Positions 1 to 64,000 of a stretch of DNA of 64,000 bases are shown one piece after another. How positions within the stretch are numbered: the first letter of the stretch is position 1; every line of letters begins with the position of its first letter. This stretch comes from Halothiobacillus diazotrophicus (GTDB lineage Bacteria > Pseudomonadota > Gammaproteobacteria > Halothiobacillales > Halothiobacillaceae). The notes beneath the pieces are model-generated. The model did no database searches. It was not told where the DNA came from and saw nothing but the letters and a program-made list of their open reading frames with translations. The DNA lies in NCBI RefSeq assembly GCF_001663815.1, contig NZ_CP016027.1, positions 992,001 through 1,056,000 of the forward strand, written 5' to 3'. Made by a program: the position numbers and the translations under genes.

Positions 1-686
1 AACACGAGCACGTACGGGCCATAGGCCATGCGCTGCATCTTGGCCGGTTCGGACATGTACACCATGTAGGCGACGAGGTCCTTGACCATGCTGTCGAACT
101 GGGCGGGTTGCATGCTGCCCGGCACAAGCGGGGCTTCGAGGTGATCCAAGCGCTTGTCGGTCGAGCCGTCCGGCAGTTTTACGTCCTTGTATACCGGCTG
201 CAGAACGCCCTGCTCGGCCGCGAAGACGTCCGGCATGCCCACACCCGGGAAGACGGCGTTGTTCACGCCCCAACGCTTGCCCGGATCGGCATAGAACGAG
301 GTGAGATAGGTGTAGAGCCAGTCGGCACCTTTGACGCGGGCGATCAGGCTCAGGTCCGGGGGAACGACACCGAAAACGACCTTCGCGTAGTCGGCCGGCA
401 TGAAGCCCATCATTTCGTTACCCGGCTTGGCGCCCGGCGGCAGCAGGGCCGCCAGTTGCTTGTCGTTCAGGCCCAGATCCTTCGCGACGCGGCCGTAGCG
501 CATGTATTCGGCGTTGTGGCAGGTGGCGCAGCGGGCCAGGAAGGTTTCTGCGCCACGGTACAGTGCGGCCTTGTCGTTCAGGTTGATGTCGACGTGCTTG
601 AGCGGCACGCCGCCCTCCCCGCCGCCGGCCAGGGCTGCGGACACCCCCAGCAGATTCGCAATGATGAAGACAAAGGTTCTGATCAT
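1..686 (-). CDS. petC: cytochrome c1, bc1 complex (partial, 3' end outside window)
   Basis: Membrane-anchored cytochrome c1, which carries electrons from the Rieske protein to soluble cytochrome c in the periplasm. The 228 visible residues begin with a signal peptide (about 1-20, ending ALA). They contain the heme c motif CATCH at 53-57, the family stretch PPDLSLIARVKGADWLYTYL at 109-128, and GVGMP with the likely sixth heme ligand Met151. The C-terminal membrane anchor is only partly inside the window. The ATG overlaps the stop of petB (ATGA), so the two are translationally coupled. It is the last visible gene of petA-petB-petC. Identification is firm; only the C-terminus is missing. Confidence 0.95.
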   Translation of the reverse strand, partial: MIRTFVFIIANLLGVSAALAGGGEGGVPLKHVDINLNDKAALYRGAETFLARCATCHNAEYMRYGRVAKDLGLNDKQLAALLPPGAKPGNEMMGFMPADYAKVVFGVVPPDLSLIARVKGADWLYTYLTSFYADPGKRWGVNNAVFPGVGMPDVFAAEQGVLQPVYKDVKLPDGSTDKRLDHLEAPLVPGSMQPAQFDSMVKDLVAYMVYMSEPAKMQRMAYGPYVLV

Positions 687-1894
687 GTCAACCGCTCCGG
701 TACAGGTTTCGTCTTTTCAACTCGGCTGACCACGAAAAGCGCCACGAAAAAGCCAAAGTAAACGAATGAGAAAATCCGCGCGAACAGGGTGTGCCAGTAG
801 CTCACGGGTTGGGTACCGAGGTAGCCCAGGCCGATGAAGGCCACGACGAAGGAGAACAGCAGCACCTTGAACGCCATCGAGCGGTAGCGGATGGACTTGG
901 TGCGACCCCGATCGATCCACGGCAGCAGGAAGAAGATGAGGATCGCGGCGCCCATGGCCACCACGCCGAGGAACTTGTCCGGCACGGCGCGCAGGATCGC
1001 GTAGTGCGGTGCGAAGTACCAGACCGGCGCGATGTGTTCCGGGGTTTTCAGCGGATCGGCCGGAATGAAGTTCGGTGCTTCCAGGAATTTCCCGCCGCCG
1101 TCCGGCCAGTAGAAGATCACCAGGGCGAACAGGAACATGAAGAACCCTGCCATGAAGAGGTCTTTTACGGTGTAGTACGGGTGGAACGGAATCCCGTCGA
1201 TGGGCTTGCCGTGCTCGTCCTTGTTGGACTTGATCTCTATGCCATCGGGGTTGTTGGAGCCGACTTCGTGCAGCGCCATGATGTGGCCACCGATCAGGAA
1301 CAGAAGCACCAGCGGCAGCGCGATCACGTGCAGGGCGAAGAACCGGTTCAGGGTGACGTCGGAAACCACGTAGTCGCCGCGGATCCACAGCGCCAGATCG
1401 GGGCCGATGTACGGGATGGAACCGAACAGGGAGATGATGACCTGGGCACCCCAGAAGGACATCTGCCCCCACGGCAGCAGGTAGCCCATGAAGGCTTCGG
1501 CCATGAGCGCCAGCAGGATCAGCACGCCGAAGATCCAGATCAGTTCGCGCGGCTTCTTGTAGGAGCCGTACATCATGCCGCGGAACATGTGCAGGTAGAC
1601 GGCGATGAAGAAGAACGACGCGCCCGTGGAGTGCATGTAGCGGATCAGCCAGCCCCAGTGCACGTCGCGCATGATGTATTCGACGGAGTTGAACGCTTCG
1701 GCGGCCGACGGCTTGTAGCTCATGGCCAGCCAGATGCCGGTGACGATCTGGATCACGAAGATCATCAGCAGGATCGAACCGAAGAAGTACCAGAAGTTGA
1801 AGTTTCTCGGCACGTAATACTGTGCGAGGTGCGCATTCCAGAAATGCGAGATGGGTAGACGGTCGTCCACCCATTTGCCGAGTTTTTGAATCAT
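683..1894 (-). CDS. petB: cytochrome b, bc1 complex
   Basis: Multi-span cytochrome b of the quinol:cytochrome c oxidoreductase; it holds hemes bL and bH and the Qo and Qi quinone sites. At 403 aa it is the usual proteobacterial length. Heme ligands fit two pairs, His88/His102 (HX13H) and His189/His204 (HX14H). The Qo-site motif is PVWY at 290-293 rather than the common PEWY, so the Glu implicated in quinol deprotonation is Val. The start ATG overlaps the petA stop and the stop overlaps the petC start, both as ATGA, so the operon is tightly coupled. Function is certain; the Qo variant is discussed as a finding. Confidence 0.97.
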   Translation of the reverse strand: MIQKLGKWVDDRLPISHFWNAHLAQYYVPRNFNFWYFFGSILLMIFVIQIVTGIWLAMSYKPSAAEAFNSVEYIMRDVHWGWLIRYMHSTGASFFFIAVYLHMFRGMMYGSYKKPRELIWIFGVLILLALMAEAFMGYLLPWGQMSFWGAQVIISLFGSIPYIGPDLALWIRGDYVVSDVTLNRFFALHVIALPLVLLFLIGGHIMALHEVGSNNPDGIEIKSNKDEHGKPIDGIPFHPYYTVKDLFMAGFFMFLFALVIFYWPDGGGKFLEAPNFIPADPLKTPEHIAPVWYFAPHYAILRAVPDKFLGVVAMGAAILIFFLLPWIDRGRTKSIRYRSMAFKVLLFSFVVAFIGLGYLGTQPVSYWHTLFARIFSFVYFGFFVALFVVSRVEKTKPVPERLT

Positions 1895-2487
1895 GCTTTT
1901 TTCTCCGCAACACCAATGCGGATCAGATCCTCACTGGCAAAAATGTAATCCGGCACCAGGAGATTCAGGGGTGCGGGCATCGATTTGTAGACGCGGCCGG
2001 CCAGATCGTACTTGGAACCGTGGCAGGGGCAGAAGAACCCGCCGATCCAGTCGGGGCCGAGATCCTTCGGCGCCACTTCGGGGCGGTAGGTCGGCGCACA
2101 GCCGAGGTGCGTACAAATACCGACGACGACCAGGAACGGCTCCTTGCGCGACCGGTAGAAATTGTCGGCGAATTTCGGCTGCTGACTCTGCACCTTGCTG
2201 TCCGGGTCCAGCAACTGGCTGTCGAGACTGGGCAGCGATTCGATCATTTTCGGGGTGCGGTGCACCACGTAGATGGGCTGGCCCCGCCAGGCGACGGTGA
2301 CCATCTGTCCCGGGGACAACTTGGCCACATTGACATCGACCGGCGCGCCTGCGGCTTCCGCCTTGGCGCTCGGTTCAAAGGAAGACAGAAAAGGAACGGC
2401 TGCGAAGCCCATTCCGACTGCGCCCACCGCGGTGGCCGATCCCGTCAGAAATCGCCGGCGTGCAGAATTTACAGGAATATCAGCCAT
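1891..2487 (-). CDS. petA: Rieske iron-sulfur subunit, bc1 complex
   Basis: Rieske [2Fe-2S] protein that takes an electron from quinol at the Qo site and passes it to cytochrome c1. It has 198 aa. A twin-arginine-like RRRFL at 10-14 precedes a hydrophobic anchor (about 15-36), consistent with Tat export and retention as a membrane anchor. Cluster-binding boxes are CTHLGC at 125-130 and CPCHGS at 153-158. I chose the ATG at 2487, with GGAG about 11 bases upstream, over a TTG one codon earlier. It is the first gene of petABC; a candidate promoter and a terminator-like hairpin lie just upstream (2502-2700). Confidence 0.96.
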   Translation of the reverse strand: MADIPVNSARRRFLTGSATAVGAVGMGFAAVPFLSSFEPSAKAEAAGAPVDVNVAKLSPGQMVTVAWRGQPIYVVHRTPKMIESLPSLDSQLLDPDSKVQSQQPKFADNFYRSRKEPFLVVVGICTHLGCAPTYRPEVAPKDLGPDWIGGFFCPCHGSKYDLAGRVYKSMPAPLNLLVPDYIFASEDLIRIGVAEKKA

Positions 2488-2501
2488 CAATAACTCGCTC
2501 C

Positions 2502-2535
2502 AAAAAAATCAAAAACAGACCGTTTTACCCGTCTG
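2502..2535 (-). terminator. terminator-like hairpin just upstream of petA
   Basis: On the minus strand CAGAC (2535-2531) can pair with GTCTG (2520-2516) across a 10-base loop, followed by runs of five and seven T separated by two bases. The stem is short (5 bp plus one pair beyond a mismatch). It ends about 15 bases before the petA ATG. It could terminate transcripts from the NIF3-like gene, or act as an attenuator if petABC is transcribed from the candidate promoter further upstream. Moderate to low certainty. Confidence 0.4.
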
Positions 2536-2671
2536 GTCACATCACGCTGTCGGTTGCGGACATTCGACCGTTCACCGGAATCCGAAAACTCCGGCGCAGT
2601 CTGTTCTTATTGAACTCGACAGCTCTGCAACGTGCCCGCGTCGCGGCACCTTTCATCGCTCAAACCTGACG

Positions 2672-2700
2672 ATTCTTACGGTTCAGGCCGCGTACGTCAA
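2672..2700 (-). promoter_or_regulatory. candidate petABC promoter
   Basis: On the minus strand TTGACG (2700-2695; 5 of 6 to the sigma70 -35 consensus), a 17-base spacer, then AAGAAT (2677-2672; 4 of 6). It would give a leader of roughly 180 bases ahead of petA. Assignment rests on motif match and position only. Confidence 0.33.
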
Positions 2701-2767
2701 ACAAGTGTCATTAATCCATTTCATGACATCTTTATCGCATGGCCATGGGCACGGGCATGCACTTTCT

Positions 2768-3517
2768 TCACACGGGGTTGTCGATATCGACAAAGGTCAC
2801 CCGTACGTCGAACTGGCTGGCAATCCGATCGCCCAACAAGCGAACGCCGTCTCGCTCGGTGGCATGATGCCCGGCCGCAAAATACACAATGCCCTCCTCC
2901 CTGGCAACATGCGTGGTCCGCTCGCTGATCTCGCCGGAGATGTAGGCATCCAGCCCCAGGGCCGCCGCATCGCCGATGTAGTCCTGCGCGCCGCCGGTAC
3001 ACAGGCCGATCTGTCGCAGAGGCCGATTCGTCGGCCCGACGACCAGCGGCGGGCGCCCGAGCACCTCGGTCAGGCGCGCCGTCAGATCATCGACCGTGCA
3101 GGAATCCGGCAAGGTGCCCGCCACCGCCAGTTCCTGCGCGCCGAACAGACGGCGCTCCGTCAGGCCCAATTGATCCGCGAGAGCTGCATTGTTGCCGAAT
3201 TCGGGCTGACGATCGAGCGGCAAATGATAGGCAATCAAATTGATGTCATGCTTAATCAGCGCTGCGATCCGCCGGTATTTCATGCCGACGATGGGTGCCG
3301 GCTCGTTTTTCCAGAAGAAGCCATGATGCACCAGGATGGCGTCCGCACGCAGATCGATCGCCACGTCGATCAGCTCCTGACAGGCCGTAACGCCGGTCAC
3401 GATATGGGCGATCCGCTCGCGTCCTTCCACCTGCAGGCCATTGGGCGCGTAATCTGGCGAGCCCGACGATGCCAGCACGTCGTCGCAGAAAGCTACAAGG
3501 TCTGATCGATGAATCAT
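2768..3517 (-). CDS. NIF3/YbgI-family dinuclear metal-centre protein
   Basis: Member of the NIF3 (DUF34, YbgI-type) family, usually a toroidal hexamer with a two-metal site whose physiological substrate is debated; some members act as GTP cyclohydrolase I type 2-like enzymes. The 249-aa protein has the family layout: the N-terminal NGLQVEG segment, the metal-ligand stretch ILVHHGFFW (about 65-73), AYHLPLD (about 101-107), the central GLCTGGAQD, and the late GHHATE/DGV region. I chose the ATG at 3517 (MIHRSDL) because AAAGGA lies upstream; an open frame continues another 30 codons but would overlap the upstream gene. It follows the PsiE-like gene with a 16-base gap. Confidence 0.85.
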   Translation of the reverse strand: MIHRSDLVAFCDDVLASSGSPDYAPNGLQVEGRERIAHIVTGVTACQELIDVAIDLRADAILVHHGFFWKNEPAPIVGMKYRRIAALIKHDINLIAYHLPLDRQPEFGNNAALADQLGLTERRLFGAQELAVAGTLPDSCTVDDLTARLTEVLGRPPLVVGPTNRPLRQIGLCTGGAQDYIGDAAALGLDAYISGEISERTTHVAREEGIVYFAAGHHATERDGVRLLGDRIASQFDVRVTFVDIDNPV

Positions 3518-3533
3518 CTGGCGGTTCCTTTGT

Positions 3534-4049
3534 TCATTTGACGTCGTTGATGTCGGGACCGGCGGCCGAGAACCCGGTCGATGCCGGTCGCGGATGATCC
3601 TGCCCATGCCAGCGGCGCTTCAGCCCATGAATCACCAGAATCAGCACGAAAAACACGGATGAGGTAAGCCCCAGGACCAGGAGCAGTCGCCACTCGCCGG
3701 GATCGGTGGGCAACAGGATCAGTTTTCGGATAAGCACGACAAAACCGGTTTCCAGCAGCGTCACGGCGTAATCGAACGGGTTCCTCAGAAACAGCGATTT
3801 CACGATGGCGAGGATGATCAGCACGTAGAGGCCATCCGTCAGCAATTCGTTGATCGCCGTGAAATCCAGGGCGCCATGCGCCGCGGTGAGCACGCTCAAT
3901 TTCACCGCGAAGCTGAAAATGCAGACCAGGGTATAGGCGATCATCAGCACCATGAATGTCTGTCGCAAAATCGCGAGGGCCTGGGCCAGCACGCGGTCGA
4001 GCCAGCGCGTCCAGCGTTTGGGGGTCACATGCTCCAGATGAATCGACAT
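3534..4049 (-). CDS. PsiE-like four-helix membrane protein
   Basis: A 171-aa inner-membrane protein with about four predicted hydrophobic spans (roughly residues 27-50, 65-82, 92-110 and 118-140) and a hydrophilic C-terminus. Layout and conserved acidic/Leu-rich second and third helices resemble the PsiE (phosphate-starvation-inducible) family, whose function is unknown; that assignment comes from pattern memory, not a search. The start ATG at 4049 has GGGAG about 8 bases upstream. It lies between tilS and the NIF3-like gene, all on the minus strand, and probably shares a transcript with the latter. No Pho box was recognised upstream. Confidence 0.6.
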   Translation of the reverse strand: MSIHLEHVTPKRWTRWLDRVLAQALAILRQTFMVLMIAYTLVCIFSFAVKLSVLTAAHGALDFTAINELLTDGLYVLIILAIVKSLFLRNPFDYAVTLLETGFVVLIRKLILLPTDPGEWRLLLVLGLTSSVFFVLILVIHGLKRRWHGQDHPRPASTGFSAAGPDINDVK

Positions 4050-4159
4050 AACTGCTCCCGTATTCGTCGCTTGCGCCCTGTGCGGGCCGATATCCCGTGG
4101 AGGATCGCCGCCTGCTGCGACGCGCCCCAACGCGAAACAACCCGCCCATCGACGTCGGA

Positions 4160-5524
4160 TCAGCCGGTCAGGTCATCCGGCGGCAACTGTACCACGGGCG
4201 CGGTCGGGACCGCCTCCACCCGCCAACCGGGGGCACCATGGGCGGGTCGGAACGCGAGATCCACCCCCAACGTCGCAAGGCAGGCCAGCTGCCCGTCGAT
4301 TTCGATGACCACAGCCGACTCCCGTGACCACGGCGGCACGCCCTGCGCCTGAAACCAGTTCTTCAGGGTGCGCGATGGGCGCTTGGCCTGGGTACGGATC
4401 CGGTCCTGCGGTTGACGCGCGCGCAACAGCCAATCCCGTGTCAGCCAGCGGGCATCGATGGCCAGCGGGTCCGACGAGTTCGTGGGTACGAGCCGCCAGA
4501 CACGGCTGTTCGTCCAGGCCACAGGCTGTCGCTTGTCCGCCCAGACGACCGGTGTCGCCGGCGTCGATTCGTCGCCCGTCCGCCAGTACAGACGATCCCG
4601 ATAGCGCGTGATGCGCCAATCGCCCCAGGCTAGCGTGGGCATCCGCGCCGAGGCGGACTGCTGCAGTTGATCCACGAAGGACTGGAGGCGGGCCCGAGGC
4701 GGCATCAACGCCCCGCGACGCCGAATCCAGGCCCGAAGGACGTTTGTTTGCCGGGCGAGTGGCAGACCAATCAGACGCACGGTCGGCAGATCCGTTCCAT
4801 CCAGAGTCCCCCCGGCATCCAGTTCGGCCAGGGCGGAGAGCAGCGTCAGATCCTCGCCTGCCTGCGCGGCGGTCTGATCCAGTCGGGCGACGGCCTGCGG
4901 CCACCGGACGTTCAAGCGCGGCAGAATCTCGGCGCGAAGGTAGTTGCGGTCATGGCGCAAGTCGGCGTTGCTGGGGTCGCTCACGAAACCGAGACCGCTC
5001 TGCTCGGCCGGTGCGCGCAATTCGGCCCGGGGCATGTCCAGGAAGGGACGCCAATGCCAGCCGTTGGCAAAACGCGACCAGACGGGCATGGCGGCAAGAC
5101 CTGCGGCTCCACTGCCGCGCAGGGCAGCAAGCAGGACGGTTTCGGCCTGATCCTCGGCATGGTGCGCCGTCACGAGCACGCCCGATGGGGGCTGCGTTGT
5201 CATCCAATCGGCAAGGGCCTGGTAGCGCGCCGCGCGGGCGCGGGCCTCCAGTGAGCGGTGACCGTGCTCGGTCTGCGGCGGAACGTTCACCCGGAGCGTA
5301 TGTGCCGATACCCCGAGGTGCTGCGCCTGGGCACAGGCCAGATCGCTCCAGGAAGCGGACTCCGGATGGATCTGATGATCCACGCTCACGACGCTCAGAT
5401 GATGAATATCGCCCCGGGCGTGCAGTTCCTGCAGGCGAATGAGCGCGCCCAGGGAATCCGCCCCGCCCGAACTGGCGAGAACGACCCGAGCCTGCGCAGG
5501 AAATTCGGTATGATCCACCGCCAT
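4160..5524 (-). CDS. tilS: tRNA(Ile)-lysidine synthase
   Basis: ATP-dependent enzyme that converts C34 of the tRNA-Ile(CAU) anticodon to lysidine, changing both its codon reading and charging. It is essential in most bacteria. The 454-aa protein has the PP-loop ATP-binding motif SGGADS at 19-24, the HHAEDQAETVL segment typical of TilS in the N-type ATPase domain, and the longer two-domain C-terminus found in proteobacterial TilS. I chose the ATG at 5524, with GGAGACC about 7 bases upstream, over an in-frame TTG at 5551. It sits 57 bases after accA and is probably co-transcribed with it, the same accA-tilS order as in many gammaproteobacteria. Confidence 0.93.
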   Translation of the reverse strand: MAVDHTEFPAQARVVLASSGGADSLGALIRLQELHARGDIHHLSVVSVDHQIHPESASWSDLACAQAQHLGVSAHTLRVNVPPQTEHGHRSLEARARAARYQALADWMTTQPPSGVLVTAHHAEDQAETVLLAALRGSGAAGLAAMPVWSRFANGWHWRPFLDMPRAELRAPAEQSGLGFVSDPSNADLRHDRNYLRAEILPRLNVRWPQAVARLDQTAAQAGEDLTLLSALAELDAGGTLDGTDLPTVRLIGLPLARQTNVLRAWIRRRGALMPPRARLQSFVDQLQQSASARMPTLAWGDWRITRYRDRLYWRTGDESTPATPVVWADKRQPVAWTNSRVWRLVPTNSSDPLAIDARWLTRDWLLRARQPQDRIRTQAKRPSRTLKNWFQAQGVPPWSRESAVVIEIDGQLACLATLGVDLAFRPAHGAPGWRVEAVPTAPVVQLPPDDLTG

Positions 5525-5581
5525 CGAGGTCTCCGGGATTCGATGCGCCAACCGGGGCGGTTCGGCTCGCCGCGGCGCGGG

Positions 5582-6541
5582 TTACTCTTCCAGGAACTGT
5601 CCGTAGCTCATGAGCCGCTCGTAGCGACGGGTCAACAGGGCACTTGTCGGTCGGTTCATCTGCTTGAGCAGGGCCCGCTTGATCGAGGCCTTGAGGGTCT
5701 GCGCCATGAGGGGGATATCCCGATGGGCGCCGCCGCAGGGCTCGGGCACCACTTCGTCGATCAAACCGAGTTCCAGCAGACGCGGGGCGGTGATGCCCAG
5801 TGCCTCAGCCGCCTCGGGCGCCTGCTCGGCACTCTTGTAGAGGATCGACGCGCAACCTTCGGGGGAAATCACCGAGTAGGTGCCGTACTGCAACTGCATC
5901 ACATGATCGCCGACACCGATGGCCAGAGCGCCGCCCGAACCACCCTCGCCGATCACCGTCACGATGATCGGCGTCGGCAGGTCGGCCATCACGTACAGGT
6001 TGCGGGCAATGGCCTCGCTCTGTCCCCGCTCCTCGGCATCGATGCCCGGGTAGGCGCCCGGCGTGTCGATGAAGGTCAGTACCGGGAGCTTGAACTTGGC
6101 GGCCAGCTCCATGAGTCGCTTGGCCTTGCGGTAACCCTCGGGACGGGGCATCCCGAAGTTTCGCCGGATCTTTTCCTTGGTATCCCGGCCCTTCTGATGG
6201 CCGATGATCATGACCGGAATGCCGTCGAACCGGGCCATGCCGCCCACGATCGCCTGATCGTCCGCAAAGGCGCGATCGCCGTGCAGCTCGACGAAATCCG
6301 TACACAGGTGCTGGACGTAGTCGAAGGTATAGGGGCGCTGGGGATGGCGGGCGATCTGGTTGATCTGCCAGGCGGTGAGGTTGCTGAAAATCGACCGCGT
6401 CAATTCCGTGCTCTTGGCTTCAAGACGCGCAATTTCCTCGTTGATGTCCAAACCGGCGGTGTTGTCCATCAACCGCAGTTCGCGGATTTTTGCATCCAGT
6501 TCCGCGATAGGCTGTTCAAATTCAAGGTAATTGGGATTCAT
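5582..6541 (-). CDS. accA: acetyl-CoA carboxylase carboxyltransferase subunit alpha
   Basis: Alpha subunit of the carboxyltransferase half of acetyl-CoA carboxylase; with AccD it transfers CO2 from carboxybiotin to acetyl-CoA, the first step of fatty acid synthesis. At 319 aa it matches the E. coli subunit closely in length. It begins with the typical [12 protein letters not shown] and contains the crotonase-fold glycine-rich stretches GTPGAYPGI-like ([20 protein letters not shown]) and [16 protein letters not shown] chose the ATG at 6541, with GGAAG upstream; the earlier in-frame start is only TTG. The downstream neighbour on the same strand is tilS. Confidence 0.96.
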
Positions 6542-6652
6542 TGAACGCTTCCGAAAAAACAAACGTGATAGGGATTCTAACGTAAACCGTCGGCCGGGCT
6601 CGACTTGCCCGCGCTTTCCGCCTGATCGCGCGGAGCGAATCGACCCGGCGCA

Positions 6653-7558
6653 CTAGCCGACGCGGCAATTGTCCAGCAACCGGACAGCACCCAGACGGGC
6701 GGCTGCCAACAGGATTCCCGACCCTTGTCCCTGGCCGTCATCCTGGCCGTCATCCAGGCCGTCATCTTGGCGGGGCAACAGGGTATCGACATCGCAATAC
6801 GCGAAATAATCGATAACGAATCCTGCAGCGGTCAAGGCATCGATGCCTTCGGCGAGCACCTGGGCCACGGGGGCCGCACGCCCTTCGATGCGTTCCGCCG
6901 CGCGGCGAAGCTCGCCATTCAGCCGCGGTGCAATTGCCCGCTCGGCAGCGGTCAGGAAACGGTTGCGGGAGCTAAGCGCCAGGCCGTCGTCCGCCCGCGC
7001 GGTGGCCACGGGCTCGATTTCGATATCGAAATCCAGATCGCGCACCAGCCGCCGCACGATCTGCAACTGCTGAAAATCCTTCTCGCCGAACACGGCCACT
7101 GCGGGCCGCACCAGTTGAAACAGCTTGGCGACCACGGTGATCATGCCCGCAAAGTGCCCCGGCCGCGCCGCACCTTCCCAATGCTCGGCCAGCGGCCCCG
7201 GCATCACGCTGACCTGCAGGCCGGTACCGTCAGCCGTGGCATCGGGGTAGATGGTTTCCAGCGACGGCAGAAATACCGCATCGACGCCGCGTGCCGTCAG
7301 CAGCGCGCAATCCTCCGTTTCCGTCCGCGGGTAGCGGGCCAGATCGCCCGGATCGTTGAACTGGAGCGGGTTGACGAAGATGGAAACCAGTACGGCCCGC
7401 GGCGAAGACAGCCGGGTCATCTGACGGGCCTGATCGACCAGGCGCATATGGCCCGCATGCAGATTGCCCATGGTCGGTACGAAGGCGATCGCGGTTCCGG
7501 CCGCCTGCTGCTCGGCGCGCCACTGGGCGAGCTCCGCGCGTGTCCGCAAGATCCGCAT
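6653..7558 (-). CDS. panC: pantothenate synthetase (pantoate-beta-alanine ligase)
   Basis: Joins pantoate and beta-alanine using ATP, the last step of pantothenate synthesis. It has 301 aa, slightly longer than the usual ~280. The nucleotidyltransferase signature TMGNLHAGHMRL is at 29-40, FGEKDFQQL in the middle, and LSSRNRFL as the KMSKS-like loop. The C-terminal AARLGAVRLLDN closes the domain. Residues about 265-276 are a DDG[L/Q] tetrapeptide repeat that most family members lack, encoded by a 12-bp tandem repeat; this accounts for the extra length. The start at 7558 lies one base after the panB stop. It is the last gene of pcnB-folK-panB-panC. Confidence 0.95.
   Translation of the reverse strand: MRILRTRAELAQWRAEQQAAGTAIAFVPTMGNLHAGHMRLVDQARQMTRLSSPRAVLVSIFVNPLQFNDPGDLARYPRTETEDCALLTARGVDAVFLPSLETIYPDATADGTGLQVSVMPGPLAEHWEGAARPGHFAGMITVVAKLFQLVRPAVAVFGEKDFQQLQIVRRLVRDLDFDIEIEPVATARADDGLALSSRNRFLTAAERAIAPRLNGELRRAAERIEGRAAPVAQVLAEGIDALTAAGFVIDYFAYCDVDTLLPRQDDGLDDGQDDGQGQGSGILLAAARLGAVRLLDNCRVG
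6731..6766. repeat. 3 x 12-bp tandem repeat inside panC
   Basis: Three consecutive copies of CTGGCCGTCATC (the third with one change), followed by a degenerate partial copy. The minus-strand reading gives a DDG[L/Q] peptide repeat. Because 12 is a multiple of 3, copy-number change would keep the frame. Confidence 0.9.
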
Positions 7559-7559
7559 G

Positions 7560-8378
7560 TCAGATGTAGCCCTCGTGCTCCGCCGGGAAGCTGCGGTCTC
7601 GGACGGCCGCCACATAGGCCGTCAGCGCCTGACCGATGGAACCGCGTCCACGCAGAAAATCGCGCACGAACCGCGGCGGATGATCGTTGAGCCCGAGCAG
7701 GTCATGCAGGACGAGCACCTGACCATCCACGCCGTTCCCGGCACCGATGCCGATCACCGGCGTTTCCAGGGCGGTCGCCAGACGGGTACCCAGCGGGCCG
7801 GGGACACATTCCACCAGTACCATCACGGCGCCCGCTTCGACCAGAACCTCGGCATCGTGCAGGATACGCGCGGCATCCTCGGCATCCCGACCCTGAACCC
7901 GATAGCCGCCCAACTGGCGCACATGCTGCGGCAGCAGCCCGACATGGGCGCAGACCGGGATACCCGCATCGGTCAGCGCGCGGATGATCGGAGCCTTGGC
8001 TTCCCCGCCCTCGATCTTGACGAGATCCGCCCCGCCCTCCTGCAGGAGCCGGCCGGCGCTCGCCAAAGCCTGGGCCACGGTGCTATCGGACAGGAAGGGC
8101 ATGTCGGCCATGATCAGGCGGCCGGGCGCGCCCCGACGAACCAACTGGGTGTGGTAGACCATGTCATCCAGGGTGACGGACAGGGTATCGCGCTGTCCCT
8201 GGACCACCATGCCGAGCGAATCGCCGACCAGCAGGACGTCGATCCCGGCCTCATCGGCCGCACGGGCAAAACTGGCATCGTAAGCGGTCAACATGGTGAT
8301 CGGCTGCTTCCGGCGTTTCGCCTGCCAGAGGGCGGGAATCGTTCGGGGCACAATCACGTCATCGGCCGTGTTCATCAT
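7560..8378 (-). CDS. panB: 3-methyl-2-oxobutanoate hydroxymethyltransferase
   Basis: Ketopantoate hydroxymethyltransferase: transfers a hydroxymethyl group from methylene-THF to alpha-ketoisovalerate, the first committed step to pantothenate. It is a cytosolic TIM-barrel enzyme. The 272-aa protein has the family hallmarks ITMLTAYDASFA, LLVGDSLGMVVQG (metal-binding Asp), VCAHVGLLPQ, and the late PVIGIGAG and GQVLVLHDLLGL. I chose the ATG at 8378; a GTG three codons upstream is in frame, and the Shine-Dalgarno is weak for both. It lies between folK (62-base gap) and panC (1-base gap). Confidence 0.95.
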   Translation of the reverse strand: MMNTADDVIVPRTIPALWQAKRRKQPITMLTAYDASFARAADEAGIDVLLVGDSLGMVVQGQRDTLSVTLDDMVYHTQLVRRGAPGRLIMADMPFLSDSTVAQALASAGRLLQEGGADLVKIEGGEAKAPIIRALTDAGIPVCAHVGLLPQHVRQLGGYRVQGRDAEDAARILHDAEVLVEAGAVMVLVECVPGPLGTRLATALETPVIGIGAGNGVDGQVLVLHDLLGLNDHPPRFVRDFLRGRGSIGQALTAYVAAVRDRSFPAEHEGYI

Positions 8379-8440
8379 TCGGATCACTCATTGGCTTGGG
8401 AATTCAGGGAAAAGGCGAAAACACCCGCAAGGTGTCTGGG

Positions 8441-8965
8441 CTAGCCGCCGTGGGCGTCGGGGATGACCCGCAACGCATGCACCGGCGCCGCCGCCAGCAG
8501 ATCGACGATCCGGCGACCGTCCGGCAACGCGGCCTCCGGCGCAATTTCCGCCCAGGGCTCCAATACGAAGCGTCGCTCGGCAATCCCCGGATGCGGCACG
8601 GTCAGGTCGGGCTGATCGATCGTCTGGTCGCCATAGGTCAAAATATCCAGATCCAGCACACGCTCGCCCCAATATCGGGTGGCGTAGCGTCCGGCTGCCT
8701 GCTCCAGGGCCTTGAGCGCCCCCAGAAGCTCTCCCGGAGATAACCGGGTGACCAGCAACGCGACCGCATTCACGTAATCGGGTTGATCCTGCGGCCCCAT
8801 CGGCGGGTTCGCATACAGTTTAGATCGCTTGAGCACCGACGTCTGCGGCAGGCAGTCCAGCGCCTGGAGCGCCCGGCCCAGTTGTTCGACCGGATGACCG
8901 AGATTGCTCCCGAGCGCAATCGTCGACACGACTTCGTCGGGCTTCATGCCTGCACGATCTGCCAT
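8441..8965 (-). CDS. folK: HPPK, 2-amino-4-hydroxy-6-hydroxymethyldihydropteridine pyrophosphokinase
   Basis: Transfers pyrophosphate from ATP to the pterin precursor of folate. Family motifs are IALGSNLG near the N-terminus, NPPMGPQDQPDYVNAV, the catalytic-loop ERVLDLDIL (Asp residues binding Mg), and VPHPGIAERRFVLEPWAEI. The start is uncertain: ATG at 8965, ATG at 8947, or a TTG at 8986 that overlaps the pcnB stop. None has a strong Shine-Dalgarno. I list 8965 (174 aa); 8947 gives a 168-aa protein closer to the usual length before the ALGSN motif. It probably depends on coupling to pcnB translation. Confidence 0.9.
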   Translation of the reverse strand: MADRAGMKPDEVVSTIALGSNLGHPVEQLGRALQALDCLPQTSVLKRSKLYANPPMGPQDQPDYVNAVALLVTRLSPGELLGALKALEQAAGRYATRYWGERVLDLDILTYGDQTIDQPDLTVPHPGIAERRFVLEPWAEIAPEAALPDGRRIVDLLAAAPVHALRVIPDAHGG

Positions 8966-8982
8966 CGGCCGTTCGTCGCGAC

Positions 8983-10335
8983 TCAATGCGGGCGCGACTG
9001 GCGGGGTCGGCGCGAACGCCGACGGGGACGCCGCTTCGGATCGCCGTGCGTCACGAAATCTTCGGGCAGGACGGTCGGCACCGCCTCGCCGGAATCCTTG
9101 TCGCGCGCCGGCGCATAGTGCCGCCAGAACGCACAGATCGAATCGGACACCTCGCCCACTTCACTCCGCAGACAGAGGAAATCCAGTGCAGCACGGAACC
9201 AGGCATGGGCCAGCAGGGTTTTCTGTGCTTCGGTCAAGCCGTCCAGCGGCGCACCGGGCACCATGTTCTGCCCCTCCCGCTCCAGGGCCGGCTGCAAGGA
9301 CCAGATGACCCGCATCAGATCCGTAAGCCGCCGGGGAATCGCAACCTGACGCACCGTGGCGGCGATCACTTCGTCGGCCGCCAGATCCAGAGCCGCATCG
9401 ACGTCGACGCGCTGGTGCACCCAGTACTCGCGGCGGCGACTGAGATCGGCCCACAGCAGTCCGGCGAGCAGGAAGGCCGGATTGACGGGCAGACCGAGCT
9501 GAATGCGCTCATCGGTACCGGTGAGAATCTTTTCCACCAGGGCGGAAACGCGATCGTAGTCGCGGTCGAGCAGATCGTTCAGACCGGCGAAGAGATAACC
9601 CAGCAGATTGAGCTCGCGCAGCTGCAGGAAGCCCGCCCAGGCATGCCCGCCCTGGAACAGCTTGATGCTTTCGTCGAACAGCCGGGCCGGCGCGATGTCC
9701 TTCAAGAGATCGCGGCAGATGTGAATGGCCTCCGCCGTTTCCGGCAGGAGCGTGAATCCCAGCTTGGCCATGAAGCGCGCGGCGCGCAGCATCCGGACCG
9801 GGTCCTCGCGATAGCGGGTCGCCGGATCGCCGATGATGCGCAGATGGCCGCTCTGCACGTCCTGCCAGCCCTGGACATAGTCGACGAGCGTGTCGTCCGC
9901 ATAGTTGTAGTACAAGGCATTGCAGGCGAAATCCCGTCGCCAGACGTCCTGGTCGATGGTGCCGAACACGTTGTCGCGCAGGATGCGGCCCTGGTCGGAC
10001 CGCCGCACGCCCTCGTCATCGCCCCCACGGAAGGTGGTGACCTCGATCAGATCCCGACCGAAGACGACATGCACGATCTTGAACCGGCGCCCGATGATCC
10101 GGGCGTGACGGAACAGCGCCTTGACCTGCTCGGGACGGGCATCCGTCACCACGTCGAAATCCTTCGGCCGAACGCCGCGCAGCAGATCGCGCACGCAGCC
10201 GCCGACCAGATAGGCGGCATAGCCATGATCGTGCAGGCGCTGAAGAACGTTGAGCGCATGATCGCTGAGATGATCCCGAAGAATCTCGTGTTTTTCGGGC
10301 GCGATGTACTCTGGCGAGGGCTTATCGGGAAACAA
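8983..10335 (-). CDS. pcnB: poly(A) polymerase I, apparent UUG start
   Basis: Adds poly(A) tails to RNA 3' ends, promoting decay. The 450-aa protein has the class II nucleotidyltransferase/CCA-enzyme head: LVGGCVRDLL, the catalytic DFDVVTDA, the GRRFKIVHV strand, the RDF/NALYYN segment and RMLRAARF. An Arg-rich C-terminal tail (KRRPRRRSRRPRQSR) fits RNA binding and bacterial PcnB rather than CCA-adding enzymes. An in-frame TGA sits nine codons before the TTG at 10335, and no ATG or GTG occurs between it and the catalytic head. Initiation must therefore use UUG or a rarer codon, echoing the known AUU start of E. coli pcnB. First gene of pcnB-folK-panBC. Confidence 0.93.
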   Translation of the reverse strand: MFPDKPSPEYIAPEKHEILRDHLSDHALNVLQRLHDHGYAAYLVGGCVRDLLRGVRPKDFDVVTDARPEQVKALFRHARIIGRRFKIVHVVFGRDLIEVTTFRGGDDEGVRRSDQGRILRDNVFGTIDQDVWRRDFACNALYYNYADDTLVDYVQGWQDVQSGHLRIIGDPATRYREDPVRMLRAARFMAKLGFTLLPETAEAIHICRDLLKDIAPARLFDESIKLFQGGHAWAGFLQLRELNLLGYLFAGLNDLLDRDYDRVSALVEKILTGTDERIQLGLPVNPAFLLAGLLWADLSRRREYWVHQRVDVDAALDLAADEVIAATVRQVAIPRRLTDLMRVIWSLQPALEREGQNMVPGAPLDGLTEAQKTLLAHAWFRAALDFLCLRSEVGEVSDSICAFWRHYAPARDKDSGEAVPTVLPEDFVTHGDPKRRPRRRSRRPRQSRPH

Positions 10336-10651
10336 GGTTTTGATTTCTCGTCTAAAAACTCAAAAATGAACGGTGGTTGCACAGGAATAGAGCGCTAAAG
10401 TCTAACATTCGGTCGCCTTGTCGCCATGATCTTATGCTTTCGACATGATAAATTTTCTGCAGATCCCATAAGGCATGTTAGATTTGAGCGAATGAGCCGT
10501 TACGCCACCGACTATCGCCGCGACACAAGCGCGATCCCTTCTTTCCTGCGGACATCCGCCCATGGGCAATCCATCAATGCGGTGACCGGCGGCGCGCGCG
10601 TTGCCGCCGCACCGTGTTCCCATCGCCACGGCACGAGGTCATGAAGGCCCT
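10336..10651. other. divergent intergenic region pcnB / mrp
   Basis: 316 bases between the divergently read pcnB and mrpA. It should hold promoters for both, but I could not find a hexamer pair good enough to name. It contains an 8-bp inverted repeat (separate entry) and a direct repeat CATGAT at 10425-10430 and 10444-10449. Base composition is lower in GC between 10400 and 10490 than in the flanking genes. No gene is supported here. Confidence 0.5.
10401..10482. repeat. inverted repeat TCTAACAT / ATGTTAGA, 66-base spacing
   Basis: TCTAACAT at 10401-10408 and its exact inverse at 10475-10482; one mismatch further out the match extends by two more bases. The 66-base spacing and its place between divergent genes suggest paired operator half-sites rather than an RNA hairpin, but chance occurrence is possible. 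Confidence 0.4.
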
Positions 10652-13459
10652 ATGGCAACCCTGATCCTGATCGTCCTGCTGCCTTTTCTGAGTGCGCCGC
10701 TCATCGCTTTGAGCGTCGGCTGGGATCGGCGTGCCGCGCCCTGGGTGGCCGGCGCCACCACGATTACCGGTCTGGTGTTGCTGGGGCTGCTGGTCGGTCA
10801 CGCCGATCTCGCCACCCCGCAGGTCATCCGCTTTGCCTGGCTGCCGCAGATCGGACTGGATTTCGCCTTCCGACTCGATGGGCTGAGCATCCTGTTCAGC
10901 GGCCTGATCCTGCTGATCGGCCTGCTGATCATCGTCTATGCCCGCTACTACCTTTCTTCCCAGGACCATCCGGGGCGCTTCTTCTCGGGCCTCATGCTCT
11001 TCATGGGCGCCATGCTCGGCATCGCGCTCTCGGAAAACCTGATCCAGCTGGTGGTCTTCTGGGAACTCACCTCCCTCTCCTCTTTCCTGTTGATCAGCTT
11101 CTGGCAACACCGCAAGGAAGCGCGCCAGGGCGCCCGAATGGCTCTGGCCGTGACAGGCATGGGCGGACTGGCCCTCCTCGGGGGGGTGCTGCTGCTCGGC
11201 CACGTGGTGGGCAGCTACAACCTGAGCACGGTACTCAATGCCGGCGACACGCTACGCGCCAGTCCGCTGTATCTGCCGATCCTGCTGCTGATCCTGCTCG
11301 GCGCCTTCACGAAATCGGCCCAGTTCCCCTTCCATTTCTGGCTGCCCAACGCCATGGCCGCACCGACGCCGGTCTCGGCCTACCTCCATTCGGCCACCAT
11401 GGTCAAAGCGGGCATTTTCCTGCTGGCTCGCCTGTTTCCCGTGCTATCCGGCACGGAGGAATGGCTGGTGCTGGTCGGGGGCGCCGGCCTCGCCACCTTC
11501 CTGCTCGGTGCCTACACGGCCCTGTTCAAGCACGATCTCAAGGGTCTGCTCGCCTACTCCACCATCAGTCACCTGGGGCTGATCACCCTGCTGTTCGGCT
11601 TCGGCACACCGCTGGCGGCGGTAGCGGGGATCTTCCATCTCATCAACCACGCCACCTTCAAGGCCTCGCTGTTCATGGTTGCCGGCATCATCGACCACGA
11701 GACCGGTACCCGGGACATGCGCCGCCTGGGCGGTTTGGCGCGCAAGATGCCGCACACGGCCACCCTCGCCATCGTGGCTGCCGCGGCCATGGCAGGCGTT
11801 CCGCTGCTTAACGGTTTCCTGAGCAAGGAGATGTTCTTCAGCGAGGCGCTGGACGTGGCGCCGGAGTTTGGTCCCACGTGGTTCCTGCCGCTGCTGGTGA
11901 CGCTCGGGGGCGTGATGTCGGTTGCCTACTCGATCCGCTTCGTCCATGACACGTTTTTCGGAACGCCCGACCCCGATCTACCCAAGGAAATTCACGAGCC
12001 ACCGCGCATGATGCGCGTTCCGGTGGACATCCTGGTCGTGGTCTGTCTGGCCGTCGGTATCTTCCCGGCCGTCCTGATCGGCGGGCTGCTGAACTTCACC
12101 GCCGCTGCCGTCCTGAATGCCGCACCACCCCATTTCAGCCTGGCCATCTGGCACGGTTTCAAGCTCCCCCTACTGATGAGTGCCATTGCCCTGGGCGGCG
12201 GTCTGCTCGTTTACGCTCTGCGTCGGCCGCTCACACGGTTCCACGAACACGGCATCGGCCACCTCAATGCGAAGACCCTGTTCGACGCACTCATCGGATC
12301 CGTGCACCTGGGCGCTGCATCGGTCACCCGCTGGTTCGATCAGGGACGCTTGCAACCCATGGCCCTCTGGACCCTGATCGCCGCGATCCTGGCGGGGCTG
12401 GTCGGTTTCCTCAGCTTCCAGGCACCGCTGTTCGGCCCGGACGTTGATGCCCCGGCCTTTGACGGCATCACCACTGCCGGCATGCTGCTCATGATGGCCG
12501 CATCCGTCGTCGCCGCCGGGATTCATACGCAACGCCTGCGCGCCCTGCTGCCGATGAGCGTCGTCGGCCTGGGCGTCGCCCTGCTGTTCGTCCGTTATTC
12601 GGCCCCGGATCTCGCCCTCACGCAGCTTTCCGTGGAAGTCATCACCATCGTGCTGATGCTGCTGGCCCTGCGCTATCTGCCGGCCCGGGGCACAAGCGAA
12701 CGAGGGCCTCGCCAATACCGCGATATCGGCATCGCGGCCCTGGCCGGGATTGGCGCCACGATCCTGACCTATGCCGTCATGTCGCGCGATTACGAGAACA
12801 TCGCCGGCTACTTCCTGGCCAACAGCCTCACGGAAGGCGGCGGCCATAACGTCGTGAACGTCATCCTGGTGGATTTCCGGGGCTACGATACCTTCGGCGA
12901 GATCAGCGTCCTGGCGCTGGCCGCGCTTGGCGTGTTTGCCCTGCTGCAGAATCTCAGACTACCGCAGGACTCGGCCGGCCCGGGTTGCCTGTCCGCGGCC
13001 CAGCCGTTGCTATTCCAGACCCTGAGCCAGCTGCTGCTGCCGCTCACCCTCGTGTTCGGGCTGTACATCCTGCTGCGCGGTCACAATGCGCCTGGTGGCG
13101 GCTTCATCGCCGGGCTGATCGTCGCCAGCGCACTGATCACGCAGTACCTCGCGCAGGGTGTCCGGGCCACGGAGCGCAAGTTGCTGATCCCGACCCACGG
13201 CGCCATCGGGTTCGGCCTGTTGCTCGCTCTGGGCACCGGGCTCGCCGCCATCGCTGCGGGCTTCCCCTTCCTCACCTCCACCTTCGGCCACTGGGAAATC
13301 CCGCTGATCGGCAGCGTGGAACTGGCCTCGGCCATGATGTTCGACCTCGGCGTGTTCCTGGTCGTACTGGGCGCGAGCGTGCTGATGCTGGTTCACATGG
13401 CGCATCTGGAGCTGCGCCCCTCAGGCGAGAAAGCCGCCACAACGGGAGAGACCGCCTGA
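10652..13459 (+). CDS. mrpA: Mrp Na+/H+ antiporter subunit A fused to subunit B
   Basis: Largest subunit of the multi-protein Mrp (Mnh/Pha/Sha) antiporter, homologous to the NuoL proton-pumping subunit of complex I. The 935-aa protein has the NuoL/M-type antiporter core (about 100-500) with the conserved Glu and Lys helices FWELTSLSSFLLISFW, KSAQFPFHFWLPNAMAAPTPVSAYLHSATMVKAG and LKGLLAYSTISHLG. A MbhD/MbhE-like middle follows, then a C-terminal MnhB domain (from about 785: LLRGHNAPGGGFIAGLI). This is the A-plus-B fusion seen in six-gene mrp operons. I chose the ATG at 10652, with AAGG about 8 bases upstream. The stop overlaps the mrpC start (TGATG). Confidence 0.95.
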   Translation: MATLILIVLLPFLSAPLIALSVGWDRRAAPWVAGATTITGLVLLGLLVGHADLATPQVIRFAWLPQIGLDFAFRLDGLSILFSGLILLIGLLIIVYARYYLSSQDHPGRFFSGLMLFMGAMLGIALSENLIQLVVFWELTSLSSFLLISFWQHRKEARQGARMALAVTGMGGLALLGGVLLLGHVVGSYNLSTVLNAGDTLRASPLYLPILLLILLGAFTKSAQFPFHFWLPNAMAAPTPVSAYLHSATMVKAGIFLLARLFPVLSGTEEWLVLVGGAGLATFLLGAYTALFKHDLKGLLAYSTISHLGLITLLFGFGTPLAAVAGIFHLINHATFKASLFMVAGIIDHETGTRDMRRLGGLARKMPHTATLAIVAAAAMAGVPLLNGFLSKEMFFSEALDVAPEFGPTWFLPLLVTLGGVMSVAYSIRFVHDTFFGTPDPDLPKEIHEPPRMMRVPVDILVVVCLAVGIFPAVLIGGLLNFTAAAVLNAAPPHFSLAIWHGFKLPLLMSAIALGGGLLVYALRRPLTRFHEHGIGHLNAKTLFDALIGSVHLGAASVTRWFDQGRLQPMALWTLIAAILAGLVGFLSFQAPLFGPDVDAPAFDGITTAGMLLMMAASVVAAGIHTQRLRALLPMSVVGLGVALLFVRYSAPDLALTQLSVEVITIVLMLLALRYLPARGTSERGPRQYRDIGIAALAGIGATILTYAVMSRDYENIAGYFLANSLTEGGGHNVVNVILVDFRGYDTFGEISVLALAALGVFALLQNLRLPQDSAGPGCLSAAQPLLFQTLSQLLLPLTLVFGLYILLRGHNAPGGGFIAGLIVASALITQYLAQGVRATERKLLIPTHGAIGFGLLLALGTGLAAIAAGFPFLTSTFGHWEIPLIGSVELASAMMFDLGVFLVVLGASVLMLVHMAHLELRPSGEKAATTGETA

Positions 13460-13839
13460 TGTCCCTGCTTTTCGCCCTGCTGATCGGCATGCTGACGGCC
13501 TCCGGCGTGTATCTCACGCTGCGTGCCCAGACTTTCCCCGTCGTACTGGGTCTGACCCTGCTTTCCTACGCGGTCAACCTGTTCCTGTTCGGCATGGGCC
13601 GACTGGCCAGCAACGCCGCGGCGGTACTGGGCAACCAGAGCCACTACGCGGACCCGCTTCCGCAGGCCCTGGTGCTGACGGCCATCGTGATCGCCTTCGC
13701 CATGACCGCCTTCGTGATCGTGCTGGCACTGAAGACGCGTGCGGAGCTTGGCAATGACCATGTCGACGGTGCGCCGCTCCCCGGTTCAAAATTGTCGGGT
13801 CCGACAGCCGAAGACCAGAAGGACGACGCGACATCATGA
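13459..13839 (+). CDS. mrpC: Mrp antiporter subunit C
   Basis: Small NuoK-like membrane subunit (126 aa) of the Mrp antiporter. It has three predicted helices (about 2-22, 28-50 and 70-93) with the NuoK-type conserved SLLFALLIGMLTASGVYL, GLTLLSYAVNLFLF and DPLPQALVLTAIVIAFAMTAF. The C-terminal 35 residues are a hydrophilic tail. The ATG shares one base with the mrpA stop, and its own stop overlaps the mrpD ATG by four bases, so expression is coupled along the operon. Confidence 0.94.
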   Translation: MSLLFALLIGMLTASGVYLTLRAQTFPVVLGLTLLSYAVNLFLFGMGRLASNAAAVLGNQSHYADPLPQALVLTAIVIAFAMTAFVIVLALKTRAELGNDHVDGAPLPGSKLSGPTAEDQKDDATS

Positions 13840-15533
13840 CCGGCCTGTTTTCCGCTCCCGTCTGGCCCCTGCACTGGCTCGCCCTGCCCGTCTTCCTGCC
13901 GGTTTTCAGCGCCGTCCTGCTGATCCTGATGCATCGGCGCAGCGTTCGACTGCAACGGATCGTCAGCGGGTCGAGCGTCGCCCTGCTCCTGCTCGGCGTC
14001 GCCGCCCTGCTGATCAGCGGCGCCGGCGACCAGCATCTCGTCTACCCCATGGGCGACTGGCCCGCGCCCTTCGGCATCGTCTGGGTCTACGATCGACTGG
14101 CCGGGCTCATGCTCCTGCTCACGGCCGGTCTCGCCGTCGTCAGTTTCCTCTATGCCGTCGCAACGGACGAGGATCGACGCGGCCCGCATTTCCACGCCCT
14201 GTTCCAGGCGCAGCTCTTCGGGCTGAACGGCGCCTTCCTCACCGGCGACGTCTTCAACCTGTTCGTGTTCTTCGAGGTCCTGCTGCTGGCATCCTACGGC
14301 CTGATGCTGCATGGCGGCGGAGCAAAGCGCAGTCGCGCGGGTCTTCACTACATGGTGATCAACCTCATCGGCTCGACCCTGTTCCTGTTCGCTGTGGGCG
14401 CGCTCTATGGCGTGCTGGGTACGCTGAACCTCGCCGATCTCGCCGTGAAACTCGGCCAGGCACCCGCACAGAACTACGCCATCATCGCCGCCGCCAGCCT
14501 GATGCTCTTCGTGGTGTTCGCGATCAAGGCCGCCGCGTTTCCGCTGTACCTCTGGCTGCCGGCCACCTATGCGGAAACCTCCGCGCCTGTTGCTGCCCTC
14601 TTTGCGATCATGACGAAGGTGGGGCTGTATGCCATGCTGCGCGTCCACGGCACCCTGTTCGACGCGGATACGGCACCCGCCGCATTCGTCGATCTCGTGG
14701 CACCCTGGCAAATCTGGCTCGGCATCGTGACGCTGGTCATGGGCACCCTGGGCGTGCTTGCGGCACAGAACCTGCGGCGGCAGGTGGCCTATCTGATCCT
14801 CGCCTCCGTGGGCACCTTGATGATCGCCCTCGGCATGCGGAGCGAAGCGGCGATCAGCAGCGCCCTGTACTACTGGATTCACACCACGGTGCTGAGCGCA
14901 GGCTTCTTCCTGCTGACCGACATGATCCGGCGGGGCCGCGCCCATGGCGACAGCTGGCAATCCGCACCGCCCATGGCCGGGATGGTCCTTATCGGATCTC
15001 TGTTCTTCGTCTATGCCCTCGCCATGGCGGGCCTGCCGCCGCTGACCGGGTTCTTCGGCAAGGTTCTCATCCTCTCCGCAGCCATGGACCATCCCTTGCG
15101 CACCCCGATTTTCGCAACGATCCTGATCACGAGCCTTCTGGCCGTCATCGCTCTGGCCCGTAGCGGAACCCGACTGTTCTACCGCGTGGAGCAACCGCGC
15201 ACCGACGCACCGGCAAGTGTCAAGCCGAATACCTGGGCATGGATTGCGGTCGTCAGTCCCCTGCTGGTTGCCGCCTTGATGGTGATTGGTGCCCACCCGC
15301 TCAGCAGCTGGCTGGAAGGCACGAGCAGCCAGATCGCTCGGACGCCGGCCTACATCCAGGCCGTCCTGTCCACGGATGCGCGCGCTTCGACGCACCCGGC
15401 GTTTCCGGTTCATCCCATCCATGGCATGGACCCTGGCATGGACCCTGGCATGGACCCTGGCATGGACTTGGGCACCAACCCAGGCACAGACCCAGGCACA
15501 GACCCAGGCACGACAGCGGGAGGAACACACTGA
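13836..15533 (+). CDS. mrpD: Mrp antiporter subunit D
   Basis: NuoM/NuoN-like subunit (565 aa) with about 14 membrane helices; with MrpA it forms the proton and sodium translocation modules. Conserved features include the FNLFVFFEVLLLASYGLML helix with its key Glu, AIKAAAFPLYLWLPATYAETSAPVAALFAIMTKVGLYA with the Lys residues, and AGLPPLTGFFGK. The last ~35 residues are an unusual Gly-[Met/Thr]-Asp-Pro repeat (GMDP then GTDP) encoded by 12-bp repeats. It is hydrophilic and probably a disordered tail after the last helix. Start and stop overlap mrpC and mrpE. Confidence 0.95.
   Translation: MTGLFSAPVWPLHWLALPVFLPVFSAVLLILMHRRSVRLQRIVSGSSVALLLLGVAALLISGAGDQHLVYPMGDWPAPFGIVWVYDRLAGLMLLLTAGLAVVSFLYAVATDEDRRGPHFHALFQAQLFGLNGAFLTGDVFNLFVFFEVLLLASYGLMLHGGGAKRSRAGLHYMVINLIGSTLFLFAVGALYGVLGTLNLADLAVKLGQAPAQNYAIIAAASLMLFVVFAIKAAAFPLYLWLPATYAETSAPVAALFAIMTKVGLYAMLRVHGTLFDADTAPAAFVDLVAPWQIWLGIVTLVMGTLGVLAAQNLRRQVAYLILASVGTLMIALGMRSEAAISSALYYWIHTTVLSAGFFLLTDMIRRGRAHGDSWQSAPPMAGMVLIGSLFFVYALAMAGLPPLTGFFGKVLILSAAMDHPLRTPIFATILITSLLAVIALARSGTRLFYRVEQPRTDAPASVKPNTWAWIAVVSPLLVAALMVIGAHPLSSWLEGTSSQIARTPAYIQAVLSTDARASTHPAFPVHPIHGMDPGMDPGMDPGMDLGTNPGTDPGTDPGTTAGGTH
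15421..15512. repeat. 12-bp tandem repeat array at the 3' end of mrpD
   Basis: About seven in-frame 12-base units. The first four read GGCATGGACCCT (the last diverging); after a transition the later units read GGCACAGACCCA. They encode repeated G-M-D-P and then G-T-D-P. The two sub-families suggest two rounds of slippage-type expansion with later drift. Confidence 0.9.
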
Positions 15534-16066
15534 TGAACGCGTTTCTGAAGAAAATCCTGCCCAGACCGCTATTGAGCCTCAGTCTTGCGCTGCTTTGGCT
15601 CCTATTGAACAACAGTCTGTCGACGGGACAGATTCTGCTCGGTCTTCTCATTGGATTGGCGATTCCCCCGGCACTGGGGCCGCGGGACACCGCCCCCCTG
15701 CCCATCCGTCGGCCCGTGGCGCTGCTCGGCTATGTACTGCTGGTGATCCGCGATATCGTCGTAGCCAACTTCATCGTGGCGCGGCAGGTGCTGGGCCGGA
15801 ATGCGGCCCTGAAGTCGCAGTTCCTGATCGTCCCGCTGTCCGTCCGACACCCGACGGCCATCAGTTTGTTCGCCAGTACCATCACCCTGACGCCCGGCAC
15901 GGTTTCCTGCGAGATCGCAGCGGATCGCAGTCACCTGATCGTCCACGCCCTACATACCGATGATGCCGATGACGAGATCGCCGGCATGAAGGACCGATAC
16001 GAACGGCGGATTCAGCGAATCTTCGGCGAGACCGAAGACACCTCGATGAAAGGAGCCCATTCATGA
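15533..16066 (+). CDS. mrpE: Mrp antiporter subunit E
   Basis: 177-aa membrane subunit of the Mrp complex, peculiar to Mrp and some hydrogenase-type complexes. Two hydrophobic segments lie near the N-terminus (about 12-50) and a third around 66-82 (ALLGYVLLVIRDIVVANFIVARQVL, conserved in MnhE). A soluble C-terminal part follows, with the family stretch TAISLFASTITLTPGTVSCEI. The start overlaps the mrpD stop and the stop overlaps mrpF (ATGA). Confidence 0.93.
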   Translation: MNAFLKKILPRPLLSLSLALLWLLLNNSLSTGQILLGLLIGLAIPPALGPRDTAPLPIRRPVALLGYVLLVIRDIVVANFIVARQVLGRNAALKSQFLIVPLSVRHPTAISLFASTITLTPGTVSCEIAADRSHLIVHALHTDDADDEIAGMKDRYERRIQRIFGETEDTSMKGAHS

Positions 16067-16347
16067 TCGGCATCGCCGCTGTCGTCGGCCTGGCGCTCGT
16101 TGGCATCGCCTGCCTGCTGAGCTTCTACCGCGTGCTCCGTGGCCCCGCTCTGGCCGACCGCATCCTGGCGCTGGACACCCTCGCAGTAAACGCCATCGCG
16201 CTGATCGTGCTGTTCGGCCTGTGGACGGGCAGCGCCATCAACTTCGAGGCCGCATTGCTGCTCGCGGTGCTCGGCTTCGTGAGCACCGTGGCACTGGCCA
16301 AGTACGTCCTGCGAGGCCGAATCATCGAATCGGAGGAACAGTCATGA
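16063..16347 (+). CDS. mrpF: Mrp antiporter subunit F
   Basis: 94-aa three-helix subunit. The MnhF signature is visible as VLRGPALADRILALDTLAVNAIALIVL, followed by a third helix FEAALLLAVLGFVSTVALAKY. Both ends overlap neighbouring mrp genes by four bases, so all six genes are likely made from one transcript. Confidence 0.93.
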   Translation: MIGIAAVVGLALVGIACLLSFYRVLRGPALADRILALDTLAVNAIALIVLFGLWTGSAINFEAALLLAVLGFVSTVALAKYVLRGRIIESEEQS

Positions 16348-16700
16348 CCATCGCCGAATTCGCGATCGCCGGGCTGATCATTCTGGGCAGCGCATTCGTC
16401 CTGCTCGGATCGATCGGTCTCGTCAAGTTTCCGGATTTCTTCATGCGCCTGCATGCGCCCACCAAGGCCTCCACATTGGGCGTCACGGCGCTGCTGCTGG
16501 CTTCCGCCCTCTTCTTCTCGTTGAAGTCGGGGCACGCATCCCTCCATGAAGCGCTGATCATCGTGTTCCTGTGGGTGACCGCGCCGATCAGCGCACTGAT
16601 GCTGGCCTCGTCGGCGCGTTGCCGGCAAACGAAGGACGAGACATCAAGCAAGACGGGCGAACCCCAGACCGACAAGCCCGGGACCACAACCCCCGAATAA
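16344..16700 (+). CDS. mrpG: Mrp antiporter subunit G
   Basis: 118-aa last subunit of the Mrp operon. It has the PhaG/MnhG signature GSIGLVKFPDFFMRLHAPTKASTLGV flanked by hydrophobic helices, and a polar C-terminal tail. The Shine-Dalgarno GGAGGA lies inside the end of mrpF, about 6 bases before the ATG at 16344. The operon ends here, converging on the sensor gene whose stop lies 16 bases away; I see no hairpin terminator in that gap. Confidence 0.93.
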   Translation: MTIAEFAIAGLIILGSAFVLLGSIGLVKFPDFFMRLHAPTKASTLGVTALLLASALFFSLKSGHASLHEALIIVFLWVTAPISALMLASSARCRQTKDETSSKTGEPQTDKPGTTTPE

Positions 16701-16715
16701 GATCCCGATCGACAC

Positions 16716-19004
16716 CTACTCGCCCGTAGCGAGTTCCTCGGTGGCCACGGCGAGCAGCGCCATCAGCGCCGTACGAACCGGGGCCGTGAAACGCATGCCC
16801 TCGCCGGCGAAGACGATCCAGGCCCGCACGCAATCTCCATTACCCGTGGACACGGGAATCACCGCGAAAGCACCCACCGGGTGGGATTTGAGCTGATCGC
16901 ACAATTCGGACTGCAGGGAAAGCCCCGGACTCGGGGCGGCGGATTTGACCTCGTCATCGACAAAGATCGGCGACTGGGCCACCAGAACGCGATCGATCAA
17001 GCCATTGGCCGCCAGCTGGTTGGCCAGATCCCGAATCGCCGCGCTACCGCCCGCACACTGAAACAGCTTCTGCTCCTGCTGCTCGATTTGAGGCCCCGTG
17101 AGATCCGGTGCCGTCGACCAGACCTCGGGCCAGTGGGTATAGAGACAGGCGGCCACGATCCCGGTCTCCGTAACGATCCGCTCGCTCAGCATGCTGAATC
17201 GGTCGGCGGGGAATGACGTTGCCGACGCATCCGGTTCTGGGACGACCGGCGTCTCGGCAGGCGGCTGGCGCCCGGATTGCACCAGGGCCCAGGCCAGGCG
17301 ATAGAAATCCCGTTCCGCCTGCGTCTGGTGGGCGTTGTCGACGGTTTCACCCAAACTGTCCAGTGCGACGACCACGCCCAGAATCGACTGATCCGACGCC
17401 TTGAGGGCGCGCATGCTGACGCGCACCCATTCGCCGACAGGATCGCTCACCCGAATCCGTCGGGTCAGAACCACTTCTTCCCGGATACCCGCGCACAAAT
17501 CCTGCAGGATCTGTTCATCGCCAGCGCGGACTTCCGCGGAATCGATCAGCGCAGACACCGGCTGAATCAACGCCAGCAACTCCCGACCCAGCATCGCTTC
17601 CCGACCGGAATGAAAAATTTGCGCCCAGCGACGATTCACGTTCAGGACCGCGCCCGAGGCCGGATCGACCAGAGCCAGACCGAGTGTCGGCATCTGCTCC
17701 CAAAACACGCCCAGCTGATCGCGCTCGCGCACCAATGCAAACAGGGCCTTCTGATGATGCAGACGCATGATCTGCCAGAAAAAGAACAGGGCCAGCAGCA
17801 AGGCCATGACGCCGGACAGCGCCGCGACCGCCAGCAATTGACGCGTTTTGCGGATGGGCTGGAGGATTGCGGACTCTGTGTTGGCCGCCCACAGCAGTGC
17901 ATTGATTTCCGGCACGATCAGACGCGCATACAGCACGGATCTCGGTGAACAATCCAGCCGGCCGCTCATCATTTTAGGCGACGGGGACGGTGTCGCGGCA
18001 TGCAGATCATCGGATTCCGGTCGAAGCAGCCCACTCAAGGGGCTGGCCTGATCGAGACAGGCAGCCTCTCGGGTGGACAGCGCCCGCACGGTAGCATTGC
18101 TGCCCGGATGCAGCGAGAAACTCAACCACTGGCGGGGGGACGACTCGTCCGGCGAGACGAGCATCAGGGTTCGTGCAGGATGATCCGGCTCCGTGGCATC
18201 GTGGCCAGCAAGTGCCTGCGCATCAAGCGCACTGTAGAAAACAAGATACCACGGGCCGCCACTCACCTCGCTATGGCCAAGAAAGACGGGCAGCACCCAA
18301 TAACAATCGACGGAAGATCGTCCCGGACTGAAGCGACAGGAAAACTGCACCTTCGACGTCGCTGCCGCCTGTTCGAACAGGAGATCCGGTGCCTTGGCCG
18401 CACTTTTGAGTCCGAATTGCAATTTCTGCAGGTGATCGGCGTTGTACAGCGTGACCGTGACGAATCGCCCATCCGTCACCAATTGACTCAGCTCCCCCAA
18501 AGCTTCTGCCGGGTTCTGTGCGTGATTCTGCAATCGCTCGGAGAGGGTTCCTGCCTGCGTTGCCAACCGGGCGACCTGCTCCGCGCGCACGCTCAGCCAA
18601 TCATGAATCGCCTTGGTTTGGAGCCGCGCCTGGGCGACCAGTTCGGCATGGGCCTGTTTCAGCAACACCGGGCGATACTCGCGCGTGGCGAACGAGACCA
18701 TGAACAGTTGCGCCAGCAGCGTCACACCAATCAAGGCACCCAGCGCCGCCCACCACACCCGCGCACGGGCATCCGCCAGTGCATGGGTATCGATCACGGA
18801 AGACACCGCACCGGCATGACCGCGCTCCAGAAGCAGGAACAACAGCCAGGCCGTAATCAGCACGAAAATGCCACCGACGATCAGACCGCCGATGGAAATC
18901 GACCACTGGCTCCCGCCGATGCTTTGCAGGAGCCATTGCATCACCGCAATCCAGACGATGGCAACGATAACGTAAGCCAGAACCCAACGAAGCGATATCG
19001 GCAT
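16716..19004 (-). CDS. membrane sensor protein with PAS and GAF-like regions, no visible output domain
   Basis: 762 aa. Two N-terminal helices (about 6-26 and 37-60, ending FVLITAWLLFLLLERG) form the two-helix module common in GGDEF/EAL and histidine-kinase sensors. A third helix follows (about 84-104), then a roughly 280-residue periplasmic sensing region opening with an amphipathic AHAELVAQARLQTKAIHDWL helix typical of Cache/CHASE-type sensors. A fourth helix is at about 388-410. The cytoplasmic part has a PAS domain (about 425-555; GLALVDPASGAVLNVNRRW) and a C-terminal GAF-like region. I find no GGDEF, EAL, HD-GYP, H-box/HATPase or methyl-accepting motif. It lies 49 bases after gltX, with AAAGGAC before its ATG. 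Partner unknown. Confidence 0.7.
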   Translation of the reverse strand: MPISLRWVLAYVIVAIVWIAVMQWLLQSIGGSQWSISIGGLIVGGIFVLITAWLLFLLLERGHAGAVSSVIDTHALADARARVWWAALGALIGVTLLAQLFMVSFATREYRPVLLKQAHAELVAQARLQTKAIHDWLSVRAEQVARLATQAGTLSERLQNHAQNPAEALGELSQLVTDGRFVTVTLYNADHLQKLQFGLKSAAKAPDLLFEQAAATSKVQFSCRFSPGRSSVDCYWVLPVFLGHSEVSGGPWYLVFYSALDAQALAGHDATEPDHPARTLMLVSPDESSPRQWLSFSLHPGSNATVRALSTREAACLDQASPLSGLLRPESDDLHAATPSPSPKMMSGRLDCSPRSVLYARLIVPEINALLWAANTESAILQPIRKTRQLLAVAALSGVMALLLALFFFWQIMRLHHQKALFALVRERDQLGVFWEQMPTLGLALVDPASGAVLNVNRRWAQIFHSGREAMLGRELLALIQPVSALIDSAEVRAGDEQILQDLCAGIREEVVLTRRIRVSDPVGEWVRVSMRALKASDQSILGVVVALDSLGETVDNAHQTQAERDFYRLAWALVQSGRQPPAETPVVPEPDASATSFPADRFSMLSERIVTETGIVAACLYTHWPEVWSTAPDLTGPQIEQQEQKLFQCAGGSAAIRDLANQLAANGLIDRVLVAQSPIFVDDEVKSAAPSPGLSLQSELCDQLKSHPVGAFAVIPVSTGNGDCVRAWIVFAGEGMRFTAPVRTALMALLAVATEELATGE

Positions 19005-19053
19005 AATCAGTCCTTTGATCTGGCGGTTGACGCACCCTGGATTAACACGGGGG

Positions 19054-20460
19054 TTACGGATGCACGAGATGGGTTTTCAGCGCGCGAACCCGATCCACGG
19101 CCTGTGCCTGCCCCAGCAGGCTCAGGGTGACGCCCAGGCTCGGGGAACTGCTCTGCCCGACCAGGGCCAGGCGCAACAGCGGGCCCACCTTGCCCAGCTT
19201 GAACCCGAGCGCTTCGGCAACGCCCTTGGCCGTCTGATCGAGGGCGGCTTCCGACGCCCATGCGGCGTCATCGGACAGGGCTTCGGCCAGTGCATCGAGA
19301 ATTTTCGGCGCGTCGTCGTCCAGCTTTGCCAATGCGCCCGGATCGTAGCCCGTGAGGGGTTCGTAATACGGCCGGGCCTGGGCCGCCAACTCGACGAGGG
19401 TATGAACCCGGTCGGCATAGGCCGTGACGAGTCGGGCCGGATCGAGCGACGAGGCAGCCGGATCGATACCGATCCGACCGAGATGCCAGCGCAATTCGAC
19501 GGCCACCTGCTCCGGCGGCAGGTTCTTGATGTACTGCTGATTCAGCCAGCGCAGTTTCTCGGGGTTGATGCTGGATGCCGACTGGTTGATGTCCCCGATG
19601 TCGAACAGTTGCACCATCGTCGGTCGGTCGAAGATTTCGTCGTCGCCATGCGACCAGCCCAGACGAACCAGATAATTCAGCAGCGCATCGGGCAGGTAGC
19701 CGTCTTCGCGGTACTGCATCACCCCGACGGCACCATGACGCTTGGACAGCTTGGCACCGTCCGGGCCATGAATCATCGGCAGGTGGGCGAACTGCGGCGG
19801 CGTGACGCCCAGCGCGCGATACAGGTTGATCTGCCGCGGCGTGTTGTTGAGATGATCATCCCCCCGGATCACATGCGTGATCTGCATGTCCCAGTCGTCG
19901 ACCACCACGGTCAGGTTGTAGGTCGGGGTGCCGTCCGATCGGGCAATGATCAGATCGTCGAGTTCGCTGTTCTGGAACACGACCCGGCCACGCACCGCAT
20001 CCTCGACCACCACTTCCCCATCCAGGGGGTTGCGGAAACGGATGACCGGGGCGACGCCCTCGGGGGGCGTACCGGTGAAATCGCGATAGCGGCGATCGTA
20101 GCGCGGCTTCTCGCCCCGAGCCATTTGCGCTTCCCGCAGCGCATCGAGCTCCGCGCGGCTGGCATAGCAGTAGTAGGCATGGCCCGTCGCCATCAACTGG
20201 TCAATGACTTCCCGGTAGCGATCCATCCGTTGAGTCTGGTAGAACGGGCCTTCGTCATAATCCAGATTCAACCAGGTCATGCCCTCGAGAATGGCATTGA
20301 CGGATTCCGGCGTGGAGCGCTCGAGATCCGTGTCCTCGACCCGCAGAACGAAATCGCCCCCGTGCCGACGGGCATACAGGTAGCTGAACAACGCCGTGCG
20401 AGCACCACCGATATGCAGATAACCGGTGGGTGATGGGGCGAAACGCGTGCGAACCGTCAT
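19054..20460 (-). CDS. gltX: glutamyl-tRNA synthetase
   Basis: Charges tRNA-Glu with glutamate; class I synthetase, 468 aa. It has the HIGH-type motif HIGG at 16-19 within RFAPSPTGYLHIGGARTA, the VIRGDDHLNNTPRQ segment and the KLSKRH motif at 237-242. The helical anticodon-binding domain follows. I chose the ATG at 20460, with GAGG about 8 bases upstream, over an in-frame upstream start. The usual zinc-binding cysteine cluster of the stem-contact region is reduced to a lone Cys at 98, as in zinc-free GluRS. It is divergent from the FlgT-like gene. Confidence 0.96.
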   Translation of the reverse strand: MTVRTRFAPSPTGYLHIGGARTALFSYLYARRHGGDFVLRVEDTDLERSTPESVNAILEGMTWLNLDYDEGPFYQTQRMDRYREVIDQLMATGHAYYCYASRAELDALREAQMARGEKPRYDRRYRDFTGTPPEGVAPVIRFRNPLDGEVVVEDAVRGRVVFQNSELDDLIIARSDGTPTYNLTVVVDDWDMQITHVIRGDDHLNNTPRQINLYRALGVTPPQFAHLPMIHGPDGAKLSKRHGAVGVMQYREDGYLPDALLNYLVRLGWSHGDDEIFDRPTMVQLFDIGDINQSASSINPEKLRWLNQQYIKNLPPEQVAVELRWHLGRIGIDPAASSLDPARLVTAYADRVHTLVELAAQARPYYEPLTGYDPGALAKLDDDAPKILDALAEALSDDAAWASEAALDQTAKGVAEALGFKLGKVGPLLRLALVGQSSSPSLGVTLSLLGQAQAVDRVRALKTHLVHP

Positions 20461-20521
20461 GAAAACCTCGAAACAATGACAAACGAACTGTGAAAACGAC
20501 AACCGCGCCGTAACTGCGCTA

Positions 20522-20549
20522 TTGAACTGGAAGGATCATAGCGTAAAGT
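20522..20549 (+). promoter_or_regulatory. candidate promoter for the FlgT-like gene
   Basis: TTGAAC (20522-20527) and TAAAGT (20544-20549), 4 of 6 matches each, with a 16-base spacer. It points toward the gene starting at 20601 and gives a leader of about 45 bases. Weak evidence. Confidence 0.28.
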
Positions 20550-20600
20550 AGCCATCAGGCGCCTCTGAACAACCCGACACCGGATGGCACACCACATACC

Positions 20601-21551
20601 ATGCGCGACTTGAACCGGCTTCTCCGTCACTCCTTGCCAATCTCTTTGGCACTCCTCACGACCGCCCTACCCATCCTGTCAAGTGCGGCCACCCAACGCT
20701 TGCCTGCGTTGCCGCTCGAACAGACCAGCGATGCGCCAACCGCGCCAGAGCCCACCCGGGAAGCGGGAACCTGCGCCAATCATCGCTTCGTCAAGACCGT
20801 GGCATTGAGCCGCGTCTGGATACCGAGTGCCCCCGCCGACATCCTGAATCTGGGCTCCGGTCTGAGTGAAGCCGTGGCGACGGATCTGAATCGAGAATTC
20901 GGTTTCCGAACCACACTCGTTCCCGCAACGCGCGCGCGTGACAACGCCCCTGCCATTGGCACCTTCACCCGAACCGGACAGATCTATTTCATCCGGATCA
21001 GCGGGCATGATTTCCTCGCTACCGGCCACGACAGCGCCTGGTCTTTCCTCGGCCCCAGTGCCGACCCGCGGAGCGGCACGATCGACATCAGCATCGACAA
21101 TGGTGCCAAGGGGATCGAGGTCGCGCACACGGAAATCGCGGCTGAGTCCGTCCGCATCGCACCCTACCAGCCCCCCATCGATGCGCGCGGCCGTCCCTTC
21201 TGGTCCAGTACGTACGGCCAATCCCTACAGCAATTGGCCGAACATGCCGCGAGATTCATCGGTCAGTCGCTGGACTGTGAACCCCTGACTGGCCAGGTGA
21301 TCCGCGTCGACGGCCGCGAGATCACCATCAATCGCGGGGCCGACGACGGTTTACGCCTCAGCGACCGCCCGCTACTCCTGCGCCGCTCCGATCCCGTCAG
21401 CCTTCTGGGACAGGAAACGCTCCCCGAACGACATACGCTGGAATCACTTGGTGCTGCGGACATCGTTCACCTGAGCCATCACACGGCCATGCTGCGCTAT
21501 CCGGGCAACCACATCGTTCAAATCGGGGATCTCGTGCAGGCGGGCGAATAA
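20601..21551 (+). CDS. exported FlgT-like protein
   Basis: 316-aa protein with an N-terminal signal peptide (hydrophobic 13-28, cleavage after about SSA). Mature domains: an alpha/beta middle (about 80-215) with a DLNREFGF helix and IGTFTRTGQIYFIRISG strands, and a C-terminal beta domain with GQVIRVDGREITINRGADDGLRLSD (about 233-257). That last pattern resembles the C-terminal domain of FlgT, the outer-membrane-associated H-ring flagellar protein, or related CsgG-like lipoprotein domains. No flagellar genes lie nearby, so the link is tentative. A periplasmic or outer-membrane location is likely. Its 3' end overlaps the convergent EAL gene by 34 bases. Confidence 0.55.
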   Translation: MRDLNRLLRHSLPISLALLTTALPILSSAATQRLPALPLEQTSDAPTAPEPTREAGTCANHRFVKTVALSRVWIPSAPADILNLGSGLSEAVATDLNREFGFRTTLVPATRARDNAPAIGTFTRTGQIYFIRISGHDFLATGHDSAWSFLGPSADPRSGTIDISIDNGAKGIEVAHTEIAAESVRIAPYQPPIDARGRPFWSSTYGQSLQQLAEHAARFIGQSLDCEPLTGQVIRVDGREITINRGADDGLRLSDRPLLLRRSDPVSLLGQETLPERHTLESLGAADIVHLSHHTAMLRYPGNHIVQIGDLVQAGE

Positions 21552-24259
21552 TCCGGCAACAATTCCGTCAGCGGGCCAGGCCGATGATGCAGGTAGCCTT
21601 GCACGTAGTGGATCCCGATTTCCGTCAGCCGCGCCTGCGTGGTTTCGTCCTCCACCCATTCGCCGATGGTCTCTGCGCCCATGACGAGGGCTACCTGGTG
21701 GATCGCGCCGACGATCACCTCGGCGACGGGATCCCGGTCGATATCCCGAATCAGCTTGCCATCGATCTTCACGAAATCGGGCTGTAGCCGTCGAAGGAAT
21801 TCGAACGAGAGCAGACCGCCGCCAAAATCATCCAGTGCCAGACTGCAACCCAGTTCGCGCAAGGCGGTCATCAGATCCAGCACCAGATCGTAATTGGTGA
21901 TGGCCGATGTTTCGGTGATCTCGAAGCAGATGAGCGACGGGTCCAGCTTGAACTCACGGAAGGCCGCGCGAATGAACGGGTTGATCTGCGGATCCTGAAC
22001 CGTCGCGCCGGACAGGTTGATCGCCAGAACAGGCGGGTTTTCCTTGATCCGGGCGAGAAAGGCGAATGCCTTGCGAATGACCCAGCGATCGATTTCGGCC
22101 ATGAAATGGTATTTTTCGGCGGCCTCGATGAATCGAGCCGGATTCTGCATGCCACCTGCCCCATCGCCGACCCGCAACAGTACCTCGTAGTGCGCCCGCA
22201 CGGTGCCTGGACGATTGCGGGTCGGCTTGATCCGCTGAATGACCTGACAAAAGCCGTCGGTATCGAGTGCCTGTTTCAACTGCCCCAGTGTCGCCAGCTG
22301 GTCGCGGCGGTTGGCAATTTCCTGATCGTCCCGCGTGAACCAGTACACCCGGTTACCGCCCTCGCGGTAGGCCCGCCGACAGGCCGCTTCCGCGTCCTTC
22401 ATCAGATCGACCCCCAGCCGGTAATCCGCCAGGCAGACGCCGATGCTCAGGGTGATCCGGATTCGGTCGTTACCCACGGTGAAACGCCACTCGCGCAGGG
22501 ACGAGAGCAGATCTTCCGGCCATTGACGGTAGGAAATCGAATGAATATCCGGAATCCAGATACCGAATTCATCCGCCCCCAGACGAGCGATAAGGCCCGT
22601 GGCCGGCAATTCGAGCGAAAGGTGACTCGCCAGACGCGCAATGATCTGATCCCCCACTTCCCGGGAACTGGACTCGTTGATGAGCCGGAAATCGTCGACA
22701 TCGACCCAGAGAATCAGACCCTCACAGCGCTTCTCGCTCAACGAGTGGCATTGGGTCTCCAGGAATTCTTCGAATGCTGCCCGGTTCATCAAACCGGTCA
22801 GCCGGTCGTGACTGGCCCGATAGGCCAGCAATGCCGTGGCCTCCCGATAATCGGTCATATCCCGCATCGAGAGGATGATTCGCGACGGGGCGGGGGTACG
22901 CGACTCCAGCCAACGCACCCTGAGATCGATTTCACGCAACTGATGGCCGATGAGAAACTGAATGTCATACTCCTGCTCCGGGTCCTCGGGCAGGCGCTCG
23001 ATCGCCTCCGTCAGGCTGTCCACATCGCGCACCCCGTTCCATTGCATATGGAACAGTTCGGAGTAATGTCGGCCCTGCAAGCTTTCCTGCGCATGAGTCG
23101 GTGAACGCAGCAAAAGGTGCGTCGGCCGGTTCGCGAACTGGACATGCCCGGATGGAGACAATACGACCACCGCATCATGGAGCGCATCCAAGGTAGACCG
23201 CAGCCGATCCTCCTGCGCCCGAAGGAATTTCTGCGTCCGTCGTCCCTGAAGGAAGAAAAGGAAAATCAGGAGCCAGATCGGCAGCATCAGCCAAAAACCA
23301 TAGACCTGGAACACGCGCATCAGGGAAGGTGTGGATGGAAGCCACTGATCGCGAATATGCTGGACCGTCGAATAATCCAGCGGCAAGGCCCAGTTTTCGA
23401 TGCCGGCGCTCTTGGCCGCCGCACTGTCCGTGGGCAGCGCGAGCAGCTGGCGGGCGACTTCCCGGGCCAGATGACTGCTGACGCGCGTCGTGGCCGAGAA
23501 CGGCCATTCCGGCACGAGCTCGGTGGACACGGCATAAGGAAACCCGATGTAGTTTCGCGCGTCAAGGACGCGTAACGCACCGGGCGCTACTCGCCCCTCC
23601 GCGATCAGGTGATCCAGATAACCGGTGCGAATAATGCCTGCGTCCGCCCGATCCTGAAGAACTGCCTCAACCACATGCTGCATGGGCAAGCCGGTGAAGA
23701 GTGGAAATATATCGGTATGCGGGTCCAGCCCTGCACGGGACATCGCGTCGAGTCCCAGCAACCAGGCGCCAAGTGCATTGTCGGCGGCGCCAGCAACCAC
23801 CTTGTTTTTCAAATCGCGGAGATGACGAAGATCGGCACGCTCGGATCGGACAACGATGGCAGAACCGAATCGCTCAAGCGAGCCGGTTGGACCACGGAGG
23901 CTCATGGTCGCCAAGGGCCAGACGCGTGCCTCGCGTGACAACTCGACAAATTGCAGCGGCTGAGTCAGAACGAAATCCAGACGATTCTCGCGAACGGCCG
24001 CAGTCAGTTCCGATTGGAACATGGGTTCGATCAGAAAGCGATCACCGGGGTTCTGGGCGGTCAGATAGTCGGCCGTCGCTTGCCAGCGAGCTGCCGTGCG
24101 CGGCTTGCCGTCATAGGCAAGGACGCCGATTGTCACCACGTGTGGCTGTTCCAGCGCAGCCTGCGCAGCATGGCAGAGACCAAAACAGATCAACAGCGCC
24201 GCCAGGGGCGCCGACACGCTGAAAAACAGGATGGACCGGCCGCCGTTACGTCGGTTCAC
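21518..24259 (-). CDS. PhnD-like / PAS / degenerate GGDEF / EAL cyclic-di-GMP phosphodiesterase
   Basis: 913 aa from a GTG start at 24259, chosen because it gives a clean signal/anchor (RRNGG then hydrophobic 10-27, ending CHAAQA). Upstream frame would run into argG. The periplasmic part (about 38-305) resembles PhnD-type phosphonate-binding proteins (TIGVLAYDGKPRTAARW, VVAGAADNALGAW). A transmembrane helix (about 320-345), a PAS domain (about 360-480) and a GGDEF domain with GADEF in place of GGDEF follow, so it is probably an inactive cyclase. The C-terminal EAL domain keeps its metal and catalytic residues (YEVLLR, INLSG, FEITET, LDDFG, VKIDG, GEWVED, QGY), so hydrolysis of c-di-GMP is likely. 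Ligand unknown. Confidence 0.82.
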   Translation of the reverse strand: MNRRNGGRSILFFSVSAPLAALLICFGLCHAAQAALEQPHVVTIGVLAYDGKPRTAARWQATADYLTAQNPGDRFLIEPMFQSELTAAVRENRLDFVLTQPLQFVELSREARVWPLATMSLRGPTGSLERFGSAIVVRSERADLRHLRDLKNKVVAGAADNALGAWLLGLDAMSRAGLDPHTDIFPLFTGLPMQHVVEAVLQDRADAGIIRTGYLDHLIAEGRVAPGALRVLDARNYIGFPYAVSTELVPEWPFSATTRVSSHLAREVARQLLALPTDSAAAKSAGIENWALPLDYSTVQHIRDQWLPSTPSLMRVFQVYGFWLMLPIWLLIFLFFLQGRRTQKFLRAQEDRLRSTLDALHDAVVVLSPSGHVQFANRPTHLLLRSPTHAQESLQGRHYSELFHMQWNGVRDVDSLTEAIERLPEDPEQEYDIQFLIGHQLREIDLRVRWLESRTPAPSRIILSMRDMTDYREATALLAYRASHDRLTGLMNRAAFEEFLETQCHSLSEKRCEGLILWVDVDDFRLINESSSREVGDQIIARLASHLSLELPATGLIARLGADEFGIWIPDIHSISYRQWPEDLLSSLREWRFTVGNDRIRITLSIGVCLADYRLGVDLMKDAEAACRRAYREGGNRVYWFTRDDQEIANRRDQLATLGQLKQALDTDGFCQVIQRIKPTRNRPGTVRAHYEVLLRVGDGAGGMQNPARFIEAAEKYHFMAEIDRWVIRKAFAFLARIKENPPVLAINLSGATVQDPQINPFIRAAFREFKLDPSLICFEITETSAITNYDLVLDLMTALRELGCSLALDDFGGGLLSFEFLRRLQPDFVKIDGKLIRDIDRDPVAEVIVGAIHQVALVMGAETIGEWVEDETTQARLTEIGIHYVQGYLHHRPGPLTELLPDYSPACTRSPI

Positions 24260-24278
24260 AACACGTTTTCCGGTCCAT
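24246..24278 (-). other. 10-codon mini-frame overlapping the EAL-gene start
   Basis: GGGAG sits 5 bases before an ATG at 24278 that opens a 10-codon frame ending at TAA (24248-24246). The frame spans the GTG start of the EAL protein in another register. Because it owns the only good Shine-Dalgarno here, it may couple or limit translation of the EAL gene. It may also be chance. Confidence 0.35.
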
Positions 24279-24335
24279 GAAATCTCCCGGGTTTCTACGC
24301 TGCCCGCGACGAAGAGCGAGCAGGCAATATCCCGA

Positions 24336-25562
24336 TCACAACACGCGACCGGCCTTGGCAGCAATCCGCATGCGCAGCGCATTGAGCTTGATGAAGCCGG
24401 CGGCATCACGTTGATCGTAGGCGCCCGCATCGTCCTCGAAGGTCGCGATGGTCGGGTCGAACAGCGTGTCGTCCGAGCGACGGCCGATCACCTGGACATT
24501 CCCCTTGTACAGCCGCAGACGCACATCCCCATTGACGTAAGCCTGAGAGGCATCGATCGCCGTTTGCAACATGAGACGCTCCGGTGACCACCAGTAGCCG
24601 TTGTAGATCATCTCGGCATAACGCGGCATCAACTCATCCTTCAGGTGCGCGACGCCGCGATCCAGCGTGATGGATTCCAGAGCCCGATGCGCCTTGAGCA
24701 CGATGGTACCGCCCGGCGTTTCGTAGCAGCCGCGGGACTTCATGCCGACATAACGGTTTTCGACAAGGTCCAGACGACCGACCCCATGTGCGCCACCCAT
24801 CTGGTTCAGCTTGGCCCACAGCGTGGCCGGAGAGAGCATCTCGCCATTAATCGCGACCGGATCACCTTTCACAAAGGTGAGCGTGAACTCCTCACCCTGC
24901 TCCGGTGCCGCCTGCGGGGAAACGGACCAGCGCCACATGGATTCCTCGGGTTCCCACCAGGGATCCTCGAGATTACCGCCTTCATAGGAGATGTGGAGCA
25001 GGTTCGCATCCATGGAATAGGGCGACTTCTTGCCGGCAGCGGCGAAATCGACCGGAATGTCGTGTTTCTTGGCGTAGGCCATCAGGGTTTCACGGGACGT
25101 GAGATCCCACTCGCGCCAAGGGGCGATGACCTGGATACCCGGCTTGAGCGCGTAAGCGCCCAATTCGAAGCGCACCTGATCATTGCCCTTGCCGGTCGCA
25201 CCGTGTGCGATCGCGTCTGCACCGGTTTCGTTGGCAATCTCGATCAACCGCTTGGCGATCAAGGGACGGGCAATCGAGGTGCCGAGCAGATACTCGCCCT
25301 CGTAAATCGCATTGGCACGAAACATCGGGAACACGTAGTCACGAATGAATTCTTCGCGCAAATCCTCGATGAAGATGTCACGCACACCCATCTTCTGCGC
25401 CTTGACGCGCGCTGGCTCCAGCTCGTCACCCTGGCCGAGATCCGCCGTGAACGTCACGACCTCGCACTGATAGGTTTCTTCCAGCCATTTGAGAATCACC
25501 GAGGTATCAAGGCCGCCTGAATAGGCCAATACCACCTTGTTTAAACCGGTTTTCGTGTTCAT
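24336..25562 (-). CDS. argG: argininosuccinate synthase
   Basis: Condenses citrulline and aspartate with ATP in arginine synthesis. It has 408 aa, the usual length. It begins with the N-type ATP pyrophosphatase P-loop [16 protein letters not shown] (13-28) and contains [15 protein letters not shown] (citrulline/aspartate site) and the GRSDDTLFD-type C-terminus, the typical length and order for type I ArgG. AGGGG lies about 8 bases before the ATG. It is the last gene of a minus-strand run starting at thrS, 112 bases after the merR-type gene. No ArgR box was recognised upstream. Confidence 0.96.
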
Positions 25563-25674
25563 CGTGCCCCTGATTTCGTTTGCTATTGATTTGTAAAAGT
25601 TTGTGAGTGTACCGCAACGGATGCACAGAGAAAATGCCGCCGCGCATCGGACGGAACCACGTCAAATATCGGCA

Positions 25675-26196
25675 TCAGAGATGCTGTTCAAGATCGTGCA
25701 GAATCGTTTCGAGAACGCGTCGCACATCCTCAAGCGTCTTCGGTGCCGAAGACAAGATCGGCTGCGCTGAGCCTGATGCGCTCTCAGACGACGGTGCCGC
25801 TTCATGCGATGCGGGAGCGGCCGTGGTCGGCGCCGCGATAGGTTCGGGATCGACCACCACGCGGGAGACATCCCATTCGCGGACCGTTTCTGTCGTCCCC
25901 GACTCGACCCGTGGCATCGGCTTTTGCCCTTGGGACAACTGCTGACGCGCACCGGCTATGGTAAAGCCCTGGTCGTACAGCAACGCACGGATCAGACGAA
26001 TCAATTCGATATCGTGCCGCTGGTAATAACGCCGATTGCCACGACGTTTGGCTGGCTTGAGCTGAGTAAACTCCTGTTCCCAGTAACGCAGTACGTGCGA
26101 CTTCACGTCGCACAGCGCCCCCACTTCGCCAATGGTGAAATAACGCTTGTTGGGGATCGGAGGGAGATCCGTCTCAGCTGGCGATCGTGCCGTCAT
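25675..26196 (-). CDS. MerR-type transcriptional regulator next to ihfA
   Basis: 173 aa. The N-terminal MerR winged-helix DNA-binding domain is clear: [25 protein letters not shown] (about 19-43), then [35 protein letters not shown]. After it comes a Pro/Ala/Ser-rich linker (about 110-145) and a short C-terminal helix [19 protein letters not shown], probably for dimerisation. There are no cysteine or effector-binding motifs typical of metal- or drug-sensing MerR proteins. The start overlaps the end of ihfA by 23 bases, with GAGG before the ATG. An ihfA-merR pair is common in gammaproteobacteria, but the target is not known to me. Confidence 0.88.
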
Positions 26197-26476
26197 AGGC
26201 CTCGACCATCGTCTTGAGCTTCTGCCCGGCCCGGAAGGTCACGACACGACGCGCCGATACGGGAATCATTTCCCCGGTACGCGGGTTGCGGCCGGGCCGC
26301 TCGTTCTTGTCCCGCAGTTGGAAGTTGCCGAAGCCGGAAAGCTTGATTTCTTCGCCCGCCTCCAGCGTTGCGCGGAGCTCTTCGAAGAAGATATCAACGA
26401 AATCCTTGGCTTCGCGCTTGTTGAGGCCAAGTTCGGTATGCAGTTTTTCAACCAGGTCTGCTTTGGTTAAAGCCAT
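26174..26476 (-). CDS. ihfA: integration host factor subunit alpha
   Basis: Nucleoid protein that bends DNA sharply as a heterodimer with IhfB (also in this window, at 41448). It has 100 aa, the family length. The HU/IHF fold is clear: [11 protein letters not shown] at the start, [15 protein letters not shown], and the DNA-inserting arm [22 protein letters not shown] with the key Pro. I chose the ATG at 26476, with AAGGA upstream; the open frame extends 15 codons further but would run into the pheT end. It follows pheT by 13 bases. Confidence 0.96.
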
Positions 26477-26489
26477 GAAATGAAATCCT

Positions 26490-28886
26490 TCAGGTGCGCA
26501 AATGAATATCGTGTTGCGCAAGTTTAGCGCGTATGTCGCTGATTATAGCGATAATTTCTTCGTCCGTCAGCGTACGTTCATCATTTTGAAAAATTAATTT
26601 GAGTGCAATGCTTTCCGTACCGGGTTCGATGCCCGCACCCACATAGCGATCGAACAATCCGACCGACCGCAGGGTATCCGGCGCATCCTCACGAATGAGC
26701 GCCAGCAGGGCATCGACGGGAAGTTCGGCGGGCTTGATCAGGGCCAGATCGCGCCGAACCTGCGGGAAGCGGGAACGCGGTCGATTGGCCGGCAGGCGAC
26801 GTTGCGCCAGCGTCGCCAGGTCGATTGAGAACACGAAGACGGGTCCGACCAGGTCCAGTCGATCGACGAGCTCGGGATGAACCGCACCGATCCAGCCCGC
26901 CGCAACGCCGTCGACAAGAATCTCGGCCGTCTGCCCCGGATGGAGCGCCATGTGGCTGCCCGCTCGGAACGAAATCAACGGACGCTCCCCATCTCCGGCG
27001 GACAGGGAAAAGCCCAGCCCGAGCAGCACCGCCTCCAGATCCCCCTTGAGATCGAAGAAATCGACCGGCGTTTCCTTCTCCCCCCATTGCTCGGGCCACC
27101 GCGCACCGCAAACCACGGCTGCAAGCTGGTCGGTTTCCTGCACGGCCTCGACGGTCCCTGAAAAGATCCGACCGATCTCGAAGAGCCGCACCCGTCCCTG
27201 CTGACGATTCTGATTGAATCGAACCGCCTGAAGCAGCCCTGGCCACAGACTCTGACGCATGACGGCCATTTCGCTGGAAATGGGATTGGCAAGCGAAATC
27301 GGCGACTCGGCGGCAAAAAGCGTGGCCACCGCAGGATCGATGAAACTGTAGGTGATCGCCTCGAAGAAACCGCGGCCGATCATGGCATCCGCGACATCCA
27401 CTGCCGTATTCCGGGTTTCCGGCACGGGCTGGATGGTCAACGGCGCCCGGCCCATGGGGGCACGGAACGCATCGAAGCCGATCAGTCGCGCCAACTCCTC
27501 CAGGAGATCCTCGGGAATCGCGATATCGAAGCGGTGCGTCGGCGGGACGACACGAAGCACATCCGCTTGTGTTTCATCGACGGAGCAACCCAGCGCGGTC
27601 AAGTAGCGCGTGGCCGTTTCTGCGGACACGGGCAGGCCCAGACGACGCGCTGCCCAGGAAAGATCCAACGGAATGTCGGCAGGTGTCGGCAGGGTTCGAC
27701 CACCAGCGGCGGACGCCACCGGACCGGCTACCCCGCCCACCAGTGAGACCACGAGCTCAGCTGCCCGAGCGAGTGCCTCAGACGGTAGACGGGGATCAAC
27801 ACCGCGCTCGAAGCGGAACGCCGCATCCGTCACGAGCCCGAACGCACGGGCACGGCCGACAATGGCCTCCGGTACGAAATGCGCGGACTCGAGCACGATG
27901 GTATCGGTATCGTCACCGACCGCGCTGTCCAATCCCCCGATAATACCGGCCAGGGCCACCGGTCCCCGTGCATCGGCGATCACCAGACAGGTTTCATCGA
28001 GTGTCAGCGTCTGTTTGTTGAGCGCGGACAGCGACTCGCCCACCTTGGCACGACGAACGCACAGATCGCCCGCCAGCTTCTGACGATCGAAGGCATGCAG
28101 CGGCTGCCCGAGCTCCAGCATCACGTAGTTGCAGATATCGACGATCGGCTCGATCACCTTGATCCCCGCACGACGAAGTCGCTCCGCAAGCCAAAGCGGG
28201 GTTTGTCGCATCCGCGGAATATCACTGATCGTCTGCGTCAGATACTGTGGGCAATCTGCGTTCGCGTCGATCCTTGCCGCCACCGACTCGGCAGTTGCCA
28301 CAACCGGTGCTTGCATCGTCGGCCTGTTATAGGGCTGATCGAACAGCGCGGAACACTCCCGCGCCAGACCCAGAATCGACAGGGCATCGCCCCGATTCGG
28401 CGTAATGCCCAACTCGATCACCGAGTCGTCCAGATCGAGCCAGGCACGAATATCGGCCCCGATCGGCGCATCATCCGGCAGTGCCCAAAGACCGTCAACC
28501 TCGCTCGGCAGCCCCAACTCCGTCGCCGAACACAACATTCCTGCCGACTCGACGCCGCGCAATTTCGCGTGCTTGATCGTCAATCCGCCGGACAGCACCG
28601 CACCGATTCGGGCAAACGGCACACGCATTCCGGCCTGCACGTTCGGTGCGCCACAGACCACCTGGTACTCGGCCTCGCCATCGCTGACCCGGGTGATGTT
28701 CAGCTTGTCCGCCTCGGGATGGCGCTCGACTGAGAGCACCGCACCCACCACAATCCCACTGAAGTCGGGGGCGGCAGGTTCGATGGCATCCACCTCGAGG
28801 CCGGCCATCGTCAGGCGGTGGGCCAGAGTGGCCGTATCCGCAGCCGGATCTATCCATTCACGCAGCCAGTGTTCAGAAAATCGCAT
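26490..28886 (-). CDS. pheT: phenylalanyl-tRNA synthetase beta subunit
   Basis: Large subunit of the (alpha-beta)2 PheRS; it carries editing and tRNA-binding functions. The 798-aa protein has an N-terminal EMAP/OB tRNA-binding domain (about 40-150; [22 protein letters not shown]), the B3/B4 editing domains (about 210-390), B5, a degenerate class II core, and a C-terminal ferredoxin-like anticodon-recognition domain ([11 protein letters not shown] to the end). It lies 72 bases after pheS, forming the pheST-ihfA unit. Confidence 0.96.
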
Positions 28887-28958
28887 GGAAATCTCGTCGT
28901 CGAATCATTGAATTTATCGTGATCGAATCCGGCGCCCCCACTTCGGAGCGCCTCACGA

Positions 28959-29996
<1,038 letters not shown>

Positions 29997-30104
29997 CTAT
30001 TCGGAAAAACCCAGAAGCCGAGTTGGCGCAAGCCCCGACAACGGAAACGACAAATCGAAGGATCAAGCGCGATCGACAGATGATGCGACACGCACGACGC
30101 TCCA

Positions 30105-30149
30105 TGCGCGAATCCGCGCACCAACGAAAAGGCGCTCGAATGAGCGCCT
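30105..30149 (-). terminator. attenuator-like double hairpin between rplT and pheS
   Basis: On the minus strand, AGGCGCTC (30149-30142) pairs perfectly with GAGCGCCT (30137-30130) over a 4-base loop and is followed by TTTTCGTT. A second perfect hairpin, TGCGCG-4-CGCGCA (30120-30105), follows 9 bases later. The first looks like an intrinsic terminator. Readthrough would control pheST, as attenuation does in E. coli, but no Phe-rich leader peptide is visible. Confidence 0.6.
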
Positions 30150-30188
30150 GATTGTATCCAAATATCGCTTCGGTTGAAGCAGGATATT

Positions 30189-30548
30189 TTACAGACCCAG
30201 CGCGGCCTTGGCTTGCGCCGCGATCGCGGCAAACGCCGGCTTGTCGTGGACAGCCAGATCAGCCAGGACCTTGCGGTCGATTTCGATGTTGGCCTTGTGG
30301 ATGCCTTCGATCAGACGGCTGTAGGACAGATCGTTGTTGCGCGCTTCGGCGTTGATCCGGGTGATCCACAGTGCGCGGAAGACCCGCTTCTTCACACGAC
30401 GGTCGCGGTAGGCATATTGCCCCGCCTTGGTGACCGCCTGATGCGCGACGCGGTAGGTACGCGACCGGGCACCGTAATAGCCTTTGGCTTTATCGAGAAC
30501 TTTTTTGTGTTTGGCGTGTGCAGTGACGCCGCGTTTTACTCTGGCCAT
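30189..30548 (-). CDS. rplT: 50S ribosomal protein L20
   Basis: Early-assembling 50S protein (119 aa) binding 23S rRNA; in E. coli it also represses its own operon. The sequence is canonical: [49 protein letters not shown] and [20 protein letters not shown]. It lies 13 bases after rpmI. Downstream is the terminator-like hairpin before pheS. Confidence 0.98.
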
Positions 30549-30561
30549 GTCTCAATACTCC

Positions 30562-30756
30562 TTAGGCGTAGGGCAGCATGCGATGAATCGAAGGAACATC
30601 GCGCTCGTGAACGTAGGAAGGAGAGCCCAGTTGACGCTTACGCTTGGAGGACTTCTTGGTCAGAATGTGACGCATGTGCGACTGCTTGCGCTTGACGCCA
30701 CCTGCGGTGATTTTGAACCGCTTGGCTGCGCCGCGATTCGATTTGATCTTCGGCAT
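30562..30756 (-). CDS. rpmI: 50S ribosomal protein L35
   Basis: Small basic 50S protein (64 aa): [20 protein letters not shown], then [29 protein letters not shown] lies just before the ATG at 30756. It is preceded by a 271-base structured leader after infC, so it is probably the translational target of L20 autoregulation, with rplT coupled behind it. Confidence 0.97.
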
Positions 30757-31027
30757 GATCGACTCCAGTTTTACCGTTGTTGTTTGATACCCAGCACGTC
30801 GGAGTTAGTTAACGTGCAAGAGGCTAATTGCCCTGTTCAGATGCTGGCCTTGCCGAACATCCGGCAACCGCGAAAGCTCAATCGAGAGCCTCACGCGGCG
30901 CGCAAACGATGGGCGCCGCCCGGAACGGATGGTCAAACCATCCACCCAAAGCGGCGCAAAATAATAATCCAGCAACTCAGGAAAAGCAAGGCGTGTCTAT
31001 CGGGGACACGGCCATGCAGATCGGCGT
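30757..31027 (-). promoter_or_regulatory. structured rpmI-rplT leader with alternative pairings
   Basis: 271 bases between the infC stop and rpmI. In transcript order: hairpin CGTGTC/GACACG (31010-30992); element A GCGCCGC (30957-30951); hairpin GGATGG/CCATCC (30943-30927); element B GCGGCGC (30919-30913); element C GCGCCGC (30901-30895); hairpin TTGCCG/CGGCAA (30867-30850); hairpin GCACGT/ACGTGC (30817-30794). B can pair with A or with C but not both, a switch-like arrangement. Position fits an L20-binding autoregulatory leader as known in E. coli and Firmicutes. The pairings are seen; the function is inferred. Confidence 0.6.
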
Positions 31028-31582
31028 TCAGTTGTTCTTCTTCGGCGCCATCACCATGGTGACCTGACGGCCTTCCATCTTGGGCCGCTGTTCGACCACC
31101 GCCAGCTCGGCCAGATCACGCTCGATGCGATCGAGCAGCTCGCTGGCGATATCCTTGTGTGCCATTTCGCGACCGCGAAAACGCAGGGTGATCTTCGCCT
31201 TGTCGCCATCCTCGAGGAATCGGACGATGTTGCGCATCTTGACCTGATAATCGTGATCTTCCGTGCCGGGCCGGAACTTGATTTCCTTGACCTCAATCTG
31301 CTTCTGCTTCTTGCGAGCCTCGGCCATCTTCTTGCTTTGCTGATACTTGAACTTGCCATAGTCCATGATCTTGCAGACGGGCGGACTGGCATTCGGCGCC
31401 ACTTCGACCAGATCCAGAGCTACTTCGGCGGCACGCGTCAAGGCGTCGCGGGTACGCACGATACCGAGCTGTTCGCCGTTTTCATCGATCAGTCGAACTT
31501 CCCGGGCAGTGATTTCACCATTGATGCGCGCCTCATCGGAGTCACGCGCGGCGGGGGCATTTTGTCCACGGAGCTGAGCTAT
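31028..31582 (-). CDS. infC: translation initiation factor IF-3, apparent AUA start
   Basis: IF-3 keeps 30S subunits free and rejects poor start codons. The N-domain begins [24 protein letters not shown]; the linker and C-domain carry [14 protein letters not shown] and [41 protein letters not shown]. No in-frame ATG precedes RINGE. The ATA at 31582 has AGAGGA exactly 7 bases upstream and gives a 184-aa protein, with about as many residues before RINGE as E. coli IF-3. E. coli infC starts at AUU, part of IF-3 autoregulation. The only conventional in-frame alternative, GTG at 31654, has no Shine-Dalgarno and lies above the predicted transcription start. Confidence 0.95.
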
Positions 31583-31595
31583 CTTCTTATCCTCT
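31580..31595 (-). promoter_or_regulatory. infC Shine-Dalgarno and AUA start codon
   Basis: AGAGGA (31595-31590), seven-base spacer, then ATA (31582-31580). It is the best ribosome-binding site upstream of the conserved IF-3 sequence and decides the start. Confidence 0.7.
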
Positions 31596-31656
31596 AAATT
31601 CCCAAAAAACGAACTCTGCGCCGGCTTTCCATTGGGGCTTCGGGCAGCGAACACGG

Positions 31657-31686
31657 ATTATAGACCAGCAAAAACCGATCTTTCAT
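31657..31686 (-). promoter_or_regulatory. candidate infC promoter
   Basis: Perfect TATAAT (31662-31657) with ATGAAA (31686-31681; 4 of 6) 18 bases upstream, minus strand. Transcription would start near 31650, giving a leader of about 68 bases to the AUA start. It lies in the 253-base gap after thrS. That gap also holds a GC-rich 7-bp stem, CCGCCCA/TGGGCGG (31744-31780), without a T-run. Confidence 0.5.
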
Positions 31687-31835
31687 CATGACATGGTAAT
31701 ACGCATCGACGCGCAATGAAACAACACGGCGCTCCTCAGATGCCCGCCCAACCCGGGTACGCCCGCGCATGCCTGGGCGGCAGCGAGGATACCGCGTCGC
31801 TCTCAATGCCGGATAATCGGGGATTCGGCGATCGA

Positions 31836-33749
31836 TCAGGCGCCGCTGGCGTCTTGGATTTCCTGACGACAGCGCGCGATGAAATCCACCACGGAAATCA
31901 CACCGAGATCCTCGCCCTCACGCGTCCGCAACGCGACGGAATCGGCCTCCATTTCGCGGTCGCCGGCCACCAGAAGATAAGGCACCCGGGCCAGGGTATG
32001 TTCGCGAATCTTGAAGCCGACCTTCTCGTTACGCACGTCGGCCTCGGCACGCAGGCCGGCTGCCTTGAGCCGATGGGTGACCTGCTCGACGAACGCGGCA
32101 TGCTTGTCGGTAATCCCCATCACGACCATCTGCACCGGCGCCAGCCACAAGGGCAGATAGCCGGCGTGATGCTCGATCAGGATCCCGATGAACCGCTCCA
32201 TGGAGCCGACGATCGCCCGGTGCAGCATCACCGGATGGCGACGTTCACTGTGCTCGTCCACGTAGGTTGCACCCAGGCGCTCGGGCATCATGAAATCGAC
32301 CTGGATCGTGCCCAGCTGCCAGGTACGGCCAATGGCGTCCTTCAGATGGTACTCGATTTTCGGCCCGTAGAAGGCCCCTTCACCCGGCAACTCCGTCCAG
32401 GCGACGCCTGCTGCGCTCAATGCGCCACGGAGGGCCGCCTCGGCCTGATCCCAGACCGCATCGGTGCCCAGTCGCTTGTCCGGACGCAGGGCGATCTTCA
32501 CCTGCACGTCCGCAAATCCGAAGGTGGCATACACTGCCAGCGCCTGTTCGTGGAACGCACGTACCTCCGACTCGATCTGCGCTTCGGTACAGAAGATATG
32601 ACCATCGTCCTGGGTGAAGCCGCGGACCCGCAGAATGCCGTGCAGTGCGCCGGAAGGCTCGTTGCGGTGACAGGCGCCGAACTCGCCGTAGCGGATCGGC
32701 AGGTCGCGATAGCTATGCAGGCCGTGATTGAATACCTGGACATGGCCCGGGCAGTTCATGGGCTTCACCGCGAACGTCCGCTTCTCGGACTCGGTGAAGA
32801 ACATGTTCTCCTGGTAGTTGTCCCAATGGCCGGAGCGCTGCCAGAGCGATACGTCCAGCACCTGCGGGCAACGGATCTCGGCATAACCGGAACGGCGGTA
32901 CACCTGCCGCATGTGCTGCTCGATCACCTGCCAGATCGCCCAGCCCTTGGGATGCCAGAACACGAGGCCGGGGGCCTCTTCCTGGAAATGGAACAGGTTC
33001 TGCTGCTTGCCGATCCGTCGATGATCGCGCTTTTCCGCCTCGGCCAACTGATGCAGGTAGGCCTTCAGCTCCTTATCGTTGGCAAACGCCGTGCCGTAGA
33101 TCCGGGTCAGCATCGGGTTCTTCGCATCGCCGCGCCAATAGGCCCCGGCCACCTTCATCAGCTTGAACACCTTGAGGGCGCGGGTATTCGGTACGTGCGG
33201 CCCCCGGCAGAAGTCCGTGAAGTCGCCCTGGGTGTAGAGCGTCAGCTCTTCTTCCTCGGGAATGCTCTGGATGATCTCGACCTTGAACTCTTCGCCAAGA
33301 TCGTCGAAATAGCGGATCGCCTCGTCCCGCGCGACCACCTGACGCGTCAACTCGTCCCCTTTGGCCGCCAGCTCATGCATGCGCTGCTCGATCTGGGCGA
33401 GATCCTCGTCGTTGAACGGCCGATCGAAGTAAAAATCGTAGTAGAAACCCGAATCGATCACGGGGCCGATCGTCACCTGCGCCGACGGGAACAGCTGCTT
33501 AACGGCCTGAGCCATGAGATGCGCGGTGGAGTGACGGATCACCTCCAGACCCTCGGGATCCTTCGCCGTCACGATGGCAATCGACGCATCGTGCTCGACG
33601 GTACGGGACAGATCCACCAGCTTGCCGTCGATCTTGCCGGCGATGGCCGCCTTGGCCAGACCGGCGCCGATGTCGGCCGCGATTTCGGACAGGGTGACGG
33701 GATGATCGAAATGTCGTTGGGATGAATCAGGTAGGGTAATCGTCGGCAT
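31836..33749 (-). CDS. thrS: threonyl-tRNA synthetase
   Basis: Class II synthetase charging tRNA-Thr, 637 aa. Domains: TGS (1-60), the N2 editing domain with [16 protein letters not shown] and later [16 protein letters not shown], the catalytic core with zinc-site [12 protein letters not shown], motif 2 ([33 protein letters not shown]) and motif 3 ([21 protein letters not shown]), and the anticodon-binding domain. A strong AAAGGAGAG precedes the ATG. A leader with a strong hairpin upstream may be an autoregulatory operator. First gene of the thrS-infC-rpmI-rplT-pheST-ihfA run. Confidence 0.97.
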
Positions 33750-34058
33750 GACGCTCTCCTTTGGCAGTGGCGACTCCTACAAAAAGCCGCGTGTTTCAGG
33801 GGCGATACGGTATGGAATGACGGTAAACCGGCAGCATGTCCGAATCTGGGTAACGATCGGCAAGCGAATCGGGGTCATGAAGGGGAAGCCCCTTCCAGGA
33901 ACGCAATTCGGCCAAGGCACGCGATCATAAAGCAAACGCCGAACACTGAAAAGACAACCCCCGGCCACACGGCGTGAAATGGCGCACGCATCGCGATTGC
34001 GGCGCGTTGGGATTCGGGGTATGGTTCGATCATAACTCTGGAAGAACCTATATAAATC
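33750..34058. promoter_or_regulatory. thrS leader and divergent intergenic region
   Basis: 309 bases between thrS (minus) and the DUF484 gene (plus). On the minus strand, TTTTCA (33952-33947), a 17-base spacer and TATGAT (33929-33924) form a candidate promoter, giving a thrS leader of about 165 bases. Within it GAAGGGG (33895-33889) and CCCCTTC (33885-33879) form a perfect 7-bp hairpin with a 3-base loop. E. coli thrS has an autoregulatory operator in a leader of similar length. An AT-rich stretch TATATAAAT (about 34048-34056) directly precedes the DUF484 ATG. No gene is supported here. Confidence 0.45.
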
Positions 34059-34778
34059 ATGATCGAATCCACCGCTGCCGCCCGTTTGTCCGACACCCCG
34101 TCCCCTGCTCCGGCAGCTGAACATGTGGTTGCCTTCCTGAACGCACATCCCGATTTCCTGTCTCGACATGTCGCCGGACAGTTGCGCGAAACCCTTGAGG
34201 GGGTACTGAACGACAATCCGGCACTGCTTGCCGACCTCGATCTCCCCCACCCGCCCTCCGGCATCGCCTCTCTGCCCCACGTGCAGCTGCGCCTCTGGCG
34301 GGAACGCCTCGCCCGACTGGAGCGCACGATCGGCGAGCTGCACGACACTGCAGAAAGCAATGCCCGCCTCGATTGCAATATGCATGAGTTTGCGCGGGCG
34401 CTCCTTGCCTCAGGCACCCGGACCCCCGAACAGCTGAAAAAGATCATTCACGATCATTTTGCCGTGGATGCGATTCGCCTGCAGCCCCTCGCCGAACTCT
34501 CTGCCGAACAGATTGCGCCCCTGCAAGGTTGGCTGGATAGCCACACACCGCTCTGCGGCCGCCTGAGTGACGCACAAAGACGCGTCCTGTTCGACGCCGA
34601 CTTCCCCGAAACCGGTTCGGCCGCCCTGATCGCCCTGCAGCCGCACCCGAAAACGACACTGATCCTGGTGCTGGGTCGGCATGCGCCGGATGGATTCAAC
34701 CCGGGCCAGGGCACGCTGTTCCTGGAACAGATCGGTCAACTGGCCGAAACCTTCCTCGGCGTTCCGGAAAACGCCTGA
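34059..34778 (+). CDS. DUF484 (YigA-like) family protein
   Basis: 239-aa cytosolic protein of the DUF484 family, a GAF-like fold of unknown function encoded next to xerC in many gammaproteobacteria. The N-terminal VVAFLNAHPDFLSRH (about 22-36) is the family hallmark. It is followed by a coiled-coil helix (RLWRERLARLERTIGELHDTAESN) and a GAF-like domain ending GTLFLEQIGQLAETFL. The stop lies 5 bases before xerC, so the two are co-transcribed. dapF, often found upstream, is absent here; thrS lies there instead. Confidence 0.88.
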   Translation: MIESTAAARLSDTPSPAPAAEHVVAFLNAHPDFLSRHVAGQLRETLEGVLNDNPALLADLDLPHPPSGIASLPHVQLRLWRERLARLERTIGELHDTAESNARLDCNMHEFARALLASGTRTPEQLKKIIHDHFAVDAIRLQPLAELSAEQIAPLQGWLDSHTPLCGRLSDAQRRVLFDADFPETGSAALIALQPHPKTTLILVLGRHAPDGFNPGQGTLFLEQIGQLAETFLGVPENA

Positions 34779-34783
34779 CCCGA

Positions 34784-35770
34784 ATGCCGCAAAATCCGCT
34801 GCAATCGCCCGCCAACGCGCTGGATGAGGCGTTCGTGACGGCGCGCAACCAGCTGACCGCTTCCCCCCGACTATCCGCCAAGACCCGGCAGGCCTACCTC
34901 GGCGATTGGGCCCATTTCGCCGATTACCTCCGGGACGAGCAATTGACCCATCCCCGGCAAATCGACGACCGGCGCCTGAGAGCCTATCTCGCCCACTGCC
35001 AACAGCGCACCCTGGATGCGCGCAGCATTGCCCGAAAGACCTCGGCACTGCGCTGGTTGCTGCGTAGCTGGCGTGATCGCGCACAGGGCAGTAGCGCCAA
35101 CCCGGACAATCTCAAGCCACCGAAAGCCGCCAAAAAACTACCCGATGCGCCCACGATCGAGACGATCAACCAACTTCTCGACGCCACCCTTCCGCAGCTG
35201 TCGGGCGACCCGCGCCTGTTGGATCGGGATCGCGCCCTGTTCGAACTCGTCTACAGCAGTGGTCTGCGTGTTGCGGAGCTGGTGGCGATCGATCTGGTCG
35301 ACCTGGATTTTTCCGAAGCGATCGTTCGGGTCACCGGCAAGCGCGACAAGACACGGCTGGTTCCCGTGGGCAGCCGTGCCATGACCCGCATCCAGGCCTG
35401 GCTTCCCATCCGACAGACCTTGCTGCGCGATCCGGCGCAAACGGCGCTGTTCGTCAATCGCCACGGGGGACGTTTGAGCACCCGTTCGGTACAGATGCGC
35501 CTCGATCAGTTAAGCCGGCAATTGGGCCTGGGACAATCCCTGCATCCTCACCAACTGCGCCACGCCTTCGCGACCCATGTGCTGGAGTCGTCCGGCGATC
35601 TGCGCGCGGTCCAGGAGATGCTCGGACACGAGAGCCTGTCGACGACCCAGATCTACACGCATCTCGATTTCCAGCATCTGGCCCGCGTCTACGAGGCCGC
35701 CCATCCGCGGGCGGGCCGCCGTCGGACGGACTCGCCCCCAGAAACAGAAACATTCACCGACCGGGATTGA
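34784..35770 (+). CDS. xerC: site-specific tyrosine recombinase XerC
   Basis: Acts with XerD at dif to resolve chromosome dimers. It has 328 aa: N-terminal SAM-like core-binding domain (about 12-110), then the catalytic domain. The active-site set is visible: Arg in SSGLRVAELV, Lys in VTGKRDKTRLVPVG, His and Arg in HPHQLRHAFATH, His in LGHESLSTTQ, and the nucleophile Tyr in IYTHLDF. Coupled to DUF484, as in the Xer locus of Pseudomonas and E. coli, so it is the chromosomal enzyme, not a phage integrase. Confidence 0.95.
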   Translation: MPQNPLQSPANALDEAFVTARNQLTASPRLSAKTRQAYLGDWAHFADYLRDEQLTHPRQIDDRRLRAYLAHCQQRTLDARSIARKTSALRWLLRSWRDRAQGSSANPDNLKPPKAAKKLPDAPTIETINQLLDATLPQLSGDPRLLDRDRALFELVYSSGLRVAELVAIDLVDLDFSEAIVRVTGKRDKTRLVPVGSRAMTRIQAWLPIRQTLLRDPAQTALFVNRHGGRLSTRSVQMRLDQLSRQLGLGQSLHPHQLRHAFATHVLESSGDLRAVQEMLGHESLSTTQIYTHLDFQHLARVYEAAHPRAGRRRTDSPPETETFTDRD

Positions 35771-35896
35771 TATTTCCCGAATCCGACCCACATACCTCGG
35801 AGGCACTGGCGATCGCTCGATGCGACCGGCCGGTTTCTTGTGTCGGCGGACCGAGGTTCGTCCGGCTCAAACCTTGTTATTTTCAGGCGATATCGA

Positions 35897-36436
35897 ATGG
35901 AAAACTTTCGCGGCACCACGATCCTGTGCGTACGTAAGAACGGCCAGACCGTCATCGGCGGCGATGGCCAGGTCACCCTGGGGAATACCGTCGTCAAGGG
36001 CAACGCGCGGAAAGTGCGTCGCCTCTATAACGAGCAGGTGCTTGCCGGCTTTGCCGGTGCGACGGCCGATGCCTTCACCCTGTTCGAGAAATTCGAGGGG
36101 AAACTGGAGAAATATGGCGGGAATCTGCTGCGCTCGGCGGTCGAGCTCGCCAAGGAGTGGCGCACCGACCGCGCCATGCGTCGACTGGAAGCCATGCTGG
36201 TCGTCGCCGACCGCAATCACATGCTGACCATCAGCGGCAACGGCGACGTGATCGAACCCGAAACGGATCTCATCGCCATCGGTTCCGGCGGCGCATTCGC
36301 CCAGGCCGCAGCAACGGCATTGCTCCAGCACGCCCCCCTGGACGCTCGGGCAATCGTGGAGTCGTCACTGAACATTGCCGGGGATATCTGCATCTACACC
36401 AATCACAACCTGACCATTGAGGTGCTCGACGCATGA
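35897..36436 (+). CDS. hslV: HslV, protease subunit of the HslUV complex
   Basis: Peptidase subunit (179 aa) of the ATP-dependent HslUV (ClpYQ) protease, related to proteasome beta subunits. The N-terminus reads [10 protein letters not shown]: the active-site Thr follows a six-residue propeptide that must be removed. [12 protein letters not shown] and [10 protein letters not shown] follow as in family members. I chose the ATG at 35897 because it precedes this propeptide by the expected length; the open frame extends 19 codons upstream without a better start. The stop overlaps the hslU ATG by four bases. Confidence 0.96.
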
Positions 36437-37770
36437 ACCTCACCCCACAACAGATCGTCGACGAACTCGACAAGCACATCGTCGGGCAGCAGGCCGCCAA
36501 GCGGGCCGTCGCCATCGCCCTGCGCAACCGGTGGCGCCGTCAGCAGATCGGCGAACCGCTGCGCAGCGAAATCACGCCCAAGAACATCCTGATGATCGGC
36601 CCGACGGGTGTGGGCAAGACGGAGATCGCCCGTCGCCTCGCCAAGCTGGCCGATGCGCCCTTCCTCAAGATCGAGGCAACCAAGTTCACCGAAGTCGGCT
36701 ATGTCGGCCGCGATGTCGAGTCGATCATCCGCGATCTGGCCGATGTCGGCCTCAAGATGCAACGGCAACAGGCCATGGTCGTCGTGCGCGACAAGGCCGA
36801 ACTGGCCGCGGAAAACCGGGTATTGGACGCCCTACTCCCCGCCCCGCGCGAGGATGGCTGGAGCGCTTCCGACTCCCATCGCGACGAGGCCTATCACAAC
36901 ACCCGGGAAAAATTCCGCCAGAAGCTGCGTGCCGGCGAGCTGGACGACCGGGAGATCGAAATCGAGGTTCACCAGCCCCAACCCCATGTCGACATCCTTT
37001 CGCCACCCGGCATGGAGGAGATGACGAGCCAGATTCGCGGCATGTTCCAGAATCTGGGACAGAACAAGGTCAAGACCCGTCGCCTGACGATTCCCGAGGC
37101 GCTGAAACTCGTCACCGAAGAGGAAGCCGCCAACCTCGTCAACGAGGAGGAAGTCCGACTGCAGGCGCTCGAACGCGTCGAACAGCACGGCATCGTGTTC
37201 ATCGACGAAATCGATAAAGTCGCCAAGCGCGCCGAACAAGGCGGCGGCGAGGTGTCCCGCGAGGGCGTCCAGCGCGACCTGCTCCCCATCATTGAAGGTT
37301 CGACGGTCAATACCAAACTGGGCATGGTCAAAACCGACCACATTCTGTTCATCGCCTCCGGTGCCTTTCACCTCAGCAAGCCCTCGGATCTCATCCCGGA
37401 ACTGCAGGGGCGCCTGCCCATCCGTGTCGAGCTCGAAGCGCTGAGTGCCGGCGACTTCGTGCGCATCCTGACCGAACCGGACGCCGCGCTGATCCGTCAG
37501 CACATGGCCTTGCTCGCCGCCGAGCGCTTCAGCATCCGCTTCACGGACGACGCCATCGCGCGCATCGCGCAGATTGCCTTCGAAGTGAACCGTCGCACCG
37601 AGAACATCGGCGCGCGCCGCCTGCATACGGTCATGGAGCACCTCCTCGAGCAACTGACCTTCAGCGCTGATGCCCGTGCCGGCGAAGAACTGGAAATCGA
37701 CGCCGATTTCGTGGAGTCTCGCCTGGGTGCGCTCGCCAAGGATGAGGATTTGAGCCGCTACATTCTCTGA
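36433..37770 (+). CDS. hslU: HslU, ATPase subunit of the HslUV complex
   Basis: AAA+ unfoldase (445 aa) that feeds substrates into HslV. Walker A GPTGVGKT is at 56-63 and Walker B IVFIDEID at about 255-262, separated by the I-domain (about 110-230). Pore motif GYVGRD is at about 91-96. The C-terminus EDLSRYIL is the tail that inserts into HslV. Coupled to hslV by ATGA overlap. Confidence 0.97.
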
Positions 37771-37787
37771 CCGGGAGTCTGCCGACC

Positions 37788-38228
37788 ATGCAACACAGTG
37801 CGACCGAACTGAAATTCAACAAGACCGAACAAACACTGTTTGTGCGGTTTGCCGATGACGTCCAAGGTACGCTCTCCAGTGAGTTCCTGCGGGTATTCAG
37901 CCCCTCGGCGGAGGTGCGGGGCCATGGCGGCGGAGAACCCATGCTGGTACTCGGCAAGGAGCAGGTGCGGATCGTCGCGCTGGAACCGGTCGGCCGTTAT
38001 GCCGTCAAACTCGTATTCGACGATGGTCACGACAGCGGTCTGTACGATTGGGACACCCTGCACGAACTCTGCGTCACACACGACAGCCTGTGGCAGAATT
38101 ACCTCGAACGACTGACCGCGGTGGGCCTCGAACATGGCGCCCCGCAAAAACCCGCCACGGTAAAGATCACGGACGTCTTGGCCGAAAGCGGTGCCAAACC
38201 CAACAATGCATCCAGGAGCGACTCATGA
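37788..38228 (+). CDS. DUF971 domain protein
   Basis: 146 aa. It carries the DUF971 (gamma-butyrobetaine hydroxylase-like N-terminal) fold: [20 protein letters not shown], then [28 protein letters not shown] stand-alone copy between hslU and ubiE is common in beta- and gammaproteobacteria; the fold is also linked to Fe-S scaffold proteins, but the role of this small protein is unknown to me. It starts 17 bases after hslU, and its stop overlaps the ubiE ATG. Confidence 0.87.
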
Positions 38229-38968
38229 GTGGACAGACCCATTTCGGCTATCGGCAGGTGCCCGAAAGCGAAAAGGTCAAACTGGTCGGACAGGTCTTCG
38301 ATTCGGTGGCCAACCGCTATGACCTGATGAACGACGCCATGTCGCTCGGCATCCACCGGTTATGGAAACACATCGCGCTCGAGCACACCGGACTGCGCCG
38401 CGGCATGAAGGCCCTGGACCTGGCATCCGGCACCGGCGATCTGGCGCTGAAGATGGCAGGCCTCGTCGGCAAGGAAGGCCGGGTCATCCTCTCCGACATC
38501 AATGCCCACATGCTGGGCGAAGGACGCGCCAAGCTCGACAACGCCGGCGTGATCCAGAACGTCGACTACTGTCTGGCCAACGCCCAGTACCTTCCCTTCC
38601 CCAGCAATCACTTCGATTGCGTCACCATCGGCTTCGGTCTGAGGAACGTGACAGACAAGGCCATGGCGCTTGCCGAAATGGCCCGTGTCATCAAACCGGG
38701 TGGACGGGTCGTCGTCCTGGAATTCTCCAAGCCCATATCACCGCTGATCAGCAAGGCTTACGACCTCTACTCCTTCACCGCGCTGCCGACACTGGGCAAG
38801 ATCCTGGCGAAGGATGCCGACAGCTACCGCTATCTGGCCGAATCCATTCGGATGCACCCCGATCAGGAGTCCCTGCGACAGATGATGCTCGACGAGGGTT
38901 TCGATCATGTGGACGTGCATAATCTGACGCTGGGCGTCGTCGCGATCCACATCGGATACAAGTACTGA
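38225..38968 (+). CDS. ubiE: UbiE, demethylmenaquinone/2-polyprenyl-methoxybenzoquinol C-methyltransferase
   Basis: SAM-dependent C-methyltransferase of ubiquinone (and, where present, menaquinone) synthesis. It has 247 aa. The N-terminal [25 protein letters not shown] is the UbiE signature; motif I is [13 protein letters not shown], and the second signature is [34 protein letters not shown]. Quinone synthesis fits the bc1 complex and a second quinone methylase, UbiG, in the same window. The ATG overlaps the DUF971 stop. Confidence 0.96.
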
Positions 38969-39029
38969 TGCTCCGGAAAGACGACGCGCGACGAGACGCC
39001 CGAACGCCCGTCGTCGCCGGCGAAGCGGC

Positions 39030-40616
39030 ATGAGCCCAACCCCACAAGACAGCACCTCGGTCACCGATTCCACCCAGCCGCGAACGGCGTGGTGGATCAG
39101 CGGGATTGGCATCGTATGCCTCGTTGGCATCCCGCTGGGCTGGTGGCTCAAGACCTACCCGCCTGCCGAACCGCGCCCCCCGGGCTCCGAGATCCTGATC
39201 AGCAGCATCTTCGAGCGCACGCCCCAGCTGACCCAGGTCCGCGAACGGGGATATCTTCGCGTGGCCACCCTGATCAACCCCACGATCTACGTACCGGACA
39301 AGAACCAGCCACAGGGCCTCGAATACGATCTGGCCACCCGTTTCGCCCAGCAACTCGGTCTCGGGGTCAAATTCATCATTGCGAACAACATCAACGAGGC
39401 CTATCAACTCGTCGACGAGAACAAGGCCGACTTTGCCGCTGCGGGCCTCGTCGTCAGTCTGGCGCGCGAACGCCTGTTCCGCTATGGGCCGAGCTATGTA
39501 TCGGTACGCCGGCAGCTGGTCTACCGACAGGGTGTTCCGAAACCGCAATCCCTCGATGACATCGGCAGCGCGCCGCTGGCCGTGGAGAAAGGGTCAAGCA
39601 GCCTGAGCTGGCTGACGGAACAGGCCAAGAAGGGCCTGTTGACCCCGGATAACGCAAACGACAGCAACAATGCCCAGAACCAGGCTGCGGACACCCATGA
39701 CTACACGATCCAGGTTCAGCTGGAAGATACCGGCATCAGCACGCTGAAGGCCCTCGAAACCGGGGCCGTGGATTACGCGGTCATGCTGTCGCACGAAACG
39801 ATGCTCGGACAGAAAATTTCCAACAAGATCCACGTCGCTACCGACCTCGGCCCGCCCGTTTCCTTTGCCTGGGCCTTCTCGCGCCATGCGGACAAGTCCC
39901 TCTACAACGCGTCGGTCATGTTCTTTAACGAAATCCGCAGCAACCATGAACTGAAGAACCTGATCGACCGGCACTATGCGCAGTTCGAGCAGCTGGATCA
40001 GCGCCTGGCCCAGCAATTCCTCGACGACGTGGAAAGCCGGATCGCCCCCTACCTGTCCGCCTTCAAGAAGGCTGGGGAAAAGTACGACATCGACTGGCGT
40101 CTGCTGGCCGCCATGGGCTATCAGGAATCGAAATGGCAACCGGACGCCACCTCCCATCAGGGGGCCTACGGACTCATGCAGATCACGCTGCCGACCGCGC
40201 AGGAACTGGGGCTGCACGACCGCGGCGACCCCGTCAAGAGCATCATGAGCGCGGCAAAATACCTGTCCCAACTGCGGGCCCAGGTACCGGAACGTGCCAA
40301 GGAACCCGATCTGACCTACTTCGCGATCGCCGCCTACAACATCGGGATCGGACATTTGAGCGACGCCTTCAAGCTCACGTCGGAGCAAGGCGGTGACCCC
40401 AACCGCTGGCAGGACGTTCGCGATCGCCTCACTGAACTCTCCGACCCGAAGATCTACCGAAAACTCCGCTATGGCTACGCACGTGGTGAGGAAACCGTGC
40501 AGTACGTCGAAAACATTCGCGCCCTGCACGATCTGATGATCTGGGTTGGTTCCCGAAACGAACCCAACCTGGCGCAGACGCATGAATTGACCGCCGCACA
40601 AGCGGCCAAGCCCTGA
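39030..40616 (+). CDS. mltF: membrane-bound lytic murein transglycosylase F
   Basis: Peptidoglycan-cleaving enzyme anchored to the envelope. The 528-aa protein has an N-terminal membrane segment (about 21-41), a solute-binding-protein family 3 domain (about 65-310; LRVATLINPTIY, LEYDLATRFAQQLGL) and a C-terminal SLT domain (about 345-490) with the catalytic Glu in MGYQESKWQP, then GAYGLMQITLPTA and YFAIAAYNIGIGH. This SBP-plus-SLT layout defines MltF. Instead of the lipobox of many homologues, an N-terminal transmembrane anchor is seen. The Shine-Dalgarno is weak. Convergent with pyrF. Confidence 0.92.
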   Translation: MSPTPQDSTSVTDSTQPRTAWWISGIGIVCLVGIPLGWWLKTYPPAEPRPPGSEILISSIFERTPQLTQVRERGYLRVATLINPTIYVPDKNQPQGLEYDLATRFAQQLGLGVKFIIANNINEAYQLVDENKADFAAAGLVVSLARERLFRYGPSYVSVRRQLVYRQGVPKPQSLDDIGSAPLAVEKGSSSLSWLTEQAKKGLLTPDNANDSNNAQNQAADTHDYTIQVQLEDTGISTLKALETGAVDYAVMLSHETMLGQKISNKIHVATDLGPPVSFAWAFSRHADKSLYNASVMFFNEIRSNHELKNLIDRHYAQFEQLDQRLAQQFLDDVESRIAPYLSAFKKAGEKYDIDWRLLAAMGYQESKWQPDATSHQGAYGLMQITLPTAQELGLHDRGDPVKSIMSAAKYLSQLRAQVPERAKEPDLTYFAIAAYNIGIGHLSDAFKLTSEQGGDPNRWQDVRDRLTELSDPKIYRKLRYGYARGEETVQYVENIRALHDLMIWVGSRNEPNLAQTHELTAAQAAKP

Positions 40617-40629
40617 CAAGGCGGCGGCC

Positions 40630-40702
40630 AACCCGGATCACAGCGGGTTTGTGGCAGGGAAAGGATGGGAAAATACCAGGGCCTGCCCATGAGTGGGCAG
40701 GC
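40630..40702. terminator. hairpins between convergent mltF and pyrF
   Basis: AACCCG-8-CGGGTT (40630-40649) and a perfect 9-bp hairpin GCCTGCCCA-TGAG-TGGGCAGGC (40681-40702). The second is strong on either strand, but neither is followed by a real T-run. A bidirectional stop for the two converging transcripts is plausible, either weakly intrinsic or as a 3' stabiliser. Confidence 0.5.
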
Positions 40703-40731
40703 ATCAGTTGCTGACTTAAAAACAGAGGCCG

Positions 40732-41439
40732 TCAGCGAATGCTTCGAGCGATCTCATGCGCAACGGACGCAGGATCTTGTGCCCGTGTAATGGGGCGCCC
40801 GACGACGATCGACGTGGCGCCCGCCTGGATAGCCTCTTCGGGCGTCATGACACGGGATTGATCATCGAGGGCGCTGCCGGCGGGGCGAATGCCCGGAGTC
40901 ACGATGACCGGATCCGGCTGGACAAATACCGATCGCATGGCAGTGGCCTCCCAGGCGGAACAGACCACCCCATCCAATCCCGCCTCGCAGCTCAGGCGCG
41001 CCAAGGCGCTGACCTGATCGGCCAGGGGGCGATTGACACCAATGTCGACCAGATCAGCTTCCGTCATGGAAGTCAGTACCGTGACGGCAATCAGCGCCGG
41101 GGCATCCGTCCCCGGGGGAATCGCCGCGCGAGCGGCCGCCAGCATGGCGCGCCCCCCCGAGGCGTGAACATTCACGAGACTGACACCGAGGTCGCTCGCA
41201 GCACGACAGGCCTGAGCCACGGTATGCGGGATATCGTGAAACTTCAGGTCCAGAAACACGGCAAACCCACGATCGACCAGGGAGCGAACCAGTTCCGGCC
41301 CCGCCCGGGTGAACAATTCCTTGCCCACCTTCAACCCGCAATCGGCGGGATCGAGCTGGGCGACCAGGTTTTCGGCAGCAGCACGGTCCGGAAAGTCCAG
41401 CGCCACGTACAGGCTGGGTTGCGCCCGGTGCATCCTCAT
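40732..41439 (-). CDS. pyrF: orotidine 5'-phosphate decarboxylase
   Basis: Last step of UMP synthesis. It is a 235-aa TIM barrel with YVALDF near the N-terminus, the catalytic [10 protein letters not shown] signature (Lys and Asp), VNVHASGG, and the phosphate-gripper region VTPGIRP ... VVGRPITRA. The first ATG at 41439 is followed by a second Met two codons on; the choice is not important. It lies 8 bases after ihfB, so it probably shares its transcript. Confidence 0.96.
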
Positions 41440-41447
41440 TTCAACCG

Positions 41448-41744
41448 TTATCCCGCCAGACCCGCTTTTTCGTTCACGCGCTCGCGCAGTTCCTTGCCCG
41501 GCTTGAAATGCGGGACGTACTTGGACTCCAACGCCACGCTTTCGCCGGATTTCGGATTACGACCGATCCGCGGCTTGCGGTAATTGAGCGAGAAGCTGCC
41601 AAATCCCCGGATTTCAATCCGGTCGCCGCGCGACATGGCGGCAATCATCTCATCGAGCAGCAGCTTGACTGACGTATCAATGTCGCGAATCGACAGGTAT
41701 TTCTGCCGGTCAGCCAAACGATCGATCAATTCAGATTTTGTCAT
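41448..41744 (-). CDS. ihfB: integration host factor subunit beta
   Basis: 98-aa partner of IhfA. It begins [11 protein letters not shown], then [31 protein letters not shown] with the DNA-intercalating Pro, and [15 protein letters not shown] chose the ATG at 41744; the frame continues upstream 53 codons through a structured leader but without family similarity. It sits after rpsA as in E. coli and Pseudomonas, separated by the rpsA terminator. Confidence 0.96.
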
Positions 41745-41810
41745 TCTTGTAATCCCATTTCCGATATCAAGACAGCCGGCAAACAGCCGACATCCTGAAC
41801 AAATAACCCA

Positions 41811-41843
41811 GAAAGCCTGCGGAAAACCGCGAGTGAGGCTTTC
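41811..41843 (-). promoter_or_regulatory. nested hairpin in the ihfB leader
   Basis: Outer stem GAAAGCCT (41811-41818) with AGGCTTTC (41836-41843); inner stem GCGG-AAAA-CCGC (41819-41830). The structure lies 67 bases upstream of the ihfB ATG and after the rpsA terminator, so it is probably in the ihfB 5' untranslated region. Role unknown. Confidence 0.5.
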
Positions 41844-41886
41844 GGCGTTACTTGGGCTTAATACGCACCAGAACGCAGTAACAGGA

Positions 41887-41917
41887 ACAAAAAACGCCAT
41901 CAAAGAAGATGGCGTTT
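41887..41917 (-). terminator. intrinsic terminator of rpsA
   Basis: Minus strand AACGCCATC (41916-41908), 6-base loop, GATGGCGTT (41901-41893), then continuing T-run (forward A 41888-41894). The 9-bp perfect stem begins about 24 bases after the rpsA stop. Convincing rho-independent terminator. Confidence 0.85.
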
Positions 41918-41940
41918 CTACAAACGCTGAGATCAGCGAA

Positions 41941-43620
41941 TTATTCGGAACGGTTCATCTGTTCCTTCAGGAGATCGCCCAGGGTCGGGGCGCTCACGGT
42001 GACGCGGCTCATCTCTTCCATGGCCTCGGACTCTTCCTGAGAGTCCTTGGCACGGATGGACAGGCTCACCATGCGGTTCTTGCGATCCACACCCATGACC
42101 TTCGCTTCGACGGTCTCGCCTTCCTTCAGGACGGTACGAGCGTCGTCAACGCGATCGCGGGAGATGTCGGAGGCACGCAGATAGCCTTCGACGCCGTTAC
42201 CCAGGTCGATGACCGCACCGCGGGCATCCACTTCACGGATGGTGCCGCTGACGATCTTGCCCTTCTGGTTGTCCGCGGCGTAATCGCCGATCGGATCGCT
42301 TTCCAGCTGCTTCAGGCCCAGGGAGATACGTTCACGCTCGGGATCGATAGCGATGACCACAGCCTCGATTTCCTCGCCTTTGCGGAACTGGCGGACGGCT
42401 TCTTCGCCGCTTTCGTTCCAGGAAAGATCGGACAGGTGGATCAGACCGTCAATGCCGCCATCCAGACCGATGAACACACCAAAGTCGGTGATGGACTTGA
42501 TCTGACCGGAAACCTTGTCGCCCTTCTGGTGGGTCGCCGCGAAGGCATCCCACGGATTGGCCTGACACTGCTTCATGCCCAGGGAGATCCGGCGACGCTC
42601 TTCGTCGATGTCCAGGATCATGACTTCGACTTCGTCACCAACGGCAACGATCTTGCCCGGGTTGACGTTCTTGTTGGTCCAATCCATTTCGGAAACGTGA
42701 ACCAGACCTTCGACGCCATTGTCGATCTCGACGAAGCAGCCGTAGTCGGTCAGGTTGGTGACCTTGCCGAACAGGCGTGCGCCGATCGGGAAGCGGCGAG
42801 CCAGATCGCTCCACGGGTCTTCGCCCATCTGCTTCATGCCCAGGGAAACGCGATTACGCTCGCGATCGAACTTCAGGACCTTGACATCCACTTCATCGCC
42901 GATGTTGACGACTTCGGACGGATGCTTGACGCGCTTCCACGCCATGTCGGTGATGTGCAGCAGACCATCGATGCCGCCGAGGTCCAGGAACGCACCGTAA
43001 TCGGTGAGGTTCTTGACCACGCCGCGGAGGACCATGCCTTCCTGCAGCTGATCCAGCAGCGCATCGCGCTCGGCACTGTATTCCTGCTCGACCACGGCAC
43101 GACGGGATACGACCACGTTGTTGCGCTTCTGGTCCAGCTTGATGATCTTGAATTCGACATCCTTACCTTCGAGGTAGGTGGTGTCGCGGATCGGACGGAC
43201 GTCGACCAGGGAACCCGGCAGGAACGCGCGGATTTCGCCCATTTCGACGGTGAAACCGCCCTTGACCTTGCCGGTGATCCGGCCGGTAACGATTTCTTCG
43301 TTCTTGAAGGACTTCTCCAGCGCGGTCCAGGCACGCGCACGCAGCGCCTTCTCGCGGGAGAGCTTGGTTTCGCCGAATCCGTCTTCAACCGACTCGAGGG
43401 CAACATCAACCTTGTCACCGACCTGGATGGTCAGTTCGCCGTTTTCGTTCAGAAACTCGGCTGCGGGAATCACACCTTCGGACTTCAGGCCGGTATCGAT
43501 GAGGACGAAGTCACCGGTGATGCCGACGACGGTGCCTTCGATAATGGCACCGGATTGCATCACGGAATTCTTTTGACTCTCTTCAAAGAGTTCGGCAAAA
43601 CTTTCAATTACTTCTGACAT
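41941..43620 (-). CDS. rpsA: 30S ribosomal protein S1
   Basis: Six-S1-domain RNA-binding protein (559 aa), which unfolds mRNA leaders on the 30S subunit. It begins [17 protein letters not shown]. The repeated S1 folds show as [83 protein letters not shown] and [22 protein letters not shown] chose the ATG at 43620. The site before it (TTGGAACGTTGTATAC) lacks a good Shine-Dalgarno, as in E. coli rpsA, where S1 represses its own translation. Downstream is a clear terminator; upstream is cmk. Confidence 0.98.
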
Positions 43621-43740
43621 GTATACAACGTTCCAAAAAGTACGACCAGACGTTCCTAATGACTGTCTGCCGTAGTGGTTAAAGGGCTGTCCATTCCGAA
43701 TCCGTGGGTTGGCAGTCACATCGAGTTAAACACAAACAAA

Positions 43741-44406
43741 TCAACAGATTCCCCGAGCGCGCAGGTATTCCAACATCTGCGCCTCGACAGCCTCGATGGC
43801 GATATCGCTGGAGTCGATGACCAGCGCATCGGTCGCCGGCCTGAGCGGCGCGACGGCCCGATTGCGATCCCGATCGTCCCGAATGCGAATCTCGTCAACG
43901 AGGGCCGATAAATTAGCACTTAAACCCCGCTCGATCAACTGCTTATACCGCCGATTTGCGCGAATCTCGGCACTGGCGTCCAAAAACAGCTTGGCCGGCG
44001 CATCCGGAAACACCACGGTGCCCATGTCTCGGCCGTCGGCAATCAAACCGGGCGCCACCGCGAAAGCCTTCTGACGCGCCAGCAGCGCCGTCCGTACATC
44101 CGGTCGCGCGGCGATCTGCGAGGCCATGGCGCCGGTCTGTTCCGTGCGCAGCACGTCATCCACGCAGACGTCATCCAGATAGGCTGCGCCATCGGCATCG
44201 AAGCGCACGTTCAGGGATTCGGCCAAGGCGGCGACTTCCGGCGCATCCAGCGCGATGCCGGCCTTTTGCGCTGCCAAGGCCGTCAGCCGATACAGGGCAC
44301 CGGAATCCAGCAGATGGAAACCCAACCGATTGGCCAGACGACGGGCCAGCGTGCCCTTGCCGGAACCGCTGGGTCCGTCGATGGTGACGACCTTCACGTC
44401 GCTCAT
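43741..44406 (-). CDS. cmk: cytidylate kinase
   Basis: Phosphorylates CMP and dCMP. It has 221 aa: P-loop TIDGPSGSGKGTLARRLA (about 8-25), LLDSGALYRLTALAA, DGRDMGTVVFPDAPAKLFLDASAEIRA and the R-rich RDDRDRNRAVAPLRPA lid. The ATG overlaps the aroA stop (ATGA). aroA-cmk-rpsA is the conserved gammaproteobacterial order. Confidence 0.96.
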   Translation of the reverse strand: MSDVKVVTIDGPSGSGKGTLARRLANRLGFHLLDSGALYRLTALAAQKAGIALDAPEVAALAESLNVRFDADGAAYLDDVCVDDVLRTEQTGAMASQIAARPDVRTALLARQKAFAVAPGLIADGRDMGTVVFPDAPAKLFLDASAEIRANRRYKQLIERGLSANLSALVDEIRIRDDRDRNRAVAPLRPATDALVIDSSDIAIEAVEAQMLEYLRARGIC

Positions 44407-45755
44407 GATGCCGCCCCCGCTTCGACACTCAGACCACCGCCACAGCGGGTAAACAGATCGGCAAAACCCGGGAACGAGGTTTCGACGAACTGGCAGTCAT
44501 GAATCCGGATCTGCCCGCGTGCGCGCAGGCCGGCGACGGAAAACGCCATGGCGATCCGATGATCGCCCTGACTCCAGATTTCCGCCTCGCCGAAGACGTC
44601 CCGTTCGGCGCCCCGACCCACGATCACCATGCCATCCGGCGTGGCCGTCGCTTCGACGCCCAGCTTCTGCAGACCATCGGCCATCACGGCGATCCGGTCG
44701 GATTCCTTGACGCGCAGTTCCTCCGCGCCCGTGAGTACGGTCTGCCCCTCGGCACAGGCCGCCGCCACGAACAGCACCGGAAACTCATCGATGGCCAGCG
44801 GTACCAGATCCTCGGGGATGGCAATACCGCGCAGACGGGCGTGGCGCACCTGGATGTCCGCCACCGGTTCGCCGCCGACTTCGCGCGGATTGTGCACGGT
44901 GATGTCTGCGCCCATGGCCTTGAGGATATCGATGACACCGGTGCGCGTCGGGTTCATGCCGACATGTTCCAGCATGATGTCGGCCTCATGGGCAATGCTG
45001 GCAGCCACCATGAAGAACGCCGCCGAGGAAATGTCGGCCGGCACGTCGATCGCCCGTCCCTGCAGCGCTCCGCCGCCGGTGACGCAGGCCGTGGCACCGT
45101 GGCGCTCGACCGGATAGCCGAACCCGTTCAGCATCCGCTCCGTGTGATCGCGCGTCGGCGCGGGTTCGGTCGCGCAGGTCCGCCCTTCGGCATAAAGCCC
45201 GGCAAGCAGGACGCAGGATTTGACCTGAGCGCTGGCCATCGGCAGCAGGTAATCGATGGCCTTGAGCTTCTGGCCGCCGCGAATGGTCAGCGGCGAACGA
45301 CCGCCCTCCGCCGATTCGATCACTGCGCCCATCCGGGTCAGGGGATCGATGACCCGCTTCATGGGGCGACGGGACAACGAAGCATCCCCTTCCAGTACGG
45401 TATCGAAGGCCTGCCCCGCCAGAATCCCGGCCATCAGACGCATCGAAGTCCCCGAATTCCCGACGTACAGCGGTTTTTCCGGCGCCTTGAGACCGTGCAA
45501 CCCGACACCCTTCACGCGTACGACGCCATCGGCCGGATCCGTGATCGCCACGCCCATGGCCCGGAAGCAGCGCAGGGTATTCAGACTGTCCTCGCCTTCC
45601 AGAAAGCCCGTGATATGGGTCTCGCCTTCCGCCAAGGCGCCCAGCATGATCGATCGATGGGAGATGGATTTGTCGCCAGGTACGCGCAACGCGCCTTTCA
45701 GGCGTGCCTCGGAGGGCTGGGTCAGATAGGTGAGTGACGGAGCGGAGTGACTCAT
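44403..45755 (-). CDS. aroA: EPSP synthase (3-phosphoshikimate 1-carboxyvinyltransferase)
   Basis: Sixth step of the shikimate pathway. The 450-aa two-lobed enzyme has VPGDKSISHRSIMLGALAEG (PEP/shikimate-3-P binding), LYVGNSGTSMRLMAGIL, GDASLSRRPMKRVIDPL, and the late ELRVKESDRIAVMADGLQKLGV. The DASLSRRPM and GNSGTSMRL forms look more like class II than class I EPSP synthases. I chose the ATG at 45755 (MSHSAPS); its Shine-Dalgarno is weak. Here it is separate from tyrA, whereas in Pseudomonas the two are fused. Confidence 0.95.
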   Translation of the reverse strand: MSHSAPSLTYLTQPSEARLKGALRVPGDKSISHRSIMLGALAEGETHITGFLEGEDSLNTLRCFRAMGVAITDPADGVVRVKGVGLHGLKAPEKPLYVGNSGTSMRLMAGILAGQAFDTVLEGDASLSRRPMKRVIDPLTRMGAVIESAEGGRSPLTIRGGQKLKAIDYLLPMASAQVKSCVLLAGLYAEGRTCATEPAPTRDHTERMLNGFGYPVERHGATACVTGGGALQGRAIDVPADISSAAFFMVAASIAHEADIMLEHVGMNPTRTGVIDILKAMGADITVHNPREVGGEPVADIQVRHARLRGIAIPEDLVPLAIDEFPVLFVAAACAEGQTVLTGAEELRVKESDRIAVMADGLQKLGVEATATPDGMVIVGRGAERDVFGEAEIWSQGDHRIAMAFSVAGLRARGQIRIHDCQFVETSFPGFADLFTRCGGGLSVEAGAAS

Positions 45756-45866
45756 GACGGATAACTCAACAATTAATGGACGCCGAAATTGGCTTTTCCG
45801 GCTGGGTTTCAAATCGGTACAAGGGACAATGACACGGACAACTCAGGGCGGCTGACGGACTCAGAG

Positions 45867-46769
45867 CTACTCCGAAGCAGGTTCTGCGGCCGACGTCTTG
45901 GGTTCGACCGGCCGATACAGCGCGTCCCGCACCGCCTTGGCGCCGGAGAACATCTGCTCGATACCCGCACCGTCCCGGTGGTCGATCAGACCGCGCATCT
46001 GCTGCAACTCGGCCAGATAATGATCGAGCATGGGCAACAGTTCGTCGCGATTGGTCAGGCAGATATCCCGCCACATGGCGGGGTCGGAACTGGCAATCCG
46101 GCTGAAATCCCGAAAACCGCCCGCCGCATAACGAAACACTTCATAGCGTTCCTCCAGCCGCGAGAGCGCCGACACAAGGCTGAATGCCGCCACATGCGGC
46201 AGATGACTCGTCGCCGCCAGGATATGATCATGATGCGCCACGTCCATGCACTCGACCTGGGCACCGACCGAACGCCACAGATCTTCGGCGCGCCGGACCT
46301 GATCGGCAGCGTTCTCCGGCATGGGCGTCAGAATGATCCGGTGATTTTCGAACAACTCGGCAAACGCGGCATCGGGACCACTGCGCTCCGTACCCGCAAT
46401 CGGATGGCCCGGCACGAACTGGGCAAATTGCGCGGTCGACAGCGCCGCTTTCGCCGCAGCCACCACGGCACCCTTCACGCTGCCGCCATCGGTGATCAGC
46501 GCGTTTGGGGCCAATGCCTCTGCCATATCACGGAACACGCCGGCCATCGCCTGCACCGGCGTCGCGACGAACACGACATCGGCGCCGGCCACGGCTTCGG
46601 CCACCGAGTCCACCGGACGATCAATGATCCCCAGCTCGCGGGCACGCAACCGGGTCTGCAGTTGACGGCTATAGCCCACCACCTCGCCGACGAGCCCGCG
46701 CTGCTTCAGCGCGAGACTGAGCGAGCCACCGATCAGGCCGAGGCCAATAAGCGCCAGGCGCTGGATCAT
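45867..46769 (-). CDS. tyrA: prephenate/arogenate dehydrogenase
   Basis: NAD(P)-dependent step toward tyrosine, 300 aa. It has the Rossmann motif LALIGLGLIGGSLSLAL at the N-terminus, VFVATPVQAM, TDGGSVKG, FVPGHPIAGTERSG and the helical dimerisation domain with FRDFSRIASSDPAMWRDI. No chorismate mutase domain is present, so this is a mono-functional cyclohexadienyl-type dehydrogenase. The start overlaps the stop of the hisC-type gene. Substrate preference (prephenate or arogenate) cannot be read by eye. Confidence 0.94.
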   Translation of the reverse strand: MIQRLALIGLGLIGGSLSLALKQRGLVGEVVGYSRQLQTRLRARELGIIDRPVDSVAEAVAGADVVFVATPVQAMAGVFRDMAEALAPNALITDGGSVKGAVVAAAKAALSTAQFAQFVPGHPIAGTERSGPDAAFAELFENHRIILTPMPENAADQVRRAEDLWRSVGAQVECMDVAHHDHILAATSHLPHVAAFSLVSALSRLEERYEVFRYAAGGFRDFSRIASSDPAMWRDICLTNRDELLPMLDHYLAELQQMRGLIDHRDGAGIEQMFSGAKAVRDALYRPVEPKTSAAEPASE

Positions 46770-47962
46770 GAGGCCTCCGAAGCCGACTCGTTCAGCCGGA
46801 GCAACACGCGATCGAGCGCTGCAAGCACTCGTTCGTTCTGTGCCTGGGTGCCGATGGTGATGCGGATATGGCAGGAAATGCCGCCGGTGTCGCTCTTGCC
46901 GCCGAGGGGGCGGATGATCACCCCTTCCCGCAGTAGCGCATCGAACACGCGCCCCGCAGGGAGCCCCACATTGACGGTGATGAAATTGGCCAACGAAGGA
47001 ATCGTCGGCAGCCCCCGCTCGGCGAAGGCCGCCGCCATGAAACGCAATCCTTCGGCATTGACCTGTCGGCTATGGGCGATAAAGTCCGTATCGCCCAGGG
47101 CCGCTTCGGCCGCAATCAGTGCCAGATGATTCACGTTGAACGGCTGACGTACTCGATCCAGCATCGCAGCCACGGCAGGCTGCGCCACGCCGAAACCGAC
47201 GCGCAGGGCGGCAAGCCCATAGATCTTCGAGAAAGTCCGCGTCACCACCAGATTGCCAAACTGTCGAGACAGCGCCAGCCCATCTGGAAAATCATCGCGC
47301 TCGACGTATTCGCTGTAGGCTTCGTCCAGCACCACCAGCACCGTCGGTGGTACCGCCGCCAGAAAGGTCACCAGGTCTTCGCGATCCACCCAGGTACCGG
47401 TTGGGTTGTTCGGATTCGCCAGGAATACCACGCGGGTATCGGCATCGATGGCGCGGGCCATCGCCTCGAGATCCGCGCCATAGGGCATGGTCGGATGATC
47501 CGGCGGGAAAGCGGGAACGACCTTGGCGGTCGCCCCGGCTGCCTGAGTCGCCAAGGCGTACACAGCAAAGGCATAGGCCGAAAAGACCGCATTGCGACCC
47601 GGCGCCAGAAAGGCCCGAGCCACCATTTCCAACAGATCGTTCGACCCGTTGCCCAGCACGATCCCGTGCGGATCTAGCTCGAATTGAGCTGCCAGCGCCT
47701 GCTTGAGCGCATAGCCGCCCCCATCGGGGTAGATGTTCAGATCCCAGGCACGCTGACGCAGCGCCTCGCTGGCGCGCGGACTTGCGCCCAGGGGATTTTC
47801 GTTCGAGGCCAATTTCAGGATGTCGGTGAGCCCGTATTCCCGGGCCACCGCGTCCACGGGCTTGCCGGTGACATAGGGCGAAATGGCACGGACGTAGTCC
47901 AGTGCCTGTGCGGCGAGCGTTTCGCCCACCGAGGACGGATCGGGTCGATCGGAAGGATTCAT
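46766..47962 (-). CDS. hisC: histidinol-phosphate/aromatic aminotransferase (HisC2-type)
   Basis: PLP-dependent fold-type I aminotransferase, 398 aa. It has LASNENPLGASPRASEAL, the FLANPNNPTGT motif, LDEAYSEYV and the PLP-Lys segment TRTFSKIYGLAALRVGFG. By sequence it is in the HisC family. Placed between pheA and tyrA, it probably transaminates phenylpyruvate and hydroxyphenylpyruvate as well as, or instead of, imidazole-acetol phosphate. I chose the ATG at 47962; a longer frame reaches into pheA but lacks similarity. It begins 11 bases after the pheA stop. Confidence 0.93.
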   Translation of the reverse strand: MNPSDRPDPSSVGETLAAQALDYVRAISPYVTGKPVDAVAREYGLTDILKLASNENPLGASPRASEALRQRAWDLNIYPDGGGYALKQALAAQFELDPHGIVLGNGSNDLLEMVARAFLAPGRNAVFSAYAFAVYALATQAAGATAKVVPAFPPDHPTMPYGADLEAMARAIDADTRVVFLANPNNPTGTWVDREDLVTFLAAVPPTVLVVLDEAYSEYVERDDFPDGLALSRQFGNLVVTRTFSKIYGLAALRVGFGVAQPAVAAMLDRVRQPFNVNHLALIAAEAALGDTDFIAHSRQVNAEGLRFMAAAFAERGLPTIPSLANFITVNVGLPAGRVFDALLREGVIIRPLGGKSDTGGISCHIRITIGTQAQNERVLAALDRVLLRLNESASEAS

Positions 47963-47973
47963 CGTACGGATAC

Positions 47974-49158
47974 TCAAGCTGTCGGGGCAGTCGGCGCGGC
48001 CGAAACGGCGCGCGGGTAGGAACCCAGAACACCGAGACGACCACAGAAGGGCAGCATTCGACTCAGTGCCGCCTGGATCTGGGGGTCGTCCTGATGACCT
48101 TCGATATCGATGAAGAACACATAATCCCACTTCCGATTCCAGGCCCGGTCGCGCGCGGGGCGCGATTCGATCCGGGTCACGTCGATACCCGCCTCGGCCA
48201 GGGGCGCAAGCAACTTGGCCAGCGTGCCGGGTTCGTTGTTGATGGACAGTACCAGCGAGGTCTTGTCCTGGCCCGACGGCGGCACGGCCTCGCGACCGAT
48301 CACCACGAACCGTGTGGTGTTGAACACGCTGTCCTGGATATTCGCGGCCACCACCTGGAGCTCATGCCGCTCCGCCGCAAGCTGCGGTCCGATGGCATAA
48401 ACGTCAGGGGATTCGGCAGCCATCCGCGCCGCCTCGCCATTGCTCTGAACGGCAATTCGCTCGACGCCCGGGTAGTGGACGTCCAGCCATTCTCGGCACT
48501 GTGCCAGGGACTGAGCATGGGAAACGATACGCTTGGGTGTGGTATCCAGCGCATCGCCTCGTGCCAGCAATTGCTGATCGATCTTCAGTGATACCTCACC
48601 ACAAATCAGCACATCGCCCGCCGACCAGGTCGAACCCGCAGACCCGAACGCCAGGGCGTCCAGGGTCTGGGAAACGCTGCCTTCGGTGGAGTTCTCGACC
48701 GGCACCACGCCGAAATCCACGGCGCCGGCCGCCACCGCGCGAAACACCTCGGGAATACCCGGCTCCAGGGCCAATCGGGCACCGTGACCGAATGCACGCA
48801 CCGCCGCCTGCTCGGAAAAGGTACCCACGGGCCCCAGACAAGACACGGTCAACGGCTGTTCATGGGCCAGGCACGCCGACATGATCTCCCGGAACAGCCA
48901 GGCGACGGTATCGTCGGCCAGCGGCCCGGGATTTTTCGCACGGATACCACTCAGGACCTGAGCCTCCCGTTCCGGCCGGTAAAAGCTACCGGTCGGCTCG
49001 GCGGAAGCCCGCTTGATTTCGGCAACGCGCTCGGCAAGCCGGGCGCGCTGGGAGATCAGTCGCAGCAGCTCCGAATCGAGGGCATCGATCCGGGCTCTGA
49101 CGGCTGGCAAGGTGGCGGGCCAATCGCCCGGCACCTCGGGGTCGACGTGTTCAGTCAC
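47974..49158 (-). CDS. pheA: bifunctional chorismate mutase / prephenate dehydratase
   Basis: Makes phenylpyruvate from chorismate. About 394 aa. An N-terminal AroQ-type mutase (VRARIDALDSELLRLISQRARLAERVAEIKR) is followed by a dehydratase domain (VSCLGPVGTFSEQAAVRAFG, GVVPVENSTEGSVSQTLD, with the catalytic Thr-Arg-Phe in NTTRFVVIGR) and a C-terminal ACT domain (KTSLVLSINNEPGTLAKLLAPLAEAGIDVTRIESRP), predicting feedback inhibition by Phe. I chose the GTG at 49158, with AAGG about 7 bases upstream; a TTG one codon earlier is also possible. It starts 9 bases after the serA stop. Confidence 0.95.
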   Translation of the reverse strand: MTEHVDPEVPGDWPATLPAVRARIDALDSELLRLISQRARLAERVAEIKRASAEPTGSFYRPEREAQVLSGIRAKNPGPLADDTVAWLFREIMSACLAHEQPLTVSCLGPVGTFSEQAAVRAFGHGARLALEPGIPEVFRAVAAGAVDFGVVPVENSTEGSVSQTLDALAFGSAGSTWSAGDVLICGEVSLKIDQQLLARGDALDTTPKRIVSHAQSLAQCREWLDVHYPGVERIAVQSNGEAARMAAESPDVYAIGPQLAAERHELQVVAANIQDSVFNTTRFVVIGREAVPPSGQDKTSLVLSINNEPGTLAKLLAPLAEAGIDVTRIESRPARDRAWNRKWDYVFFIDIEGHQDDPQIQAALSRMLPFCGRLGVLGSYPRAVSAAPTAPTA

Positions 49159-49167
49159 CAACGCACC

Positions 49168-50331
49168 TTACAGAACGCGGATGCGCAGCACCCCATTGAT
49201 CTGACGCAGGGCGGTCAGAGCATCGGCGGGCACTTCGGAATCCACATCGATCAGGGTGTAGGCCAACTGCTTGCGTGACTCGTTCATCAGACGCTCGATG
49301 TTGATGTTGGACTGACCCAGGATATGGGAAATCTGACCAACCATGTCCGGCATGTTCTTGTTGGCGATCGCCAGGCGCTGCGCGCCGGAACGAGCCATGC
49401 GTACTTCGGGGAAGTTGACCGAGTTGCGGATGTTGCCGTTTTCCAGGTAATCGCGCACCTGATCGGACACCATGATGGCGCAGTTGTCTTCGGCTTCGCC
49501 GGTGGACGCCCCCAGGTGCGGGAAGGTCAGGCAACGCGGGTGGTTCTTGGTCAGGTTGCTCGGGAAGTCGGAGACATAGGCGTGCGCCTTGCCGGCATCC
49601 AGAGCCGCCACCATGGCCGCTTCGTCGACGATGCCTTCACGGGCGAAGTTCAGCACCACGACGTTTTCCTTCATGAAGGCCAGACGCTCGGCATTGATCA
49701 GGTTGCGGGTCGCATCGATCAGCGGCACGTGGAAGCTGACGAAATCGGCCTTGGCCAGGACTTCGTCGACGCTGCCGGCCTGATGGACTTCCGGCGACAG
49801 TTCCCAGGCGCGCTCGATGCTGATACCCGGATCGAAACCGATCACACGCATGCCCAGCGCCTTGGCGGCATTGGCCACCCGCACGCCGATGGCGCCCAGA
49901 CCGATCACGCCCAGGGTACGACCCGGCAACTCGAAGCCCACGAAGTTCTTCTTGCCTGCTTCGACGGCCTTGTGGATTTCCTCATCGGTCCCGTTCAGGC
50001 CACGAGCGAAATCCCAGGCAGCGCCCAGGTTACGGATCGACATCAGCATGCCGGCCATGACCAGTTCCTTCACCGCATTGGCGTTCGCACCCGGGGCATT
50101 GAACACGACCACGCCCTGCTCGCTCATCTTGTCGACCGGAATGTTGTTCACACCGGCACCGGCACGGCCGATGGCCAGCACGGAGGCCGGCAGATCCATG
50201 TCATGCATCTTGGCAGAGCGGACGAGGATGGCATCCGCCTCGGCCAGCGGCGCATCGACGGTGTATTTATCGGCAGGCAGACGATCGGTGCCCTTGGCTG
50301 AAATGGCATTCAGGGTATGAATCTTGAACAT
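49168..50331 (-). CDS. serA: D-3-phosphoglycerate dehydrogenase
   Basis: First step of serine synthesis, 387 aa. Substrate- and NAD-binding domains carry VRSAKMHD, IGRAGAGVNNIPVDKMSEQGVVVFNAPGANANAVKELV, the Rossmann GLGAIGVRVANAAKALGM, and catalytic LNFAREGIVDE and FPHLGASTGEAEDN. A C-terminal ACT domain (SNINIERLMNESRKQLAYTLIDVD) suggests serine feedback control. It sits 21 bases after serC, an insertion relative to the Pseudomonas gyrA-serC-pheA order. Confidence 0.95.
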   Translation of the reverse strand: MFKIHTLNAISAKGTDRLPADKYTVDAPLAEADAILVRSAKMHDMDLPASVLAIGRAGAGVNNIPVDKMSEQGVVVFNAPGANANAVKELVMAGMLMSIRNLGAAWDFARGLNGTDEEIHKAVEAGKKNFVGFELPGRTLGVIGLGAIGVRVANAAKALGMRVIGFDPGISIERAWELSPEVHQAGSVDEVLAKADFVSFHVPLIDATRNLINAERLAFMKENVVVLNFAREGIVDEAAMVAALDAGKAHAYVSDFPSNLTKNHPRCLTFPHLGASTGEAEDNCAIMVSDQVRDYLENGNIRNSVNFPEVRMARSGAQRLAIANKNMPDMVGQISHILGQSNINIERLMNESRKQLAYTLIDVDSEVPADALTALRQINGVLRIRVL

Positions 50332-50352
50332 GAGAACCTCGGAGATGAAAAA

Positions 50353-51444
50353 TTAACCGTGACGTTGAGCGAAATCCTGCATGAAGCTGATCAGGGCATC
50401 GACCCCGGCTTCCGGCATGGCGTTGTAGATGCTGGCGCGCATACCACCGACCGAACGGTGTCCCGCCAGAGCGGCAAGGCCAGCCTTCTCGGATTCGGCC
50501 AGGAACGGCTTGTCCAGCGCATCATCCTTCAGGATAAAGGGCACGTTCATCCAGGAACGGGCGTTGACGTCGACGGGGTTGCGGTAGAAACCATCGCTGC
50601 CGTCGATTGCCGCATAGAGCTTCTTCGCCTTGCGCTCGTTGATTTCTGCCATCTTGCTCAGACCGCCGTTCGCCAGCAGGTGCTCGAACACGAGACCGGC
50701 GATGTACCAGGCATAGCTCGGCGGCGTGTTGTACATCGAACCGTTCTCGGCATGGGTCTTGTAGTTGAACATGGCCGGCACGGAAGCATCGGCGTGGCCG
50801 ATCAGATCGTCGCGGATGATGACCAGGGTCAGGCCGGCCGGGCCGATGTTCTTCTGGGCGCCCGCGTAGATCATGCCGAACTTCGACACATCCACGGGAC
50901 GGGACAAGATGGTAGAGGACATGTCCGCAACGAGCGGCACGGAGCCCGTTTCCGGAATGTAGCCGAATTCGACACCGGCGATGGTCTCGTTCGGGGTGTA
51001 GTGGACGTAGGAAGCATCCGGATTGAACTTGAGATCGCCTTGCGACGGCAGCGTGGTGTACTTGCTGGGCTTGGTATCGGCGACAAGGTTCAGGTCAACA
51101 AAACGCTTGCCCTCGGCAACGGCCTTTTCGGACCAGTGACCGGTGTTCAGGTAGTCGGCGGCACCGGAAGACGACAGCGCCTTCAGGTTCATCGGAATCA
51201 TGGCGAACTGGGATGAGGCGCCGCCCTGCAGGAACAGGACCTTGTAATTGTCCGGCACGCCCATCAGGGTACGCAGGTCAGCCTCGGCCTTTTCGGCGAT
51301 CGACACGAATTTCTTGCCGCGATGGCTCATTTCCATCACGGACATGCCGGTGCCGTCGCAATCCAGCATTTCCGCCTGTGCCCGCTCCAGAACCTCGACC
51401 GGCAGTACCGCAGGACCCGCTCCAAAATTAAATACACGCGCCAT
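50353..51444 (-). CDS. serC: phosphoserine aminotransferase
   Basis: PLP enzyme for serine (and, in many gammaproteobacteria, pyridoxal) synthesis; 363 aa. It starts RVFNFGAGPAVLPVEVLERAQAE and has LFLQGGASSQFAMIPMNL, SSTILSRPVDV, and the PLP-Lys in IYAGAQKNIGPAGLTLVIIR. Next to serA in the same direction, so two of the three serine-pathway enzymes are adjacent. 105 bases separate it from gyrA. Confidence 0.96.
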   Translation of the reverse strand: MARVFNFGAGPAVLPVEVLERAQAEMLDCDGTGMSVMEMSHRGKKFVSIAEKAEADLRTLMGVPDNYKVLFLQGGASSQFAMIPMNLKALSSSGAADYLNTGHWSEKAVAEGKRFVDLNLVADTKPSKYTTLPSQGDLKFNPDASYVHYTPNETIAGVEFGYIPETGSVPLVADMSSTILSRPVDVSKFGMIYAGAQKNIGPAGLTLVIIRDDLIGHADASVPAMFNYKTHAENGSMYNTPPSYAWYIAGLVFEHLLANGGLSKMAEINERKAKKLYAAIDGSDGFYRNPVDVNARSWMNVPFILKDDALDKPFLAESEKAGLAALAGHRSVGGMRASIYNAMPEAGVDALISFMQDFAQRHG

Positions 51445-51549
51445 ATTCTCTCCCCCAAAAAACCAGATTAGAAAAATTCAGAGATTGTCCTAGCATCCGC
51501 AATCACGGCAGCCGACCATGAGCGGCCCCGCGCACGAACACAGTACGAT

Positions 51550-54132
51550 TTATTGATCCACTTCCGCCGCATCCTCGTCGGCATCACCCGGCTCGACCGA
51601 CGATTCCATCGCATCGACCGGCTCAATCTGCACCAAACGTTCATCCTCACCCAGACGAATCAGGATCACACCCTGCGTGTTCCGGGATACGGAGGAAATC
51701 TGATTGACTTCGGTGCGGACGAGTGTACCGGCATCGGATATCAGAATCACTTCATCCGAATCCTCGACCAATGCCGCACCCACCAGAGCGCCGTTACGTT
51801 CACTGGTCTGGATGGCGATCACGCCCTGACCGCCCCGGCCCTGAATGGGGAAATCGTCGATCGGCGTGCGCTTGCCATAGCCATGTTCCGTCGCCGTCAG
51901 GACCTGACCCGCCGCGACGACGATCAGGGACACGACACGCTGTCCCTCGTCGAGTCGAATCCCGCGGACACCGCCTGCTGTCCGGCCCATCGAGCGCACG
52001 TCGCTTTCGGCAAAACGGATCGACTTGCCCGCATCGCTGAACAGCATCAATTCGCGGTCGCCATCCGTCAGTGCCGCGCCAACCAGTCGATCCTCGTCCC
52101 GCAGATCGATGGCGATGATGCCCGCCTGACGGGGTCGTGAGAAATCGACCAGCGGCGTTTTCTTGACCTGGCCGCTCGCCGTCGCAAAGAAGATGTAATG
52201 ATCATCGACGAACTCGCGCACCGGAAGCAATGCGTTGATCCGCTCATTCTCCTGTAGCGGCAGAATGTTCACGATCGGCCGACCGCGTGCACCGCGCGCG
52301 CCCTGGGGCAACTGATAGACCTTGCGCCAGTATACGCGCCCCAGGTTGGTGAACATCAGCACCCAGGCATGCGTACTGGCAACCAGCAACTGCTCGATGA
52401 CGTCCTCATCCTTCATGCGGGTCGAGGATTTTCCGCGTCCGCCACGACGCTGACTCTGGTAGTCGGCCAGCGACTGCGTCTTTATATAGCCTTCGCGGGA
52501 CAGGGTGACAACCCGATCCTCCTCGGCAATCAGATCCTCGATCGACAGATCTTCGTAATCGAAGACGATCTCGGTACGCCGCGTGTCGCCGAATTCCTCG
52601 CGCATGGCCACCAGCTCGTCGCGAATGACCTGCATGAGCCGCGTCTCGGATCGCAGGATATCCAGGAGATCGAAAATCTTGTCCAGCAGCGCGCGATACT
52701 CGTCCAGGATCTTGTCCTGCTCGAGCGCCGTCAAGCGATTGAGGCGCATCTCGAGGATTGCCTGGGCCTGTTCCGTGGACAGGCGGTAATTCTGGTTCGG
52801 CTGTAAACCGAATTCGGCGGCCAGCGTCTCGGGGCGTGACGCCTGGCTGTCGGCGCGCTCCAGCATGGCACGAACGAGCCCGGAATCCCATTCCCGGGCC
52901 ATCAGGGCTTCCCGCGCATCGTTCGACGTCTGCGCCGCCTTGATCAGAGCGATCATTTCGTCAATGTTGGCGAGCGCGACGGCCAGACCCTCGAGGATGT
53001 GCGCCCGCTCTCGCGCCTTGCGCAGATCGAAGATGGTCCGACGGGTCACCACCTCGCGACGATGGCGCAGGAACACCACCAGAATCTCGCGAAGACTGAG
53101 CGTTCTCGGCTGCCCATCGACCAGCGCCACCATGTTGATGCCAAACACACTCTGCATCTGCGTCTGCTGATACAGGTTGTTGAGCATCACATCCGGCAGC
53201 TCGCCACGACGCAGCTCGATGACGATCCGCATCCCGTCCTTGTCGGACTCGTCACGCAGCTCGGTGATTCCTTCGATTTTCTTTTCACGGACCAACTCGG
53301 CAATGCGTTCGATCAGACGCGCCTTGTTCACCTGATAAGGCAGCTCGGTCACGATGATCGACGCCTTGCTCGTGCGTTCGTCCTCTTCGAAATTGGTGCG
53401 TGCCCGCATGACCACGCGTCCACGCCCGGTCAGATAGGCCTCGCGAATACCGGCTGCGCCGTTGATGATCCCCGCGGTCGGGAAATCCGGACCAGGCACC
53501 ATGGCCAGCAGGGCTTCGTCGTCGGTTTGCGGGTCGTCGATCAGACTGATCGTGGCGTTCAGAATCTCATTCAGATTGTGGGGCGGGATATTGGTCGCCA
53601 TGCCCACTGCAATACCCGATGAACCATTGACCAGGAGGTTGGGGAAGCGGGCAGGAAATACGGAGGGCTCCCGCTCCGAACCGTCGTAGTTCTCGATGAA
53701 GTCGACGGTTTCCTTTTCAAGATCGGCCTGCAGCTCATGGGCGATTCGCGCCATGCGCACTTCGGTATATCGCATCGCCGCCGGCGAGTCCCCATCGACC
53801 GAACCGAAGTTCCCTTGACCGTCGATCAGGGGGTACCGCATGGAAAACGTTTGCGCCATGCGAACCAGGGCGTCGTAGACCGCGGTATCGCCGTGCGGGT
53901 GATACTTACCGATCACGTCACCTACCACACGGGCGGATTTCTTATAGGGCTTGTTCCAGTCGTTGCCCAACTCGCGCATGGCGTAGAGCACCCGGCGATG
54001 CACGGGCTTGAGGCCATCACGTGCATCCGGAAGCGCCCGACCCACGATGACACTCATTGCATAATCAAGATAAGAGCGGCGCATCTCGTCTTCGAGATTG
54101 ACCTTGAATATCTCTTGCGCAAATTCAGACAT
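51550..54132 (-). CDS. gyrA: DNA gyrase subunit A
   Basis: Breakage-reunion subunit of gyrase, 860 aa. The winged-helix/tower region includes the QRDR with Thr83 and Asp87 in E. coli numbering ([12 protein letters not shown]) and the active-site Tyr122 in [16 protein letters not shown]. The C-terminal beta-pinwheel carries the GyrA box [10 protein letters not shown]. An acidic tail ([14 protein letters not shown]) ends the protein. Position 83 is Thr rather than the Ser of E. coli, a normal wild-type variant as in P. aeruginosa. It heads the gyrA-serC-serA-pheA cluster. Confidence 0.98.
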
Positions 54133-54723
54133 TGTTCATCCTTACGATCGCCCGACGACATCCACAATCCGGGCAGCAAGGCCTCTCAGAGGCCCGACAA
54201 AAAAGAGCCGGAAGTTTACCATAAGATGACATGATCTCGCCTAGTCGCACGCCTTCACGGCAACTCTAACGAGCATTCGAAGAAACAACCGGCCCACGCG
54301 CCTCAATACGCCCGAATGGGCGCATCCTGGTGAACACAGTTCAAAGACTGACACCAATTCGCCCGCGACTCACCAAAGCGTATCGAATCTACGACGGATG
54401 TTGCGTTGTAGCAACACGGCAACCCGCCACGCCAATACTACGACGCCCCACAAGCAAATCGATACACAGAACCATATATATCAATCGGTTGCACAAGATT
54501 GCAGTGAGGACGATGGCGCAGAAACGCGCCAAAAAGGAACAAAAATCGAGAATCGACAGCTTCATTTCAGCAAGGTAATGCACCGAAATAGCGACCTGTG
54601 GCCCCTCAGGTTTGGCCCTTTCCGGTTCCAGCGACTACTATTTGCAACCAGATCGGTCATAATAGTTGCCGCATCATGCTTATCATTCTCAAGTGTCGAT
54701 TTTATAGTAAGGAGACCTAACAG
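54133..54723. other. 591-bp intergenic region gyrA / ompA-like gene
   Basis: Divergent region, lower in GC than its surroundings between about 54330 and 54700. It holds a perfect 6-bp hairpin GGCCTC/GAGGCC (54180-54194) in the likely gyrA leader, CGCCC-GAAT-GGGCG near 54310-54324, and TGTTGC-6-GCAACA (54399-54416). A CATAAT (54658-54663) could be the -10 of the OmpA gene, but no -35 fits. Two opposing open frames of 82 and 64 codons overlap each other; neither resembles a protein family or has convincing start signals. A small RNA cannot be excluded. Confidence 0.5.
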
Positions 54724-55347
54724 ATGAATAAATTCACCGCCCTCACCACTGGTATCGTAGCGGCTTTCGCCCTGTCCGGTCAGGCCTTCGCTGACAGCAC
54801 ACACTCGCCCTACGTATTCAACAGTGCCGGCGAACCCGTCAAGAATTCCATTGGCGAGTGTGTTCACAACGGTCACGGCAAACTGACCCCCGAAACGGCA
54901 ATCATGGCCTGCGATCCGGACATGCTGGCCAAGCCGAAAGCTGAACCGGCCGCTCCGCAAGCCCTGGTCGAACCGCCGCCGGCTCCGGAAATGAAGACCG
55001 TGACTCTGACCGCGGACACCTACTTCGATTTCGACAAGTACAACCTGAAGCCGGCTGGCAAGCAGGCTCTGGACAAGCTGATTTCTGAAATGGGCAGCAT
55101 GAACTCCATCGCCAAGATCAAGGTTGTCGGTTACACCGACAGCATCGGTACCGAGAAGTACAACCTGGGTCTGTCCCAGCGTCGTGCCAAGACCGTTGCC
55201 ACTTACCTGACCGCGCACAACATCCCGGCTGACAAGATCGAAACCGTCGGCATGGGCGAAGCGGATCCGGTTGCCAGCAACAAGACCAAGGCTGGCCGCG
55301 CGAAGAACCGCCGCGTTGTCGTCACCACCGAAGGTGTTGGTCAGTAA
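54724..55347 (+). CDS. OmpA-family outer-membrane protein
   Basis: 207 aa: signal peptide 1-23 (ending AFA), a short linker region with the Cys46/Cys63 pair in the GECVHNGHGK ... MACDPDM pattern common to beta/gamma OmpA-like proteins, a Pro/Ala-rich spacer (about 70-90), and an OmpA C-terminal peptidoglycan-binding domain (about 98-205) with YFDFDKYNLKPAGKQALDKL and VVGYTDSIGTEKYNLGLSQRRAKTVATYL. There is no beta-barrel, so it is a periplasmic or lipid-associated OmpA-like protein rather than a porin. AAGGAG precedes the ATG. Codon usage is strongly biased (CTG, AAG), suggesting high expression. A strong terminator follows. Confidence 0.92.
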   Translation: MNKFTALTTGIVAAFALSGQAFADSTHSPYVFNSAGEPVKNSIGECVHNGHGKLTPETAIMACDPDMLAKPKAEPAAPQALVEPPPAPEMKTVTLTADTYFDFDKYNLKPAGKQALDKLISEMGSMNSIAKIKVVGYTDSIGTEKYNLGLSQRRAKTVATYLTAHNIPADKIETVGMGEADPVASNKTKAGRAKNRRVVVTTEGVGQ

Positions 55348-55394
55348 TCTGACTGACGCGCGTCCCGCGCCCGTCGCGGGAACGCACGGTGACC

Positions 55395-55428
55395 CCAAAA
55401 AAACACCGCCCCGGCGGTGTTTTTTTTG
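55395..55428. terminator. bidirectional intrinsic terminator
   Basis: An A-run, then AACACCGCC-CC-GGCGGTGTT (effective loop CCCCGG), then a T-run. It is symmetrical, so it can stop both the OmpA-family transcript (plus) and the converging rsmJ/arg transcript (minus). Confidence 0.92.
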
Positions 55429-55486
55429 TGTCCATCGATTTAACGATTCCGATTTACTGAATGGATGGGCTGCCCGGGATTCGCAA

Positions 55487-56329
55487 TCAAAAATAGCAAT
55501 CGAAACGAATCCGGCCGCTGATGATATTCATCGCGGGCTTGCCCCCATCGATATGCGGGGCCTGAGGTGGGCGCTTCACCACCCAGCGCGTGCCGGTTTG
55601 CAACCTGGACCAGGCAAACAGTGCATCGGCATCCTCGTCCTGCCCGACGAGGGCCTGAAAAATCCGCATGGGTTTCTTGACCAGCGCCGACTTGCGCCGC
55701 TCGGGAAACATCGGGTCCAGCAACCAGACACGTTCAGGGATGGAAGCACCGCCAACGATTTCGGACTGAATAAGTGGGATATCCACGGTTCGGGCATCCG
55801 CCGAAACCAGCCTGATTCGTCGTGCAATCGCGGCCGTTCCTTCGTTCGCCAGCGCCCGGCGCAAGGCATCTGCCAGCAGAAAGGCGACCAGCGGGTGCCG
55901 TTCGAACGCAATAACCTGACAGCCGGTACTGGCGAGCGCCCAGGCATCCCGACCCAGACCGGCCGTCAGGTCGAGGATCAAGGGACGGCGATTGGCGCGC
56001 AACCCAACGGCGCGCGCCAGCGGCTCGCGAAGCGGCATGGGTTGTTTGAACCGGGGATCCTCGACGAAATCGATCACGAGCGGCTGGCGACCGAACGCGT
56101 CGTCCACAGTGGGGGGCCAAAGCTGCCAGGAGCGATCCTGATAACGCAGGGAGAACTGCGCCCGACGCCCATCCAACGCAACACCGCAGTCTGCAATGGC
56201 CAGACCGAGCGTTTCTGCCGCCTGTCGCGTGAGCGCGGCAAGAGGGTCATCGGCGCCCGTTTGATTGGAATCGACCGAAACATAAACCCGCTGGCGCCAG
56301 TCCGGCCCATGCGCGAGATCCATGGACAT
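55487..56329 (-). CDS. rsmJ: 16S rRNA m2G1516 methyltransferase RsmJ
   Basis: SAM-dependent N2-guanine methyltransferase of the YhiQ/RsmJ family, 280 aa. It has the family SAM motif LDLTAGLGRDAWALASTGCQVIAFERHP, WLLDPMFPERRKSALVKKPMRIFQALVGQDEDAD and VVKRPPQAP. Starts are close together (ATG 56329 or 56323), with no clear Shine-Dalgarno. It is the last gene of the argD-argF-argA-rsmJ run, 52 bases after argA, and stops before the bidirectional terminator. Confidence 0.92.
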   Translation of the reverse strand: MSMDLAHGPDWRQRVYVSVDSNQTGADDPLAALTRQAAETLGLAIADCGVALDGRRAQFSLRYQDRSWQLWPPTVDDAFGRQPLVIDFVEDPRFKQPMPLREPLARAVGLRANRRPLILDLTAGLGRDAWALASTGCQVIAFERHPLVAFLLADALRRALANEGTAAIARRIRLVSADARTVDIPLIQSEIVGGASIPERVWLLDPMFPERRKSALVKKPMRIFQALVGQDEDADALFAWSRLQTGTRWVVKRPPQAPHIDGGKPAMNIISGRIRFDCYF

Positions 56330-56381
56330 CAATGCGACAGCCTGGCTGCCGTAAACGGCTCGCTGTCGATCGCGCTACCGA

Positions 56382-57689
56382 TCAGAGCCATTTGCGGTAA
56401 ATCCGCGAATTCCGCTTGAAGTTGTAGAGGGCCTGACGCTCGCTCGGCAATTCAGAGAGGTTTTCGTCGACAAACCCCTTTTCCTTGAAGAACGCCATGG
56501 TTTGCGTCGAGAGCAGGAAAACAGAACGCAACCCCAGGGAACGGGCGCGCGATTCGAGGAAGGTCAGCAATCGACCGGCACGCCCGCCGCGCTGGTAGGC
56601 CGGGTGCACGACAAGGGCAGCAAGCTCGGCCGTCGATGACTCCGGATAGGGATACAGGGCCGCGCAGCCGATGACGTCGCCATCGCGCTCGATGACCACG
56701 AACCGCCCGATTTCCAGTTCCAGCTGTTCACGGGAGCGTCGGACTAGCACGCCGGCCAGCTCCAGGGGTTCGATCAGCGCCACGATACCACCGATATCGT
56801 CCAGGGTGGCCGGCCGGATCTTCTCGAACGGCTCCGCCGAAATCAGCGTGCCGCTCCCATCCCGCGTGAACAGCTCGACCAGCAAGGCGCCATCCACATC
56901 CCGATCGATCAGGTGCACCCGATCGACACCGCGTGTACAGGCATGCATGGCACTTTCAAGATGCAGTCGGAATTCGTCGGAAAGATCGCCTTCCGTCCTG
57001 TCCAGCAGCATCCGCACATCCACGAGACTCATCACCGAAGGCAGATCATCTACCGGGTCGGTCAGGAAGATCAGCTTGTCCGCGCCCAGACTGACGGCAA
57101 TGGCCTCCGCGACGTCTTCCGCGCGCAGGTTGAACAGCTCCCCGGTCGGAGAGAACCCGAGATTGCTCTGAACGACGATGGAGCCGTCGCCCAAAGCATC
57201 ACGGATTCCCTCGACATCGATGCGACGCACCGCACCGGTAAAGCCCAGATCCACACCATCGATGACGCCCATGGGGCGCGCCGTCAGGAAATTCCCGGTC
57301 AATACGCGCTGCGCCAATCCCGAACCGGAGGACATGCTGAGCCGGGTCGACAACCAGGACAGGAGATCGAACTGGAGCGCACCCACCGCCTCGGAGACTG
57401 GATCGATCATCTCGAAGTCGGTGATGCGCAGCCCTTCATGAAATCGCGGCGCCAGTCCCGCCTGAGCCAGACGACGGTTGATCTGGGGCCGCGCGCCGGG
57501 CACGATCACGAGTCGGATACCCAGGTCGGCGATCAGAACGAGATCCCGAACGACACGCTGGAAGCTTTCGGGATGGTCGAGCGCCTCACCGCCGAAGGCA
57601 AGCACGAACACCTTGCCATCGTGCTCGCGAATGTACGGCACGGCATCACGTAGACCCTGCACGAGAATCTGCTGCGGGCTGAGCGTCAT
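56382..57689 (-). CDS. argA: N-acetylglutamate synthase
   Basis: First step of arginine synthesis, 435 aa. The N-terminal amino-acid-kinase-like domain (about 1-290; FVLAFGGEAL, LVIVPGARPQINRRL) carries the arginine feedback site in this family. The C-terminal GNAT acetyltransferase domain (about 293-435) has VVHPAYQRGGRAGRLLTFLE (acetyl-CoA loop) and ends RNSRIYRKWL. I chose the ATG at 57689, behind a strong AAGGAGG; a second ATG six codons upstream has no such site. It lies 36 bases after argF. Confidence 0.96.
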   Translation of the reverse strand: MTLSPQQILVQGLRDAVPYIREHDGKVFVLAFGGEALDHPESFQRVVRDLVLIADLGIRLVIVPGARPQINRRLAQAGLAPRFHEGLRITDFEMIDPVSEAVGALQFDLLSWLSTRLSMSSGSGLAQRVLTGNFLTARPMGVIDGVDLGFTGAVRRIDVEGIRDALGDGSIVVQSNLGFSPTGELFNLRAEDVAEAIAVSLGADKLIFLTDPVDDLPSVMSLVDVRMLLDRTEGDLSDEFRLHLESAMHACTRGVDRVHLIDRDVDGALLVELFTRDGSGTLISAEPFEKIRPATLDDIGGIVALIEPLELAGVLVRRSREQLELEIGRFVVIERDGDVIGCAALYPYPESSTAELAALVVHPAYQRGGRAGRLLTFLESRARSLGLRSVFLLSTQTMAFFKEKGFVDENLSELPSERQALYNFKRNSRIYRKWL

Positions 57690-57725
57690 GACGGCCTCCT
57701 TGTCCATGTCATCGAGTCTCGGGAA

Positions 57726-58658
57726 TCACACCGACAACGGCGTGCCGCCGACGTCTCCGAGAATCAGGAATTCGAGTAGCGCCTTCTGGGTATGCAGACG
57801 GGCCTCCGCCTCATCCCAGATCACACTCTGCGGCCCGTCGATCACGGATGCCGTGACCTCTTCGCCACGATGCGCGGGCAGACAATGCATGAACAACGCA
57901 TCCGATTTCGCACGCACCATCACGGCATCATCGATGCCAAAGCCTGCAAAATCACGCAGACGGCGCTCCCGCTCGTCTTCCTGCCCCATGCTGGCCCAAA
58001 CGTCGGTCACCACAAGATCGGCACCCTCGGCCGCCGCTTCGGCCGTCGAAACCAGCTGCACCCGGTCCCCAGCCTCGGCCACGGCAGCCGGATCCGGCGC
58101 ATAACCGGGCGGTGTCGCGACGACGAGTTCGAAATCGAATACCTGAGCGGCATTGATGTAGGAGTAACACATGTTGAATCCGTCGCCGATCCAGGCCACC
58201 CGCTTGCCCTGAATCGAGCCACGATGCTGCTCGTAGGCAAAGATATCCGCCAACAGCTGGCAGGGATGATTCAGGTCGGTCAGGGCATTGATCACCGGGA
58301 CACGGGAATAGGCGGCGAACTGCTCCACCATCGCATGATCCTTCGCGCGGATCATTACCGCATCCACCATCCGCGAAATCACGCGGGCGGAGTCCTCGAT
58401 CGGTTCGCCCCGGCCCAACTGGGTATCGCGCGGCGACAGGAAAATCGCCGTACCGCCCAACTGCGCCATGCCCGCCTCGAAGGAGAGCCGGGTCCGGGTC
58501 GATGCCTTCTCGAAAATCATGCCGAGAACACGTTGCTGCAAGGTTGCCGGGCGAATCCCGGCCGTATAGTTCGCCTGCAATTCGCGTGCGCGATCCAGAA
58601 TTCGGCGATAGTCCTCCAGGGAATAATCCAGCAGGCTCAGAAAATGACGAACAGCCAT
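57726..58658 (-). CDS. argF: ornithine carbamoyltransferase
   Basis: Makes citrulline from ornithine and carbamoyl phosphate; 310 aa. The carbamoyl-phosphate site [21 protein letters not shown], the [13 protein letters not shown] stretch, [12 protein letters not shown] and HCLPAHRG are all present. It lies between argD (59-base gap) and argA. Confidence 0.97.
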
Positions 58659-58717
58659 AACAAAAATCTCGAAATCACGTCAGCGCCCGGTTTGACCGCC
58701 GACGTCTTGGTAAATGA

Positions 58718-59917
58718 TTAGTCCGCGATCCGTTCGGCGTTTTCCGCCAACCAGTCCCGAACGACACGAACGAGGCGCGCGACGATTTCGTCGGCGTCGG
58801 AATCGCTCAGAATGAGCGGCGGCAGAATCCGGATAACGGAAGTCGCCGTCACATTGATCAACAACCCGGCATCCAACGCGCGACGAACCAGCTCACCGCA
58901 AGGACGATCCAGTTCGATACCGATCAGGAGCCCCTGCCCCCGAATTTCGCGGACCGCCGTCTCGCCCGAAAACCCGGACGCGAGCCCCTCACGAATGCGT
59001 GCGCTCAGGGCCGCTGCACGATCCAGCAACTGATCACGCTCGATCACGGCGATCACGGTGTGCGCCACGCGACAGACCAACGGATTCCCGCCGAAGGTCG
59101 AGCCGTGATTTCCGGGCGCAAAGACCGAAGCCGCCTTCCCGGCAGCCAGGCAAGCACCGATCGGCACGCCATTGCCCAGGCCCTTGGCCAGACTCATCAC
59201 ATCCGGCAGCAAGCCCGGCACATGCTGGAAGGCAAACCAGCGACCGGTCCGCCCGATCCCGGTCTGTACCTCGTCGAGCATCATCAGCCAGTCATGACGG
59301 TCACACAAGGCACGGATGCCCTCGAGGTATCCCGCCGGGGCCGGACGCACGCCCCCTTCGCCCTGAACCGGCTCGACCAACACGGCCACGATATTGTCGT
59401 GCTGCGCAGCAAGTCCTTCGATGGCCGCCAAATCACCGTAGGGCACGCGCAGGAACCCGCTGACCAGGGGTTCGAATCCCTTCTGGATCGCGGCATTGCC
59501 GGTGGCGGTCAACGTTGCCAGCGTCCGGCCATGAAAACTCGTTTCCATGACGATGATCAGCGGGGCGTCGATCTGGCGCTGATGGCCGTACAACCGCGCC
59601 AGTTTGATGGCGGCTTCATTCGCCTCGGCGCCTGAATTGCCGAAGAAGATCCGATCCATGCCGGAAATGCGCGCCAGATCGTCCGCAAGCCGGGACTGCC
59701 AGTGCACGCCATACACATTCGAGGTATGGATCAGTGTCGACGCCTGCTCACAGATCGCATCGCTGATATCGGGATGAGAATGCCCCAAACCGGTGACGGC
59801 AATGCCACTCAACGCATCCAGGTATTCGCGCCCCTGCTCATCCCAGAGTCGTGCACCCGAACCCCGGACAAACGTGACGGGCTGCCGGTTGTAGGTGGAC
59901 ATCAAATGGCTGCTCAT
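58718..59917 (-). CDS. argD: acetylornithine aminotransferase
   Basis: PLP-dependent class III aminotransferase (399 aa) of arginine, and often lysine, synthesis. Visible are FVRGSGARLWDEQGREYLD, NSGAEANEAAIKLAR, ETSFHGRTLATLTATGN, LMMLDEVQTGIGRTG and the PLP-Lys in LAKGLGNGVPIGA. I chose the ATG at 59917, with GGAGAG about 9 bases upstream; an upstream in-frame ATG at 59950 lacks a site and adds non-conserved residues. First gene of argD-argF-argA-rsmJ. Confidence 0.95.
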   Translation of the reverse strand: MSSHLMSTYNRQPVTFVRGSGARLWDEQGREYLDALSGIAVTGLGHSHPDISDAICEQASTLIHTSNVYGVHWQSRLADDLARISGMDRIFFGNSGAEANEAAIKLARLYGHQRQIDAPLIIVMETSFHGRTLATLTATGNAAIQKGFEPLVSGFLRVPYGDLAAIEGLAAQHDNIVAVLVEPVQGEGGVRPAPAGYLEGIRALCDRHDWLMMLDEVQTGIGRTGRWFAFQHVPGLLPDVMSLAKGLGNGVPIGACLAAGKAASVFAPGNHGSTFGGNPLVCRVAHTVIAVIERDQLLDRAAALSARIREGLASGFSGETAVREIRGQGLLIGIELDRPCGELVRRALDAGLLINVTATSVIRILPPLILSDSDADEIVARLVRVVRDWLAENAERIAD

Positions 59918-60189
59918 GGCGCACGGCTCTCCAAGCGGGTGATCGGTCATTCCGAAGGCATTAATTAATAGGCACTCGGACAACACTTTGCCGAATGCAA
60001 CAAATAAAGGGGAATACCTCCCCCTTTTGCCCGATTCTACCACAAAAGGCCGCATATTCGAGTCGAAGGCTATTAATCTGACCACGGAACGCCGGTCGGA
60101 GCCCCGATTCGGTCTAGAATGGTCGGCACTCGGCCCGGCCCACCGAATACCGAGTTTTACGATCACCGAATTCCCGAAGGATCACGCCC
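59918..60189. other. divergent intergenic region argD / ubiG
   Basis: 272 bases. AAAGGGG (60006-60012) and CCCCTTT (60021-60027) form a 7-bp hairpin with an 8-base loop in the argD leader on the minus strand, with no T-run behind it. TAGAAT-type -10 candidates exist on both strands but without a matching -35. I searched by eye for an ArgR box and found none. No gene seen. Confidence 0.45.
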
Positions 60190-60915
60190 ATGTCAGGACA
60201 TTCCGCCTCTTCCGCCAGTAGTGCCCGCGCCGACGAACTGGACAAGTTCAACCGGCTTGCCGATCAGTGGTGGGACGAAGAGGGTCCCTTTGGCGCGCTG
60301 CATGCCGTCAACCCCCTGCGCATGGAATTCATCGCCGAACACGCCGTGATCGAGGATGCCCGTGTTCTGGATGTCGGCTGTGGTGGCGGGATACTCAGCG
60401 AAGCACTCGCATTGGCAGGCGCGGAAGTGACGGCGCTGGACCTCGCCACCGACGGCCTGGACGCAGCCCGCCATCACGCTCAGGCGCAGGACCTCGCCAT
60501 CGACTACCGCCTGGCCGACATCATCGACTTCGCGGCAGAAAACCCGGGGAAATTCGACTGCATCACCTGCATGGAAATGTTGGAACACGTGGATGAGCCG
60601 GCCCGGATCGTTCAGGCACTCGGCACGGCCGTCAAGCCTGGCGGCTGGGTATTTCTCTCGACCCTGAACCGGAACCCGAAATCCTGGCTGCTGGGCATCG
60701 CCGCTGCCGAATATCTGCTCAAGCTGGTGCCGCCCGGCACCCACGAACACAAACGCTTCATCAAGCCGAGCGAACTGACCCTCATGGCGCGTCGGGCCCG
60801 GCTGACGCCACGCGCGCTCTGCGGCATCACCTACAATCCTTTGACCCGACACTATGCGCTGAATCCGCACGATCTCGACGTCAACTATCTCCTGGCCTGC
60901 CAAAAAGATGAATAA
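60190..60915 (+). CDS. ubiG: UbiG, ubiquinone O-methyltransferase
   Basis: SAM-dependent methyltransferase doing both O-methylations of ubiquinone synthesis; 241 aa. It has FNRLADQWWDEEGPFGALHAVNPLRMEFI, the motif I VLDVGCGGGILSEALA, ITCMEMLEHVDEP, and STLNRNPKSWLLGIAAAEYLLKLVPPGTHEHKRFIKPSEL, all UbiG-specific. Its stop overlaps the gph start by 8 bases, the same ubiG-gph pairing seen in Pseudomonas. Confidence 0.97.
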   Translation: MSGHSASSASSARADELDKFNRLADQWWDEEGPFGALHAVNPLRMEFIAEHAVIEDARVLDVGCGGGILSEALALAGAEVTALDLATDGLDAARHHAQAQDLAIDYRLADIIDFAAENPGKFDCITCMEMLEHVDEPARIVQALGTAVKPGGWVFLSTLNRNPKSWLLGIAAAEYLLKLVPPGTHEHKRFIKPSELTLMARRARLTPRALCGITYNPLTRHYALNPHDLDVNYLLACQKDE

Positions 60916-61630
60916 CGCCCAAGCACCTTCCCTGCCCGACGTTCGCGGAATCCTGTTCGACCTGGACGGCACCCTGATCGATACGGCCCCGGACATGGCC
61001 CTGGCCCTCAACCGCCTGCGGCTCGAATGCAACCTTGCGCCAATCCCCTTCGCTCAGATTCGCCCGCAGGTTTCCAATGGCGCACGCGGATTGCTGGAAT
61101 TGAGCTTCGGACTGGGCCCGGATCAGCATGGCTTCAATCTGCTTCGTGACCGGTTCCTGCAGTTGTACAACCAGGACATCGCCAGCGCCTCATCACTGTT
61201 TGGCGGATTTCCTGCCGTTCTGGCAGAGCTCGATCGCCGCGCCATCCACTGGGGCATCGTGACCAACAAGCCCGGATTCCTGACCCGCAATCTGCTGAAA
61301 AACCTGAACATCGATGCACCGGTCGTGGTTGCCGGCGACGATCTCCCCCGGCGCAAACCCGCACCGGATCAGCTCATTTACGCCGCCGGCGGGCTCAAGC
61401 TCCGCCCGCAGGAGATTCTTTACGTCGGCGACCATGAACGGGATATTCAGGCGAGCCGAGCCGCCCACATGCCGGCCGCCGCCGCGCGCTGGGGCTATCT
61501 GGATGGCGAGCGTCCCATCGAGGATTGGCGTGCCGACGTGATCCTCGACCAGCCGGCGGACCTGTTGCGCTGGCTCGATGCTGCCCCGGGACGGGTCGCA
61601 GAACCTCGGGTCGTCCTCCAGAATGACTGA
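60908..61630 (+). CDS. gph: phosphoglycolate phosphatase (HAD family)
   Basis: 240-aa HAD hydrolase. Motif I FDLDGTLIDT carries the nucleophile Asp; motif II is IVTNKPG, motif III the Lys in RRKPAPDQL, and motif IV VGDHERDIQAS. It removes phosphate from 2-phosphoglycolate, a repair product and, in autotrophs, a Rubisco by-product. Coupled to ubiG and overlapping the next gene by 8 bases. Confidence 0.93.
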   Translation: MNNAQAPSLPDVRGILFDLDGTLIDTAPDMALALNRLRLECNLAPIPFAQIRPQVSNGARGLLELSFGLGPDQHGFNLLRDRFLQLYNQDIASASSLFGGFPAVLAELDRRAIHWGIVTNKPGFLTRNLLKNLNIDAPVVVAGDDLPRRKPAPDQLIYAAGGLKLRPQEILYVGDHERDIQASRAAHMPAAAARWGYLDGERPIEDWRADVILDQPADLLRWLDAAPGRVAEPRVVLQND

Positions 61631-62216
61631 ACCCATCACACGCTTCCTGCCTTGGCGCCAGACGAATCCTGGCCGCGCTCTGGCCGAACGGACACCGATG
61701 CAACCGCTCGATGAATTCGCGGATCTGATGGCATTTTATCGGGACCGGCTACCCGCCCTGCGCCCGCACGACCATGCCCAACGTCAGTCCAGTGATCCGG
61801 CCAGTGCGGCCCGAATCGACGGCCTGATCATGGCCTGCCTGGTGCTCGACGGCCTACTGTCAGCCCGGACCGATTGGTCGCTGGAACAGCCGATGCGACT
61901 CCCCGTTGCGGAGTTGACCGACGTCAAGGTCACGGACGAACATTTCCGCCGGGAAACGGTCGACTTCGCGTGGCGTCGTCTCTGCGAGCGATACGTCAAG
62001 CGCACCCGAGACCTGTTGCAGGCCTCGGCCCTGCTCGGCAAGCCCTGGCTCGGCGGCATGCGGTACCGCCTAGCCATTGCCCGGATCGAACAGATTCTGC
62101 GCGCCATCCAGGTCGACCCCGCCGTTGCCTATCGGGGAGGCATGTCTCATCAATGGAAGGATCGCCTGATGGCCGGCGTGCGGATTCTCTGGCGCACACT
62201 GACCGGCCGTCGCTGA
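61623..62216 (+). CDS. short degenerate squalene/phytoene synthase-like protein
   Basis: 197 aa, no signal peptide. By eye it follows the C-terminal two thirds of the squalene/phytoene synthase fold: IMACLVLDGLLSARTDWSLE then MRLPVAEL matches the region where the family has NxxRDxxED and a YLPxxEL; RYRLAIARIEQILRAI and YRGGMSHQWKDRLMAGVRIL match the family C-terminus. The first Asp-rich motif (DxxxD) is absent and the second is altered, so prenyl-transfer activity is doubtful. It overlaps gph by 8 bases (ATGACTGA), so it is translated from the ubiG-gph message. The alternative is an unrelated helical protein; only a profile search can decide. Confidence 0.5.
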   Translation: MTEPITRFLPWRQTNPGRALAERTPMQPLDEFADLMAFYRDRLPALRPHDHAQRQSSDPASAARIDGLIMACLVLDGLLSARTDWSLEQPMRLPVAELTDVKVTDEHFRRETVDFAWRRLCERYVKRTRDLLQASALLGKPWLGGMRYRLAIARIEQILRAIQVDPAVAYRGGMSHQWKDRLMAGVRILWRTLTGRR

Positions 62217-62220
62217 CGAC

Positions 62221-62901
62221 TTAGACCGCCGTCGAGGTGGTCAGCGTCTTCAGTCGCGCATACCAGGCCGCAAACGTCGGGTTGTGCGCACAAGCCATGT
62301 TCACGGCCGCCAGCCCATCCGTGGAGCGGAACACGCCAAAGACGCTCAGATCGGCCAGATCCGGCCGCTCGCCGCCGTGAAAATCCCGACCGGACAGACC
62401 TTCGCTTACCCACCGATCCACGGCGGCCTTCAGACCGGCCGGTGCATCGTCGATCCCCCGCTCGCGCGCCTTCTTCTGTGCCACGCGCGACATGGCCATG
62501 GCCCCGGCAAAACGGACGAGAATCCGCTTGAAGCCCCCGTAACCGGAGGGCTTCAGCACCTGACCGAAGGTCTGCCAGGACGTGCCGAAGTCCTTGTGCA
62601 CGATAGGCGGGAGAAAATGCACCAGAGTATCGTCCACCCAGGTGCGCCACGTGGACACCGACTCATCTCCGGCCGGCAGATGTGCATAGTGCTCGTTGAC
62701 ATAATCAACGATCACCGAAGACTCGGTCACGACCTTGTCGTCATCCGTGAGCACCGGCACCATTTTCAGATTCAGATGCGCCAGTTCCTGCTGGTTCATG
62801 GGATTGACCTCGATGGCCGTGTACGGAATCTTCGCATAATGCAGCAAGGCCTTGACCTTCCAGCAAAACGGACAGGATTCGAACTGATACAGGCTCAACA
62901 T
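62221..62901 (-). CDS. glutaredoxin/GST-fold protein, mPGES-2-like
   Basis: 226 aa. An N-terminal thioredoxin-fold domain with CPFC (about 10-13) in LYQFESCPFCWKVKALLHYAKIPY and the cis-Pro KMVPVL is followed by a GST-type helical domain ending ADLSVFGVFRSTDGL. This domain order and the CxxC match prostaglandin E synthase 2-like proteins, whose bacterial role is unknown. I chose the ATG at 62901 because GGGAG lies 8 bases before it; an in-frame GTG three codons upstream is too close to that site. Convergent with the preceding gene, 4 bases apart. Confidence 0.8.
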   Translation of the reverse strand: MLSLYQFESCPFCWKVKALLHYAKIPYTAIEVNPMNQQELAHLNLKMVPVLTDDDKVVTESSVIVDYVNEHYAHLPAGDESVSTWRTWVDDTLVHFLPPIVHKDFGTSWQTFGQVLKPSGYGGFKRILVRFAGAMAMSRVAQKKARERGIDDAPAGLKAAVDRWVSEGLSGRDFHGGERPDLADLSVFGVFRSTDGLAAVNMACAHNPTFAAWYARLKTLTTSTAV

Positions 62902-63090
62902 GGCACACACTCCCTCTAAATCTGAAATTGTTGGTGGCTAGGATTCACGGATGGAATCTTGAGGCCGATTCGCCGGAAAAAGTTCCACCCGTCCGTTCAA
63001 TCGATCCGGACGGGCGACATTCGACCTCCGCGCGGACACGGCTTCTGATGTAAACTATGGCGCAATTTCCTTCTGAATGCTGTGCCATCA

Positions 63091-64000
63091 TGACTCAACG
63101 CCCCGCCGATTCCGACAAATCCCCCCTGACCTACCGCGATGCCGGCGTCGACATCGACGCGGGCGACGCCCTGGTCGAACGCATCAAGCCCGCCGTCAAG
63201 CGCACCCAGCGCCCCGAAGTCATCGGCGGCCTCGGCGGTTTCGGTGGGCTGTTCGCGCTGGGCAACAAGTACCGCGACCCGATCCTCGTATCCGGCACCG
63301 ACGGCGTCGGCACCAAGCTTCGGCTGGCGATCGACCTCGACCGTCATGACCACATCGGAATCGACCTCGTGGCCATGTGCGTCAACGACATCGTCGTCAC
63401 CGGTGCCGAGCCCCTGTTCTTCCTCGACTACTACGCAACCGGCAAGCTGGACGTGGACGTCGCGGCGCGCGTCGTCACCGGCATTGCCGAGGGTTGCCGG
63501 CTCGCCGGATGTGCCCTGATCGGCGGTGAAACCGCCGAAATGCCGAGCATGTACCATGCGGGCGATTACGATCTGGCCGGCTTTGCCGTCGGTGTGGTCG
63601 AGCGGGACGACATGATCGACGGTAGCAAGGTCCAGGTCGGCGACGTCCTGATCGGCCTGGCCTCATCCGGGCCGCACTCCAACGGCTATTCGCTGATCCG
63701 CAAGATCATCGAGCGCGCCCAACCGGATCTGAATGCGCCCCTGGCCGATGGTCGTGCTATCGCCGAGCACGTGCTGGCACCAACCCGCATCTACACGGCC
63801 GCCGTCCTGGCGCTGGCCAAGACCGTCGATATTCATGCCCTGAGCCATATCACCGGCGGCGGGCTGACAGACAACCTCCCCCGTGTCTATGGCGACACGC
63901 TCGCGGCCGCCATCGATCGGGACAGCTGGCAGCGTCCGGAAATTTTCGACTGGCTGGCCGAGCACGGCAACGTCGTCGAATCCGAGATGATGCGCACCTT
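63091..64000 (+). CDS. purM: phosphoribosylformylglycinamidine cyclo-ligase (partial, 3' end outside window)
   Basis: AIR synthetase, fifth step of purine synthesis. The first 303 codons are present. Visible are [84 protein letters not shown], and [16 protein letters not shown]. The start ATG at 63091 matches the family N-terminus, with no strong Shine-Dalgarno. The gene runs off the window; purN usually follows. No PurR site was recognised in the 189-base upstream gap. Confidence 0.96.

Follow-up and report, generated by a model that had tools for sequence, protein, structure and literature searches.

The E. coli-type L20 operator contains two L20 sites that mimic H40/H41 of 23S rRNA. This operator of rpmI-rplT is said to have been worked out in Lesage 1990, Chiaruttini 1996/1997, Guillier 2005 and Haentjens-Sitri 2008, and Chiaruttini et al. 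1996 reportedly placed the distant arm of its pseudoknot within infC, roughly 300 nt upstream. L20 of E. coli represses rpmI-rplT via a long-range pseudoknot near the start of rpmI (PMC10931766, PMC6962249). The L20 leader of Firmicutes (RF00558, the infC attenuator of B. subtilis) precedes infC and acts by ending transcription. A candidate L20 leader proposed for Deltaproteobacteria features two G-C pairs along with an AA dimer (PMC7247131).

At the Halothiobacillus locus analyzed here, an RNA element (30823-30762, minus strand) immediately precedes rpmI-rplT and overlaps with the Shine-Dalgarno (SD) sequence of rpmI, which is the position of the E. coli-type operator. Like the E. coli operator, it has a predicted pseudoknot that involves the rpmI SD region upstream of the same genes, and the infC arm of E. 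coli, ACTCCGCA, resembles the local arm ACTCCGAC of Halothiobacillus. The E. coli pseudoknot, however, is long-range, whereas no part of the Halothiobacillus element is farther than 70 nt from the start codon; unlike in E. coli, its first stem (S1) is a local hairpin of irregular shape, and rpmI is, again unlike in E. coli, served by a predicted promoter of its own downstream of infC. The element would share with the Firmicutes leader the control by L20 of infC-rpmI-rplT genes via mRNA structure, but it is located downstream of infC, and the hairpin scan of the window found no terminator between the pseudoknot and rpmI. No Rfam covariance model matched the window at gathering scores, and the weak matches near the leader were unrelated, none being of an L20 family, so that the comparison with Rfam L20 leader models suggested in the first-pass annotation of this DNA yielded no counterpart. 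The deltaproteobacterial candidate is also a proposed L20 leader but is set apart by lineage and scaffold. We met no description of the compact local form in the literature searched; Choonee 2007 and Fu 2013, outside that scope, may describe it.

Organization of the locus

The minus strand of the window (the whole 64,000-nt stretch of the Halothiobacillus chromosome that was analyzed) carries the gene order thrS-infC-rpmI-rplT-pheS-pheT. The gap of 271 nt between infC and rpmI is the stretch flagged in the first-pass annotation (30757-31027), and the features in and around it are given in Table 1. Judged by sequence, infC in the window probably starts at an AUA codon (31582-31580). The sequence GAGGATAAGAA(G/C)ATAGCTCA at the infC start is kept in 9 of 9 Halothiobacillus, and infC of three loci (L005, L006, and L008) is without ATG, GTG or TTG between the upstream stop and the AUA codon.

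Table 1. Features of the infC-rpmI-rplT region, in coordinates of the window.
Feature	Position	Strand	Remark
rplT (L20)	30189-30548	minus	PF00453, E = 3e-46; SD overlaps rpmI stop codon
rpmI (L35)	30562-30756	minus	PF01632, E = 1.2e-23; start codon at 30756
S2, 3′ side, GGAGU = rpmI SD (SD 30766-30763)	30762-30766	minus	GGAG invariant, 27/27
AAC in loop 3 adjoining S2	30768-30770	minus	invariant columns A58 A59 C60 of alignments A1 and A2
S1 lower, 3′ side, GGG	30790-30792	minus	partner of CCU 30823-30821
S1 upper, 3′ side, ACGUGC	30794-30799	minus	covarying helix
S2, 5′ side in S1 loop, ACUCC (anti-SD)	30801-30805	minus	CUCC invariant, complementary to rpmI SD GGAG
S1 upper, 5′ side, GCACGU	30812-30817	minus	covarying helix
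S1 lower, 5′ side, CCU	30821-30823	minus	pairs with GGG 30792-30790; set off from upper part by an irregular internal loop
Arm C, GCGCCGC	30895-30901	minus	present; within same unconserved leader segment as arm B
Arm B, GCGGCGC	30913-30919	minus	present; within unconserved leader segment
Stem-loop near predicted mRNA 5′ end, GGAUGG/CCAUCC	30927-30950	minus	folding of leaders from predicted +1
Arm A, GCGCCGC	30951-30957	minus	present; 5 of 7 bases = predicted promoter discriminator upstream of predicted start
GC-rich discriminator TTTGCGCC (30960-30953) and predicted start G30952 (9th base after -10)	30952-30960	minus	spacing same in relatives
Predicted rpmI-rplT promoter: -35 TTGCTT 30989-30984, 17-bp spacer, -10 TATTAT 30966-30961	30961-30989	minus	conserved pattern in relatives
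Weak terminator-like hairpin 3′ of infC, CGTGTC..GACACG, CCTTGCTTTT	30992-31010	minus	hairpin scan; relatives' terminators here clearer
infC (IF3)	31028-31582	minus	PF00707 and PF05198; AUA start codon 31582-31580, probable
infC site of E. coli-type long-range arm (AAACTACGCA/AAACTCCGCA); window has AAGATGCGCA	31231-31240	minus	comparison

A predicted pseudoknot at the rpmI start

The conserved RNA just before rpmI has, by its sequence, the form of an H-type pseudoknot, consisting of the S1 hairpin and a second stem (S2), with a loop 1 of about 1-9 nt and a loop 3 of 20-odd nt. Among 27 sequences, both-side changes affect six pairs of S1 and 34 cells, the latter count being above that of all shuffles; the covariation score (0.286 vs 0.139) was reached by 0 of 500 shuffles, and it is above all 500 shuffles also with 19 sequences. 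When the S1 partner is slid by one column in the 27 sequences, pairing drops from 90% to at most 47%. A control that does not depend on the alignment gave the same picture, as the sequences' own S1 strands pair at 5 of 5 positions in 24 of 32 sequences and swapped strands do so in 14.9%. The upper part of S1 has both-side changes at four of the five counted pairs (0 of 500 shuffles reach its score), with the variants CACGU/ACGUG, UGCGU/ACGCA, GACGC/GCGUC, GGUGU/ACACC, and UCAGU/ACUGA. In the lower part (columns 6-8 with 40-42 of alignment A2), 81% of the cells are paired and two pairs show both-side changes, CC/GG being replaced by GGUCG/CGACC in L150.

Both strands of S2, CUCC in the S1 loop and GGAG at the SD, show no change in any of the 27 sequences, and 97% of the S2 cells are paired. 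There are no compensatory changes in S2 among the 27 sequences because its four core pairs never vary, as is to be expected when one strand is the SD. A loop strand that never varies is expected if it pairs with the SD, yet this is not covariation. The fifth pair of S2 is lost in family f155 (L089, L106, L144, and L146) and in L189/L190. The probability of S2 is near zero in the folding ensemble, which was computed with a nested program that cannot show pseudoknots. The covariation of S1 and the invariant, complementary strands of S2 are consistent with two crossing stems.

The likeness to the L20 site of 23S rRNA (H40/H41) differs among parts of the element. The AAC next to S2 is invariant and is possibly a counterpart of the AA dimer in other L20 sites, the motif CCGAAG is found in some members only, and the internal loop of S1 varies. 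Strong mimicry of H40/H41 by this internal loop looked likely in one family (CCGAAG, L106 and L146) but was discarded as a general property, since it fails across members. Loop 3 of one locus (L019) contains, compared with L020 and L023, an insertion of >100 nt bounded by inverted repeats (TATAGGGCACTTC..., ...TATAGGAGTGCCCTA), which looks like a small mobile element within the pseudoknot loop; both stems are kept.

The long-range arm in infC

The infC gene of E. coli (L111) carries ACTCCGCA some 310 nt upstream of rpmI, and TGCGAAGT is found in the rpmI start region, which fits a distant arm in infC. Many other gammaproteobacteria have ACTACGCA or GCTACGCA in infC together with TGCGGAGT at rpmI, with one mismatch in the middle. 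The infC part is present in 39 of the 45 genomes that have the rpmI part (TGCGGAGT or TGCGAAGT). It is absent from infC of Halothiobacillus, where AAGATGCGCA stands at its place. A local CUCCG and a matching SD were found in 24 genomes, only one of which (L022) also has GCTACGCA in infC; the loose test for a local CUCCG also picked up one E. coli-type genome (L091). The local element and the infC arm are thus nearly mutually exclusive. The GCTACGCA of L022, a member of Halothiobacillaceae with the local pseudoknot, may be what is left of an E. coli-type arm.

The leucine codon of the KLR motif in infC is CTA in 38 of the 45 genomes with the rpmI part vs 6 of the 38 without it. We further noticed that this CTA codon (AAA-CTA-CGC-A) is kept across many gammaproteobacteria (L028-L105 and similar loci, and E. 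coli L111). The sequence AAA-CTA-CGC-A complements TGCGGAGT at rpmI, ∼250-450 nt downstream, and looks like an RNA element within the coding sequence.

Terminator-like hairpins are located directly 3′ of infC in three relatives (L015, L018, and L016). In L016, the infC-rpmI gap (∼724 nt) holds an entire rnk gene (domains Rnk_N and GreA_GreB), with a terminator after infC and a predicted rRNA-type promoter before rpmI, and yet the pseudoknot is retained. With rnk and a terminator between infC and rpmI, the putative operator would work, if at all, without infC sequence.

Distribution among Gammaproteobacteria

The covariance model R1 was made from Halothiobacillaceae and three loci, and R2, which widened the range found with R1, took in sequences from eight genomes outside Halothiobacillaceae; five further genomes outside Halothiobacillaceae that have the element (G215, G220, G181, G291, and G392) were not used in building R2. 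With R1 and R2, the element was found before rpmI in seven gammaproteobacterial families (f1, f52, f61, f147, f155, f156, and f158). In the class sample, R2 has matches at E ≤ 1e-6 in 14 of 369 genomes, and all 14 are directly before rpmI. Seven weaker matches were also obtained in the class, four of them at rpmI, one of which (G060, L191) was set aside because it is without the CUCC loop. The phylum sample (299 genomes) gave three further R2 matches (E 2e-6 to 6e-6), none at rpmI. Matches away from rpmI were set aside (L159, L186, and L187 in the class and L175-L177 in the phylum; E ∼2e-6 to 2e-5). In a tree of IF3, L35, and L20 (113 loci, with weak support at depth), the members fall into two groups among the deep branches and are separate from the genomes of the E. 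coli type.

A predicted rRNA-type promoter of rpmI-rplT

The leaders of relatives share TTG-N3, a 16-18 bp spacer, TA[TG]NNT, 2-3 bases, and GCGCC, followed mostly by G or A. Scanned as TTG-N3-N16..18-TA[TG]NNT-N2..3-GCGC[CT], this pattern occurs once per leader in 17 of 17 leaders (9/9 Halothiobacillus and 8/8 Guyparkeria-type); it has a single match on both strands of the 64-kb window, at the rpmI-rplT leader, and 17 matches in 151 kb of family loci, equal to the number of leaders. The -35 match is weak and a stricter consensus promoter scan of the stretch gave no promoter; we propose a promoter here because the pattern is conserved in the 17 leaders. Promoters of rRNA have GC-rich discriminators and start transcription 9 bp downstream of the -10 (PMC9304144, a review). 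The features of an rRNA-type sigma-70 promoter (a -10, a spacer of ∼17 bp, a -35, a GC-rich discriminator, and a predicted start at the ninth base) are all found in 17 of 17 leaders. As in E. coli rRNA promoters such as rrnB P1, the stretch of arm A (Table 1) has a GC-rich discriminator and a predicted start 9 bp after the -10; unlike them, the Halothiobacillus promoter would drive a ribosomal protein operon. Arm A is mainly the discriminator of this predicted promoter; since five of its seven bases lie upstream of the predicted start at G30952, most of it would be absent from the mRNA.

In 9 of 9 Halothiobacillus leaders, the predicted RNA opens with a stem-loop in which base 1 or 2 is already paired, the sequences being very different. 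In an alignment of three close species, a few pairs of this stem-loop change on both sides, though some cells are unpaired. The GGATGG/CCATCC hairpin pointed out in the first-pass annotation is this 5′ stem-loop of the predicted mRNA, for which a role in mRNA stability would be a guess.

Alternative explanations

The flagged leader had been read as an L20-responsive RNA of distinct architecture with mutually exclusive folds, in which GCGGCGC (arm B) alternates between two copies of GCGCCGC (arms A and C) and L20 shifts the balance. All of the letters are where they were said to be, including GGATGG/CCATCC (30943-30938/30932-30927, minus) and three further perfect 6-bp hairpins (CGTGTC/GACACG, 31010-31005/30997-30992; TTGCCG/CGGCAA, 30867-30862/30855-30850; GCACGT/ACGTGC, 30817-30812/30799-30794). 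Both helices are possible in the sequence, and a 301-nt region (31040-30740) folds more stably than its own shuffles (z = -3.0). The complementarity of the arms, however, is at chance level, as the 271-nt leader contains 4 pairs of complementary 7-mers where its shuffles have 2.2 on average, with 19% of shuffles reaching 4 (P = 0.19), and 16 complementary 6-mer pairs vs 9.5 in shuffles (6%). Nor is the folding ensemble bistable: in RNA with arm A included, the probability of A:B is 0.94-1.0 and that of B:C about 0, whereas in RNA that starts at the predicted G30952, where five of the seven arm A bases are gone, B:C prevails at about 0.7, so that the choice of helix is set by the 5′ end of the RNA. 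The 5′ leader with arms B and C has 30-52% identity within the genus vs 71-93% for the pseudoknot (last 74 nt before rpmI), and in Guyparkeria-type leaders no more than 36-51 nt lie between the predicted start and the pseudoknot. The A/B/C pairings are supported by no compensatory changes, on which the first-pass annotation had itself let its proposal depend, as arm A is mostly discriminator and the leader with B and C is unconserved within the genus. Given the folding ensemble, the promoter reading of arm A, and the non-conservation of the segment, we rejected the alternating folds, which we regard as very unlikely. The outline of an L20-responsive RNA of distinct architecture is probably right, the element being the pseudoknot at 30823-30762 and not A/B/C.

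An E. coli-type long-range operator might also be present in Halothiobacillus and the local hairpin be incidental, as the gene order is the same as in E. coli and an intact infC lies upstream. We consider this extremely unlikely, because infC reads AAGATGCGCA at the arm site, the SD region reads AACTGGAGT and not TGCGGAGT, and a predicted promoter and terminators separate infC from rpmI in the family. It could also be that the pseudoknot is real but independent of L20, tuning rpmI translation intrinsically or answering to L35, temperature, or a helicase. The resemblance to the 23S H40/H41 site, partial at best, would suit such a pseudoknot, but the element sits exactly at the site of L20 action in E. 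coli and stands in for the infC arm of the E. coli type, and we find independence from L20 rather improbable.

Discussion

We favor, with a probability of roughly 70%, the explanation that rpmI-rplT has its own rRNA-like promoter and a compact, SD-blocking pseudoknot that would answer to L20 independently of infC. The promoter (-35 at 30989, -10 at 30966, and +1 at about 30952, with an rRNA-like GC-rich discriminator) would transcribe rpmI-rplT into an mRNA starting with a stem-loop, whose leader would end just before rpmI in the compact H-type pseudoknot. In it, the loop ACUCC of S1 (CCU-GCACGU / ACGUGC-GGG) would pair as S2 with the rpmI SD GGAGU. Surplus L20 would most likely bind and stabilize the pseudoknot, which would then keep the 30S subunit off rpmI, and rplT would be repressed with rpmI through translational coupling, the SD of rplT overlapping the rpmI stop codon. 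We infer the formation of the pseudoknot, the binding of L20, and repression at translation from several lines of comparison: the E. coli precedent, in which L20 represses rpmI-rplT by a pseudoknot next to the rpmI start; the covariation of S1 together with the unchanged CUCC and GGAG; the lack of the infC arm in nearly every genome with the local element; the location of all 14 R2 matches at E ≤ 1e-6 directly before rpmI; and the pseudoknot kept in L016, where rnk and a terminator split infC from rpmI. The best reading of the pseudoknot is that of a compact variant of the L20 operator that would block rpmI translation, an E. coli-like operator with the distant infC arm exchanged for a local arm. 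With a local arm in its place, such an operator would be independent of infC, and the operon would be free to acquire its own promoter.

The element would offer a self-contained RNA of ∼70 nt for studying L20 recognition and competition with the 30S subunit, compared with an operator spread over ∼300 nt and coding sequence. As the two types are nearly mutually exclusive, the bases needed by L20 could be tested by comparison. It would also be an example of a ribosomal protein operator that has been rebuilt, with the same control retained and the arm in a neighboring gene swapped for a local one. In a broader sense, we think it fairly probable that the L20 operator of gammaproteobacteria has a second architecture, in which a compact pseudoknot carries its anti-SD arm locally, that this architecture replaces the infC arm in several deep-branching families, and that it let rpmI-rplT separate from the infC transcript and come under its own rRNA-type promoter.
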